A stretch of DNA of 45,912 nt. It comes from Clostridiales bacterium (GTDB lineage Bacteria; Bacillota; Clostridia; UBA1381). The position numbers were made by a program, and so were the translations under genes. Below, one piece after another: positions 1-45,912 of this stretch. The notes under the pieces were generated by a model that worked only from the letters and a program-made list of their open reading frames with translations, was not told the origin of the DNA and did no database searches. The DNA is taken from assembly GCA_029226065.1 (NCBI GenBank), contig JAQXXM010000002.1:1-45912 (forward strand), given 5' to 3'. Position 1 is the stretch's first letter; each line of letters starts with the position of its first letter.

Positions 1-1764
1 TTGGTTGCCGAAGACGGTCAGGTTTTTGATATCAACCTTGAATTGACTGTCGCTGAAGAAGACGGTCATCTCGTCTTTACCTCGATGATTGCAAACAATT
101 CACAGGTAATACTGAACGAGCTTCAGTATCCGTTTATTGCATCTGATGACTTCGGATGCGCACCTGATGAAGAGGAGCTGTTCCTCCCCGACGGACTCGG
201 CGCACGTATACCAAATCCACGTTCTCACGTTGCCTCAATGCACACGGAATATATGGCAGCTGACTACAAGTCAACCTGGAAAAACTATACATATCCCGCT
301 TCGTATGGTTCGTGGTTTCTCACAATGCCGTGGCTTGGACTTCAATGCGGTGATAAATACCTCTATATCGGTGAACACAATCCCGAAATTCGTATAGTCG
401 GTTTCAATATTGGAGTGCCGCCTCGTCACGCTCATTCAGAACTGATGTTTTGCATTTCTCATTACCCTGCGGCACAACCCTCCGAAAAAATCTCAATCGG
501 CCGTTCGGTTATCGCAATGTTTGACGGTGACTGGAGAGACGGAACAGCATTTTATCGCAAATGGTCAGAAAAGACCTGGATTGCTGAGCAGAATATTCCC
601 GATTGGGTAAAAAATATGGTAGGCTGGCAGCGTGTCATCTGCAAGCATCAGTACGGCGAGATCTTCTGGAAGTATTCCGATCTTCCGAAGCTTTGGGAAG
701 AAGGAATGCGTTACGGACTCAATGGCATAATGGTATTTGGCTGGTGGAAGGGACGCTTTGACAATAATTATCCTGAATTCGAGCCCGATCCTGCCCTGGG
801 CGGTGAGCAAGCTCTCAAAGACGCAATTGAGGAAATTCAGAAAAAGGGCGGTCACGTGCTGTTGTATACAAACGGCAATCTTATTGATATAAAAACAGAC
901 TTCTATAAACGTATCGGTCAGAGAATATCCCATAAGGATATTGATGGCAATGAGTACCGCGAACACTATAAATTCAGTAATGACGGTTCGGTTTTGAAGA
1001 ATTTCGGCTACAAATCCTTCGATACCGCCTGTCAGACAACAACCGAGTGGCATGACAATTTGCTGAGAGTTGCACGTCTGAAGCTGTCATTTAATCCCGA
1101 CTCCATCTTTTTCGACCAGCTTTCATATAGCCTGAAGCTTTGCTTTGATAAATCACATCCACACGGAAATCGTATAGACCTCGATGGTATGGGACGACTG
1201 AATAATATACGTGCAATCCGTGATATTCTTCCGCCGAACAAGGCAATAGGTTTTGAATATATCAATGACCGCTATTGCAACCTGGTAGACTATATGCACG
1301 GATTCGGTGCCGGTATGACTTACGAACAGAATGATTCATCACTGCCCGATATATTTCTTGACACTTTCCCGCAGACGAATGTATCCAACAGAGGCCTTCA
1401 TGATGACAAAGAGGGATTCCGTGACCACCTGAATTTTGCGTTTACGTACGGTCTCATTTTTGATGTGTCTATTTATCGCGGCCGTAAGATTGGTGTTGCA
1501 GGACTTCCTGATTATGCCGAATATCTGAAAAAGCTTATTGAGATAAGAAATACGTACCGCAAGTATTTCTGTCTCGGAAGCTTCGCTACCATGTACGGCG
1601 AGCCGCTTCCCTCCGTCATCCGTGCTGCAAAATTCAAGGCTGATGACGGCTCGTTCATCGTCTCAATGTGGAATACTGATTCAAAGGACGTGACATTTAC
1701 ACTTTACGGCAAAGAAATTACCGTAAAAGCAAACGATGTCGGTGTTGCAGAATTTAGTGAATAA
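1..1764 (+). CDS. Glycoside hydrolase-like protein (DUF6259-type), 5'-truncated by the window
   Basis: The frame is open from the first base of the window, so the N-terminus probably lies upstream; 587 residues are visible. An N-terminal beta-rich part is followed from about residue 200 by a TIM-barrel-like region with phrases such as VFGWWKGRFDNNYPEFEPD, HVLLYTNGNLID and SIFFDQLSY, of the kind seen in alpha-galactosidase-like (GH36/DUF6259) enzymes; FFDQ is a plausible catalytic-acid strand. The last ~60 residues look like a C-terminal beta domain. There is no signal peptide in the visible part. The frame ends 32 bp before a cupin gene on the same strand, suggesting co-transcription. The role in polysaccharide or glycoside breakdown is inferred from the fold only; the substrate cannot be named. 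Confidence 0.7.
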   Translation: MVAEDGQVFDINLELTVAEEDGHLVFTSMIANNSQVILNELQYPFIASDDFGCAPDEEELFLPDGLGARIPNPRSHVASMHTEYMAADYKSTWKNYTYPASYGSWFLTMPWLGLQCGDKYLYIGEHNPEIRIVGFNIGVPPRHAHSELMFCISHYPAAQPSEKISIGRSVIAMFDGDWRDGTAFYRKWSEKTWIAEQNIPDWVKNMVGWQRVICKHQYGEIFWKYSDLPKLWEEGMRYGLNGIMVFGWWKGRFDNNYPEFEPDPALGGEQALKDAIEEIQKKGGHVLLYTNGNLIDIKTDFYKRIGQRISHKDIDGNEYREHYKFSNDGSVLKNFGYKSFDTACQTTTEWHDNLLRVARLKLSFNPDSIFFDQLSYSLKLCFDKSHPHGNRIDLDGMGRLNNIRAIRDILPPNKAIGFEYINDRYCNLVDYMHGFGAGMTYEQNDSSLPDIFLDTFPQTNVSNRGLHDDKEGFRDHLNFAFTYGLIFDVSIYRGRKIGVAGLPDYAEYLKKLIEIRNTYRKYFCLGSFATMYGEPLPSVIRAAKFKADDGSFIVSMWNTDSKDVTFTLYGKEITVKANDVGVAEFSE

Positions 1765-1795
1765 GCTGTTTAGTGACAGAAAGGGGGTCTGTAAA

Positions 1796-2140
1796 ATGGA
1801 AATTGATATTTATAATCCGTCTAAAGAGGGATATGAGGTTAAGCACAGCTTTGACGGATGGCGTGTTGCATATCTGCGTTATGCTGAGAGATTTGACAAC
1901 ATAACATACCTTGAGCGACATTTAAAAACGGATGAAATATTTGTTCTGATCAAGGGGAACGCCGTCCTCATTTCAGGTGAAAATGCCGAATTAATACAAA
2001 TGGAGACAGGTAATATCTACAATGTACGAAAAGGCACCTGGCATAATATTAAAGTAAGCAAAGATGCGCTTGTGCTGGTGGTGGAAAATGCAGACACCTG
2101 CAAGGAAAACTCAGAATATATCCCTATTGATATAGCCTGA
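1796..2140 (+). CDS. Small cupin-domain protein
   Basis: A 114-residue protein. The start is the ATG placed 8 nt after GGGGG rather than the upstream in-frame alternative, which overlaps the previous gene. The single cupin barrel is recognisable from DEIFVLIKGNAVLISGE and the later KGTWHNIKVS strand: a metal-binding type motif with E/H positions but without the full classical HxH pair. It follows a glycosidase-like gene by 32 bp and precedes a strong terminator, so the two probably form the end of one operon. Small cupins next to sugar genes may act in sugar isomerisation or sensing; that role is inference. Confidence 0.75.
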   Translation: MEIDIYNPSKEGYEVKHSFDGWRVAYLRYAERFDNITYLERHLKTDEIFVLIKGNAVLISGENAELIQMETGNIYNVRKGTWHNIKVSKDALVLVVENADTCKENSEYIPIDIA

Positions 2141-2174
2141 GCCATTTCAAGTTTCAAAATTTGTTTTGGAATAT

Positions 2175-2218
2175 GATATAACCCGAGTTCACAAAAAAAC
2201 TCGGGTTATATCTTTTTT
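2175..2218 (+). terminator. Rho-independent terminator of the glycosidase-cupin operon
   Basis: A perfect 15-bp stem (2175-2189 with 2198-2212), GATATAACCCGAGTT, with an 8-nt loop and a run of six T on the plus strand. Confidence 0.93.
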
Positions 2219-2329
2219 ACCTAATAAGAAATTGTTCGTTTTGAGTGTGTAACAGCATTAAACGGATTTCAACCATATTTTATATATATTTTGCTACGGT
2301 CCCATTATATATTAATTTTTATAACGTTT

Positions 2330-3199
2330 TCAGTACAAAACCTTTGTATTAAGCTCACCCTCCAAAAGTTCGGGATGCTCAAGTAGCTTTTTCATCAATC
2401 GAACCGATTTTGCAAAATAAAATCCGTCCGATATGCGTTCATCTACAGTAAAGCCTATATCTATACTGCTTTTCATCGTCATATTTCCGTCATTGTCATA
2501 AAACGGACGTTTTTTCTTTTCGCCTACAGTTATGAAAAGTGAGTTTGTTCCCCACTCTGTCAGATGATGATATGCTGCACCAAGCTTAATAGATCCTAAC
2601 TGCGACAAAACGACAGATGCGTAGTGTATATCCGTAGCCATAATAGATTTCGGCATAAGCCCATGTCTGTCAAGCATTCGTGCGCCAAAGCCTATTATAA
2701 CACGAATAAAGCCCGGCAGGAATGCAACAAAGTCCATAAGCTTCTGTGATGAATCCTTTTGAAGTTCATCACGACAGTTTTCTATCTGTTCACAAATCTT
2801 TTGGCGGAGCGAATCAAGTTTATCCGTCTCCTCCGCCTTAATAAACGCCATTGCCTCCTCTGCATCATCTGAAAAGCTTGTCTTTACAATAAACGCCGCC
2901 GATACATCATAACGCTGATATATGTTCTGGTTTGCGATAAATCTGTTCATTCTCGGACGCAATATTATAGTTTTTAATATTGCGGCAATGATGAGCTGAA
3001 ACAGATTGTATTTAAACTCAGGATTTTCAGCATTTTTCACACGTATATAATTATTAGTATTCGTCAGATCTATACGTATTTTAATAAAAACCTCGCTTTC
3101 CGAACGTTTCGGAAAAATCAAAGGCATTATACAATGCATAGCATCAAGATTACGTACTCTTTTACCATCTTTACGATCAAATATTTTCTTTATCCCCAC
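2330..3199 (-). CDS. 2-oxoacid dehydrogenase E2-like acyltransferase domain protein lacking the catalytic His
   Basis: 289 residues from a GTG that follows GGTGGGGG by 9 nt; an upstream in-frame start would lie inside the promoter. The protein resembles the catalytic domain of dihydrolipoyl acyltransferases (E2) and chloramphenicol acetyltransferase, without lipoyl or subunit-binding domains: KIRIDLTNTNNYIRV near the N-terminus, then a pattern ending SIDIGFTVDERISDG. In true E2 enzymes the last motif is DHRxxDG; here it reads DERISDG, so Glu replaces the catalytic His. The function may be non-catalytic or use a different chemistry. It sits just downstream of sigF but has its own promoter. The fold assignment is fairly secure, the activity is not. 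Confidence 0.75.
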   Translation of the reverse strand: MGIKKIFDRKDGKRVRNLDAMHCIMPLIFPKRSESEVFIKIRIDLTNTNNYIRVKNAENPEFKYNLFQLIIAAILKTIILRPRMNRFIANQNIYQRYDVSAAFIVKTSFSDDAEEAMAFIKAEETDKLDSLRQKICEQIENCRDELQKDSSQKLMDFVAFLPGFIRVIIGFGARMLDRHGLMPKSIMATDIHYASVVLSQLGSIKLGAAYHHLTEWGTNSLFITVGEKKKRPFYDNDGNMTMKSSIDIGFTVDERISDGFYFAKSVRLMKKLLEHPELLEGELNTKVLY

Positions 3200-3228
3200 A
3201 ATAGTGTACCCCCACCAAAGATACACTA

Positions 3229-3257
3229 ATTTTATCATAATCCGACAAATAAGTCAA
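3229..3257 (-). promoter_or_regulatory. Sigma-A type promoter of the E2-like gene
   Basis: On the minus strand TTGACT (3257-3252), a 17-nt spacer and TAAAAT (3234-3229). It lies directly after the sigF stop codon and about 30 bp before the GTG start, which supports that start. Confidence 0.7.
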
Positions 3258-3265
3258 GCATTTTA

Positions 3266-3982
3266 TCAAACGCATTGTATGCTACTACGCATTTTCATAA
3301 GTGCTTTTTTCTCTATTCTTGAAATCTGCACTTGTGATACACCCATTAATTCAGCAATTTCCGTTTGCGTTTTGCCTTTGTAATAACGCATTATAATTAT
3401 ATCACGTTCTCTGTCCGTCAAACTCTTGAGAGATTCTTTTATAAGCAGTTTATCGACCAAATCATTCTCCTCATCGTCACCCGAAACAAGCCCCATAAGC
3501 GTAAGATTCTCCTCACCTTCAATTGTTGCCGCCTGCAGTGATTCAGGCGGTATTGATGCCTCAAACGCTTCCATAAGAATATCACAAGCTATACCACATT
3601 CTGCTGATATTTCGCCTATAGTCGGTGTTCTGCCAAGCTTTTTTTCAAGTTTATCACGGCATTTTCGCCCTTTCAGTGCCGCCTCTTTTACACTGCGGCT
3701 GACTTTTATTGCACCGTCATCTCTTAAAAATCGCTTTATTTCGCCCAATATCATAGGTACAGCATAAGTTGAAAACTGTACATTGTATGACGTATCAAAT
3801 TTATCAACAGCCTTTATAAGACCTATTGCGCCTATCTGCACTAAATCTTCACGTTCATACATTCTGTTATCAAGCTTATTTACGATACTATATACCAAGC
3901 CCATATTATTTTCTATAAGCAGTTCTTTTGCAGACTCGTCCCCCTTATCGAGCCGTTTTAATAGTTCTGAATTTTCAAGCAT
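3266..3982 (-). CDS. sigF: RNA polymerase sigma-F factor (forespore)
   Basis: 238 residues from an ATG that overlaps the end of spoIIAB by 8 nt; a GTG two codons upstream is possible but is only 4 nt from AAGG. Region 2 ([50 protein letters not shown]), region 3 ([12 protein letters not shown]) and region 4 ([20 protein letters not shown], then [13 protein letters not shown]) are all complete. As part of the spoIIA operon it is the first compartment-specific sporulation sigma factor, kept inactive by SpoIIAB and released by unphosphorylated SpoIIAA. SigG is the only close alternative, and the gene order decides for sigF. Confidence 0.97.
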
Positions 3983-4406
3983 TATCACTAAGCCTTTTTG
4001 TCATTATTATCTTTGTGCCTTTATTTTCTTCACTCTCCACCGTAAGCGTGTCCATAAACGCCTCCATTATGGAAAAGCCCATACCTGACCGTTCGCTGTC
4101 GGGCTTTTCGGTATACAGTGGCTGACGTGCCTTTGATATGTCTCTTATTCCGCAACCACTATCCTCTATTATATATGTAACAGTTCTATCCTCAATTTCG
4201 CCGTTAATTAAAACTGTACCGTCATTGCCGTCATAGCCGTGTATAATTGCGTTTGTTACAGCCTCTGATATGGCAGTTTTTATCTCTGACATCTCCTCTA
4301 AAGTCGGGTCAAGCTCCAATATAAATGCCGCACATACTGTTCTTGCAAACCGCTCATTTTCTGATTTTGACGGAATTTCCAATCTCATTTTGTTATTTGT
4401 TCTCAT
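3975..4406 (-). CDS. spoIIAB: Anti-sigma F factor and serine kinase SpoIIAB
   Basis: 143 residues with the GHKL ATPase motifs: [11 protein letters not shown] (N box), EDSGCGIRD (G1) and [14 protein letters not shown] (G2). In the known pathway it binds sigma-F, and in the ATP form it phosphorylates SpoIIAA. AAGGAG lies 9 nt before the ATG. It overlaps spoIIAA upstream by 4 nt (ATGA) and sigF downstream, the standard translationally coupled spoIIA arrangement. Confidence 0.97.
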
Positions 4407-4762
4407 ATCTGTGCACTCCTTATTTTATTCATTTGCGTTATACCCTTTTGCAAGGTTTCACTGACTGTGACAAGTCTTGTTAGTCCTGACATATTCATAA
4501 GTCTTTTTATTTGTTCATTTGCGTCAAATATTATCATTGTGCCGCCCAGCGCAGTTACAGTTTTATATCTGCCGATAAGCATACCTATGCCTGATGAGTC
4601 CATAAATGTAACGCAGCCAAAGTCAAAGGCGACATTTACAGCACTTGTGCGTTTTATCTCCTTTTCAACTACCTGCTTGATTTTTTCCGCACTATGGTGG
4701 TCTATTTCACCCGAAGCCCGCACGAGTATCATCCTGTGTTTTGGTATAAAAGTTATTTCCAT
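4403..4762 (-). CDS. spoIIAA: Anti-anti-sigma factor SpoIIAA (STAS domain)
   Basis: 119 residues, a single STAS domain with the phosphorylation motif [15 protein letters not shown]; the Ser in DSSG is the site phosphorylated by SpoIIAB and dephosphorylated by SpoIIE. First gene of the operon. The only good Shine-Dalgarno (AAAGGA) lies 16 nt before the ATG in a leader shared with tmk and feoB (see findings). I could not identify a convincing sigma-H promoter upstream, although the family is normally sigma-H dependent. Confidence 0.96.
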
Positions 4763-4788
4763 TGTTATGACTGTTTAATCCTTTCACA
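4760..4788 (-). promoter_or_regulatory. Shared 5' leader with distant Shine-Dalgarno (copy 1, spoIIAA)
   Basis: The minus strand reads TGTGAAAGGATTAAACAGTC followed by ATAACA and ATG. AAAGGA ends 16 nt before the ATG. Nearly the same string with identical spacing precedes tmk (32967-32995) and feoB (44316-44344). Confidence 0.6.
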
Positions 4789-4864
4789 ATATTTTTTTCT
4801 AATAATACCTTTCGCCATTGTCTCCAAATTTCCCTTTGATGAATTATGGGAGGTTTTGTCGAAA

Positions 4865-4897
4865 CAAAAAAAACGTCTGACAAAAGCTGTCAAACGT
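4865..4897 (-). terminator. Terminator after the sortase gene
   Basis: On the minus strand ACGTTTGACA, the loop GCTTT, TGTCAGACGT and then eight T. The stem overlaps the sortase stop codon and separates sortase transcription from spoIIA. Confidence 0.85.
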
Positions 4898-5648
4898 CTA
4901 TCTTTTTCGCAAATACCACAAATCGTTCATTATCCGTATTATATGAACACGTGGAAAGTGTCAGGAGTTTATCACCATACTGTGGTATTATATCTGTTTT
5001 ATACAGGCTGAGTTTTATACATAGTGCGACAAATTCATCAAATTCCGCAGGAGTTTCGGCATTAATGAAATTATAATACTTAAACTCATTTTTTGAACCA
5101 ACCTTTGTACGCAATACTGCAAATATTTGATACTCTCCCGATTTTGTTGATGTATCGTAATATATAACTTTATGGGCGTTGTAAAATAATTCATCGCTGT
5201 ATTTTAAAAGATCATGAAACATTGTACCGTTACGCATATTATGGCCGTATATTATAGTATTGTCATCTGACAGGTCGGCTTTACACTGGTAGTCAAGGAA
5301 CGGTATTCCCGAACTGCTGTATTCCTTATCAATATTGCGATGCAGGTAATATGCATTAGACTGCGTATTGTGAAGTACAGGATAATCAATTGCTGTATCG
5401 TTAATCTTTATCCATCCTACAGTATCGTCATTTCTCTCTTTTAATTCATTTACTTTGGCTACATTGTCAGGCTTTATCTCTGCATTACTATCGTCAGATA
5501 TACCGCTATCAACTATATCCTCTGTTTTTAGTTCCTCCGATTTCTTAATATCTTTGTTCTTTTCCGATCGTTCACCGATATATGTTACAAGACATATTAC
5601 AATAACAAAAACTAAAAGGATTTGAATAAGTGTAATTTTCCCTTTCAC
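4890..5648 (-). CDS. srtB: Class B sortase
   Basis: 252 residues from a GTG start preceded by AAAGGATTTGATAAA. One N-terminal membrane anchor (about residues 5-24, ITLIQILLVFVIVICLVTYI), a charged linker, then the sortase beta-barrel. The catalytic His is in IIYGHNMRNGTMFHDL, the Cys in LLTLSTCSYNT and the Arg in NERFVVFAK, the SrtB pattern. It is separated by only 21 bp from a surface-protein gene with a C-terminal NPKTG signal, which is very probably its substrate. It acts on the outer face of the membrane, joining the substrate Thr to peptidoglycan; class B enzymes usually serve one or a few dedicated substrates. Confidence 0.93.
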   Translation of the reverse strand: MKGKITLIQILLVFVIVICLVTYIGERSEKNKDIKKSEELKTEDIVDSGISDDSNAEIKPDNVAKVNELKERNDDTVGWIKINDTAIDYPVLHNTQSNAYYLHRNIDKEYSSSGIPFLDYQCKADLSDDNTIIYGHNMRNGTMFHDLLKYSDELFYNAHKVIYYDTSTKSGEYQIFAVLRTKVGSKNEFKYYNFINAETPAEFDEFVALCIKLSLYKTDIIPQYGDKLLTLSTCSYNTDNERFVVFAKKIDV

Positions 5649-5669
5649 TTTATCAAATCCTTTCCTTTT

Positions 5670-6740
5670 TTAGTTGTTCTTTTTACGTTTTAGCATTTCC
5701 AGTCCACCCAACGCAACGAGTGCCGCAGCTGCTATTGCAATAATCACTCCGACGCCGCTGTCGCCCGTTTTTGGATTAGCCTTATCGGCATCGGCAGGCT
5801 TTACAGGAGTGGGTGATACATTTGTTCCCGCCGCGTTCTGTGCTCCGGCCTTGGCAAAGCTCAAGCTTGCCTTCTCTGTTCCATCAAGAGCAGTAATTGT
5901 AATTACATCTTTATCTTCAAGAACCACAACTGCCTGTTTAACAGCGTTGGCATCTTTACCAGAATCTGAAATTACATACGATGCTTTTTCAGTGCCTGAA
6001 GATGATGTTATCTTTAAGCTGCCTGAACCTGTAACAACATATCTTCCTGCAGGAATATCTTTTCCGCAGACTTTTGTAATTTCCTTTGTTTCACTGCCGT
6101 TTCCGTTATTCTCTGTGCCATTTTCGCCCTTGAATAAATCAAAAACAAATTTATCGTCTGTAAAAGTTGTGTTTCCACCCGTGCCCGGTTCAAATGTAGG
6201 CTTTAATGTTTCTACAGGCTTTGCAGTTGCAGTATTTGCATTTACTTGACGATTTACAACAAAATTAGCAGAAACTCCCGACATATCCATATCATCGTCT
6301 ATAAGTTCGTATGTAATTACAAGCTCTCGTTCTTTATCGCTTGTAATTTTGCCTAAGTCTATGTATTTTGATGTATCGTTCTTCTTTACCTCTACAGCAT
6401 TCTTGCTGTCATATATAACATTACCGTTCTCTGTTATGGTCAACGAATAGTTGTTCAACGGATTTTGTGATGAAGTTGACTCTTTGCTGAGTTTTAATCC
6501 CAGAGCAATATCCGCCTGCTCGTCAGCACTTACAGTTACAGTGTTTGTAATAGGATTTTTACAAGATGTAATACCCGGCAACACAACGTCTGCCGACATA
6601 GATTTTTCAATCGAGGATATCTCGACTTCAACCTCTCCTTTGTCATTTTCAAACGAAACCATTGGGGTTTTAGCTATTATCTGCATAGGCATAACCACTG
6701 CAAATATAGCCGCAACAAGTGCAAAATATATCTTTTTCAA
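5670..6740 (-). CDS. NPKTG-anchored cell-surface protein, likely SrtB substrate
   Basis: 356 residues from a TTG (peptide MKKIYFALVAAIF) set 7-8 nt after AAAGGAG; the longer in-frame ATG start would place that Shine-Dalgarno inside the gene. Signal peptide at residues 1-24. The mature part is beta-rich, with a Gly/Asn/Thr linker around residue 190-215 and a domain rich in KITSSSGTEKASYV-type strands. The C-terminus has NPKTGDSG, a hydrophobic stretch (VGVIIAIAAAALVALGGLEM) and the tail KRKKNN, a complete cell-wall sorting signal. It is immediately upstream of srtB in the same transcript. The ligand is unknown. Confidence 0.88.
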   Translation of the reverse strand: MKKIYFALVAAIFAVVMPMQIIAKTPMVSFENDKGEVEVEISSIEKSMSADVVLPGITSCKNPITNTVTVSADEQADIALGLKLSKESTSSQNPLNNYSLTITENGNVIYDSKNAVEVKKNDTSKYIDLGKITSDKERELVITYELIDDDMDMSGVSANFVVNRQVNANTATAKPVETLKPTFEPGTGGNTTFTDDKFVFDLFKGENGTENNGNGSETKEITKVCGKDIPAGRYVVTGSGSLKITSSSGTEKASYVISDSGKDANAVKQAVVVLEDKDVITITALDGTEKASLSFAKAGAQNAAGTNVSPTPVKPADADKANPKTGDSGVGVIIAIAAAALVALGGLEMLKRKKNN

Positions 6741-6833
6741 AATAAACGCTCCTTTATAAATCATATAAATTCATTATAACACACAACATCTTATTTGTCA
6801 CTACTTTTTCAAAAAAAAATTGCAAAAAAACTA

Positions 6834-7652
6834 TTAATATGAATAACTGCCCAAAAACTTAAAGAACAGCGAATTTTCCTTAATTCTGTCGAGTGCAAAA
6901 TATATCCCCGCATCGTCAAGATTTCCTTCTATGTCTATAAAAAACACATATTTACCAAGTTCATTCTTCATCGGTCTTGACTCTATCTTAAGCATATTGA
7001 TTTTCTGATCACCCAGTAAACCCAACGCATGATACAGACTGCCCGGTTTGTGATCGGTCGAAAAGACAACGGAGCTTTTGTCATGTGATGTCACTTTCAT
7101 ATTACGTGTTTTAGCAATTACGACAAATCTTGTAAAGTTATTATCCACATCGTTACATGAAGGATATAATATATCAAGCCCATACAAATCAGCGGCAGAT
7201 TTCGGTGCAATTGCTGCAACCTCACCGTTGCTTTCATTTACACACTTTGCCGCTGTGGCAGTTGATGATACAGCTTTTATTTCAATACCACAAAACTCGT
7301 CTTCAAGAAGCTTTGACGATTGTCCAAGTGCCTGGGGGTGCGACATTACAACTTTAATATCCTCTTTTTTCGTACCCTTTTTGACCATCAGGTTTTGCGT
7401 TATTTTTAATACGTATTCATCTGTTATATACACATCAGAGTCAAACGCAAGAGTATCAAGAGTAGCACTGACACTGCCGTTAAGGCTGTTTTCAATCGGA
7501 ACAATACACATATCAATTTTACCTTTGTCAACTGCTTTTATAGCACTTGCAATCGTTGGATACTCCTTTAGCTCCATTTTACCCTGCGACCATAAAAGAG
7601 CCGCCTGTTGTGAAAACGTTCCATCAGGGCCGAGATAACCCAATATACTCAT
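6834..7652 (-). CDS. pheA: Prephenate dehydratase
   Basis: 272 residues starting at MSILGYLGPDGTFS, 8 nt after GAGG; eight more in-frame residues upstream are unlikely to be translated. The periplasmic-binding-protein-like catalytic domain contains the NFTRFVV motif with the essential Thr-Arg-Phe. A C-terminal ACT domain carries the ESRP phenylalanine-binding motif (KIESRPMKNELGKYVFFIDI). It converts prephenate to phenylpyruvate for phenylalanine synthesis and is probably feedback-inhibited by Phe through the ACT domain. No fused chorismate mutase. It lies 26 bp after aroF, so the first step of the shikimate route and the Phe branch are made together. Confidence 0.96.
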   Translation of the reverse strand: MSILGYLGPDGTFSQQAALLWSQGKMELKEYPTIASAIKAVDKGKIDMCIVPIENSLNGSVSATLDTLAFDSDVYITDEYVLKITQNLMVKKGTKKEDIKVVMSHPQALGQSSKLLEDEFCGIEIKAVSSTATAAKCVNESNGEVAAIAPKSAADLYGLDILYPSCNDVDNNFTRFVVIAKTRNMKVTSHDKSSVVFSTDHKPGSLYHALGLLGDQKINMLKIESRPMKNELGKYVFFIDIEGNLDDAGIYFALDRIKENSLFFKFLGSYSY

Positions 7653-7678
7653 ATAACAATCCTCAACTTCTTCCAATT

Positions 7679-8695
7679 TTATAATTCTCTTCCTACTGCC
7701 TCTGCTACTTTTCTAAGCTCCTGCATAAGAGAATTAAATTTATCTGGCTTTAAAGACTGCGGACCGTCAGACGATGCACATTCAGGACAGTCATGCACCT
7801 CTATCATAAGTCCGTCTGCTCCTGCGGCAACAGCAGCCTTTGCAAGCGACGGTACATATTTATATGTTCCTGCCGCATGACTGGGATCACCTATTATAGG
7901 CAGATGTGTAAGCTCCTGTGTAACAGGAATAGCACTTACATCAAATGTATTTCTCGTTGTAGTCTCATACGTTCTTATTCCTCGTTCACATAGGATAACA
8001 TCACTGTCACCCTCAGACATAATGTATTCAGCCGCCATCAGCCATTCCTCAATTGTACTTGCAAGACCACGCTTTAAAAGTACAGGCTTATTTACACGAC
8101 CCACCTCACGCAAAAGCTTGAAGTTCTGCATATTTCTCGCACCAATCTGGATAATATCAGAATACTTTGCAACAAGAAGTGCATCACGAGTATCCATTAC
8201 CTCTGTACATACAGGCATACCAAGCATATCTCCTGCTTTACGCATAATTCTCAGGCCCTCTTCTTCAAGACCACCGAATGAATATGGTGATGTTCTCGGC
8301 TTAAACGCTCCGCCACGCAGAATGTTTGCACCTGATTCTTTAACCATCTGTGCAACTCTTATAAACTGCTCCTCGCCTTCAATTGCACAAGGTCCTGCAA
8401 ATACAGCTAACTTATTTCCACCTACTGTCACGCCGTGTCCCACATCTACAACTGTACGCTCCTTTTTAAGCTCCTTTGATGCAAGCTTATATGGACGCAT
8501 AATAGGAACAATATTTTCAACTCCGCTCATAAGCAGAACTTCGTTCATACTTATTTGTCGTTTGTCGCCTATCGCACCGATAACTGTTTTTGTCTCACCA
8601 TATATGGGATGCGTCTGAAATCCAAATTTTGCAAGTTTTTCTTCTACTGCGGCAATTTCAGATTTTTCCGCATTATCTTTCATAATAATAATCAT
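7679..8695 (-). CDS. aroF: 3-deoxy-7-phosphoheptulonate synthase (DAHP synthase, AroF/Bacillus type)
   Basis: 338 residues. An N-terminal ferredoxin-like regulatory domain (MIIIMKDNAEKSEIAAVEEK, about 1-70) precedes the TIM barrel with AVFAGPCAIEGEEQ, GGAFKPRTSPYSFGG, KRGLASTIEEW, CERGIRTYE and IGDPSHAAGTYKYV, the PEP and metal-binding elements of this class. It condenses PEP and erythrose 4-phosphate at the entry to the shikimate pathway. GGGAG lies 7 nt before the ATG. The gene sits 23 bp after a membrane-bound sugar dehydratase and just before pheA, so all three share one transcript. Confidence 0.97.
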   Translation of the reverse strand: MIIIMKDNAEKSEIAAVEEKLAKFGFQTHPIYGETKTVIGAIGDKRQISMNEVLLMSGVENIVPIMRPYKLASKELKKERTVVDVGHGVTVGGNKLAVFAGPCAIEGEEQFIRVAQMVKESGANILRGGAFKPRTSPYSFGGLEEEGLRIMRKAGDMLGMPVCTEVMDTRDALLVAKYSDIIQIGARNMQNFKLLREVGRVNKPVLLKRGLASTIEEWLMAAEYIMSEGDSDVILCERGIRTYETTTRNTFDVSAIPVTQELTHLPIIGDPSHAAGTYKYVPSLAKAAVAAGADGLMIEVHDCPECASSDGPQSLKPDKFNSLMQELRKVAEAVGREL

Positions 8696-8718
8696 TTTTT
8701 ATCTCCCTTTATGTGTTT

Positions 8719-10596
8719 TTATTTTCTGTTATATGTAGGAACGACTTTTTCTATTAAGCACTTTATACGTTCGGTGTCGTTACCTTCAGCCGCTTCATAA
8801 AGCATACGTATGTTAGCCATAAGTTCATCTTTATCAACATTTATAGGCTGACCGATAAATATTTTATTATGGCTTGTGTTCGCAAGACCTTCTTCGCCCA
8901 TTAACAATTCCTCATAAAGTTTCTCTCCCGGACGGAGTCCGCAAAATTCAATTTTAATATCCTCATCAGGCTTATATCCCGACAGACGTATGAGGTTTCT
9001 TGCCAAATCGTAAATTTTTACAGGCTCACCCATATCAAGAACGAAAATTTCTCCGCCCTTTGCATAGCTTGCCGACTGCAAAACAAGCTGTGCCGCCTCG
9101 GGTATAGTCATAAAGTATCTTGTAATACGTTTATCTGTAACTGTTACAGGCCCGCCTTTTTCAATCTGGCGTTTAAATAATGGTATTACACTGCCGTTTG
9201 AGCCAAGGACATTGCCAAATCGTACCGCCACAAATTCAGTCTTGCTTGTTTTTTGCATAGACTGGACAATCATTTCGCATATTCGCTTTGTTGCACCCAT
9301 GACGTTTGTCGGATTTACTGCCTTGTCCGTTGAAATCATTACGAACCGTTTCACTCCATATTTGTCTGCACATTCTGCAACATTGAGTGTACCTATTACG
9401 TTATTTTTTATAGCCTCCTGAGGACTTGTCTCCATAAGCGGTACATGCTTGTGTGCCGCAGCATGGAAAACTATGTACGGCTTATATTCTTCAAAAATAT
9501 CCTCAAGTCTTTCTTTATCCCGCACAGATGCAATAATAACATCAGGTTGATTATCGGGATATAAATTATTAAGCTCCATCTGTAAATCGTAAGCATTGTT
9601 TTCATATATATCAACAATTACAAGCTTCTTAGGAGCATATTTCATAATCTGACGGCACAGCTCTGACCCAATAGAGCCGCCACCGCCCGTTACAAGTATC
9701 ACCCTGTCCTTTATATATCCCTCAATTTCTGTATTATTGAGCTCAATTGGCTCACGGGCGAGCAAGTCTTCAATCTGTACATCACGCATAACCGCATGTA
9801 TATTTTCGCCTATCATCTGGTCAACACTTGGCAAAATTTTAACTTTACATTCGGTTTCGCTACATATTTCAATTACCTTCTTTTTTTCTACCGCACTTGC
9901 AGATGATATAGCAACAAGTATTTCGTCTATATTATGGCTTTTGGCAAGACGAGGTATGTCATATCTGTTACCTAAAACCTTTACTCCGCCGATTGATGCT
10001 TTTCTTTTTTTCTCATCGTCATCAACGAAGCATATTACATCATAATGCAAATTTTCATTGCTGTACAAATCCTTCATAAATATAGCCGCTGAAGTACCTG
10101 CACCAACTATCATCAGCCGTTTTTTTCTTTCATCGTTTAACATTGCGCCTTTACATATATTATACGACGCTCTCGTAAGCATACGTAGCCCAAGTATAGC
10201 GGCAGACGCAAGGAGCATCGTACAGATTGCCACTTTCGGTGAGACATTAAACGTATTTACTCCAAAGTACAGAACAAGCAATGCTTCCATTGACGAAAAA
10301 GCACACGCCGCAGTAATATGTATATAATCACGTGTTCCGCTATGCACCCACATCGTGCTATATATACCCATCATATACATCGTAGCTAAGAAACATACCT
10401 CACATACACCTACTACTATACAGGTTTTAAACGATAAAAAGTTTTTATAGGCTTCAGCCCAGCTTGTACACGCCAGATATAACGTTGCAAAATATGCCGC
10501 CGCAATAAGCAATATATCAAAAACAAACAATGTTCTGTTACGAAACACCGTATTTGTTATAAATTTCATCCGTTTTCTTTCTTTGGATAATTCCAC
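8719..10596 (-). CDS. Membrane-bound nucleotide-sugar 4,6-dehydratase (FlaA1/CapD/PglF-like)
   Basis: 625 residues from GTG, 7 nt after GGAAGG; the longer start (10617) has no ribosome site. Four hydrophobic helices occupy about residues 15-150, then a CoA-binding-like Rossmann fold (VGAGTSAAIFMKDL) and a C-terminal extended-SDR domain starting VTGGGGSIGSELCRQI. The catalytic segment STDKAVNPTNVMGATKR has Met where classical SDRs have Tyr, as is normal for the long PglF/CapD enzymes that make UDP-4-keto-6-deoxy-GlcNAc for surface polysaccharide or glycoprotein. First gene of the transcript with aroF and pheA, an odd partnership. The exact sugar is uncertain. Confidence 0.92.
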   Translation of the reverse strand: MELSKERKRMKFITNTVFRNRTLFVFDILLIAAAYFATLYLACTSWAEAYKNFLSFKTCIVVGVCEVCFLATMYMMGIYSTMWVHSGTRDYIHITAACAFSSMEALLVLYFGVNTFNVSPKVAICTMLLASAAILGLRMLTRASYNICKGAMLNDERKKRLMIVGAGTSAAIFMKDLYSNENLHYDVICFVDDDEKKRKASIGGVKVLGNRYDIPRLAKSHNIDEILVAISSASAVEKKKVIEICSETECKVKILPSVDQMIGENIHAVMRDVQIEDLLAREPIELNNTEIEGYIKDRVILVTGGGGSIGSELCRQIMKYAPKKLVIVDIYENNAYDLQMELNNLYPDNQPDVIIASVRDKERLEDIFEEYKPYIVFHAAAHKHVPLMETSPQEAIKNNVIGTLNVAECADKYGVKRFVMISTDKAVNPTNVMGATKRICEMIVQSMQKTSKTEFVAVRFGNVLGSNGSVIPLFKRQIEKGGPVTVTDKRITRYFMTIPEAAQLVLQSASYAKGGEIFVLDMGEPVKIYDLARNLIRLSGYKPDEDIKIEFCGLRPGEKLYEELLMGEEGLANTSHNKIFIGQPINVDKDELMANIRMLYEAAEGNDTERIKCLIEKVVPTYNRK

Positions 10597-10643
10597 CGGT
10601 ATACCTTCCTTCCACAACTTTTATATCATACTTATGCATTATG

Positions 10644-10736
10644 TCATAAATGCAAGGTAAACTGCATGCCTTGCTCCACATTGATGTCAGTAAAGGTATT
10701 AATACCAAACGCACCAGCGTTTGGCAATATCCCCAA
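10644..10736 (-). ncRNA. Structured 5' leader of the sugar-dehydratase/aroF/pheA operon
   Basis: After the promoter, about 135 nt precede the GTG start. On the minus strand it contains the perfect hairpin CCAAACGC-TGGT-GCGTTTGG (10724-10705), the adjoining palindrome GGTATTAATACC, and a second hairpin GCAAGG...CCTTGC around 10652-10675. A 31-codon open frame (TTG at 10736 to TGA at 10644) also covers it but has no ribosome site. It could be a regulatory RNA; I could not match it to a known riboswitch. Confidence 0.4.
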
Positions 10737-10740
10737 GCAT

Positions 10741-10769
10741 ATTATATCACATTTTATGGACATAATCAA
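10741..10769 (-). promoter_or_regulatory. Promoter of the sugar-dehydratase/aroF/pheA operon
   Basis: TTGATT, 17 nt, TATAAT on the minus strand. Transcription would start near 10734, giving a long structured leader. Confidence 0.75.
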
Positions 10770-10776
10770 TAATTTT

Positions 10777-11364
10777 TTATAATTTTTTTCTTTTATTTAC
10801 TATTCCTATTCCCTCATTAACGATGCCACGTTTTATTCCAAAGCATTGTTCAACATCATCAAATGTGTTTAATTTAAAATCACTTGCTATTCTCAACATA
10901 GCGGCGGCACATGCGTAGGCATCATCATAAGCACGGTGATGATTAAACCGTATCCCTAAAGCCTCCGCTAAATTATTGAGTTTATGACTTGGTAGATCGG
11001 GATATGCTTTTTGTGACAGTATAACTGTACACATATAATCAAACCGAGGTATCTTTATCCCAAAATGATTGAGTGTTGCACATAGAACATTTATGTCGAA
11101 TGACGCATTATGTGCTATTACCATTTTGTTTTCTATGTACGGACGTACGATGTCCCAATACTTGTCAAATGTAGGTTCATACATAACCATTTCAGGGGTT
11201 ATTCCGTTTATTTTCGAGTTGTACTCATTAAAATCGAAAGGATCGGGCTTGATTAATACCTCTCTGCGTTCTGTAATAATATTATTTTCTACCACACACC
11301 ATCCTAAAGAACATACGCTTGTCCGTTCTTTAGACGCCGTTTCAAAATCAATGGCAGTAAAGTT
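10777..11364 (-). CDS. DnaQ-type 3'-5' exonuclease with a disrupted start codon
   Basis: The reading frame is open from 11364. The first residues, NFTAIDFETASKERTSVCSL, hold the ExoI motif (Asp and Glu of DFET); ExoII is HNASFDINVL and ExoIII is HRAYDDAYA, so all catalytic acids are present. The codon directly before Asn is TAG (11367-11365) in the context AAATAGAAC, where AAATGAAC would give a normal ATG 11 nt after AAAGG. No ATG, GTG or TTG exists in frame until a GTG at 11295, which would lose ExoI. Either initiation uses a rare codon (ATT at 11352), or a one-base insertion inactivated the gene, or it is a sequence error. DNA repair or proofreading role by family. Confidence 0.7.
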   Translation of the reverse strand, partial: NFTAIDFETASKERTSVCSLGWCVVENNIITERREVLIKPDPFDFNEYNSKINGITPEMVMYEPTFDKYWDIVRPYIENKMVIAHNASFDINVLCATLNHFGIKIPRFDYMCTVILSQKAYPDLPSHKLNNLAEALGIRFNHHRAYDDAYACAAAMLRIASDFKLNTFDDVEQCFGIKRGIVNEGIGIVNKRKKL

Positions 11365-11393
11365 CTATTTATGTCACGTCCTTTATATATGTG

Positions 11394-12116
11394 TTATTTT
11401 CGTTTAAAATACTCGATTTCACTTGACGTCAAATACCGCCAGCGGCCCTCGGGCAGATTACCCAGCTCGACTATACCTACACTTTCACGCTTAAGTGCCT
11501 TTACAGTATGTCCTACCGCTTCAAACATTTTTCGCACCTGACGGTTACGTCCCTCATGGATAATTATTTCAACGAGAGTCATACCCATATCTATTTCCAT
11601 TATTTCACATTCCGCAGGGGTTGTCTTTTTTCCGTCAATGACAACACCTCGACGTATTTTGTTTAGCTCTGAAATAGTAAGCACTCCCTTAAGTACAGCA
11701 TAATATTTCTTTTTTGACTCAAAAGCGGGATGAGTTACCTTATTCGCCCAATCACCGTCATTCGTCATAAGAAGAAGTCCTTCCGTTTCATAATCAAGCC
11801 GTCCTACAGGGAACACACGAGTATGAATTTCTTTTTCTATTAAGTCGACAACTGTCGGCCGGTCAAACTGGTCTTTCATAGTTGTAACATAACCGACAGG
11901 TTTATTTAAGGCTATATATATTTTTTTATCATTTACCTTCAAAAGCGAGCCGTCTACCTCAACACGGTCACAGCCTATTTCCACCTTAACGCCCTGTTGT
12001 GTGACTTTTGAGCCGTTTACGCTGACTCTGCCCTCTTCGATAAGCTGTTCAGCACCTCTCCTTGAGGTTTTTCCGCTCATTGCTATATATTTTTGAAGTC
12101 TTACTATTTCTCCCAT
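11394..12116 (-). CDS. rluB: 23S rRNA pseudouridine synthase, RluB/RsuA family
   Basis: 240 residues from ATG (MGEIVRLQKYIA), 6 nt after GGAG; an ATG four codons earlier is the alternative. An N-terminal S4 domain (LQKYIAMSGKTSRRGAEQLI) is followed by the catalytic GRLDYETEGLLLMTNDG with its essential Asp, and by HEGRNRQVRKMFEAVGH. It modifies a uridine in the peptidyl-transferase region of 23S rRNA. A hairpin with a GTGA tetraloop (12132-12147) lies just before the ribosome site. It ends 29 bp before the exonuclease frame. Confidence 0.94.
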   Translation of the reverse strand: MGEIVRLQKYIAMSGKTSRRGAEQLIEEGRVSVNGSKVTQQGVKVEIGCDRVEVDGSLLKVNDKKIYIALNKPVGYVTTMKDQFDRPTVVDLIEKEIHTRVFPVGRLDYETEGLLLMTNDGDWANKVTHPAFESKKKYYAVLKGVLTISELNKIRRGVVIDGKKTTPAECEIMEIDMGMTLVEIIIHEGRNRQVRKMFEAVGHTVKALKRESVGIVELGNLPEGRWRYLTSSEIEYFKRK

Positions 12117-12131
12117 ATTTGTCTCCATTCT

Positions 12132-12147
12132 GCCGTCTCACGACGGC
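12132..12147 (-). other. GNRA-capped hairpin upstream of rluB
   Basis: The minus strand reads GCCGTC-GTGA-GACGGC, a perfect 6-bp stem with a GTGA loop, between the D,D-carboxypeptidase stop and the rluB ribosome site. No T-run follows in the minus direction, so it is not a standard terminator for dacF; an effect on translation of rluB is possible. Confidence 0.45.
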
Positions 12148-12175
12148 TTTATTTTAACGCAGAATAAAATTTCCT

Positions 12176-13279
12176 CTATATAATGTTACGTAATATATTC
12201 ATCAGAGTAAACATAAAGCAGTTATGTACATGGCTCTCACCATCAGGCAAAAAATCTGAATTTGCTACTATATTCACGGCACCAATCGTTTCATCGTTTG
12301 ATATAATTTCAAGATAGCCCACCTTTTCCCCCGCATTAATGGGGAAATTTATCGAATCAGGTACGTGTTTTATAACCTCAAAATCCGTACCCCGTCCGTC
12401 CTCCACATATACAACAAAGTCCGAGTCTGCAACAAGAGAACATTCCTTTTTGCCCGAAATTATATGTTTCATACAGTCACCCGTTTTTACAACAAGCTTT
12501 TTTCTGCTCTTATTCGTTATTTCTTCGTATAGTTTTTTGTGCGTGTTCCAATCATCAGAGTCGTTAAGAGTTACAATAATATACTGCATACCGTCACGGT
12601 CTACAGCACTTACAAGGCATCTGCCCGCAGTCTTTGTAAAGCCTGTCTTGACGCCTATACAGCCGTCGACCTCTTTTATTAAACGGTTATGATTTATATA
12701 TTCAATCTCTGTTTTTGTTCCGTCACTCAATGTCATGATCGCAGTGTACATTTTCGATGATACTATCTCGCGAAACATATCATTTTTTAACGCATATCGT
12801 GTTATCTTTGCCAACTCGTATGCTGTGGTATAATGATTATCGTCATGCAGTCCGTTAGGGTTGACAAAATTAGTATCCTTTACACCCATCTTCTTCGCCG
12901 TATCGTTCATCAATAAAGCAAATTCTTCCTCATTTTTGCTTATATGTTCAGCTATTGCAACGGCGGCATCATTTCCCGAATTAAGCATAAGACCGTAACA
13001 TAAATCTCTCATTGTAATGAGTGCATCGGGCTTTAAGTACGCAGACGAGCCCTCCTGATATGCCGCATAGCGGCTGACTTTCACAACATCATCAGGGTTT
13101 GAATTTTGCAATGCTGTTATAAGTGTCATTATCTTAGTCGTACTTGCCATAGGCAGTCTTTCATCTGCATTTTGGGAGAATACCACTTTCCCCGTTACGG
13201 TATTCATAACGCACACGCTTTTTGCTGTCTCCACCTCAGCTCGAGAGGGCAGCTGTATCGCTATTGTAAATATAAACAA
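12176..13279 (-). CDS. dacF: D-alanyl-D-alanine carboxypeptidase (S11, DacF-like), start uncertain
   Basis: Serine-type PBP with SxxK (MASTTKIMTLITAL), SxN (LNSGNDAAVAIAEHI) and KTG (GCIGVKTGFTKTAGR), followed by a C-terminal PBP5-like beta domain. It trims the terminal D-Ala of peptidoglycan stem peptides outside the membrane. The listed TTG start gives only a partial signal peptide; in frame upstream the sequence reads KRIFIFLFIFTIAIQL, a proper signal peptide, but the codon before Lys is ACG (13300-13298), 9 nt after AAAGGG. No ATG, GTG or TTG is available there, so translation may begin at ACG or ATT (374 residues from ACG). Confidence 0.9.
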   Translation of the reverse strand: MFIFTIAIQLPSRAEVETAKSVCVMNTVTGKVVFSQNADERLPMASTTKIMTLITALQNSNPDDVVKVSRYAAYQEGSSAYLKPDALITMRDLCYGLMLNSGNDAAVAIAEHISKNEEEFALLMNDTAKKMGVKDTNFVNPNGLHDDNHYTTAYELAKITRYALKNDMFREIVSSKMYTAIMTLSDGTKTEIEYINHNRLIKEVDGCIGVKTGFTKTAGRCLVSAVDRDGMQYIIVTLNDSDDWNTHKKLYEEITNKSRKKLVVKTGDCMKHIISGKKECSLVADSDFVVYVEDGRGTDFEVIKHVPDSINFPINAGEKVGYLEIISNDETIGAVNIVANSDFLPDGESHVHNCFMFTLMNILRNII

Positions 13280-13331
13280 AAAAATAAATATACGCTTCGT
13301 GGCAATACACCCTTTCTCACTGCTAATCTAT

Positions 13332-13360
13332 ATTATACACCATTATGTAAATTTATGCAA
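13332..13360 (-). promoter_or_regulatory. Promoter of the carboxypeptidase-rluB-exonuclease group
   Basis: TTGCAT, 17 nt, TATAAT on the minus strand, about 32 bp before the ACG at 13300. Back to back with the folC promoter. Confidence 0.75.
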
Positions 13361-13385
13361 GTACAAAATTTTATAAAACTATAAT

Positions 13386-13414
13386 TTGACACATTCCACT
13401 TTATATGATATACT
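13386..13414 (+). promoter_or_regulatory. Promoter of the folC-HD-folP operon
   Basis: TTGACA, 17 nt, TATACT on the plus strand. The expected start near 13421 leaves a short leader and argues against the long folC start at 13405. Confidence 0.8.
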
Positions 13415-13455
13415 ATTACAGAGCATTTATGAAAGGAGCTGACATTATCACGTCT

Positions 13456-14700
13456 ATGGATTATACAACAGCAAAAGAATATATACAAAATCTGCAGGGG
13501 CGCGGAATTGTCTTAGGACTCGATACTGTAAAACAGCTTCTAAAAAAGCTCGGCAACCCCGAAAAATCCGTTCCTGTTATACACATTGCAGGCACTAACG
13601 GAAAGGGTTCGGTGGGTGCATATCTATCGTCTGTAATATATGAGAACGGAATGAACTGTGCAAGATTTGTTTCTCCCTGTGTGGGCGAATACCAAAATAC
13701 TTTTTTGATTAACGGCGAATGTGTATCACAGGAAGTTATATGTGATGCAATGGACGAAGTTAAAAATGCAATTGATGAAATGGAAAACGATGGTGTTTAT
13801 ACAACGCAATTTATAGCTGAAACTGCCTTGGCATTTGTCATTTTTTCGAGATTGATGCCCGATTATGCTATTATAGAATGTGGTATGGGCGGTAAAGAAG
13901 ATGCAACGAATGTTGTTGATTTGCCGGCTCTTTCGATTATTACAAAAATATCTCTTGACCATACGGGATTTTTAGGTAATACTATTACAGAAATAGCTGA
14001 GCAAAAAGCAGGTATAATAAAGAGTAATGCCCCTGTTGTATCAGCCGTTCAGGCAATCGAGGTGCAAAATGTCATTAAAAGACACTGTTGTAATTCTGAA
14101 CTGTACACAGCGGAAAACCCTACTATTATATCCGCAGACCTTGACGGAACAACATTTCAAGCATACGGCAACGTTTACACAACCCGTATGTTAGGTGTGT
14201 ATCAACCGCAAAATGCATCTATTGCCATACAAGCATCACGTGTGTTACACATTCCCGAAAATTCAATAAAAAAAGGCATAGAAAATGCAGTTTGGGAATA
14301 CAGATGTCAGCGAATAGGTAAATTTATCCTTGACGGAGCACATAACCCAGACGGAGCAAAAGCACTTGCCGACTCACTGAAAATGTACACCGTTCCGAAA
14401 GATACTGCGTTTATCTGCGCGTGTTTTAAGGACAAAGACTATGAAAGCATCGCATCACTTACTGCAAAGTATGCAGATATGATATACTGTCTATCTGCTC
14501 CCTCCAACAGGGGACTTGATAAGGATATTTTACGTGATACCTTTAAGCAGTATAATCCTAACTCACACACGGCCTCATCCCTAACCGATGCTATTGATAA
14601 GCTGAAAAATCACAAGAATGTCGTTATTTTCGGCACATTGTCTATACTTAGCAACGCAAAAGAACTCATAGAAAGGTCATATAACAATGCAACGCTGTAA
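13456..14700 (+). CDS. folC: Bifunctional folylpolyglutamate/dihydrofolate synthase
   Basis: 414 residues from MDYTTAKEYIQNL. P-loop HIAGTNGKGSVGAYL, then FVSPCVGEYQNTF, IIECGMGGKEDATNVV, SLDHTGFLGNTI and the C-terminal domain with FILDGAHNPDGAKALA: all standard FolC blocks. It adds glutamate to dihydropteroate and folates in the cytoplasm. AAAGGAG lies 17 nt before this ATG; an in-frame ATG at 13429 has no ribosome site, and 13405 falls inside the promoter. It leads an operon with an HD hydrolase and folP, overlapping the next gene by 14 nt. Confidence 0.93.
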   Translation: MDYTTAKEYIQNLQGRGIVLGLDTVKQLLKKLGNPEKSVPVIHIAGTNGKGSVGAYLSSVIYENGMNCARFVSPCVGEYQNTFLINGECVSQEVICDAMDEVKNAIDEMENDGVYTTQFIAETALAFVIFSRLMPDYAIIECGMGGKEDATNVVDLPALSIITKISLDHTGFLGNTITEIAEQKAGIIKSNAPVVSAVQAIEVQNVIKRHCCNSELYTAENPTIISADLDGTTFQAYGNVYTTRMLGVYQPQNASIAIQASRVLHIPENSIKKGIENAVWEYRCQRIGKFILDGAHNPDGAKALADSLKMYTVPKDTAFICACFKDKDYESIASLTAKYADMIYCLSAPSNRGLDKDILRDTFKQYNPNSHTASSLTDAIDKLKNHKNVVIFGTLSILSNAKELIERSYNNATL

Positions 14701-15151
14701 TAATATATATAACCATCCTGTTTATATTAAAAGAACCAAAACGATTGCTGAAAAGGAAAAGGACAGGATTTTCTGCCCGCACAACCTTTCACATGCGCTT
14801 GATGTTGCCCGCATAGGTTACATAATGATACTGGAGCAGGGACTGGATATTGATAAAGAGCTTTTCTATTCAGCCGCACTTCTTCACGATGCAGGGCGGT
14901 ATTCCGATAAACCGCATAACGAATCAGGCGCCGACCTTGCAAAGCTTATTATGCCCGAATGTGGTTTTTCAGAAAGTGAAACAGAATGTGTATCAAACGC
15001 TATACTTGGTCACAGATGCAACGCACAAACTGATATTTTTTCAAAAATTCTCTATGATGCCGACAAACAATCAAGGCTATGCTTTTGCTGTAATGCACAA
15101 GACGAATGTTACTGGGAACAGGAAAAACGCAATCACACTATATCTATATGA
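14687..15151 (+). CDS. HD-domain phosphohydrolase
   Basis: 154 residues. HD signature: His in CPHNLSHALDV, HD in LLHDAGRYSD and Asp in LYDADKQSR. A short Cys-containing tail (LCFCCNAQDECYWE) follows. AAAGG lies 10 nt before the ATG. Placed between folC and folP with overlap or 11-bp gaps, so it is co-translated with folate genes. The substrate is unknown; a nucleotide or pterin phosphate is a reasonable guess from context but is not shown by the sequence. Confidence 0.85.
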   Translation: MQRCNNIYNHPVYIKRTKTIAEKEKDRIFCPHNLSHALDVARIGYIMILEQGLDIDKELFYSAALLHDAGRYSDKPHNESGADLAKLIMPECGFSESETECVSNAILGHRCNAQTDIFSKILYDADKQSRLCFCCNAQDECYWEQEKRNHTISI

Positions 15152-15162
15152 GGAGAAATACA

Positions 15163-15966
15163 ATGTATATATCTGAAAAATTTTTCGATAACAACAAAAC
15201 TTATATAATGGGAATACTTAACGTGACACCCGATTCTTTTTCTGACGGCGGACGTTTCAATAATATTGATGATGCCCTGAAACGTGTTGATAAAATGGTA
15301 TGTGACGGTGCAGACATCATTGACATAGGCGGAGAATCTACACGCCCGGGCTATGAAAAGATTTCATCAGATGAGGAGATATCAAGAGTAGTTCCGATAA
15401 TAAAAGCTATTAAGTCTAATTTTGATATACCGATATCCTGCGATACTTATAAGTCAGATGTGGCAGAAGCCGCTTTATCAGTTGGTGCAGATATGATAAA
15501 TGATATATGGGGTTTTAAATACGACAACGATATGGCAAAAATCGTCAAGAAATATGATGCATCGGTATGTTTAATGCACAACAGAACAAGCTGCAATTAC
15601 AATAATTTAATTGATGATGTAAAAGCAGATTTACTTGAAAGTATCGCAATTGCCAAATCCGTTGGTATTTCTGATGATAAAATCTGCATTGACCCCGGAA
15701 TAGGCTTTGCAAAATCACTTGACGAGAATTTATGTATGACAAAAAATCTTAGTACGCTTAACAACTTGGGTTACCCCATTTTATACGGCTCATCACGCAA
15801 GTCTATGATCGGACTTACACTAAATCTGCCTGTAAACGAACGCCTTGAGGGTACAATTGCTACATCGGTTATAGCCTGTATGCAGGGTGCGTGTATAATA
15901 CGTGTTCATGACGTAAAAGAAAACAAACGTGCAGTTGAAATGACACGTGCAATAATTGATAAATAA
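15163..15966 (+). CDS. folP: Dihydropteroate synthase
   Basis: 267 residues from ATG 7 nt after AGGAG. Diagnostic blocks: MGILNVTPDSFSDGGRF, DIIDIGGESTRPGYEKI, SCDTYKSDVAEAAL, CIDPGIGFAKS and LYGSSRKSMIGLTLNL. It joins pterin diphosphate and p-aminobenzoate to dihydropteroate and is the sulfonamide target. Last gene of the folC operon; folB and folK are not adjacent, which is unusual because they often accompany folP. Confidence 0.96.
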   Translation: MYISEKFFDNNKTYIMGILNVTPDSFSDGGRFNNIDDALKRVDKMVCDGADIIDIGGESTRPGYEKISSDEEISRVVPIIKAIKSNFDIPISCDTYKSDVAEAALSVGADMINDIWGFKYDNDMAKIVKKYDASVCLMHNRTSCNYNNLIDDVKADLLESIAIAKSVGISDDKICIDPGIGFAKSLDENLCMTKNLSTLNNLGYPILYGSSRKSMIGLTLNLPVNERLEGTIATSVIACMQGACIIRVHDVKENKRAVEMTRAIIDK

Positions 15967-15967
15967 T

Positions 15968-15990
15968 GGGGCTGTTAGCACAACAGCCCC
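15968..15990. terminator. Bidirectional terminator between folP and the M15 peptidase gene
   Basis: GGGGCTGTT-AGCAC-AACAGCCCC, a perfect 9-bp stem between convergent genes. The arms match the terminal repeats of the MITE-like elements at 29734 and 39879. Confidence 0.8.
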
Positions 15991-16003
15991 TGTCCTCTTA
16001 TTT

Positions 16004-17362
16004 TCAAGTACCAAGATACGAAAAATGCATATAATCCTTCGGGTTTCGCCATGCATCACCGCCCCAAGTAAATCCATGTCGTTCAAAGGCATTTATAACA
16101 TCACCATAAGGCTTTATTGAATATATATCCTCATAAGGCTTCCAATATTTTCCGATTACTGTGCCATTATTATATATGCAGTAGTTTTCGTCATAGTTAA
16201 TATCAATGGCAGTTCCGCCGTTATGTTCACTTCTTCCGCCCCGCCATGCATAGCCTCCGATGTCTTTTATGGGGAACTTTTCTTCCCCGTTATATATCTC
16301 CTCAAAAACGAGCTTCACCTTTTCGGCAATTTTATTATGCACTGAAAACGTTGCAGTCGATGATACCTTATTCCCACCCGAAAGTCTCCATACCGGTACA
16401 GTGATGGGAACCATTAAAACGTCAGCTTCTTCTTTAGTTGTAGGATATGAAGAATTTATCTCACTTGCGCCCACAGGTGCAACCTTATTCACGCTAAACG
16501 TTTTTGACGGACCGCCGTCTACAGAAACAGTATAACGTCTGTTCGGATTAAGTTCAATATCTATGTAGCCCATAGCGTTATATGTAACAGTCTCAGGAGC
16601 AATATCGCCCTCATAATATGAATTTCTTGCCTGCGTTACGGTTACGGATGTTGCATTAGTCGGCACATCCCATTTAATTCTTGTCTTTCCGTAATTTACA
16701 TTTCCTACGTATCCCGAAATATTAATTTCTTTATCGGGAGCTTCATCAATTGTGGGTATCTCGGGTATATGATTAAGATTTGTACATCTTAATATGAGCG
16801 TCACAGCCTGCTCCCACGTTACCGGTATTTCGCCGCCAAAGCTGCCATCAGGATAGCCGTTTATAAGTCCGTTTGCCGTTGCCGTTGCAACGTACGGTTT
16901 TGCCCAGTCACTTACAGTGTCGAAGTCTGTAAAATCAGCTGACGGTGCATCAGGAAGTATAAGAGTGTCCCCATCAAGGACTGCATCAAGAGACAGTATT
17001 ATTTTTGCAATCTCCTGACGTGTAGCGTAGCTGTACGGTGTAAATTCAGTGTCACTTGTACCGCCCATTATGTCTAATTGATATGCCGCCTCTGCATATA
17101 CGCTTTGCGTATCTGTAAAATGCGATGTCGTTTGACTTAAATCATAGCCATTGACATTTATGTATGTTTTAACCGCAAGCATAGCAATATCTGCTCTCGT
17201 TATTGGTGCTGTAAGGTCGCCGTTTACCTGTGCGGCGGTCAATATTCCCCCTGACTGTGCCTCCGAAACGTAATCCGATGCCCAGCCGTTGTATGCCTCT
17301 GCACTGACTGACGATATTAACAATGTAAATATCAGGCTTAAAAATAAAATCTTCTTTTTCAT
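16004..17362 (-). CDS. Secreted SLH-domain M15-type peptidase (D,D-carboxypeptidase/endolysin-like)
   Basis: 452 residues from ATG (MKKKILFLSLIFTLLISSVS, signal peptide cleaved near residue 22), 4 nt after GGATGG. Residues about 25-190 form S-layer homology repeats (ITRADIAMLAVKTY, ATRQEIAKIILSLD, NGLINGYPDGSFGG). A fibronectin-like region follows, and the last ~120 residues resemble an M15 zinc peptidase: SEHNGGTAIDINYD (His, Asp) and KDYMHFSYLG (His). The SLH part should hold it on the cell wall, where it could cut peptidoglycan stem peptides. Convergent with folP. Confidence 0.87.
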   Translation of the reverse strand: MKKKILFLSLIFTLLISSVSAEAYNGWASDYVSEAQSGGILTAAQVNGDLTAPITRADIAMLAVKTYINVNGYDLSQTTSHFTDTQSVYAEAAYQLDIMGGTSDTEFTPYSYATRQEIAKIILSLDAVLDGDTLILPDAPSADFTDFDTVSDWAKPYVATATANGLINGYPDGSFGGEIPVTWEQAVTLILRCTNLNHIPEIPTIDEAPDKEINISGYVGNVNYGKTRIKWDVPTNATSVTVTQARNSYYEGDIAPETVTYNAMGYIDIELNPNRRYTVSVDGGPSKTFSVNKVAPVGASEINSSYPTTKEEADVLMVPITVPVWRLSGGNKVSSTATFSVHNKIAEKVKLVFEEIYNGEEKFPIKDIGGYAWRGGRSEHNGGTAIDINYDENYCIYNNGTVIGKYWKPYEDIYSIKPYGDVINAFERHGFTWGGDAWRNPKDYMHFSYLGT

Positions 17363-17447
17363 AATTCCATCCAATCTTTAAAATTAATTATATTTATATA
17401 CTAACATAATTCTCCACATATTGCAACAACAAATTTCAAAAAAAGTA

Positions 17448-17476
17448 TTGACAAATTCCACCTTGTCTGTTATAAT
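17448..17476 (+). promoter_or_regulatory. Promoter of tRNA-Leu
   Basis: Perfect TTGACA, 17-nt spacer, perfect TATAAT, 35 bp before the mature tRNA end. Confidence 0.92.
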
Positions 17477-17511
17477 ACATACTGTCGCGTATGCAGCATA
17501 ATTTCATATAT

Positions 17512-17595
17512 GCGAGGGTGGCGGAATAGGCAGACGCGCACGTTTGAGGGGCGTGTGGTTAACCCGTGCCGGTTCAAGTCCGGTCCCTCGCACCA
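17512..17595 (+). tRNA. tRNA-Leu (anticodon GAG)
   Basis: 84 nt with encoded CCA. Acceptor GCGAGGG pairs with CCCTCGC; anticodon loop TTTGAGG gives GAG; a long variable arm (class II) and a TGG-type D loop; the T arm contains GGTTCAAGTCC. The fold identifies a leucine tRNA reading CUC/CUU. Confidence 0.97.
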
Positions 17596-17597
17596 CG

Positions 17598-17628
17598 TCG
17601 GAACGGACTTTGGTCCGTTCCGATTTTT
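17598..17628 (+). terminator. Terminator of tRNA-Leu
   Basis: TCGGAACGGAC-TTTG-GTCCGTTCCGA followed by TTTTTC; a perfect 11-bp stem. Confidence 0.93.
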
Positions 17629-17729
17629 CTTTACAGAAAATCAGTCACGCGCACCATACCATGTGTTTACATAATATGAAAAGGTTATGAGAACGCTCTT
17701 TTTGTCTGTTTTTCCAATACACTTTTTGT

Positions 17730-17765
17730 AATTTCCGCATTGTCATTGACAACGCGGAAATTTTT
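17730..17765 (+). terminator. Terminator-like hairpin before the HTH regulator
   Basis: AATTTCCGC-A-TTGTC, loop ATT, GACAA-C-GCGGAAATT, then TTT. The 100 bp upstream hold no recognisable gene, so it may be a remnant or a second terminator for tRNA-Leu. Confidence 0.55.
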
Positions 17766-17790
17766 ATGGCATTTTGCGATACTTTATGCT

Positions 17791-17823
17791 ATAATTTATA
17801 ATAGAAATTATAATTTATAATAG
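17791..17823 (+). promoter_or_regulatory. Direct repeat operator candidate of the HTH regulator
   Basis: Exact 14-nt repeat ATAATTTATAATAG at 17791-17804 and 17810-17823, overlapping a TATAAT at 17790-17795 and reaching the regulator's ribosome site. Possible autoregulatory site for a protein with two HTH domains (inference). Confidence 0.4.
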
Positions 17824-17845
17824 GTTGACTGAAAGGAGTGAAGGT

Positions 17846-19558
17846 ATGAGCTTTTCCGATGCGCTAAAACTGTATCTGAATAAAACAAAGTCTACTTCAA
17901 AAGAGCTGTCCGAAGCTTCAGGTATATCGGCTTCTTCCCTAAGCAGATACCGTTCAGGAAAGAGAATTCCTGATCAGGAACATATCGAAAAGCTGATTTG
18001 CGGATTTGTTCAGCTGGCAAGCGAGAATGCCCCGGAAATTGATGAACTAACCATCAGAAATGCTTTTTCAGAGTTTTCAGAGAGACCAAAACTTGACTAT
18101 AATGCCATAATTAAAAATCTCAATACTGCAATTGAAACATTGGATATCAATGTTTCAGGTCTTGCAAGAGCATTGAGTTTTGATTCATCATATCTGTCGA
18201 GAATTCGAACGGGTCAGCGTAAACCTGCCGATTTAGATAAGTTTATTATAGAAACAGCAGAGTATATCGCAAGAACAAAACCACCATCGGCAGTTGCAGA
18301 GCTTATCAGGCAATCTGCGGAGGAGCTTGTTCCGACAGATCGATGTGCATCAAAACTGTGCAGCTGGCTCAGCTCCAGAGTGATTAGTCAGCATGATTAT
18401 CTTGGGGAGTTTCTTTATCAGCTTGATGCGTTTAATATCGAAACGTATATGAGCAATAATCATTTCCCCGAGGCTGTCGAAACACGTAAGGCAGAGGCTT
18501 TATCTCTTCCGAAATACTATTACGGATTTGAGGAGATGAAAAAGGGCGAACTTGATTTTTTCAGAACAGTAGCCTCTTCCGAAGTCTGCGGTACTGTATG
18601 TATGTGCAACAGTATTCCCATCAAAGACTTGAACACGAATGCGGCATATCTGAGGGATTGGATGCAATCCATCGCTATGATGATTATAAAGGGTGCAGAT
18701 ATTCGTATGATTCATGATGTTGACCGACCATCCGACGAGATGCTGCTCGGGCTTATGAGCTGGATACCGCTTTATATGACAGGAAAGGTTACTTCTTTCT
18801 ATCTGTCCGACGCTTCAAACCGTGTCTATTGCCATACGGACTACGCATCGGATAATGTTGTACTCTATGGCGAATGTATCAGAGGTTATCATGATGAAGG
18901 GAAATACTGTCTGACTCAAGATGAAACTGATCTTGCCTATTACAAAAGGCGTGTGCATCGCCTGTTCTCAAAGGCAAAACCGTTGGTGAAAACGTACAGG
19001 ACAGAGGATCAGGAGTCGTTCTTTAGTTTTGAGGAGTCCGAAGCATTGTCAGGCGGAACACGATGCAATATGCTCTCATCACTGCCGATCTATACTATTC
19101 CGAAAAACGTTCTCGAAAGTATGCTTGAAAACAACTCCTTTGGAAAAAAAGACAAGACAGCTGTCAGAAATTATATGTCACGACAAAGGAACATGACAGA
19201 AAAAATTCTTGAAAACGGAACGATATGTGATGAGATTTACGCACTTAGTGAAGAAGAGTTTGCACAAGAACCTGTTTATTTATCTCTTTGCGGTATGTTC
19301 TCAGAGAAAGGACTGCGCTATACTTATTCAGACTATCTGCGGCATCTTGCGGCCACGTATCAATTTGCCCAAGACCATGCCGGATATAATCTGCATACAA
19401 ATGCTGTACATTCTTTCAGAAACATTCATATTCAGATCAATATGGGGAAATGGGTGGTCGTATCAAAGAACAATGTACCTTCTATTCATTTTGTTATAAA
19501 ACACCCCAAAATGATTCGTGCTTTTGAAGACTTCTGCAAACCGACAGCCGAAAAATAA
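17846..19558 (+). CDS. Regulator with two XRE-type HTH domains and a large unknown C-terminal region
   Basis: 570 residues from ATG 7 nt after GGAG. Two lambda-repressor-like HTH domains, each with a recognisable recognition turn: residues about 10-60 (TSKELSEASGISASSLSRYR, SGKRIP) and about 85-135 (VSGLARALSFDSSYLSRIRT, GQRKP). The remaining ~420 residues have no signal peptide or membrane segments and match no family I can name; mentions of FFRTVASSEVCGTVCM and HDVDRPSDEML suggest a folded sensor-like domain. It heads an accessory block beside tRNA-Leu; a decayed copy of its C-terminus lies at 20309. It probably regulates itself or the lipoprotein genes downstream (inference). Confidence 0.7.
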   Translation: MSFSDALKLYLNKTKSTSKELSEASGISASSLSRYRSGKRIPDQEHIEKLICGFVQLASENAPEIDELTIRNAFSEFSERPKLDYNAIIKNLNTAIETLDINVSGLARALSFDSSYLSRIRTGQRKPADLDKFIIETAEYIARTKPPSAVAELIRQSAEELVPTDRCASKLCSWLSSRVISQHDYLGEFLYQLDAFNIETYMSNNHFPEAVETRKAEALSLPKYYYGFEEMKKGELDFFRTVASSEVCGTVCMCNSIPIKDLNTNAAYLRDWMQSIAMMIIKGADIRMIHDVDRPSDEMLLGLMSWIPLYMTGKVTSFYLSDASNRVYCHTDYASDNVVLYGECIRGYHDEGKYCLTQDETDLAYYKRRVHRLFSKAKPLVKTYRTEDQESFFSFEESEALSGGTRCNMLSSLPIYTIPKNVLESMLENNSFGKKDKTAVRNYMSRQRNMTEKILENGTICDEIYALSEEEFAQEPVYLSLCGMFSEKGLRYTYSDYLRHLAATYQFAQDHAGYNLHTNAVHSFRNIHIQINMGKWVVVSKNNVPSIHFVIKHPKMIRAFEDFCKPTAEK

Positions 19559-19773
19559 ATGTGTTTTATTTTACAAAATATGAATATTTAGAAAAGGATG
19601 TGTAACCGATGAAACAATAGTATCAGCAATTATGGAAAAAGCTCTCCTTGCCGTGTGGGTGAGCCGACACAAAACAATTCGCACGGTCAATGCATACGGC
19701 AAAATGCCGAAAAAAATTTAATGTATATAGAATTAATATTTATATTCATTATGATTAGTGAGGATGAAAAAAC
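19559..19773. other. Intergenic stretch with no supportable gene
   Basis: About 215 bp. It contains a truncated ATGAAACAATAG start and, in frame after it, 29 codons from an ATG at 19632 (MEKALLAVWVSRHK...), with no ribosome site; possibly the remnant of a gene. GAGG, 10 nt before 19774, serves the lipoprotein. Confidence 0.4.
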
Positions 19774-20241
19774 ATGAAATTGAAAAAAAATATTATACTG
19801 ATATGCTGTGTTATCATTGCAGCTTTAGGAACAACACTGACAGGTTGCGGTAACAGCAACAGCGACAAGGATGCCGCAAACAACAATGTGAATGTCGAAA
19901 CCAAATCCGAAACGAAGGACGAACCAAAAACAGAAACAAAAGGCGATGATTTGTACATCGGAACATGGAAAGCATCAGTTATCGAATCTGATGGCGAAGT
20001 ATATGACTATGAAGAAAACATCGGAGTCTATGAGATTACTATTAATGCCGACTATACGGTTACAGGAAAAACAGATGATGAAACTCATGACGGCGGCACA
20101 TGGGAACTTACCGAAAACGGTCTGAAAATCACGGATCCCAACGGTATATCTGCTGAATTTATCTATAAGGACGGAGAACTGATATGGGATTTAGAAATGG
20201 GAGATGTAAAAGCAAAAACCCACTTTGTAAAGAAGCAGTAG
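19774..20241 (+). CDS. Small lipoprotein with a lipocalin-like domain
   Basis: 155 residues. Signal peptide with lipobox: CCVIIAALGTTLTGC, Cys near residue 26, so the mature protein is lipid-anchored outside the membrane. A Ser/Asp/Asn/Thr linker (about 27-60) leads to a beta domain with DLYIGTWKASVIESDG, YEITINADYTVTGK and GTWELTENGLKITD, the pattern of Firmicute lipocalin-like (DUF-type) lipoproteins. Preceded by GAGG 10 nt before the ATG. In the island behind the double-HTH regulator; the ligand is unknown. Confidence 0.8.
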   Translation: MKLKKNIILICCVIIAALGTTLTGCGNSNSDKDAANNNVNVETKSETKDEPKTETKGDDLYIGTWKASVIESDGEVYDYEENIGVYEITINADYTVTGKTDDETHDGGTWELTENGLKITDPNGISAEFIYKDGELIWDLEMGDVKAKTHFVKKQ

Positions 20242-20308
20242 TTTGCTAAACAGCAAGAGATGTGAACATTAACCCAAAGTCCTATTTTGCCATTGGTGAA
20301 AAAAATAA

Positions 20309-20401
20309 TCTCTTTGCGGTATGTTCTCAGAAAAAAGACTGAAATATACATATCAGAAATATCTGCAGCATCTTACAGTAATGAAGTAATTTGCTGAAGA
20401 T
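20309..20401 (+). pseudogene. Remnant of the C-terminal part of a second copy of the HTH regulator
   Basis: The frame at 20309 reads SLCGMFSEKRLKYTYQKYLQ followed by HLTVMK, a stop and FAED. This aligns with SLCGMFSEKGLRYTYSDYLR of the regulator at 17846 (about 19289-19380). No N-terminal part or start is present; a stop interrupts it. It shows that a paralogous regulator once lay between the lipoprotein and the DUF3592 gene. Confidence 0.8.
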
Positions 20402-20437
20402 TAATATAATTTGAATAAAGAAAGAAGAGTGATTTTT

Positions 20438-20845
20438 ATGAAAGTCATTTCCTTTTTATTTACCATCGGATTTATCTTATTAGGAGCAGGCGCGCTTATA
20501 TCAGGTATTAAAAAATACAAGCAATGCAAGGGTAAAACCTTCGGCAAAATAACCGGCATACATGAATCTGAGGATAGAGACAAAGATGGCTACCTCACCC
20601 GCTATTATTCGCCGGAATTTGAATATAAGGTTGACGGACATACCTATCACGGTATTGGAGATACCTCTTACGAACACTACAAAAAAATTAAAATCGATGG
20701 TAATATCAAAGTCTTTTATAACCCCGAAAATCCAGAAGAACATTACACCAAAGGTGGCGGAATAAGTGTGGCGTTTTTTGGAGCTTTTCTACTAATATTA
20801 GGTTTATGTGGTGCGTTTGCGTTTATCGATTCATTAATATCATAA
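20438..20845 (+). CDS. DUF3592-type membrane protein
   Basis: 135 residues from ATG 8 nt after AGAAGAG; a TTG at 20411 is a longer alternative. One N-terminal membrane helix (ISFLFTIGFILLGAGALISG), an exposed beta domain (SPEFEYKVDGHTYHGIGDTS, KVFYNPENPEEHYTKGG) and a C-terminal helix (VAFFGAFLLILGLCGAFAF). The FEYxVDGxxY...V.YNPxNP pattern is typical of DUF3592. Function is unknown. A degraded relative follows at once. Confidence 0.8.
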   Translation: MKVISFLFTIGFILLGAGALISGIKKYKQCKGKTFGKITGIHESEDRDKDGYLTRYYSPEFEYKVDGHTYHGIGDTSYEHYKKIKIDGNIKVFYNPENPEEHYTKGGGISVAFFGAFLLILGLCGAFAFIDSLIS

Positions 20846-20849
20846 CGCT

Positions 20850-21242
20850 ATGTGTGACGTATTCTTTTTCGCTGTCGGTATGATGTTTAATGGTATCGGT
20901 ATCCTTTTGCTTACGGCAAAAATCCGGACTTATATACGCTGCACCGTGCCGATAAATGCGACAGTTATAGAGCTAAAAAAAAGAATATACATATTTCCGT
21001 GGCATAAAGCATACCCATTATCGCCCGATTGTGGGTTATGTCGTTGACGGCAAAAAATATACAGAAAAGCCATATTTCAGAACTTATCGAAAAATGAAAT
21101 ATCCGATTAATTCAGAATTAAAATTTGTTATAACCCTAATAATCCTGAAAAAATGCGATTTGTCGGGCATCTGTTTCCTTTGCCTATAGGATTGGTGTTT
21201 CTTTTTATCGGTACTGTTTTAGTTGGGTGCTGTTTCCTTTAA
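20850..21242 (+). pseudogene. Frameshifted DUF3592 paralog
   Basis: Frame 1 from ATG 20850 gives a membrane helix (VFFFAVGMMFNGIGILLLTA). The domain then continues in another frame as HTHYRPIVGYVVDGKKYTEK (around 21010-21070) and in a third as YNPNNPEKMRFVGHLFPLPI, ending in a membrane helix and TAA at 21240-21242. Two shifts (near 21005-21015 and near 21125) break the gene. The remains match the order helix, VDGxxY, YNPxNP, helix of the intact neighbour, so this is a decayed tandem copy. Confidence 0.8.
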
Positions 21243-21254
21243 GCCCAACTAAAA
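21217..21254. repeat. Inverted repeat at the end of the DUF3592 pseudogene
   Basis: TTTTAGTTGGG (21217-21227) and CCCAACTAAAA (21244-21254), perfect 11-bp arms with a 16-nt loop. No extra T-run beyond the arms on the plus strand, so terminator activity is uncertain. Confidence 0.5.
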
Positions 21255-21315
21255 CGATTTATATTGTATCAACTTGCCCGCAAAGGTGTTGGAAAGAAAC
21301 AAGGAGGAATTACTT

Positions 21316-24162
21316 ATGAAAGAAAAAACAAAACCTACAAGGCTATTGAGCATCCTGCTCGCCCTTGCGATGGTAGTAGGTATGCTACCCACCGCGGCGC
21401 TGGCAGAATCTGGCTCGGCAACAGAGCCAAGTGTGTCTGCCTATGCCACGAAGGAGCAGATGATGGATGAAACATTTGCCCCGGATGCAGATGGTAATGC
21501 CATAAACATCGGAAAGATCAAACTTGCTAAAAATGACCAGGGCTCCACACTGGAATGGTACATCTTAGGAAAGGATGACGATGTAGCAGGAGATAATACC
21601 GTTATCTTTGCCGCAAATCGGATGATGTATGCGTATTTCAGAGCAGACGGAAGTAGCGGATCATACAATTACGAAGCAGGAACAGGCTATGGTGAAGAAG
21701 CGGGCAGTATAGATGTTTATGCAAACCACTACGGAAGGAGTGACATGCGTCAGACACTGAAGGATGTGCTTTCGGATCGAAATTACTTTACCGAAGCCGA
21801 GCAGGATATATTGAATCCTACCACAGTAACAACGTTTGACCAGAAAAACTGTGTAAATTATACGACCACAGACAAGCTGTATTTATTAGATGGAGAAGGA
21901 ACTGGAGACAGTTCAAAACTGTTGGCAGGAACAGATAACAGTAAAGTAATACACTGGGATTATTACTGGGATTATTACTGGGATTCTTATTACTACAGGC
22001 AATTCTATCTTCGCCGTGCTGAGTCTGGCGAACGCTGGCAGCGTCTGGTATGGGGATATGAGCTTGTTAAAAATTCCGCTCCTGTCGCCGGCACCATGTC
22101 GGTTACTGAGGAGGCGTATTTTCAGAACATTCTGCCTGCTTCCAACCTGAATTTGTCATCTGTACTTTTCGCATCTGCTGCGCAAGCATCGTCGGGGACG
22201 ATTCCGTCAGGAACGGCAATGACCTTACGACTGGATGGAACAGATAAGGGTATTGGTACAGCATTCTATTACCCCGAAACAGGTGCGATTAAGGCAACCA
22301 AGGGAAGTACATCAAAAAATGTTTCACTTATTGTACAGGGCAATGACGGAACAAATGACTGGTGTTACAGTAAAAGCGTTGATACAACAGTGACGGTAAC
22401 AGCCTCCGATATCAAGACAGCACTTGGTTTATCAGAAGATGTAGAATTATCCAAATGTAAAATCTGGATGGAAATCAAAGATGCAGATAAAATGATTTAT
22501 GCGGTAAGTGCAATTGGGGCAGAAACTACCGATGTTTCAAATGTAGAAATCACAGATATTGATGCTCCGGTATCAAATACTACATTGGACACCACGGCAG
22601 CCTGTGCAACCACCGGTGTAAGCACTACCACACCAACGGTTACATGGACACCAAGTGATGCCAATGCACAATATGGTACAATCTACACTGCAAGTGTTAG
22701 GCTTTCTGCAGGTGAAGGCTACAAATTTGCGGATTTCTTAGACAGCGTTACCGTAAACGGAAATCCTGCAACAAGCGCTGATCAAAATGATGACGGCACA
22801 CTTACCGTAACGTATACTTTCCCCGCAACCGACAAGCACAGCATTGAAATCACTGTCGATACCGATGTTCGTGATGGCGAGGCTGCAACGAATCCTACAA
22901 TCAATTCGGGATACAAATTTGAATTCTGTTTCTTCATCGAGGATACAGATAAAGATGGCGTTTTCGTTAACGACACAGGAACATCACTTATCTGGGACGA
23001 TAAAACATTCGTCGTTGACAAAACTCTTGTGGAAGCATTTGCCGAACAGTCAGGAGGACGCTTCACTTATGAAAGTCTTATGGCTGCATTAAAAGATGAA
23101 TTTGATCTTGACGAGCTAAAGACAGAATTTACCGGCGGATATGATTATAGTGTTCTCGCATATATTGCTCATAGCGACGGTGCAGAGTTTGCCTATAATA
23201 ATACAACAGACAGACTCGCTACCAACGCAATTGTAAAAATAAATGGCACAGATAAAACCGCTGACTGTCTGACATACACCGATTATATCGTCATCATGCC
23301 GGGCACCTGTGTCTTTACTGCAAGCATTGCTACCACCAACACTGGAAGTGGTGGTGGCTCCAGCACACCTACCTACAAGGTGGAAAGCGACGTTTCCGAG
23401 GATACTGACGGAAGCATCAGTTTCTCCAAGAGCAGTGCAAAGAAGGGCGATACTGTGACAATCACCGTCACCCCCGACCGATACTACAAGGTAGACAGCG
23501 TGACCGTAAAGGACAAAAACGCCAAGGAAATCGCCGTGACTGATAACGGAGACGGCACATTTACTTTCAAGATGCCTGCCAGCAAGGTATCCGTGGAGCC
23601 TGTATTCTCCTGGGATAACCCATTTACGGATATGGCTGAAAATGCTTTCTACGCACCTGCCGTGAAATGGGCACTGATAAACGACATCACCAACGGCACT
23701 GACGACGGCACAACCTTCAGTCCCGATGCCGACTGCACACGTGGTGAGATTGTCACATTCCTATGGAAGTCTTACGGCTGTCCCGAACCCGTAGGTATGA
23801 GCAGTTTCACCGATGTTTCCGATGATGCATACTACGCCAAGGCAGTGGCTTGGGCGGTTGAGAAGGGCATAACCAGTGGCACAGGTGATGGCAAGTTCAG
23901 TCCTGATGCGGTCTGCACACGTGGTCAGATTGTCACACTCATCTACCGCAGTGAGCAGGCTCAGGGTGGCGGTATGCAGGGCGAGTGGATGTTCCAAAAT
24001 CCTTTCGCCGATGTAAGTCTTGAGGACTACTACGGCGAGGCTGTCATGTGGGCGGTGGTCAACAGCGTCACCAGCGGCACGAGTGACACCACCTTCAGTC
24101 CCAACGATAACTGTACACGTGGTCAGATTGTAACATTCCTGTACCGATTCTTTGTGAAGTAA
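21316..24162 (+). CDS. Large secreted S-layer-homology protein
   Basis: 948 residues from ATG 8 nt after GGAGG. Signal peptide (LLSILLALAMVVGMLPTAALA). Residues about 30-290 resemble DUF6273 (IKLAKNDQGSTLEWYILGKD, YLRRAESGERW). A linker (TNTGSGGGSSTP) and a bacterial-repeat domain (RYYKVDSVTVKDKNAKEI) lead to three SLH repeats at the C-terminus (FTDMAENAFYAPAVKWALIN, FTDVSDDAYYAKAVAWAVEK, FADVSLEDYYGEAVMWAVVN), each ending CTRGxIVTxL. These bind secondary cell-wall polymer, so the protein should coat the surface. The SLH part is visibly richer in G and C than its surroundings, in keeping with transfer or recombination among SLH genes. A WDYYWDYYWDSYYY repeat occurs near residue 215. Confidence 0.88.
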   Translation: MKEKTKPTRLLSILLALAMVVGMLPTAALAESGSATEPSVSAYATKEQMMDETFAPDADGNAINIGKIKLAKNDQGSTLEWYILGKDDDVAGDNTVIFAANRMMYAYFRADGSSGSYNYEAGTGYGEEAGSIDVYANHYGRSDMRQTLKDVLSDRNYFTEAEQDILNPTTVTTFDQKNCVNYTTTDKLYLLDGEGTGDSSKLLAGTDNSKVIHWDYYWDYYWDSYYYRQFYLRRAESGERWQRLVWGYELVKNSAPVAGTMSVTEEAYFQNILPASNLNLSSVLFASAAQASSGTIPSGTAMTLRLDGTDKGIGTAFYYPETGAIKATKGSTSKNVSLIVQGNDGTNDWCYSKSVDTTVTVTASDIKTALGLSEDVELSKCKIWMEIKDADKMIYAVSAIGAETTDVSNVEITDIDAPVSNTTLDTTAACATTGVSTTTPTVTWTPSDANAQYGTIYTASVRLSAGEGYKFADFLDSVTVNGNPATSADQNDDGTLTVTYTFPATDKHSIEITVDTDVRDGEAATNPTINSGYKFEFCFFIEDTDKDGVFVNDTGTSLIWDDKTFVVDKTLVEAFAEQSGGRFTYESLMAALKDEFDLDELKTEFTGGYDYSVLAYIAHSDGAEFAYNNTTDRLATNAIVKINGTDKTADCLTYTDYIVIMPGTCVFTASIATTNTGSGGGSSTPTYKVESDVSEDTDGSISFSKSSAKKGDTVTITVTPDRYYKVDSVTVKDKNAKEIAVTDNGDGTFTFKMPASKVSVEPVFSWDNPFTDMAENAFYAPAVKWALINDITNGTDDGTTFSPDADCTRGEIVTFLWKSYGCPEPVGMSSFTDVSDDAYYAKAVAWAVEKGITSGTGDGKFSPDAVCTRGQIVTLIYRSEQAQGGGMQGEWMFQNPFADVSLEDYYGEAVMWAVVNSVTSGTSDTTFSPNDNCTRGQIVTFLYRFFVK

Positions 24163-24419
24163 GCGAGCATAAAAAGAAATACTTGCAAAACAAAGAGGTT
24201 AAACTATATAAGCAAAGTGCTTATAAAATAAGAGGTGTCGATAGAAAATAAAAACTCTATAGGTGCATTTCATTTTCTTTAAGCATCGTGATTTTTATTA
24301 AAACTATAAAAAACCCAAATAGCGAAAAGGAATCTCAAAATGGGATTCCTTTTCTAAATATTTTGTTAAATCTAATAGAAGAACGCTCTGCACTAAAGGC
24401 AATAGCCCTTTTATATTTT
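24163..24419. other. Intergenic region between convergent genes
   Basis: 257 bp; apart from the terminator at 24325-24353 no gene or motif is seen. Confidence 0.6.
24325..24353. terminator. Bidirectional terminator
   Basis: AAAAGGAATC, 9-nt loop, GATTCCTTTT: a perfect 10-bp stem with A and T runs on both sides, between the convergent SLH and QueD-like genes. Confidence 0.8.
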
Positions 24420-24986
24420 TTACGCTTTTTTATAACCGCATTTAGGACATACGCCGTTTTCATTCAATGCAATACCGCACAAAGGACAACGCTCCGTATG
24501 TAAGTTCGGCTCAAATTCCTCTGAAGCCGCATTAACACCGCTTGTAAATGTCAACTTCACTATGTTAAGCTTATCCTTTAACAAATCATAAACAATCTTA
24601 ATCATACCCTCAACAGTCATTGTTTCTTTTGTAACAACCAGGCGGCAGTCGGGATATGCCGTTGCTAATTCCGTTTTGAAAGCAGGGCCTTTCATAACGT
24701 TATTGGGTGTACCGTTTTTAATTCCCTGTTTCTCATACACATCTAAAACTGCCGGCAAAAGCGGATCATCCTCACGAAGAATTAAAGCATGATCAAAATT
24801 TTTCAAAACCGACCACGCTGTCTTTTGAATTTCGTTGCACGGGAAAACCATATTAACTCCGTCGTTTACAGAATCCTCTACTTCTATAGTAAGTACACCT
24901 GTATGACCGTGCAGATACTGCGCTTCTCCTCTAAACCCATAAAATCTATGGGCATACTGTAAATCCAGTGTCGTAATACTTCTCAT
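24420..24986 (-). CDS. queD: 6-carboxytetrahydropterin synthase-like protein with C-terminal zinc ribbon
   Basis: 188 residues, longer than the usual ~120-140 for QueD. Zinc-binding His residues lie in DLQYAHRFYGFRG and LHGHTGVLTIEVED; KETMTVEGMIKIVYD follows. The last ~25 residues add a zinc ribbon, CPLCGIALNENGVCPKCGYK, with two CxxC pairs. The T-fold family converts dihydroneopterin triphosphate to 6-carboxytetrahydropterin (queuosine route) or to pyruvoyl-tetrahydropterin. The catalytic Cys of true QueD is not evident, and no queC/queE genes adjoin, so the exact reaction is open. GGAGAGAG lies before the ATG. Confidence 0.8.
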   Translation of the reverse strand: MRSITTLDLQYAHRFYGFRGEAQYLHGHTGVLTIEVEDSVNDGVNMVFPCNEIQKTAWSVLKNFDHALILREDDPLLPAVLDVYEKQGIKNGTPNNVMKGPAFKTELATAYPDCRLVVTKETMTVEGMIKIVYDLLKDKLNIVKLTFTSGVNAASEEFEPNLHTERCPLCGIALNENGVCPKCGYKKA

Positions 24987-25122
24987 TGTTCTCTCTCCTT
25001 ATATATTTTATATTTACGGGTTTTATGCGCCCGCATACGCCCTTGTTATTATTTGACAATGAAATATTCAGATTGATATTTATCATACATATTTCATCGT
25101 CCGCCAAAAAACGTTTTGGCAA

Positions 25123-25515
25123 TCACTGAATGTTTTTTTCTTGTTCAAGTTTTTTTCTACAATCAGGACACACATAAAATACTTTTAAATCGTAAAACAG
25201 AAAACCTGTGCCGAATTGCTCTTTTAATGTTTCCGTCAAATCATTAAATTGTCTGTCTGTCAATTTCCCGCAGTTTTGGCATACTATATGATCGTGCTTA
25301 ACAATTTTATCATATCGGTCAGGCATACCCTCCACCGAAATTTTGTTTATCAGCCCATCTTTATACAACTTATTCAGATTATTATAAACAGTTGCCAAAA
25401 CCACACTCGGGAATTCAGCTTTTAGTATCTGATATATTTGCTCAACAGTAAGATGCGATAACGATTGATTAACAATGTCATATATACGTTTTTCGTACTT
25501 TGTCATTTTCCTCAT
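25123..25515 (-). CDS. perR: Fur-family regulator, PerR-like
   Basis: 130 residues (127 if the second ATG, 3 nt after GAGG, is used). Winged helix with LTVEQIYQILKAEFPSVVLA and TVYNNLNKLYKDGLI; metal-binding region KHDHIVCQNCGKLTD and a second CxxC in FYVCPDCRKKL for structural zinc. A PerR-type box (TTAGAATTATTCTAA) lies between its own -10 and the start codon, so peroxide-responsive autoregulation is likely. Fur or Zur are the alternatives; the box favours PerR. Confidence 0.9.
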   Translation of the reverse strand: MRKMTKYEKRIYDIVNQSLSHLTVEQIYQILKAEFPSVVLATVYNNLNKLYKDGLINKISVEGMPDRYDKIVKHDHIVCQNCGKLTDRQFNDLTETLKEQFGTGFLFYDLKVFYVCPDCRKKLEQEKNIQ

Positions 25516-25522
25516 TCCAATA

Positions 25523-25537
25523 TTAGAATTATTCTAA
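25523..25537. promoter_or_regulatory. PerR box
   Basis: TTAGAATTATTCTAA, a perfect 7-1-7 palindrome fitting the PerR consensus TTAnAATnATTnTAA, just downstream of the -10 of the Fur-family gene. Confidence 0.8.
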
Positions 25538-25541
25538 ACAT

Positions 25542-25570
25542 ATTATAACATTTCTAATTTTTGATGTCAA
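25542..25570 (-). promoter_or_regulatory. Promoter of the PerR-like gene
   Basis: Perfect TTGACA, 17 nt, TATAAT on the minus strand. Confidence 0.88.
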
Positions 25571-25584
25571 TATAAATATTGCAC

Positions 25585-25635
25585 AAAAAAAGAACTTGAA
25601 AAATGAGCATAATCACCACCTCAAATTTCAAGTTC
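25585..25635 (-). terminator. Terminator after the AlkD-like gene
   Basis: On the minus strand GAACTTGAAATTTGAG ... CTCATTTTTCAAGTTC followed by seven T. It closes the radical SAM-HAD-AlkD transcript. Confidence 0.88.
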
Positions 25636-25640
25636 AATTT

Positions 25641-26318
25641 TTATTTTATTTTAAGACTTTTTAAATAAGCTTTATGATCGTCAGTTACTCTGTAGCTTTC
25701 ACACGCCTTTTGGATAGTTTTATTATGCACCCATTTTTCAAGACGATATTCTTCGATACATACTACAGCTGAACTGTACTGCTTTGCAAGTGCTGTTGCA
25801 AAATACCACGCAATCATCATATTCACGTAATACTCGTCACTTCTTATACTTGCTATTAAATATAAATATTCCTCAGAAAACTTATCATCAAGGAAATAAC
25901 GCATAAATACGTCAATTCCGAAACGTATAGTATAAATTCTATCAGAGTTTATCCATTCTGTAGCCATATCAACAAGCTTGTCAGTGTTTTTCTTAAACAC
26001 TTTCGGCACTAACTGATCGCACGTTGCCCAATTATCTATATACGGCAAAAACCGTTCAAGCTCCGATATTACATCGTCGTAGTCTTTTAATTCAGAAATA
26101 ATAAATGCATGGATTTGATTTTCCTCAAAATATTTATGAGGCAGTTCTGCTAAAAACTCTGATGCGTCACCATTTTTTATCATTTCCTTTGCGTAACTCC
26201 GTAATAACGGCGTTCTTACGCCTATTACTGTATCTTTTTCTATATTCGGTATCAGCTTTGCGTTGAAGTCTCTGTATTTTAAATCCTGTACCGAAAACAA
26301 ATATTCCGTAACTCTCAT
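25641..26318 (-). CDS. AlkD-type DNA alkylation repair protein
   Basis: 225 residues, all-helical HEAT-like. Family blocks: VIGVRTPLLRSYAKEMIKNG, PHKYFEENQIHAFIISELKD, FLPYIDNWATCDQL (conserved Trp and Asp), FGIDVFMRYFLDD and NMMIAWYFATALAKQY. AlkD-family glycosylases remove bulky or cationic alkylated bases without base flipping. The start overlaps the stop of the HAD gene by 4 nt (ATGA), giving translational coupling. Confidence 0.92.
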   Translation of the reverse strand: MRVTEYLFSVQDLKYRDFNAKLIPNIEKDTVIGVRTPLLRSYAKEMIKNGDASEFLAELPHKYFEENQIHAFIISELKDYDDVISELERFLPYIDNWATCDQLVPKVFKKNTDKLVDMATEWINSDRIYTIRFGIDVFMRYFLDDKFSEEYLYLIASIRSDEYYVNMMIAWYFATALAKQYSSAVVCIEEYRLEKWVHNKTIQKACESYRVTDDHKAYLKSLKIK

Positions 26319-26959
26319 ATAAAATCAAGAATTTCCATAGGAGTATCGGCAATCATTTTCGCACCATAGCCTTCAAGCTCGGAACGAAGCCTAAATCCCC
26401 AGCTTACGCTGATACAGTCCATACCTGAATTTTTTGCAGTTTCCAAATCAACATCAGTATCTCCGATATACACACACGTTTCTTTATCTGCACCAAGTTT
26501 ACGTATTGCCTTGTACACCATATCAGGCGCAGGTTTATTCTCTGTATCATCACTGTCGCCTACTGCTACGTATACAACGTCACTAAAAAACTCTTTGCGT
26601 AAATCCTGAACTGCAAAATCAATTTTATTTGAGACAATTGCCATCTTATAGCCTCTCTTTTTTGCCTCGTGCAAAAGCTCAATTACTCCGTCATACGGAC
26701 CTGTCTTATTTCTGCTGTTTTTCGCATAGTGTCCTTCAAAAAGCTTGTATGCCTTTTCATATTCATCATTTGATATTCCGTCGGGAACTGCACGTTCCAT
26801 TAATTTTCTTACACCGTTTCCGACAAAACGACGTATCTCGTCTATTGAACGCTCGGGGAAATCGCATTTTCGCAATGCGTAATTCACACTGTCTGTTAAA
26901 TCCTCAAGAGTATTAAGCAACGTTCCGTCTAAATCAAATATTAAAGTTTCGTATTTCAT
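26315..26959 (-). CDS. gph: HAD-superfamily phosphatase, phosphoglycolate phosphatase-like
   Basis: 214 residues. Motif I FDLDGTLLNT with nucleophile and acid Asp, cap domain after it, motif II IVSNK, Lys before NKPAPDMVYKAIRKLG, and motif IV CVYIGDTDVDLETAKNSGM. Matches Gph/PpaX enzymes; substrates range from 2-phosphoglycolate (from oxidative DNA-end damage) to pyrophosphate. Coupling to an AlkD-like gene makes a repair-related role plausible, but this is inference. AAAGGA lies 11 nt before the ATG. Confidence 0.9.
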   Translation of the reverse strand: MKYETLIFDLDGTLLNTLEDLTDSVNYALRKCDFPERSIDEIRRFVGNGVRKLMERAVPDGISNDEYEKAYKLFEGHYAKNSRNKTGPYDGVIELLHEAKKRGYKMAIVSNKIDFAVQDLRKEFFSDVVYVAVGDSDDTENKPAPDMVYKAIRKLGADKETCVYIGDTDVDLETAKNSGMDCISVSWGFRLRSELEGYGAKMIADTPMEILDFI

Positions 26960-26980
26960 TTTCTGTTAGTTCCTTTCTGT

Positions 26981-27913
26981 TCAGCATTTTATGCCTTGAT
27001 ACGTATTACGTTGTATCATCAGTTTATCAATGGAGTTAAGCACCTCAAATTTTTTCAGGCTCCACAATGGTGCTATAAGGCTGTCTCTGGCACCGTCACC
27101 TGTAAGACGTTGTATCACAACCTCTTTTGGTATAACCTCAAGCTGACTGACTATTATATCTACATATTCATCCTTCGTTAAAGGTTGTACATTGCCGTTT
27201 CTGTATTCATTTGCAAGAACAGTTCCCTCTAAAATGTGCAGTAAGTGAAGCTTTATGCAATGCGGATTAAGCTCCCCTACTCTGCGTGCCGATTGTATCA
27301 TCATATCCTTTGTTTCACCCGGCAGTCCGTCAATAAGATGTATACAGATATTAATACCACGTGATTTCAGCTTGTTGTAGCCCTCTAAAAATTCCTCGTA
27401 TGTGTGACAACGATTTATACGTTTGCCCGTCTCGTTATAGACCGACTGTAATCCAAGCTCTACTATAAGGTATGTCCTTCTATGAAGCTCCTCTAAATAT
27501 TCTACTACGTCATCATTAAGACAGTCTGCCCTCGTTGCTATGCTTATACCAACAACGTTTGGCTCACGAAGCACACATTCAAATCTGTCACGCAGAACAG
27601 ATGCGGGTGCATACGTATTTGTATGTGCCTGAAAATACGGCATATATTTGCCCTCATGCCACTTTTTATGCATACGCTGACGCACATTCTCAAATTGACG
27701 CATTATGCTGTCATTTGGGTCGCCCGCAAAATCACCGCTCCCTGTTTCGGAGCAGTATATACAGCCGCCATAGCCTTTCGTACCATCAATATTAGGACAC
27801 GTAAATCCTGCATTTAAAGCTATTTTCATTACTTTACAGCCGAATTTATGCCTTAGATGGTAGTTCCACGTGTGATAACGCTTGTTATCATCACTGTAAA
27901 TAAACTCGTTCAT
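26981..27913 (-). CDS. Radical SAM protein, TIGR01212/YhcC family
   Basis: 310 residues from ATG (MNEFIYSDDNKRYHTWNYHL) after GGTGA; the longer frame runs into an upstream terminator. Cluster motif CPNIDGTKGYGGCIYC has the unusual wide spacing of this family (Cx11-12CxxC). Further blocks: YFQAHTNTYAP, GISIATRADCL, LIVELGLQSVYNETGKRINR, CIHLIDGLPGETKDMM and CIKLHLLHILEGT. The chemistry is not known. Heads the transcript with the HAD and AlkD-like genes. Confidence 0.93.
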   Translation of the reverse strand: MNEFIYSDDNKRYHTWNYHLRHKFGCKVMKIALNAGFTCPNIDGTKGYGGCIYCSETGSGDFAGDPNDSIMRQFENVRQRMHKKWHEGKYMPYFQAHTNTYAPASVLRDRFECVLREPNVVGISIATRADCLNDDVVEYLEELHRRTYLIVELGLQSVYNETGKRINRCHTYEEFLEGYNKLKSRGINICIHLIDGLPGETKDMMIQSARRVGELNPHCIKLHLLHILEGTVLANEYRNGNVQPLTKDEYVDIIVSQLEVIPKEVVIQRLTGDGARDSLIAPLWSLKKFEVLNSIDKLMIQRNTYQGIKC

Positions 27914-27925
27914 TTCATCACCGCA

Positions 27926-27976
27926 AAAGGGGTTGAAAAAACAGCATCCAGTCTGCACTGTTTTTACAGCCCCTTT
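27926..27976 (-). terminator. Terminator-like long hairpin after ireB
   Basis: Arms 27926-27944 and 27958-27976 pair at 17 of 19 positions with a 13-nt loop; on the minus strand AAAGGGGCTGTAAAAACAG ... CCCCTTTT. Its base (GGGGCTGT) resembles the MITE termini. Confidence 0.7.
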
Positions 27977-27979
27977 ATA

Positions 27980-28231
27980 TTATAAGTTATTGATATATGA
28001 TTTTACAATCTCATCTAAGAGCTCATCTCGCTCAAGCTTCGCTATCAAGCTTCTTGCGCCGTTATAACTTGTTATGTATGTAGGATCGTCTGAAAGTATG
28101 TAACCCACTATCTGACTTATAGGATCATAGCCTTTAATCTTTAGTGCCTCATACACACGAGTCACTATCTCTTTAACCTCCTGAGATTTGTCAAAATCAA
28201 GCTTTATTTTCATTGTTTCGTTGAATTCCAT
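27980..28231 (-). CDS. ireB: IreB family regulatory phosphoprotein (UPF0297)
   Basis: 83 residues from ATG ([11 protein letters not shown]), 6 nt after AAGGAGG; eight further codons upstream are unlikely. Family signature [38 protein letters not shown] and [12 protein letters not shown]. Known in enterococci as a substrate of the IreK Ser/Thr kinase affecting cephalosporin tolerance. In many Firmicutes it precedes yrrK (ruvX); that partner is absent here. Confidence 0.95.
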
Positions 28232-28263
28232 GATAGCCCTCCTTGTATCCTGCAACTACATAT

Positions 28264-28292
28264 ATAATATTACAAAATTCGCAAAAAATCAA
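28264..28292 (-). promoter_or_regulatory. Promoter of ireB
   Basis: TTGATT, 17 nt, TATTAT on the minus strand, about 33 bp before the ATG. Confidence 0.6.
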
Positions 28293-28363
28293 GTCTTTTT
28301 GCAAAAAAAGTTGTTTTAACGCATATATAAACATATTCGATAGGTGCTGTGTATATGCAAATA

Positions 28364-29614
28364 CTATTTAAGTCCGCAAAAAAGCCCCTCAATACTGTTT
28401 ATCGGTCCTGCCGCCACAACGCTCATTGTTCTTTCGTCAAGTACCGTATTTATTATTTCTGTTATACTTTCTCTATTAACATCAGATATTGCATTTAAAA
28501 CGTACTCCCTGTCACGCAACGGCTTATCAAGCAATGCCGACCTGCCCATTGCCTGCATTCTTGTACTCATACTTTCTCCTGACAAAATATAATTGCCCTT
28601 AAGCTGGACCTTTGCACGCTCTATCTCATCATCAGAAATAGGATTGCTTTTAATATGTTTTATCTCATATTCTATAAGCTCTGCCACACGTTCGAGATTT
28701 TCAGGTGTAGTTGCCGCTAAAATATCAAATGTACCTGTATCAAGGTATGCACTGTGTCCTGCACCAATAGAGTATACTAAACCATACTTCTCACGAATGT
28801 TCTGAAAAAGACGTGACGACATCCCGCTACCGAATATGTTGTTAAATACAAGCAATGAATACACACGTTCATCATACGTGTCTATACTATTAAATCCGAC
28901 AACGAGCTGTATCTGTTCAAAATCCCGGTTTGCACATACGCTTTTGGGTTTATATACAGCCTTTTCACACATTACCTTGTTATCATTAATTTCCCTTGTG
29001 CCAAAATATTCTTCAAGCTCATCAAAAAAGCTGTCATAAATCTTGCCCACAGCGGATATTATTATACTTTTTGACGTGTAATGCTCCCTCATATACTTAC
29101 GCATTGAGTCAGGTGTTATATTTTCAAGAGTTTTTGGTGTACCCAAAACAGGTCTGCCCATAGGAGATTTACCCCATACCGCCTCTGAAAACACGTCATA
29201 AACTACGTCCTCAGGGCTGTCATCATACATTGCTATTTCCTCTAATACAACCCGTCGTTCAAGCTCTGTATCCTCCTCGGAAAGCTTTGGTGCAAACACC
29301 ATATCCGACAATAAATCCATTGCAACCTTTGTATGTTCGCATAACGTTTTAGAATAAAAGCAAGTATATTCACGTGTTGTAAATGCATTAAGGTGTCCGC
29401 CTACGGAATCCATCATCAAGGCAATATCCTTTGCAGTACGTGTCTTTGTACCTTTAAACACCATGTGTTCAATAAAATGTGACATACCGTTTTCGTCCGC
29501 CTTTTCGTGACGTGAACCGTTTGCAACGCATACGCCGAGTGATACGGATTCTGCATATTCAACATTTTCAGCATACACACGTATACCGTTTTGCAATTCT
29601 TTATATATGTACAT
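28364..29614 (-). CDS. M16 zinc metallopeptidase (mitochondrial processing peptidase-like)
   Basis: 416 residues from ATG (MYIYKELQNGIRVYAENVEY), 9 nt after GAGG. The inverted zinc motif HxxEH occurs in GMSHFIEHMVFKGT, with the third ligand Glu in ELERRVVLEEIAMYDD. The C-terminal half has the non-catalytic M16 domain with FGSGMSSRLFQNIREKYGLV. Single-repeat M16B peptidases degrade small peptides in the cytoplasm or process others. Stands alone behind its own promoter. Confidence 0.94.
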   Translation of the reverse strand: MYIYKELQNGIRVYAENVEYAESVSLGVCVANGSRHEKADENGMSHFIEHMVFKGTKTRTAKDIALMMDSVGGHLNAFTTREYTCFYSKTLCEHTKVAMDLLSDMVFAPKLSEEDTELERRVVLEEIAMYDDSPEDVVYDVFSEAVWGKSPMGRPVLGTPKTLENITPDSMRKYMREHYTSKSIIISAVGKIYDSFFDELEEYFGTREINDNKVMCEKAVYKPKSVCANRDFEQIQLVVGFNSIDTYDERVYSLLVFNNIFGSGMSSRLFQNIREKYGLVYSIGAGHSAYLDTGTFDILAATTPENLERVAELIEYEIKHIKSNPISDDEIERAKVQLKGNYILSGESMSTRMQAMGRSALLDKPLRDREYVLNAISDVNRESITEIINTVLDERTMSVVAAGPINSIEGLFCGLK

Positions 29615-29681
29615 CAATATATTCCTCGTATAGTTGTATATAATTATTAACCCATTGGTATTTGATATATTCTCTGTGTTA

Positions 29682-29710
29682 ATTATAGCATAAAAACGTA
29701 ATAAAATCAA
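29682..29710 (-). promoter_or_regulatory. Promoter of the M16 peptidase gene
   Basis: TTGATT, 17 nt, TATAAT on the minus strand, 68 bp before the ATG; this supports the chosen start over the longer frame, which would begin at 29710. Confidence 0.75.
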
Positions 29711-29733
29711 GCACCAAATAATTGCATTTTAAA

Positions 29734-30020
29734 GGGGAAGCTGTTGCATTTAGCGCAGATCGTTCAAAGGCTTAAAATGCCATAAAATCAATATTTGATA
29801 AAGACTTATTGAATAAATTTGATGTTGAAATCCGCATTGTTTGCGGATTTCATATATTTAATGCCTTTGAACTATTCGCGAAACTCACCCTCGGAGTACC
29901 CGCGTACGCCGTCGGGCAAGGTGAAATGCGTATAAATCCGCATTTCACTTCGTTTCGCAAATTCTGCATCTAAATCCATTCAGCCCCACAAGGGGGGGCT
30001 GTTACTAATGCAACAGCCCC
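29734..30020 (+). mobile_element. MITE-like inverted-repeat element, copy A
   Basis: 287 bp. Terminal inverted repeats: left AGCTGTTGCATTTAGC, right (reverse complement) GGGGCTGTTGCATTAG. The inside is dense in perfect hairpins: GAAATCCGC...GCGGATTTC and GTGAAATGCG...CGCATTTCAC, plus subterminal arms TTCAAAGGCTTAAA / TTTAATGCCTTTGAA. Copy B at 39879 has the same sequence in the opposite orientation. No transposase is present. A stop-free frame reads ...LTLGVPAYAVGQGEMRINPH in both copies but lacks a conserved start. I saw no clear target-site duplication. Confidence 0.85.
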
Positions 30021-30031
30021 GTATATTGCAC

Positions 30032-30970
30032 TTACTTAACCTCTATTAAATCGTGACCGTTAATATCATAGTCGGAAAGCTCTATCTTGCAGATATTGGG
30101 GTTTTCGTATGTTTTGTAATAGTAGGTGAGGTTATCAGCATCTATACACGATGAATAGATGCTGTAATGTGCACCTGTTTCTGCCATTACCGTACCTTTT
30201 ACCACTTCTACAGATGACAGTACGTGGAAGAACTGATTTACTGTTTCTTCTGTACTTTCGGGGGCTGTACAATTATGAAGATTGTACGCCGCACGCACAA
30301 AGCGTGATGGTGACGATAAATCACCCGGTAAGCCTATAGCTCCCATACCGTTTGAGAAACACTTTAAATCAATAGCGTCTGAAAACGTATTCTTAGGCTG
30401 ATATGGCGAAAGTGACATATAATTATTCAAGCCCTGATACTGCATCAAAAACGGCGGATTGTTTGTCAACACTTCTGTGGGATTGTCATAAATCATCAAT
30501 CCCTCCTTTAACGGCTCTGCAACGATAGACTTTTCTTTGTCGGAGATAATCCAATGCATTGGGGCAACAGGCATATTGTCGTTAAATGGTATGTTCACTA
30601 AGTTTGTATCCGATAAAAGCGACTTTGCCTCATCAACAGTTTTGCACTGTGACAGTACCCATAACGGCATTTCACACGGCGCTATATTGTATTTTTTATC
30701 CTGTTTTTCGCCGTATACTGCATTATAAGGAAAATTAAGACCTGCAATGCAAAGTCCGTTTTCATTTACCCCATCGAAATACATCGGGTAATTATCCTCT
30801 GTTATTCCCATACCCATTATTGCATAATGAGATATTATCTCCTTTTCACATTTCAATGTGATGTTATAATTTTTCGGTGTTATTACAATACCCTCTCCGT
30901 ATGAGCTTGTCCAGTCAAGCGTTCTGCCGAAACAATGTGTTTTTGATTTAAAATTTATAGCTGTACACAT
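30032..30970 (-). CDS. cbh: Choloylglycine hydrolase family protein (bile salt hydrolase / penicillin V acylase)
   Basis: 312 residues from ATG (MCTAINFKSKTHCFGRTLDW), 8 nt after AAGGAG; two upstream in-frame codons are unused. After Met removal, Cys2 is the N-terminal nucleophile. Other family positions are visible: Arg16 and Asp19 in FGRTLDW, Asn in VLTNNPPFLMQ and Arg in SSPSRFVRAA. The Ntn-hydrolase removes glycine or taurine from conjugated bile acids; close relatives hydrolyse penicillin V or acyl-homoserine lactones. No signal peptide, so cytoplasmic. The gene lies 78 bp after an MFS transporter on the same strand. Confidence 0.95.
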   Translation of the reverse strand: MCTAINFKSKTHCFGRTLDWTSSYGEGIVITPKNYNITLKCEKEIISHYAIMGMGITEDNYPMYFDGVNENGLCIAGLNFPYNAVYGEKQDKKYNIAPCEMPLWVLSQCKTVDEAKSLLSDTNLVNIPFNDNMPVAPMHWIISDKEKSIVAEPLKEGLMIYDNPTEVLTNNPPFLMQYQGLNNYMSLSPYQPKNTFSDAIDLKCFSNGMGAIGLPGDLSSPSRFVRAAYNLHNCTAPESTEETVNQFFHVLSSVEVVKGTVMAETGAHYSIYSSCIDADNLTYYYKTYENPNICKIELSDYDINGHDLIEVK

Positions 30971-31048
30971 ATTTATCACTCCTTCAGAATTAGTATTCGT
31001 CTCATTCTTTGATTTTATCTAAAAGAAAAATTCCTGTTCAGAAAAATC

Positions 31049-32236
31049 CTATCTTCCCTCAAATTTTTTATTCTCCTTAAGCAATCCCAATGCAACAATA
31101 AGCAGGATTGGGAATATAATCGAGCATAGTATTCCCAGCCGCAAATCGCCGCCCAATACACCTGTCATAAACCCTGCAAGTGCCGGTCCTGATGTACAGC
31201 CGATATCACCGCCCAAGGCACAGAGTGCAAACATTGTTGTACCACCCGAGACAACACTTTCAGATGCCATTGATAACGTACCTGGCCACAATATTCCCAC
31301 TGAAAATCCGCATAGTACACAGCCCATAAGACCTATTACACCTGAATTGCTAAGTCCTATCATAAGATAGCTTACAATACATAAACAGGTGCTTAAAGCT
31401 ATTGCACGCATAGGCGATATACGATTTGCACATTTTGAATATATAACTCTCGACAATCCCATAAATGCCGCAAAACCACCTACGCCAATAAGATCGCCTG
31501 TAGATTTTGAAAGATGGAAGCCTTGCTCAACAAAGGTTGATGCCCACTGACTTACCGCCAGTTCAGCCGCACCCGAACACAGCATAATTATGATTATAAG
31601 CCAGAATACCTTTTGTGAGAACAGCTGCTTATAATTAGGTTTATCCTCACCACTATCTGATATTTCATACATCTGTGCGGTCGATAATAAAATTATATTT
31701 CCTAACGGTACTATTGCCCATATACACGCCATAACTGCCCAGTTATGTATTCCGAACAGTTCAAAAAACACTGTTGAAACAATAACAACTCCTACTACCC
31801 CCCAACTGTAGAAGGAGTGCATAAGACTCATCAGAGCGGACTTGTTTTTTGTCGGACACGCCTCAAGCAATGGGCTTGTTAACACTTCAAGCAAGCCTCC
31901 GCCAACAGCGTAAATAATTGTTGCCATAATAAGAGCAGCAAACGGATTTATAATTTGTGGCAAAAAAGCCATCATTATCAATCCGCCACCAGCCATTGAG
32001 TGTGCCGCAATCAAGCATTTTCGGTAACCTATACGCTTTGCGTACTTAGATGCAACAAGATCAGTCGAAAACTGTGTTATAAAATTAAGACTTATTAGAA
32101 CAGTAATTTCTTCTAACGGAATACCGAATATATTTTGAAATGTGACAAATAACAATGGTGCAAAATTTACTACAATAGCTTGCGATATTGCACCTATAAA
32201 GCACGCTATAACAGTTTTTTTATATGGTTTAATCAT
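31049..32236 (-). CDS. Major facilitator superfamily transporter (FHS/fucose-permease-like)
   Basis: 395 residues with 12 likely membrane helices; N-terminus MIKPYKKTVIACFIGAISQA. The loop KYAKRIGYRKCL after helix 2 fits MFS motif A, and a central cytoplasmic loop (ISDSGEDKPNYKQLFSQK) separates the halves. Resembles proton-linked sugar or drug porters. The position before a bile-salt-hydrolase-type gene suggests it may move bile acids or products, but no substrate motif proves this. AAGGAG lies 8 nt before the ATG. Confidence 0.88.
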   Translation of the reverse strand: MIKPYKKTVIACFIGAISQAIVVNFAPLLFVTFQNIFGIPLEEITVLISLNFITQFSTDLVASKYAKRIGYRKCLIAAHSMAGGGLIMMAFLPQIINPFAALIMATIIYAVGGGLLEVLTSPLLEACPTKNKSALMSLMHSFYSWGVVGVVIVSTVFFELFGIHNWAVMACIWAIVPLGNIILLSTAQMYEISDSGEDKPNYKQLFSQKVFWLIIIIMLCSGAAELAVSQWASTFVEQGFHLSKSTGDLIGVGGFAAFMGLSRVIYSKCANRISPMRAIALSTCLCIVSYLMIGLSNSGVIGLMGCVLCGFSVGILWPGTLSMASESVVSGGTTMFALCALGGDIGCTSGPALAGFMTGVLGGDLRLGILCSIIFPILLIVALGLLKENKKFEGR

Positions 32237-32288
32237 GGATTTTACTCCTTGGAATACAACTTTATTTCAGTATAGATATATGCTAAAA

Positions 32289-32969
32289 TCAGTCTTTAGA
32301 TAATATATTATTTACTATTTGCCATATATCCTCGCTTATGCTTTTTATTTCTCTTACTTCACCGTCGGAGTCAACACACGATATAACGTTCCATTTTAGA
32401 GTTTCTGCTATATCTTTTGCGTTATTATAGCTCTTTTTAAGATATTCGCCGTCACGCTCGTGTATATCCTTAACACTTGAATTATCAATCTTGTTGGCAC
32501 GCTCTGCCATTAGTTTTTGTGCAGTTTCCGTCGGCATATCAAGGAAAATTGTAGCATCGGGGTACGGCAGACCGAAATGACCGTATTCAAGGTCGGTGAG
32601 CCAGTCTATAAACGCCTTTTTCTCATCACCGTCAAGCTTTGATGCCTGATGAATTATATTTGACGGAACATACCTGTCTGCAACGATTACAGTACCGTTT
32701 TCATAATCTTTTCCCCAATCTGTACGGTATGTAGCAAAACGGTCTGCGGCATAGAATGTTGATGCAGCATACGCATTAACATCTGTCGGATTTGTACCGA
32801 AATCGCCTGCAAGATACATTCTGACTAACGCTGATGAATTACTTTTATATGCAGGGAACGACACAAGTCTTGCCTTTATTCCACGTTGTGTAAGTGCATC
32901 GTATAATAATTCTGATTGTGTTTGCTTACCGCTTGAGTCTGTACCCTCTATTGCAATTAATATACCCAT
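32289..32969 (-). CDS. tmk: Thymidylate kinase
   Basis: 226 residues. P-loop EGTDSSGKQTQ (the clostridial variant of EGIDGSGKST), the DRF/Y motif in YAADRFATYRTDW, DRYVPSNIIHQASKL and LDMPTETAQKLMAERANK. Phosphorylates dTMP to dTDP. The Shine-Dalgarno AAAGGA is 16 nt before the ATG in the leader shared with spoIIAA and feoB. It lies 95 bp after tagA, with a perfect 8-bp inverted repeat (33029-33063) between them. Confidence 0.93.
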   Translation of the reverse strand: MGILIAIEGTDSSGKQTQSELLYDALTQRGIKARLVSFPAYKSNSSALVRMYLAGDFGTNPTDVNAYAASTFYAADRFATYRTDWGKDYENGTVIVADRYVPSNIIHQASKLDGDEKKAFIDWLTDLEYGHFGLPYPDATIFLDMPTETAQKLMAERANKIDNSSVKDIHERDGEYLKKSYNNAKDIAETLKWNVISCVDSDGEVREIKSISEDIWQIVNNILSKD

Positions 32970-32995
32970 AACTATGACTGTTAAATCCTTTCACA
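32967..32995 (-). promoter_or_regulatory. Shared 5' leader with distant Shine-Dalgarno (copy 2, tmk)
   Basis: The minus strand reads TGTGAAAGGATTTAACAGTC, ATAGTT, ATG. Same spacing as copies 1 (4760) and 3 (44316). Confidence 0.6.
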
Positions 32996-33028
32996 AAAAT
33001 AAAGTTACAAAAATGCTTGGAATGTACG

Positions 33029-33063
33029 TTTGCAGGAGAGAATTACCCATTTTATGCAAACGA
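33029..33063. repeat. Inverted repeat between tagA and tmk
   Basis: CGTTTGCA and TGCAAACG, perfect 8-bp arms separated by about 19 nt. No T-run, so a terminator is doubtful. Confidence 0.45.
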
Positions 33064-33064
33064 T

Positions 33065-33808
33065 TTAATCCTCTTGCTTATATTTTCTGCCCTTAAAAAG
33101 AACTGTAAAACCAAATTTTGGCAACGCAAGCATACGTCCTGCACGGCTTGGCTGTTTCATAAGCCTATAGAACCATTCAAGGCCATGCTTACAGTAAAAA
33201 TCAGGTGCTCTTAAGGCAGTACCGGCAAATACATCAAGACTTCCGCCCACACCCATTGCAACCTTTACATTGAGCTTATCCTTGTATTTATTTATCCACA
33301 GCTCCTGTTTTGGTGCACCTAAGCATACAAGCAACAGTTCTGCTCCCGATGAATTAATCTGAGAAACAATATCTTCTTCTTCCTCAGGCTTAAAATAACC
33401 GTTTCTTGTTCCTGCAATAACAATACCCGGGTAGCGTTCTTTTAGCTTTTCTTCTGCCGTCTCTGCAACACCAGGTTTACCGCCAAACAGGAATACACTA
33501 CGTGATGTACCCTTGATGCGTTCTAAAATCTCGCATAAAATGTCATAACCTGCCGCACGTTCCGTTATAGGTTTACCCAATATCTTTGACGCATACACGA
33601 CACCTATACCGTCTGCTGTCAAAAGCTCCGCATCGTTTAAAATATCTCTGAAATTATCGTCTTTATATGCGGCCATTATGATTTCGGAATTTGGTGTGTA
33701 CACCTTATGCAAGCCGTCATCATTAAAAAACTGCATTATTTTGTCAACGGCACGCGGAATATTTACCATATCCACCCACACACCAAGTATATTAACTTTA
33801 TCTTTCAT
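33065..33808 (-). CDS. tagA: WecG/TagA/CpsF family glycosyltransferase
   Basis: 247 residues. Family blocks: VYTPNSEIIMAAYKDDNFRD, LLTADGIGVVYASKILGK (Thr-Ala-Asp), VFLFGGKPGVAETAEEKL, LLLVCLGAPKQELWINKYKD and AMGVGGSLDVFAGTALRAPD. TagA adds N-acetylmannosamine to GlcNAc-PP-undecaprenol in wall teichoic acid linkage-unit synthesis; CpsF/WecG relatives act in other surface glycans. Membrane-associated at the cytoplasmic face. It lies 3 bp after the citrate synthase gene, in the long minus-strand run. Confidence 0.93.
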   Translation of the reverse strand: MKDKVNILGVWVDMVNIPRAVDKIMQFFNDDGLHKVYTPNSEIIMAAYKDDNFRDILNDAELLTADGIGVVYASKILGKPITERAAGYDILCEILERIKGTSRSVFLFGGKPGVAETAEEKLKERYPGIVIAGTRNGYFKPEEEEDIVSQINSSGAELLLVCLGAPKQELWINKYKDKLNVKVAMGVGGSLDVFAGTALRAPDFYCKHGLEWFYRLMKQPSRAGRMLALPKFGFTVLFKGRKYKQED

Positions 33809-33811
33809 AGC

Positions 33812-35161
33812 TTAACTTCTTTCTTCTATGGGAATGTATTTCTTCTGTTCTACGATAGACTTGTAAGCAGGACGTATAATTCTTGAACATCCTATTGTTT
33901 CCTCAAGTCTGTGTGCACTCCAACCGGCAATTCTTGCAACTGCAAATACAGGTGTATACAGTTCAGGCGGTATGTTCAGCATTTTGTATACAAAGCCCGA
34001 ATACATATCTACGTTTGCACACATAACCTTTTTGTTCTTCTTAACTTTGAAGAAACATTCAGGTGTCAGCCGTTCGACCATTGCATACAAATCAAATTCC
34101 TTTTTCCATTCGGGGTTGTTTGATGCCAAACGCTCCGCACGTTCCTTTAACAGTATACAACGAGGATCGGAGTAAGTGTATACAGCGTGTCCCATACCAT
34201 ATATCAGTCCTGCACCGTCATACGCTTCCTTGCGAAGTATCTTTTCTATATATGCCCCTACCTCTTCTTCATCCGTCCAGTCGGAGACATTTGCCATAAT
34301 ATCATTCATCATACCCATAACCTTGGCATTTGCGCCGCCGTGCTTAGGACCTTTTAATGAGCCTATAGCCGCCGCAATCGCACTGTAAGTATCAGTTCCT
34401 GATGATGATACGACACGAGTTGTAAAGGCACTGTTATTTCCGCCGCCATGCTCTGCCTGAATCATTAAAAGTGCATCAAGCATTTCTGCCTCCTGGCGTG
34501 TATATTTATTATCAGGGCGAAGCATATAGAGTAAATTCTCCGCCGTTGACAGATGTTTCTGAGGTACGTGAAGATACATACTTTCTCCGTCATGGTAATG
34601 GCGTTTTGCCTGGTATCCGACTGCCGCCATAACAGGCAGACGTGCTATAAGCTCAATTGACTGTCTCAGTATATTGTCAACCGTTGTCTCATCGGGATTA
34701 TCGTCATACGAATACATTGCAAGAACACTTCTCGCCATTTTATTCATTATATTTGCAGACGGTGCCTTTAAAATCATATCCTCTGCAAAGCCCTCGGGTA
34801 ATGCTCTTAAATCACCTAATAGCTCTGTGAATTTTTGCAAAGTCTCCCTGTTTGGAAGCTCGCCGAAAAGAAGGAGAAATGCTACCTCCTCATAGCCGAA
34901 ACGCCCCTCTCTTTCGCAGTTTTCAACTATATCGTATATATCATAACCACGATATTTTAAGTGTCCCTCCATAGGCATTTTCTCGCCGTCTTCTATATAG
35001 TAACCCTTAACCTGACCTACTGCTGTAAGCCCTGCCATAACGCCTGTCTCATCCTCGTTTCTTAAACCGCGTTTTACTCCGTAGGCTTTAAACAACTCCT
35101 TCGGGAACGGCTGATACTGCTTTTCTGCGGCAGCATAAAAGCTGCGTTGTTTCTCTTTCAT
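33812..35161 (-). CDS. gltA: Citrate synthase
   Basis: 449 residues from ATG (MKEKQRSFYAAAEKQYQP), 7 nt after GGAGG; seven upstream residues are unlikely. Catalytic residues are in place: His in AEHGGGNNSAFTTRVV, His in YGMGHAVYTYSDPRC and Asp in CANVDMYSGFVYKML; GPKHGGANAKVMGMM is also typical. It joins oxaloacetate and acetyl-CoA. The N-terminal extension of ~40 residues before KGYYIEDGEKMPMEGHLKYR is longer than in E. coli GltA, as in other clostridial enzymes. No aconitase or isocitrate dehydrogenase adjoins. Confidence 0.95.
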   Translation of the reverse strand: MKEKQRSFYAAAEKQYQPFPKELFKAYGVKRGLRNEDETGVMAGLTAVGQVKGYYIEDGEKMPMEGHLKYRGYDIYDIVENCEREGRFGYEEVAFLLLFGELPNRETLQKFTELLGDLRALPEGFAEDMILKAPSANIMNKMARSVLAMYSYDDNPDETTVDNILRQSIELIARLPVMAAVGYQAKRHYHDGESMYLHVPQKHLSTAENLLYMLRPDNKYTRQEAEMLDALLMIQAEHGGGNNSAFTTRVVSSSGTDTYSAIAAAIGSLKGPKHGGANAKVMGMMNDIMANVSDWTDEEEVGAYIEKILRKEAYDGAGLIYGMGHAVYTYSDPRCILLKERAERLASNNPEWKKEFDLYAMVERLTPECFFKVKKNKKVMCANVDMYSGFVYKMLNIPPELYTPVFAVARIAGWSAHRLEETIGCSRIIRPAYKSIVEQKKYIPIEERS

Positions 35162-35202
35162 ATATGAACCTCCATCCCGCACTGATTGGCGAAAATTAAT
35201 AT

Positions 35203-37413
35203 TTAAAATAAACTAAGCTGTCCGTCCTCATCCTTTAGCGTTTTTGCCGCCGCAGGGATTGAACGTGCAACATACTTTATTGCATTGTCAATCACCGACT
35301 CTGATGCAATCTCCACCTTTGACGGCACAACAGGCGTTTTAGGCTGACGTACAACCTGTACACCCTGTGTACTCTTAGTCGTCTTTAATGGGATTAGTGA
35401 TGTGTTAATTGTGAGTACACGGTTATTTTCTGTTATAATCACTATATCCGTATCTTCTTTTAGCAGTTTTATGTCGACTATAGGCGACTTTGATGAATAT
35501 GCACCAATTAATTTCTTTCGGTTAGTCTTTGTTTCATAGTTTCTAAGCTCCACCTTTGCCATCTTGCCGTTAGCAAATGTAAACAACATATTTCCGCTAA
35601 AATCCTTTGTGACTACTGTATATATTATTTTTTCATCGGGTTCAAGTCCGAGTATACTCGGAAGATACTCACCCATTGACGCAACCTTACTGTCAGGCAT
35701 ATCGTAGGTCTTGCACTTATACACATTCGCTTTATCGGAGAAGAATACAAGCTCTGATACGTTAGTTGTTTCCTCTATGAGAATAATCTCATCATCTTCT
35801 TTGAGCTTATGCTCCGATGTTGTAGAACGGAGCGACGATGCAGGTACTTTTTTAAGATACTGTTCCTTTGTAAAGAATATAGTCAAAGGATAATCATCAA
35901 TATGCTCATCCTCTTTATATACTGTCAGTTCATCACTCATTATAAGCTCTGTACGTCTGTCCTGCCCATATTTCTTGGCAATATCTGTAAGCTGTTTTGC
36001 TATTTTTGACTTAACGGCCCTATCGCTTGACAAAAGCTTATTTAGCTCGGCTATTTCCGCTGTCAATTTATCTATATTGTCAATATTTTTAAGGATATAT
36101 TCCTTATTCAGGTTACGCAAACGAATTTCGGCAATATACTCTGCCTGCGGCTGGTCAATACCAAAGCCTGCCATAAGATTTGGTATAACCTCACTGTCAA
36201 TCTCCGTATGGCGAATTATCGAAATTGCTTTGTCTATATCAAGCAAAATCTTTTTCAAGCCCATAAGCAAATGTAAACGCTTATTCTTCTGCTCAATGTC
36301 AAATCTTGCACCGTTTCTGATACACGTTATTCTGAATTTTATCCATTCGTTTAATATATCCCCTACACCCATTACCTTCGGTACAGAGTCTATCAATATA
36401 TTAAAGTTGCAGGCAAAGCTGTCCTCAAGCGGTGTCATCTTGTACAGCTTAAGCATAAGTGCATCAGGGTCCGTACCACGCTTTAAATCTATCGCTATCT
36501 TAAAGCCGTCCAAATCCGTCTCATCACGTGCATCTGATATTTCACGAAGCTTATTCGCCTTTAACAGCTCCATTATCTTACCGATTATTGCCTCTGACGT
36601 AGTAGAATACGGTATTTGGAGTATCTCTATACAGTTACTGCTCTTATCGTAGCGGTATTTTGCACGCATTTTGAAACTGCCTCTGCCTGTTTCGTATATT
36701 TTACGCATTTCGTCCTTATCGTAAACTATACTTGCACCGAGCGAAAAATCAGGTGCGGGCATAATGCTCAATATGTCTGCATTGCTGTCTTTCATATATG
36801 CTATTGTAGCTTCGCAAACCTCACGAAGATTAAATGAGCATATATTTGATGCCATACCTACCGCAATACCCTGATTTGGATTTACGAGAATTGACGGGAA
36901 TGCCGCCGGCAGTAGTGTCGGTTCTTTTTGTTCGCCGTCATAGTTGTCCACAAACTTGACAGTGTTTTTATTTACATCTGTAAAAAGCTCCGCACATATC
37001 GGCTCAAGACGTACTTCAGTATATCTCGATGCGGCATAAGCCATATCACGTGAGTAGGCTTTACCAAAGTTACCCTGTGACTCAATAAGCGGATGCAAAA
37101 GAGCCTCGTTACCACGTGTCAAACGTACCATTGTCTCATAAATTGCACTGTCGCCATGAGGATTAAGCTTCATTGTAGCACCGACAACGTTTGCAGACTT
37201 TGTAAACTTACCACCCAAAAGTCCCATTTTATACATAGTGTAAAGGAGCTTTCTGTGTGCAGGTTTCAAGCCGTCAATTTCAGGGATTGCACGTGAGATT
37301 ATAACACTCATAGCATAAGGCATATAATTTGTTTCAAGTGTCTCTGTAATCGCCTGTTCAGCAATGGGTGCATAGACTATTTCAGTCTCAGGCACATTCT
37401 TTTTTCTTGCCAT
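35203..37413 (-). CDS. parC: Topoisomerase IV subunit A-like (type IIA, ParC/GyrA family)
   Basis: 736 residues. Breakage-reunion domain with SRAIPEIDGLKPAHRKLLYT, GATMKLNPHGDSAIYETMVR and the catalytic Tyr131 in AYAASRYTEVRLEP. The coiled-coil region is around 380-500, followed by ~230 residues of beta-pinwheel blades. The C-terminus ends GQLSLF. No GyrA box (QRRGGKG-like) is visible, which favours a decatenating topo IV type over gyrase. AAAGGAG lies 8 nt before ATG. Paired with the ParE-like gene upstream, 17 bp away. Confidence 0.92.
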   Translation of the reverse strand: MARKKNVPETEIVYAPIAEQAITETLETNYMPYAMSVIISRAIPEIDGLKPAHRKLLYTMYKMGLLGGKFTKSANVVGATMKLNPHGDSAIYETMVRLTRGNEALLHPLIESQGNFGKAYSRDMAYAASRYTEVRLEPICAELFTDVNKNTVKFVDNYDGEQKEPTLLPAAFPSILVNPNQGIAVGMASNICSFNLREVCEATIAYMKDSNADILSIMPAPDFSLGASIVYDKDEMRKIYETGRGSFKMRAKYRYDKSSNCIEILQIPYSTTSEAIIGKIMELLKANKLREISDARDETDLDGFKIAIDLKRGTDPDALMLKLYKMTPLEDSFACNFNILIDSVPKVMGVGDILNEWIKFRITCIRNGARFDIEQKNKRLHLLMGLKKILLDIDKAISIIRHTEIDSEVIPNLMAGFGIDQPQAEYIAEIRLRNLNKEYILKNIDNIDKLTAEIAELNKLLSSDRAVKSKIAKQLTDIAKKYGQDRRTELIMSDELTVYKEDEHIDDYPLTIFFTKEQYLKKVPASSLRSTTSEHKLKEDDEIILIEETTNVSELVFFSDKANVYKCKTYDMPDSKVASMGEYLPSILGLEPDEKIIYTVVTKDFSGNMLFTFANGKMAKVELRNYETKTNRKKLIGAYSSKSPIVDIKLLKEDTDIVIITENNRVLTINTSLIPLKTTKSTQGVQVVRQPKTPVVPSKVEIASESVIDNAIKYVARSIPAAAKTLKDEDGQLSLF

Positions 37414-37430
37414 CTGTGTAGCTCCTTTCG

Positions 37431-39446
37431 TTATGATAAATCAAGCATTTCCATATACTGTGAGCCGTTATCGGAAATGTACTGTTTACGGCTTGTAAGA
37501 TTATCTCCCAATAAAACATCAAACATCATAGCCGTACGCTCTGCACTCTCTGGTGTAACACGTATAAGTCTGCGTGTTGCAGGGTGCATTGTTGTCAGGC
37601 TCATCATATCGGGCTGGTTTTCACCAAGTCCCTTTGAGCGTTTTATATCGTAATCGTCCTTGTCCTTTGACAGTCCTTCAGCGCTAAGCTTTTCTAATAT
37701 TTCCTCTTTCTCACTGTCTGTGTATGCAAAGTGTTTTTCACCCTTGCGTTTGCCTTTTGTAATGACGATTTCGTATAGTGGTGATTCTGCAATATATACT
37801 TTGCCCACCTCAATAAGCGTTGGCATCAGTCTGTAAATCATTGTAAGAAGCAATGTACGTATCTGATATCCGTCAACATCGGCATCTGTGCAAATGATTA
37901 CTTTATCCCATCTCAGGTTATCAAGCGAGAAGCTGTCAAGATTTTTGTTGTGTGATGATTTTATCTCAACACCACAGCCTAATACCTTTATAAGGTCTAT
38001 TATGACATCGCTTTTAAATATTTTCGGATAGTCTGCCTTAAGGCAATTTAATATTTTACCTCGTATGGGCATAATTGCCTGAAAAGACGCATCTCGTGCC
38101 AGTTTACATGAGCCTAATGCTGAGTCACCCTCAACTATATACACTTCACGCTTTGTAACATCTTTACTGCGGCAGTCAACAAACTTTTCCACTCTGTTTG
38201 TTACGTCCATTGAGCCTGTGAGTTTTTTCTTTATATCTATCCTTGCCTTCTCGGCATTTTCACGGCTCCTTTTATTTACTAATACCTGATTTGAAATTTT
38301 CTCGGCATCCGCCTTATTTTCAATAAAATATATTTCAAGCTGATGGCGCAGAAATTCCGTCATAGCATCCTGAATAAATTTGTTATTTATCGCCTTTTTT
38401 GTCTGGTTTTCGTAGCTTGTCTGTGTTGAGAATGAGTTAATAACGAGTGCAAGACAGTCCGCAACATCGTTAAAAGTTATCTTTGACTCGTTTTTATTAT
38501 ACTTACCCGCCTGCTTTAAATACTGGTCAACAGCATAAACGAATGCGTTTCTTACCGCCTTATCGGGTGAACCGCCATGTTCAAGATAGCTTGAGTTATG
38601 GTAGTATTCCAGGAAATTAACACGGTTTGAGAAACAAAATGCTACCTGCATTTTCATCTTGTAGTCATCTTTATCCTCACGGTCACGGCCTGTTCTTTCA
38701 CATTCCCAAGTCTCGACAGTTGTCATTGCCTCCTCGCCTACGGCATCCTTTAGATAATCCACAATACCATTTTCGTAATAGTATTCAAACATCTCCATAC
38801 CGTCTGCTGTTTCGTTATATAACACAAACTTCAGACCTGCATTTACCATAGCCTGTTTATTCAGTACATCTTTATAAAATTCTATAGGAATATTAATATC
38901 GGTAAAAACCTCTTTATCGGGACGCCATTTCTGCGTAGTACCTGTCTGGATACTGCGTACAGGCTCCTTTGTTAAACCGCCGATATTTTTTCCTTTTTCA
39001 AAATGTAATGTATATTTTGTCTTATCACGTATAACCTCAACATCCATATATTCAGAAGAATACTGTGTCGCACACGCACCAAGTCCGTTCAAGCCCAGAC
39101 TGTACTCATACTGTCCGCCCTTGTTGTTTTCGTACTTGCCGCCTGCATACAGCTCGCAGTATACAAGCTCCCAGTTAAAGCATTTTTCTGATTCGTTATA
39201 GTCAAGAGGCACACCTCTGCCGTGGTCACGCACTTCAATTGAATTATCCATAAAGCGTGTTATCTCAATAAGGTTTCCGTAACCCTCTCTTGCCTCATCT
39301 ATGGAGTTTGACAATATTTCAAAAAATGAATGTTCACAGCCCTCAAGACCGTCCGAGCCAAATATGACAGCCGGACGCAAACGTACACGTTCCTCGTCTT
39401 TTAATTTAACTATCGATTCATTGCTGTATTCGTTCTTCTTTGGCAT
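37431..39446 (-). CDS. parE: Topoisomerase IV subunit B-like (ParE/GyrB family ATPase)
   Basis: 671 residues from ATG (MPKKNEYSNESIVKLKDEER). GHKL ATPase: EILSNSIDEAREG, VRDHGRGVPLDYN and GLNGLGACATQYSSEY. TOPRIM: YIVEGDSALGSCKLARD and the DxD in CTDADVDGYQIRTLLL; C-terminal RSKGLGENQPDMMSLTTM. Known partner of the A subunit for chromosome decatenation. AAAGGAG lies 14 nt before this ATG; an overlapping out-of-frame ATG sits closer. The longer frame to 39545 would start upstream of the promoter at 39505-39533. Confidence 0.92.
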   Translation of the reverse strand: MPKKNEYSNESIVKLKDEERVRLRPAVIFGSDGLEGCEHSFFEILSNSIDEAREGYGNLIEITRFMDNSIEVRDHGRGVPLDYNESEKCFNWELVYCELYAGGKYENNKGGQYEYSLGLNGLGACATQYSSEYMDVEVIRDKTKYTLHFEKGKNIGGLTKEPVRSIQTGTTQKWRPDKEVFTDINIPIEFYKDVLNKQAMVNAGLKFVLYNETADGMEMFEYYYENGIVDYLKDAVGEEAMTTVETWECERTGRDREDKDDYKMKMQVAFCFSNRVNFLEYYHNSSYLEHGGSPDKAVRNAFVYAVDQYLKQAGKYNKNESKITFNDVADCLALVINSFSTQTSYENQTKKAINNKFIQDAMTEFLRHQLEIYFIENKADAEKISNQVLVNKRSRENAEKARIDIKKKLTGSMDVTNRVEKFVDCRSKDVTKREVYIVEGDSALGSCKLARDASFQAIMPIRGKILNCLKADYPKIFKSDVIIDLIKVLGCGVEIKSSHNKNLDSFSLDNLRWDKVIICTDADVDGYQIRTLLLTMIYRLMPTLIEVGKVYIAESPLYEIVITKGKRKGEKHFAYTDSEKEEILEKLSAEGLSKDKDDYDIKRSKGLGENQPDMMSLTTMHPATRRLIRVTPESAERTAMMFDVLLGDNLTSRKQYISDNGSQYMEMLDLS

Positions 39447-39504
39447 ATCCTGCTCATTTACTCCTTTCAAATTACACTTCCGATAATTAGTAATATACCA
39501 TCTT

Positions 39505-39533
39505 ATTTTATACCATTTATTGCGTTTTGTCAA
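39505..39533 (-). promoter_or_regulatory. Promoter of the topoisomerase IV operon
   Basis: TTGACA, 17 nt, TAAAAT on the minus strand; the run of minus-strand genes to tmk could be read from here. Confidence 0.8.
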
Positions 39534-39682
39534 GTGAAATGGCACAATTTATTGTGGTTCACCCATTTTATAACGGCTTTTTAACAAGGCAAGGACTGTC
39601 TATGCAATCTCGTAAATACAGGGTTTTATCAGAAAGATGAAAAATTTTTCAAAAAAGACTTTATTTTTCGGGAATTATATGG

Positions 39683-39688
39683 TATAAT
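39683..39688 (+). promoter_or_regulatory. -10 element of the SCIFF precursor
   Basis: TATAAT, about 40 bp before the ATG, with only a weak -35 (TTTATT) at 17 nt. AAGGAGG follows at 39709-39715. Confidence 0.55.
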
Positions 39689-39722
39689 GACTTAGTAAAC
39701 AATTTTTAAGGAGGTAAATACC

Positions 39723-39866
39723 ATGAAACATGTTAAGACTTTAAACAAGGCTAATCTTAAGGAATCAGCTGTTAAGGGTGGCTGCGGCGAGTGCCAGACT
39801 TCATGTCAGTCAGCATGCAAAACATCATGTACGGTTGCTAACCAGAAGTGTGAGCACGCTGAATAA
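39723..39866 (+). CDS. scfA: SCIFF ranthipeptide precursor (six Cys in forty-five residues)
   Basis: 47 residues. A leader MKHVKTLNKANLKESAVKGG is followed by a core with six Cys at 21, 24, 28, 32, 36 and 43 (CGECQTSCQSACKTSCTVAN). This is the near-universal clostridial SCIFF peptide, in which a radical SAM enzyme links Cys sulfur to acceptor residues (often Thr) away from the alpha carbon. Thr residues at 26, 34 and 37 are candidates. Strong ribosome site (AAGGAGG). The maturase follows after an inserted MITE-like element. Biological role is not established; a cell-signalling role has been proposed for the family. Confidence 0.96.
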   Translation: MKHVKTLNKANLKESAVKGGCGECQTSCQSACKTSCTVANQKCEHAE

Positions 39867-39878
39867 CTAAGAAGCCAA

Positions 39879-40159
39879 GGGGGTGTTGCGTTAGCAGCAC
39901 CCCCTTGTGGGGCTGAATGGATTTAGATGCAGAATTTGCGAAACGAAGTAAAATGCGGATTTATACGCATTTTACCTTGCCCGACGGCGTACGCGGGTAC
40001 TCCGAGGGTGAGTTTCGTGAATAGTTCAAAGGCTTTAAACACAGGAAATCCGCAAATAATGCGGATTTCAACATCAAATCCATTCAATAAGTCTTTACCA
40101 GACATTGATTTTATAGTATTTTAAGCCTTTGAACGATCTGCGCTAAATACAACAGCCCC
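39879..40159 (-). mobile_element. MITE-like inverted-repeat element, copy B
   Basis: 281 bp, reverse-oriented homologue of copy A (29734-30020), with the same ends (GGGGTGTTGCGTTAGCAGC and, reversed, GGGGCTGTTGTATTTAGC), the same internal hairpins and the same stop-free frame (KLTLGVPAYAVGQGKMRINP). It fills nearly the whole gap between the SCIFF precursor and its maturase. Its left end forms a hairpin (GGGGGTG...CACCCCC) that could reduce read-through from the abundant precursor transcript. Confidence 0.88.
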
Positions 40160-40196
40160 ATTGTTTTGTTATCTAATACGAAAGGAAATATTTACA

Positions 40197-41567
40197 TTGA
40201 TACATAAATATAAAATGTTCGATATGAACATAGTTCTTGATATATATTCGGGTGCCGTTCACGTGGTGGACGAATGTCTCTACGATATGCTTGACTATCT
40301 TTTAGAGCCGTTTACGCCTGAGAACGAGTGTCCGCAGTTCATACATGATGAGCTGATAAAAAAATACCAATCAGACGAAATCAAAGACAGCTATCTTGAT
40401 ATTTGCGAGCTGTACAGAAAAGGTCAGCTTTTCACAGACGATTGCTATGAGGAATTTGCGAAAAACTGGAACAAAAAGAGCGTTGTAAAGGCATTATGCT
40501 TACATATTGCACATGACTGTAACCTGCGCTGTAAATACTGCTTTGCAGGTACGGGCGAATATAACGGCGAGCGTGGCATAATGAGTGCCGAGACAGGAAA
40601 AAAGGCGATTGATTTCGTTATTGCAAACAGCGGAAACAGAAAAAATATTGAGCTTGACTATTTTGGCGGCGAACCGCTTATGAATTTTGAGGTGGTAAAG
40701 ACTATCACAGAATACGCCAAAGAACAAGGCAAAAAGCATGGCAAGAACTTCCGTTTCACCATTACAACAAACGGAATTCTTCTCGATGAGGAGAAAAAAG
40801 CATACATAAACGAAAATATGTCTAACGTTGTTCTTAGCATTGACGGACGTAAAGAGGTCAACGACCGTATGCGTCCCCGCATTGACGGATCAGGCACTTA
40901 TGACAATATTATTCCTAAGTTTATTGATATGGCAAACAGCCGTAATCAGGACAATTATTATGTAAGAGGTACTTTTACGGCATTTAACAAGGATTTCGCC
41001 GAGGATGTAATACATCTTGCAGATTTAGGATTTAAGCAAACAAGCGTTGAGCCTGTCGTTGCCCCATATTATGAGGAGTATGCTTTGCAGGAAACAGATA
41101 TACCTGAAATTTTCGCTGAATATGACAAGCTTGCGACTGAATATTTAAAGCGTTGGAAAGAGGGTAATTGGTTTAACTTCTTCCATTTTATGGTTGATCT
41201 CGATCAGGGGCCATGTGCAATAAAACGTCTTTCGGGATGTGGTGCAGGTCACGAATACCTTGCGGTTGCCGCAAACGGCGATTTGTACCCATGCCATCAA
41301 TTTGTTGGTAATCACGATTTTCTTATGGGTAGCGTGTATGACGGTGAAATTGACACTAAGATACGTGACTATTTTGAAAAATCAAATATTTACACAAAAG
41401 AAAAATGCAAAAACTGTTTTGCTAAATTTTATTGCAGTGGCGGTTGCAGTGCCAACGCACAAAACTTCAATGGTGATATTAATAAGCCTTATGAGCTTGC
41501 ATGCGAGTTAGAGAAAAAGAGAGTTGAGTGTGCTATCGCCATTGAGGCGGCAAAGAAATTAAGCTGA
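40197..41567 (+). CDS. scfB: SCIFF radical SAM maturase
   Basis: 456 residues from TTG (LIHKYKMFDMNIVLDIYSGA, as in known maturases), 10 nt after AAAGGA; the frame to 40161 begins at the MITE edge. An N-terminal RiPP-recognition region (about 1-100) precedes the radical SAM cluster CNLRCKYC. The SPASM region has CGAGHEYLAVAANGDLYPCH and CKNCFAKFYCSGGC, ligands for two auxiliary 4Fe-4S clusters. It uses S-adenosylmethionine to form thioether links in the SCIFF peptide. It reads in the same direction as the precursor, but 330 bp from it. Confidence 0.95.
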   Translation: MIHKYKMFDMNIVLDIYSGAVHVVDECLYDMLDYLLEPFTPENECPQFIHDELIKKYQSDEIKDSYLDICELYRKGQLFTDDCYEEFAKNWNKKSVVKALCLHIAHDCNLRCKYCFAGTGEYNGERGIMSAETGKKAIDFVIANSGNRKNIELDYFGGEPLMNFEVVKTITEYAKEQGKKHGKNFRFTITTNGILLDEEKKAYINENMSNVVLSIDGRKEVNDRMRPRIDGSGTYDNIIPKFIDMANSRNQDNYYVRGTFTAFNKDFAEDVIHLADLGFKQTSVEPVVAPYYEEYALQETDIPEIFAEYDKLATEYLKRWKEGNWFNFFHFMVDLDQGPCAIKRLSGCGAGHEYLAVAANGDLYPCHQFVGNHDFLMGSVYDGEIDTKIRDYFEKSNIYTKEKCKNCFAKFYCSGGCSANAQNFNGDINKPYELACELEKKRVECAIAIEAAKKLS

Positions 41568-41578
41568 ATATGGAAAAT

Positions 41579-41614
41579 GAGGACGATTGCATCTGCAAAG
41601 GTCCTCACTTTTTT
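41579..41614 (+). terminator. Terminator after the SCIFF maturase
   Basis: GAGGAC GA TTGCA TC TGCAA AG GTCCTC, then ACTTTTTT on the plus strand. Confidence 0.85.
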
Positions 41615-41621
41615 GTATGAT

Positions 41622-41783
41622 TCAATGACAGGAGTCTCTCATTGCACAGTTTTCACATCCGCATCCACAGGATGTTTTGCCCTGTCTTTTGTTCCTTACG
41701 ATATAAGCTATAACTGCCGCAACAACGGCAATCAGAACAAAACATATAATAATTGTAGAAATATTATTAAGTATCCACGTCAT
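41622..41783 (-). CDS. FeoB-associated Cys-rich membrane protein
   Basis: 53 residues: MTWILNNISTIIICF, one membrane helix (about 8-28), then KRQGKTSCGCGCENCAMRDS and CH, with six Cys in the tail counting Cys52. AAGGAGG lies 6 nt before the ATG. This is the small protein commonly found after feoB in Firmicutes; it may bind iron or a cluster. It starts 30 bp after feoB ends and is probably the last gene of the feo transcript. Confidence 0.93.
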   Translation of the reverse strand: MTWILNNISTIIICFVLIAVVAAVIAYIVRNKRQGKTSCGCGCENCAMRDSCH

Positions 41784-41813
41784 AATAACCCTCCTTTTTG
41801 CACAATGTTGTAT

Positions 41814-44330
41814 TTATATTGTTATACTCGCCTTAGCATTAAGCTTGTTGTTTTCTTTGTATGGCTTAAACAGCATATAAATCATAAATGCAAGCACTGC
41901 CAAAGCAGAAATCAGACCAATTACATTTACGTTGCCACAAAACAACATACCGAACTGATTTACCATAAGTGCTATTGCATAAGCAAATACACACTGATAG
42001 CCTATTGCAAACCAAGTCCATTTCGCATTATTCATCTCACGCTTGATAGCACCGATTGCCGCAAAGCAAGGAGCACACAAAAGATTGAACACAAGGAACG
42101 AATATCCCGATACCTGAGTGAAAGCCTCTGCAAGATTTTCGTATACTGTTCCTGAACCACCGTAGAGAATACCCATAGTTCCTACTATATTTTCCTTTGC
42201 TACAAGTCCTGTAATAGATGCAACGGTTGCCTGCCAATTTCCCCAGCCAAGCGGTGTGAATATCCATGCAATTGCATTTCCGATAGCAGATAAAATACTT
42301 AAATCCAACTGTTCCTCTGAAAGCATTGTAAATTTACCGTCAACAAAGCCAAAATATGTTGTAAACCAAATTACAATCGTAGACAGGAGAATTATTGTTC
42401 CCGCCTTTTTAATAAATGACCACCCACGCTCCCACATACTGCGCAGAACATTTGATACTGTGGGAATATGATAGCTTGGCAGTTCCATAACAAACGGAGC
42501 AGGATCACCTGCAAACGGTCTTGTCTTTTTAAGAATTATTCCCGATAAGACAATCGCCGCCATACCTACAAAATACGCCGATGTTGCCACCCATGCAGAA
42601 CCCCCGAATATAGCACCCGCAATCATCGCTATAAACGGTACCTTTGCACCGCAAGGGATAAATGTTGTTGTCATAATTGTCATTTTTCTGTCACGGTCAT
42701 TTTCAATAGTTCTTGATGCCATAACACCCGGAATACCGCACCCTGTGCCGACAAGCATCGGAATAAAGGATTTTCCCGAAAGACCGAATTTTCTGAATAC
42801 TCTGTCTAATACAAATGCAATACGCGCCATATATCCACAGCTTTCCAGGAATGCAAGAAGTAGGAACAATACAAGCATTTGAGGTACAAAGCCTAAAACC
42901 GCTCCGACACCTGCTACAATTCCGTCTAATATAAGTCCCGAGAGCCAATCGGCACAGTTTGCGGCACTTAAAAGGCTTTCAATAAGAACAGGGATGCCCG
43001 CAATCCATACACCATAATCAGCAGGATCGGGTGCAGTACATCCGTATTTTTCGTAAATATCTATTGATGCAAGCAAATCATCATAAGATGATGTTACCTT
43101 CTCATCTGCCATTGTTTCTTCATCAACAACTGTGTACGTTGCTTCATCAATACCTTTTGCAGAGTCTGCAAAGGCTGTCAATGCAGAAAGTGCCGCATCG
43201 GCATCAAAATCTTCTAATTCGGTATCAAGTGCCACCTCAACATCTTCAGTGTCAACACCATTATCTGATGCATATTCAATGTAGCCATTAACAATCTGTG
43301 AGGCTTCACCAAATTCATCGAAATCATCTGTGTACGCAGATGAGCCTATTCCGAACAAGTGCCATCCATCACCAAACAACCCGTCATTTGCCCAATCCGT
43401 TGCCATTGTACCGACAGATACCATTGATATGTAATAAACAAGGAACATTATAACTGCAAAAACAGGAAGTCCCATCCATCTGTTTGTAACTATCTTGTCA
43501 ATCTTATCGGAATTAGATAATTTTCCTGTATTTTTCTTTTTATAACAGCCCTTCATCAACTGCGAAATATAAATGTATCTTTCGTTAGTAATAATACTCT
43601 CCGCATCATCGTCAAGCTCTAATTCTGCAGCAGCTATATCTGTTTCAATATGCGACATTTTTTGATCTGAAATATTAAGGGATTTAAGCACTTTTTTATC
43701 ACGCTCAAAAATTTTAATTGCATACCACCTTTGCTGTTCTTCAGGCATATCGTGAAGAACTGCTTCCTCGATATGAGCAAGGGTATGTTCGACAGTGCCT
43801 GAAAATGTATGCATCGGAACAGTTTTTCCGTTCTTTGCCGCATTAATTGCCGCTTCTGCCGCCTCCTGTATCCCTGTTCCTTTCAATGCAGAAATTTCAA
43901 CTATTTTGCATCCAAGCTCACGTGACAGTTCTGTGATATTTATTTTATCTCCATTTTTCCTTACAATATCCATCATATTTATAGCTATTACAACAGGAAT
44001 ACCAAGCTCAGTAAGCTGAGTGGTAAGATAGAGGTTTCTCTCAAGGTTTGTACCATCAACGATATTTAATATTGCGTCAGGCCTCTCGCCGATAAGGTAG
44101 TTTCTTGCAACGACCTCCTCTAATGTATATGGAGATAGAGAGTAAATACCGGGAAGGTCGGTGATTATTACACCGTCATGCTTTTTAAGCTTACCTTCTT
44201 TTTTTTCAACCGTAACGCCTGGCCAGTTTCCAACAAACTGGTTAGAGCCTGTAAGTGCGTTAAACAGCGTTGTTTTACCGCTGTTTGGGTTACCCGCAAG
44301 GGCAATTCTCAAATTCATAATTATCACCAT
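41814..44330 (-). CDS. feoB: Ferrous iron transporter FeoB with a large acidic insert
   Basis: 838 residues (834 if the second ATG, 44318, is used). G domain: GNPNSGKT at 13-20, DLPG at 58-61, NMMD at 118-121, SALKG near 147-151. Core membrane region with the Gate motifs LAFLESCGYMARIAF, MLVGTGCGIPGVMASR and FIPCGAKVPFIAM. Between the first two helices (about 334-440) lies a very acidic extra segment, not present in short FeoB proteins and probably outside the membrane. Imports Fe(II) and is regulated by GTP hydrolysis. A palindromic operator (44479-44492) and a shared leader precede it. Confidence 0.95.
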   Translation of the reverse strand: MVIIMNLRIALAGNPNSGKTTLFNALTGSNQFVGNWPGVTVEKKEGKLKKHDGVIITDLPGIYSLSPYTLEEVVARNYLIGERPDAILNIVDGTNLERNLYLTTQLTELGIPVVIAINMMDIVRKNGDKINITELSRELGCKIVEISALKGTGIQEAAEAAINAAKNGKTVPMHTFSGTVEHTLAHIEEAVLHDMPEEQQRWYAIKIFERDKKVLKSLNISDQKMSHIETDIAAAELELDDDAESIITNERYIYISQLMKGCYKKKNTGKLSNSDKIDKIVTNRWMGLPVFAVIMFLVYYISMVSVGTMATDWANDGLFGDGWHLFGIGSSAYTDDFDEFGEASQIVNGYIEYASDNGVDTEDVEVALDTELEDFDADAALSALTAFADSAKGIDEATYTVVDEETMADEKVTSSYDDLLASIDIYEKYGCTAPDPADYGVWIAGIPVLIESLLSAANCADWLSGLILDGIVAGVGAVLGFVPQMLVLFLLLAFLESCGYMARIAFVLDRVFRKFGLSGKSFIPMLVGTGCGIPGVMASRTIENDRDRKMTIMTTTFIPCGAKVPFIAMIAGAIFGGSAWVATSAYFVGMAAIVLSGIILKKTRPFAGDPAPFVMELPSYHIPTVSNVLRSMWERGWSFIKKAGTIILLSTIVIWFTTYFGFVDGKFTMLSEEQLDLSILSAIGNAIAWIFTPLGWGNWQATVASITGLVAKENIVGTMGILYGGSGTVYENLAEAFTQVSGYSFLVFNLLCAPCFAAIGAIKREMNNAKWTWFAIGYQCVFAYAIALMVNQFGMLFCGNVNVIGLISALAVLAFMIYMLFKPYKENNKLNAKASITI

Positions 44331-44344
44331 TAAATCCTTTCACA
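44316..44344 (-). promoter_or_regulatory. Shared 5' leader (copy 3, feoB)
   Basis: The minus strand reads TGTGAAAGGATTTAATGGTG, ATAATT, ATG. Here an additional in-frame ATG (44330) lies 4 nt after AAAGGA, so two starts are possible. Confidence 0.6.
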
Positions 44345-44350
44345 AAACCC

Positions 44351-44459
44351 GTTTGGGAAAAGAAAAGCAAGCAGATTGTGCGTCCGTGCGAACGCTGTGT
44401 ACTCAATGTACATAAGTGAGCACTGATGTGCGAGATGCACCGCTTATCTTTTTCCAAAC
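44351..44459. repeat. 109-bp inverted-repeat element between feoA and feoB
   Basis: Arms GTTTGGGAAAAGAAAAGC (44351-44368) and the complement of GTTTGGAAAAAGATAAGC (44442-44459) match at 16 of 18 positions. The interior carries short palindromes (GTACATTGAGTAC, GTGCATCTCGCAC). A stop-free 56-codon frame runs through it into feoB out of frame. Could be a small mobile repeat or a structured leader. Confidence 0.55.
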
Positions 44460-44478
44460 TTAATTCCTCGCTTTCATA

Positions 44479-44492
44479 TTAGTTATGACTAA
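44479..44492. promoter_or_regulatory. Metal-repressor operator candidate upstream of feoB
   Basis: TTAGTTATGACTAA, related to the palindromes at 44988-45065. Suggests a separate control point for feoB. Confidence 0.55.
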
Positions 44493-44510
44493 CCTTATGC
44501 TAAAAATTTT

Positions 44511-44732
44511 TCATTCTACTTCTATCATTTCGGCATCCTCCTTACGGATAGACAGTTCATATCCCCTAACCGTAATCTCAATCGGATCTCCCAACGGTGC
44601 CGCTTTTCGGATATATACTTCAGTTCCTTTTGTGATACCCATATCCATAATTCTGCGTTTTACACCACCTTCGCCGTGAAGCTTTTTCACTCTTACTGTA
44701 TCTCCGATTTTTGCCTGTCTTAATGTCTGCAT
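44511..44732 (-). CDS. feoA: FeoA-domain protein (second)
   Basis: 73 residues, SH3-like: QAKIGDTVRVKKLHGEGGVK, RRIMDMGITKGTEVYIRKAA and LGDPIEITVRGYELSIRKED. FeoA proteins bind and assist FeoB at the membrane. GGAGG 7 nt before ATG. Second of two tandem feoA genes; 27 bp after the first. Confidence 0.94.
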   Translation of the reverse strand: MQTLRQAKIGDTVRVKKLHGEGGVKRRIMDMGITKGTEVYIRKAAPLGDPIEITVRGYELSIRKEDAEMIEVE

Positions 44733-44759
44733 AATTTTTCCTCCATTATAATATAGTTT

Positions 44760-44972
44760 TTAGACCATAATTTTTCGTGCCATTTCTTCACTTATGGCAA
44801 CCCTTGACTCTTTTACATTTACAATAACATTCCCCCCTAATTCACTAATTACCCTGACAGTTCCGCCCACAACAAAGCCAAGGTTTTCAAGGTGTTTTTT
44901 TACTTCGGGATTTCCTCCGATTTTTTTAATCGTGTTTTCTTCTCCCACATCTGTAAGCGACAACGGCATCAT
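44760..44972 (-). CDS. feoA: FeoA-domain protein (first)
   Basis: 70 residues: MMPLSLTDVGEENTIKKIGG, HLENLGFVVGGTVRVISELG and NVIVNVKESRVAISEEMARK. The sequence differs clearly from the second FeoA, so the two probably have distinct partners or roles. GGGAGG 6 nt before ATG. First gene of the feo transcript, directly behind three operator palindromes. Confidence 0.94.
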   Translation of the reverse strand: MMPLSLTDVGEENTIKKIGGNPEVKKHLENLGFVVGGTVRVISELGGNVIVNVKESRVAISEEMARKIMV

Positions 44973-44987
44973 ATATAACCTCCCTCT

Positions 44988-45003
44988 GTTAGACTTTACT
45001 AAC
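44988..45003. promoter_or_regulatory. Metal-repressor operator candidate 1
   Basis: GTTAGACTTTACTAAC, GTTAG/CTAAC arms with a 6-nt spacer, in the feoA leader. Confidence 0.6.
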
Positions 45004-45021
45004 CAAAAGCTTAAATAAAAA

Positions 45022-45037
45022 GTTAGATTTGACTAAC
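45022..45037. promoter_or_regulatory. Metal-repressor operator candidate 2
   Basis: GTTAGATTTGACTAAC, the same arms and spacing as site 1, close to the expected transcription start. Confidence 0.65.
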
Positions 45038-45045
45038 CCACTATA

Positions 45046-45065
45046 GTTAGTTTAACATAACTAAC
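45046..45065. promoter_or_regulatory. Metal-repressor operator candidate 3, overlapping the feo -10
   Basis: GTTAGTTTAACATAACTAAC: perfect 7-bp arms with a 6-nt centre. It covers the TAAACT -10, so binding would block polymerase. Confidence 0.75.
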
Positions 45066-45077
45066 ATAATTTGTCAA
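45049..45077 (-). promoter_or_regulatory. Promoter of the feoA-feoA-feoB operon
   Basis: TTGACA (45077-45072), 17 nt, TAAACT (45054-45049) on the minus strand. Confidence 0.8.
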
Positions 45078-45126
45078 TACTTAATTTAAAAATTTTTTCG
45101 CCTGTTAATGAGAATTATAATTTAAT

Positions 45127-45155
45127 TTGACATAACGAATAATATGTGATACAAT
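45127..45155 (+). promoter_or_regulatory. Promoter of the DtxR/MntR-type repressor
   Basis: TTGACA, 17 nt, TACAAT on the plus strand; no copy of the GTTAG palindrome overlaps it, so strong autorepression is not evident. Confidence 0.75.
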
Positions 45156-45247
45156 AGAATAAGTAAAAATGGTGAATTTACTGTTATATGGAAACAGTTA
45201 TATAAATGCTTTTTGAATATATTAAATTTGTATGGAGTGCCGATATT

Positions 45248-45619
45248 ATGAGAATACAAGAATCAGCAGAAAATTATCTTGAAGCTATTTTAATGATAAA
45301 ATTAAACAAAGGCTACGTACGAAGCATTGATGTCGCAAATCATCTCAACTTTTCAAAGCCGAGCGTTTCTGTTGCTATGAAAAATTTTCGTGAAGACGGA
45401 TACATTGCAATGGACCCAGACGGCAGTATTAACCTGACCGAAAAAGGGCAGGAAATTGCAGAAAGAATGTATGAACGTCATCAAATAATCGCAAAAGCTT
45501 TAATGGCTTTAGGCGTTGATGAGGAAACTGCATACAAAGACAGCTGTAAAATAGAGCATGATATAAGCGATTTAAGCTTTGAAAAAATCAAGGAACATTT
45601 GATAAGACACTATGACTAA
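45248..45619 (+). CDS. DtxR/MntR-family metal-dependent repressor
   Basis: 123 residues from ATG 10 nt after GGAG; the longer frame (45206) lacks a ribosome site. N-terminal winged helix (SAENYLEAILMIKLNKGYVR, SIDVANHLNFSKPSVSVAMK, GYIAMDPDGSINLTEKGQEI) and a dimerisation/metal domain with ERHQIIAKALMALGVDEETA and CKIEHDISDLSFEKIKEHL, which supply His, Glu and Cys ligands. No SH3 domain, as in MntR. Divergent from the feo operon, whose promoter carries palindromes of the right type, so it most likely represses iron uptake when metal is plentiful. Confidence 0.92.
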   Translation: MRIQESAENYLEAILMIKLNKGYVRSIDVANHLNFSKPSVSVAMKNFREDGYIAMDPDGSINLTEKGQEIAERMYERHQIIAKALMALGVDEETAYKDSCKIEHDISDLSFEKIKEHLIRHYD

Positions 45620-45637
45620 CAGGGACAATCAACTAAT

Positions 45638-45676
45638 CAGCCCCACAAGGGGGTGCTGCTAACGCAATAGCCCCCC
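45638..45676. terminator. MITE-end hairpin acting as terminator after the repressor
   Basis: CAGCCCCACAAGGGGGTGCT and the following GCTAACGCAATAGCCCCC copy the terminal ~38 bp of the MITE-like elements. GGGGG and CCCCC parts can pair, and CTCTTTC follows. Lies between convergent genes. Confidence 0.65.
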
Positions 45677-45681
45677 TCTTT

Positions 45682-45912
45682 CTAATCAATCAAACCATAT
45701 TTAATTTTAATCCTGTCCAATTTATCAATCATTGGTTCTGATATAAACCAAAGGAAAAATGCAGTTGATACGGCGTGAACCAAATCAAACGGCGCACCTG
45801 ATATATATGCCGCTTTAATCATTGCGAAATTAAGCTTATCCTGCGACATAATTATTGAAGATGGATTCATAATGCCGCCGTATATAATAATTGTGGCAAT
45901 CGCACCGAAAAT
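45682..45912 (-). CDS. ECF transporter S component, partial
   Basis: The frame is open to the right edge of the window, so only the C-terminal ~76 residues are seen. Hydrophobic helices (FGAIATIIIYGGIMN, AAYISGAPFDLVHAVSTAFF) and the tail MIDKLDRIKIKYGLID match the end of energy-coupling-factor S components, where GxPFDxxHxxxT and a basic KLxRIKxKYG end are typical. Vitamin or cofactor substrate cannot be told from this part. Confidence 0.75.
   Translation of the reverse strand: MFGAIATIIIYGGIMNPSSIIMSQDKLNFAMIKAAYISGAPFDLVHAVSTAFFLWFISEPMIDKLDRIKIKYGLID

Follow-up and report, generated by a model that had tools for sequence, protein, structure and literature searches.

The SCIFF locus analysed here is probably a canonical ranthipeptide locus with a single promoter, in which a dispersed repeat stands where relatives have a hairpin that may attenuate the transcript or protect the precursor mRNA. 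The locus occupies positions 39723-41567 on the + strand of the window, the whole 45,912-nt stretch of DNA under study, to which all coordinates refer. The genome is an assembly in 187 contigs with 91% completeness, and the comparisons across genus, order and class drew on one genome per species.

SCIFF precursor and maturase

The precursor gene (39723-39866, +) encodes a 47-residue peptide that scores 85.3 bits against TIGR03973 (cut-off 50), covering model positions 1-43 of 43, and 86.6 bits against the Pfam SCIFF family PF13165 (cut-off 27, E 9.6e-25). An MKH leader is followed by six cysteines within about 45 residues, a feature of family membership, and the cysteines lie exactly where the original prediction had placed them, at residues 21, 24, 28, 32, 36 and 43. 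Over its first 21 residues the peptide matches the leader of CteA, as crystallised with CteB.

The second gene runs in the same direction and encodes a ScfB/CteB type radical SAM/SPASM protein (40197-41567, +). It scores 705 bits against TIGR03974 (cut-off 425, model positions 1-450 of 451), and its residues 1-451 align end to end with CteB (5wgg, E 4e-196), the nearest match among solved structures. The radical SAM motif CNLRCKYC and the cysteines of the SPASM region align with those of CteB, as does the N-terminal part, in a structure solved with the CteA leader. PF04055 is above its cut-off and the SPASM model TIGR04085 reaches 65.9 bits versus a cut-off of 27, while Pfam SPASM PF13186 stays just under its own (20.4, cut-off 21.5). 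Judged from the sequence, the best placed start would be the TTG at 40197-40199, behind the ribosome-binding site AAAGGA at 40181-40186 (+). It gives (M)IHKYKMFDMNIVLD, matching the CteB start IHKFSMMGTNIVVD, and thereby agrees with the earlier expectation that the protein begins like known SCIFF maturases; its direction, its SPASM radical SAM nature and its 3' end at 41567 are likewise as predicted. With TIGR03973 and TIGR03974, the two models proposed as a check, both passed by wide margins, the description of the locus as a complete SCIFF ranthipeptide system, complete meaning precursor plus maturase, stands. The maturase also scores on the model of ScfB-related orphan maturases, NF040492 (586 bits), and on the look-alike model NF047865 (285 bits), as it might if the pair were an orphan ScfB-like maturase or a PapB-type ranthipeptide system and not SCIFF. 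Both scores fall under the respective cut-offs of 855 and 340, whereas both SCIFF models are passed, and this reading, already refuted, keeps virtually no probability. Family and structure matches exclude chance for the predicted SCIFF identity.

The locus shares with CteA/CteB of Clostridium thermocellum (5wgg/5why) the leader, the six-Cys core and the full-length radical SAM/SPASM maturase, and differs in the dispersed repeat that it carries in the gap between the genes. Membership in SCIFF rests on the family and structure matches, and we infer the chemistry from the characterised relatives. By analogy, the maturase would bind the MKHVKTLN... leader of the precursor, and S-adenosylmethionine radical chemistry would join the sulfur of a core cysteine to a nearby residue to give a cross-linked peptide. 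In CteA the thioether runs from Cys32 to either Thr34 or Thr37, a point on which published accounts disagree (PMC8326336, PMC8102284); residues C32, T34 and T37 are all present in the window peptide. The earlier remark that the function is not settled is fair, though knock-outs in solventogenic Clostridium (Chen et al. 2020, as summarised in PMC8102284 and PMC8326336) tie SCIFF products to quorum sensing and sporulation genes. In C. beijerinckii, loss of SCIFF is accompanied by lower expression of sporulation genes and higher expression of the agr locus (PMC8326336, PMC8102284).

The SCIFF pair itself is an ordinary member of a family with a very wide distribution in Clostridia, since precursor and maturase are each single-copy in this genome, the precursor is present in all 16 of the 16 genus genomes examined, and a scan of named genomes with an alignment as query found at least 592 precursor relatives, the 80 retained coming from many groups of Clostridia.

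Promoter and neighbouring genes

A candidate promoter for the precursor (39659-39688, +) consists of a conserved box, CTTTATTTTT, and an extended -10, TGGTATAAT, whose TATAAT lies at 39683-39688; the ribosome-binding site AAGGAGG follows at 39708-39714 (+). These are the separate -10 and the strong ribosome site that the original prediction had assigned to the precursor. The box followed by TGGTATAAT / TGNTATAAT has a single match in the whole genome, and a box with TGnTATAAT is found upstream of most SCIFF precursors in the genus. More widely, an extended -10 of the TGnTATAAT type precedes the precursor in 81% of 84 SCIFF loci versus 6% of shuffles.

Divergent from this promoter lies a type II topoisomerase pair (35203-39545, -) related to GyrB/ParE and GyrA/ParC, the B subunit of which scores below the NCBIfam cut-offs for both GyrB and ParE. 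Beside the maturase, at 41622-45619, is an iron cluster made up of a FeoB-associated Cys-rich protein, FeoB, two FeoA and a DtxR-type iron-dependent repressor.

A hairpin conserved between precursor and maturase

Intercistronic hairpins are a general property of SCIFF loci. A hairpin below -12 kcal/mol is found in 93.5% of 77 SCIFF gaps versus 26% of shuffled gaps, and the mean hairpin energy is -22.8 in the former (n=77) versus -9.1 in the latter. The difference persists against real same-direction gaps taken from the same loci: among gaps of 50-200 nt, 92% of 66 SCIFF gaps hold a hairpin versus 36% of 69 controls (Mann-Whitney p 4e-13, with related loci counted as independent). Within the genus the hairpin takes the form CGCTTGGC...GCCAAGCG, followed by (T)ATTGTTTTG. 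From its end to the start of the maturase gene the median distance is 38 nt, which is mostly too short for a separate promoter.

The simplest reading is that the hairpin would act as a leaky terminator, such that a minority of transcripts reach the maturase gene. A strict, terminator-like rule of hairpin plus U-tract holds for 29 of the 77 gaps, and because many of the hairpins come without a clean U-tract it is also possible that they protect or stabilise the precursor mRNA instead of attenuating transcription. An excess of precursor over enzyme, as the original prediction had suggested, would fit the precursor's own extended -10 together with the conserved intercistronic hairpin. Literature searches on RiPP attenuators returned general reviews or nothing.

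A dispersed repeat in place of the hairpin

The gap between precursor and maturase measures 330 bases in the window versus 74-171 in relatives from the genus, and it is filled by a dispersed structured repeat of 284 bases (39877-40160, +). Relatives with the same gene pair have gaps from which the repeat is absent. When these gaps are compared with that of the window, ...AAGCCAA, which resembles the old hairpin's 3' arm, is retained on the left and the U-rich tract ATTGTTTTG (40160-40168, +), which follows the hairpin in relatives and the repeat here, on the right. The preservation of both flanks places the repeat within the former hairpin, and on this comparison the putative ancestral hairpin is replaced in the window genome by the dispersed repeat.

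The repeat opens with a GC-rich 5' hairpin (CAAGGGGGTGTTGCGTTAGCAGCACCCCCTTG; 39876-39907, +; -27.9 kcal/mol), an inverted repeat that begins 9 bases past the precursor stop and that other copies also have, with varying arms. No U-tract lies downstream of this hairpin at 39876-39907 and it received no terminator call. The closing stem, helix 1, pairs GGGGCTG at 39909-39915 (+) with CAGCCCC at 40153-40159 (+), so that its 3' strand now stands immediately before the U-rich tract. Between the two strands lies the conserved core (39928-40073, +; 164.6 bits, E 3.9e-30 with R1, a covariance model of the 147-position core). A search of the + strand of the gap found no sigma-70-like site. In one other member of the genus (G010), a distant relative of the repeat lies 3' of the SCIFF precursor and runs the opposite way (L024 1736-1862, -), at a point where the contig ends.

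Fold, copies and spread of the repeat

Searching the genome with the repeat yielded 53 matching pieces, corresponding to about 40 separate copies of which roughly 26 are near full length. One of these copies is in the window itself (29740-30020, -), with 92% identity and an R1 score of 168.2 bits for the core. The region 39867-40199 has a predicted fold of -139 kcal/mol (z-score -13.4), and the structure was assessed on an alignment of 26 repeat copies from 13 genomes. Eight helices run through this alignment, with 97.1% of cells paired versus 85.6% in shuffles of the letters within columns, which do not take relatedness away, and 29-47% in slid controls, which keep relatedness and score far lower. 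The structure was itself drawn from this alignment, which gives it an advantage in the slid control. Changes on both sides of a pair are seen for 46 of 66 pairs versus 18.6 in shuffles, and the covariation score is 0.354 versus 0.133 in the control. On the + strand, G.U pairs outnumber A.C mismatches by 123 to 12, which shows that the structure belongs to this strand, on which the SCIFF genes are read, and rules out the reverse strand as the working strand of the repeat.

Of 95 genomes in the order, 59 contain an R1 match, and these represent 20 of 27 genera. A sample of the class, with 391 genomes from 222 genera, has matches in 54 genomes and 30 genera, and many families of Clostridia are represented. 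Compared with Rfam, the repeat gave nothing at the gathering thresholds and chance-level matches only at E up to 10, and limited searches of open-access text returned general reviews or nothing. On these searches the repeat may be undescribed, and it could be known under another name.

Two kinds of shorter sequence were seen alongside the repeat. Five loci (L066, L072, L075, L079 and L083) carry shorter versions, 84-114 bases long, in which the 5' hairpin and the 3' part remain and the core is missing; together they might represent a size series of the kind known from MITE families. Two others (L076 and L081) are stand-alone, terminator-like hairpins that share a TGTTGC...GC(A/G)ACA centre with the 5' hairpin of the repeat.

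Placement of copies and likeness to known elements

Copies of the repeat favour gene ends. Sorted by flanking genes, the 39 copies comprise 23 with convergent, 15 with same-direction and one with divergent neighbours, as compared with 16 convergent, 32 same-direction and 11 divergent in the same-genome background (convergent p 0.003, divergent p 0.025); neighbours were called by simple ORF length, and the SCIFF copy was recoded by hand as the 47-aa gene upstream of it is too short for the ORF limit. Within the window's own genome the stop of the upstream gene is often 6-20 nt from the copy. This placement is consistent with copies that either insert at gene ends and terminators or are favoured there by selection.

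With its short, non-coding sequence, about 40 copies and ends GGGG(G/C)TGTTGC...GCAACAGCCCC that form inverted repeats, the repeat has features of a MITE. Target-site duplication gave no signal at the repeat copies, the best z being 2.1 over 324 combinations of offset and length. Pairs of end motifs 2 and 3.3 kb apart, considered as candidates for an autonomous version, enclose ordinary genes and no transposase. No recurrent protein adjoins the copies, and the plasmid and phage collections searched held no match.

By its features the repeat looks like a terminator-associated, mobile repeat of the SPRITE/BOX kind. Known elements of this type include SPRITE, a rho-independent terminator-like element, BOX and RUP of Streptococcus pneumoniae and ERIC of enterobacteria (PMC10969869, PMC3049150). 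Compared by features and not by sequence, these share with the repeat a short, non-coding, strongly structured sequence present in many intergenic copies, SPRITE being terminator-like as well. The repeat differs from them in its larger, eight-helix fold, its presence in many families of Clostridia and the lack of a target-site duplication signal. A further parallel is offered by group IIC introns, which insert behind terminators. They too are structured RNAs with many copies at the 3' ends of genes and no obvious target duplication; unlike them, the repeat has no intron match in Rfam, is about 280 nt long and has no recurrent neighbouring protein.

Proposed mechanism and alternatives

Both SCIFF genes are probably driven by the one extended -10 promoter before the precursor. 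Across Clostridia, the arrangement of the locus suggests that the hairpin with its U-rich tail would serve as a partial terminator, or as a shield of the precursor mRNA, and so yield more precursor than enzyme. In the window, the old U-rich tract is preceded by the repeat's closing stem, which may do the job of the ancestral hairpin.

Were the hairpins full terminators, which they do resemble, the maturase would need a promoter of its own and the locus would consist of two transcription units; the 330-base gap of the window even gives room for such a promoter inside the repeat. We regard this arrangement as unlikely, given that the hairpin leaves too little space for a promoter before the maturase start in most relatives and that the sigma-70-like site it calls for was not found on the + strand of the window gap. 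Another view starts from the very stable predicted fold of the gap and holds that the insertion damaged the locus, the strong structure cutting maturase expression and leaving the peptide hardly modified. That seems quite improbable when both genes are intact and far above their cut-offs, the maturase has kept its ribosome site, the ancestral U-tract is still there, and relatives have a strong hairpin at the same place too. The reading of one promoter and one intercistronic structure, formerly a hairpin and here a repeat, is the one we prefer. A tentative and rather doubtful extension of it would make the repeat an undescribed, class-wide mobile structured RNA of Clostridia that settles at terminators and here takes over the hairpin's role in setting the ratio of precursor to maturase.

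Implications

The SCIFF pair is one more case of its family; what makes the locus interesting is the hairpin conserved between the two genes and the structured repeat that replaces it here. The hairpin would provide a simple, testable account of how SCIFF operons may put out more peptide than enzyme. If its structure and its preference for gene ends hold, the repeat would represent a sizeable family of RNAs or mobile elements that annotation now misses.
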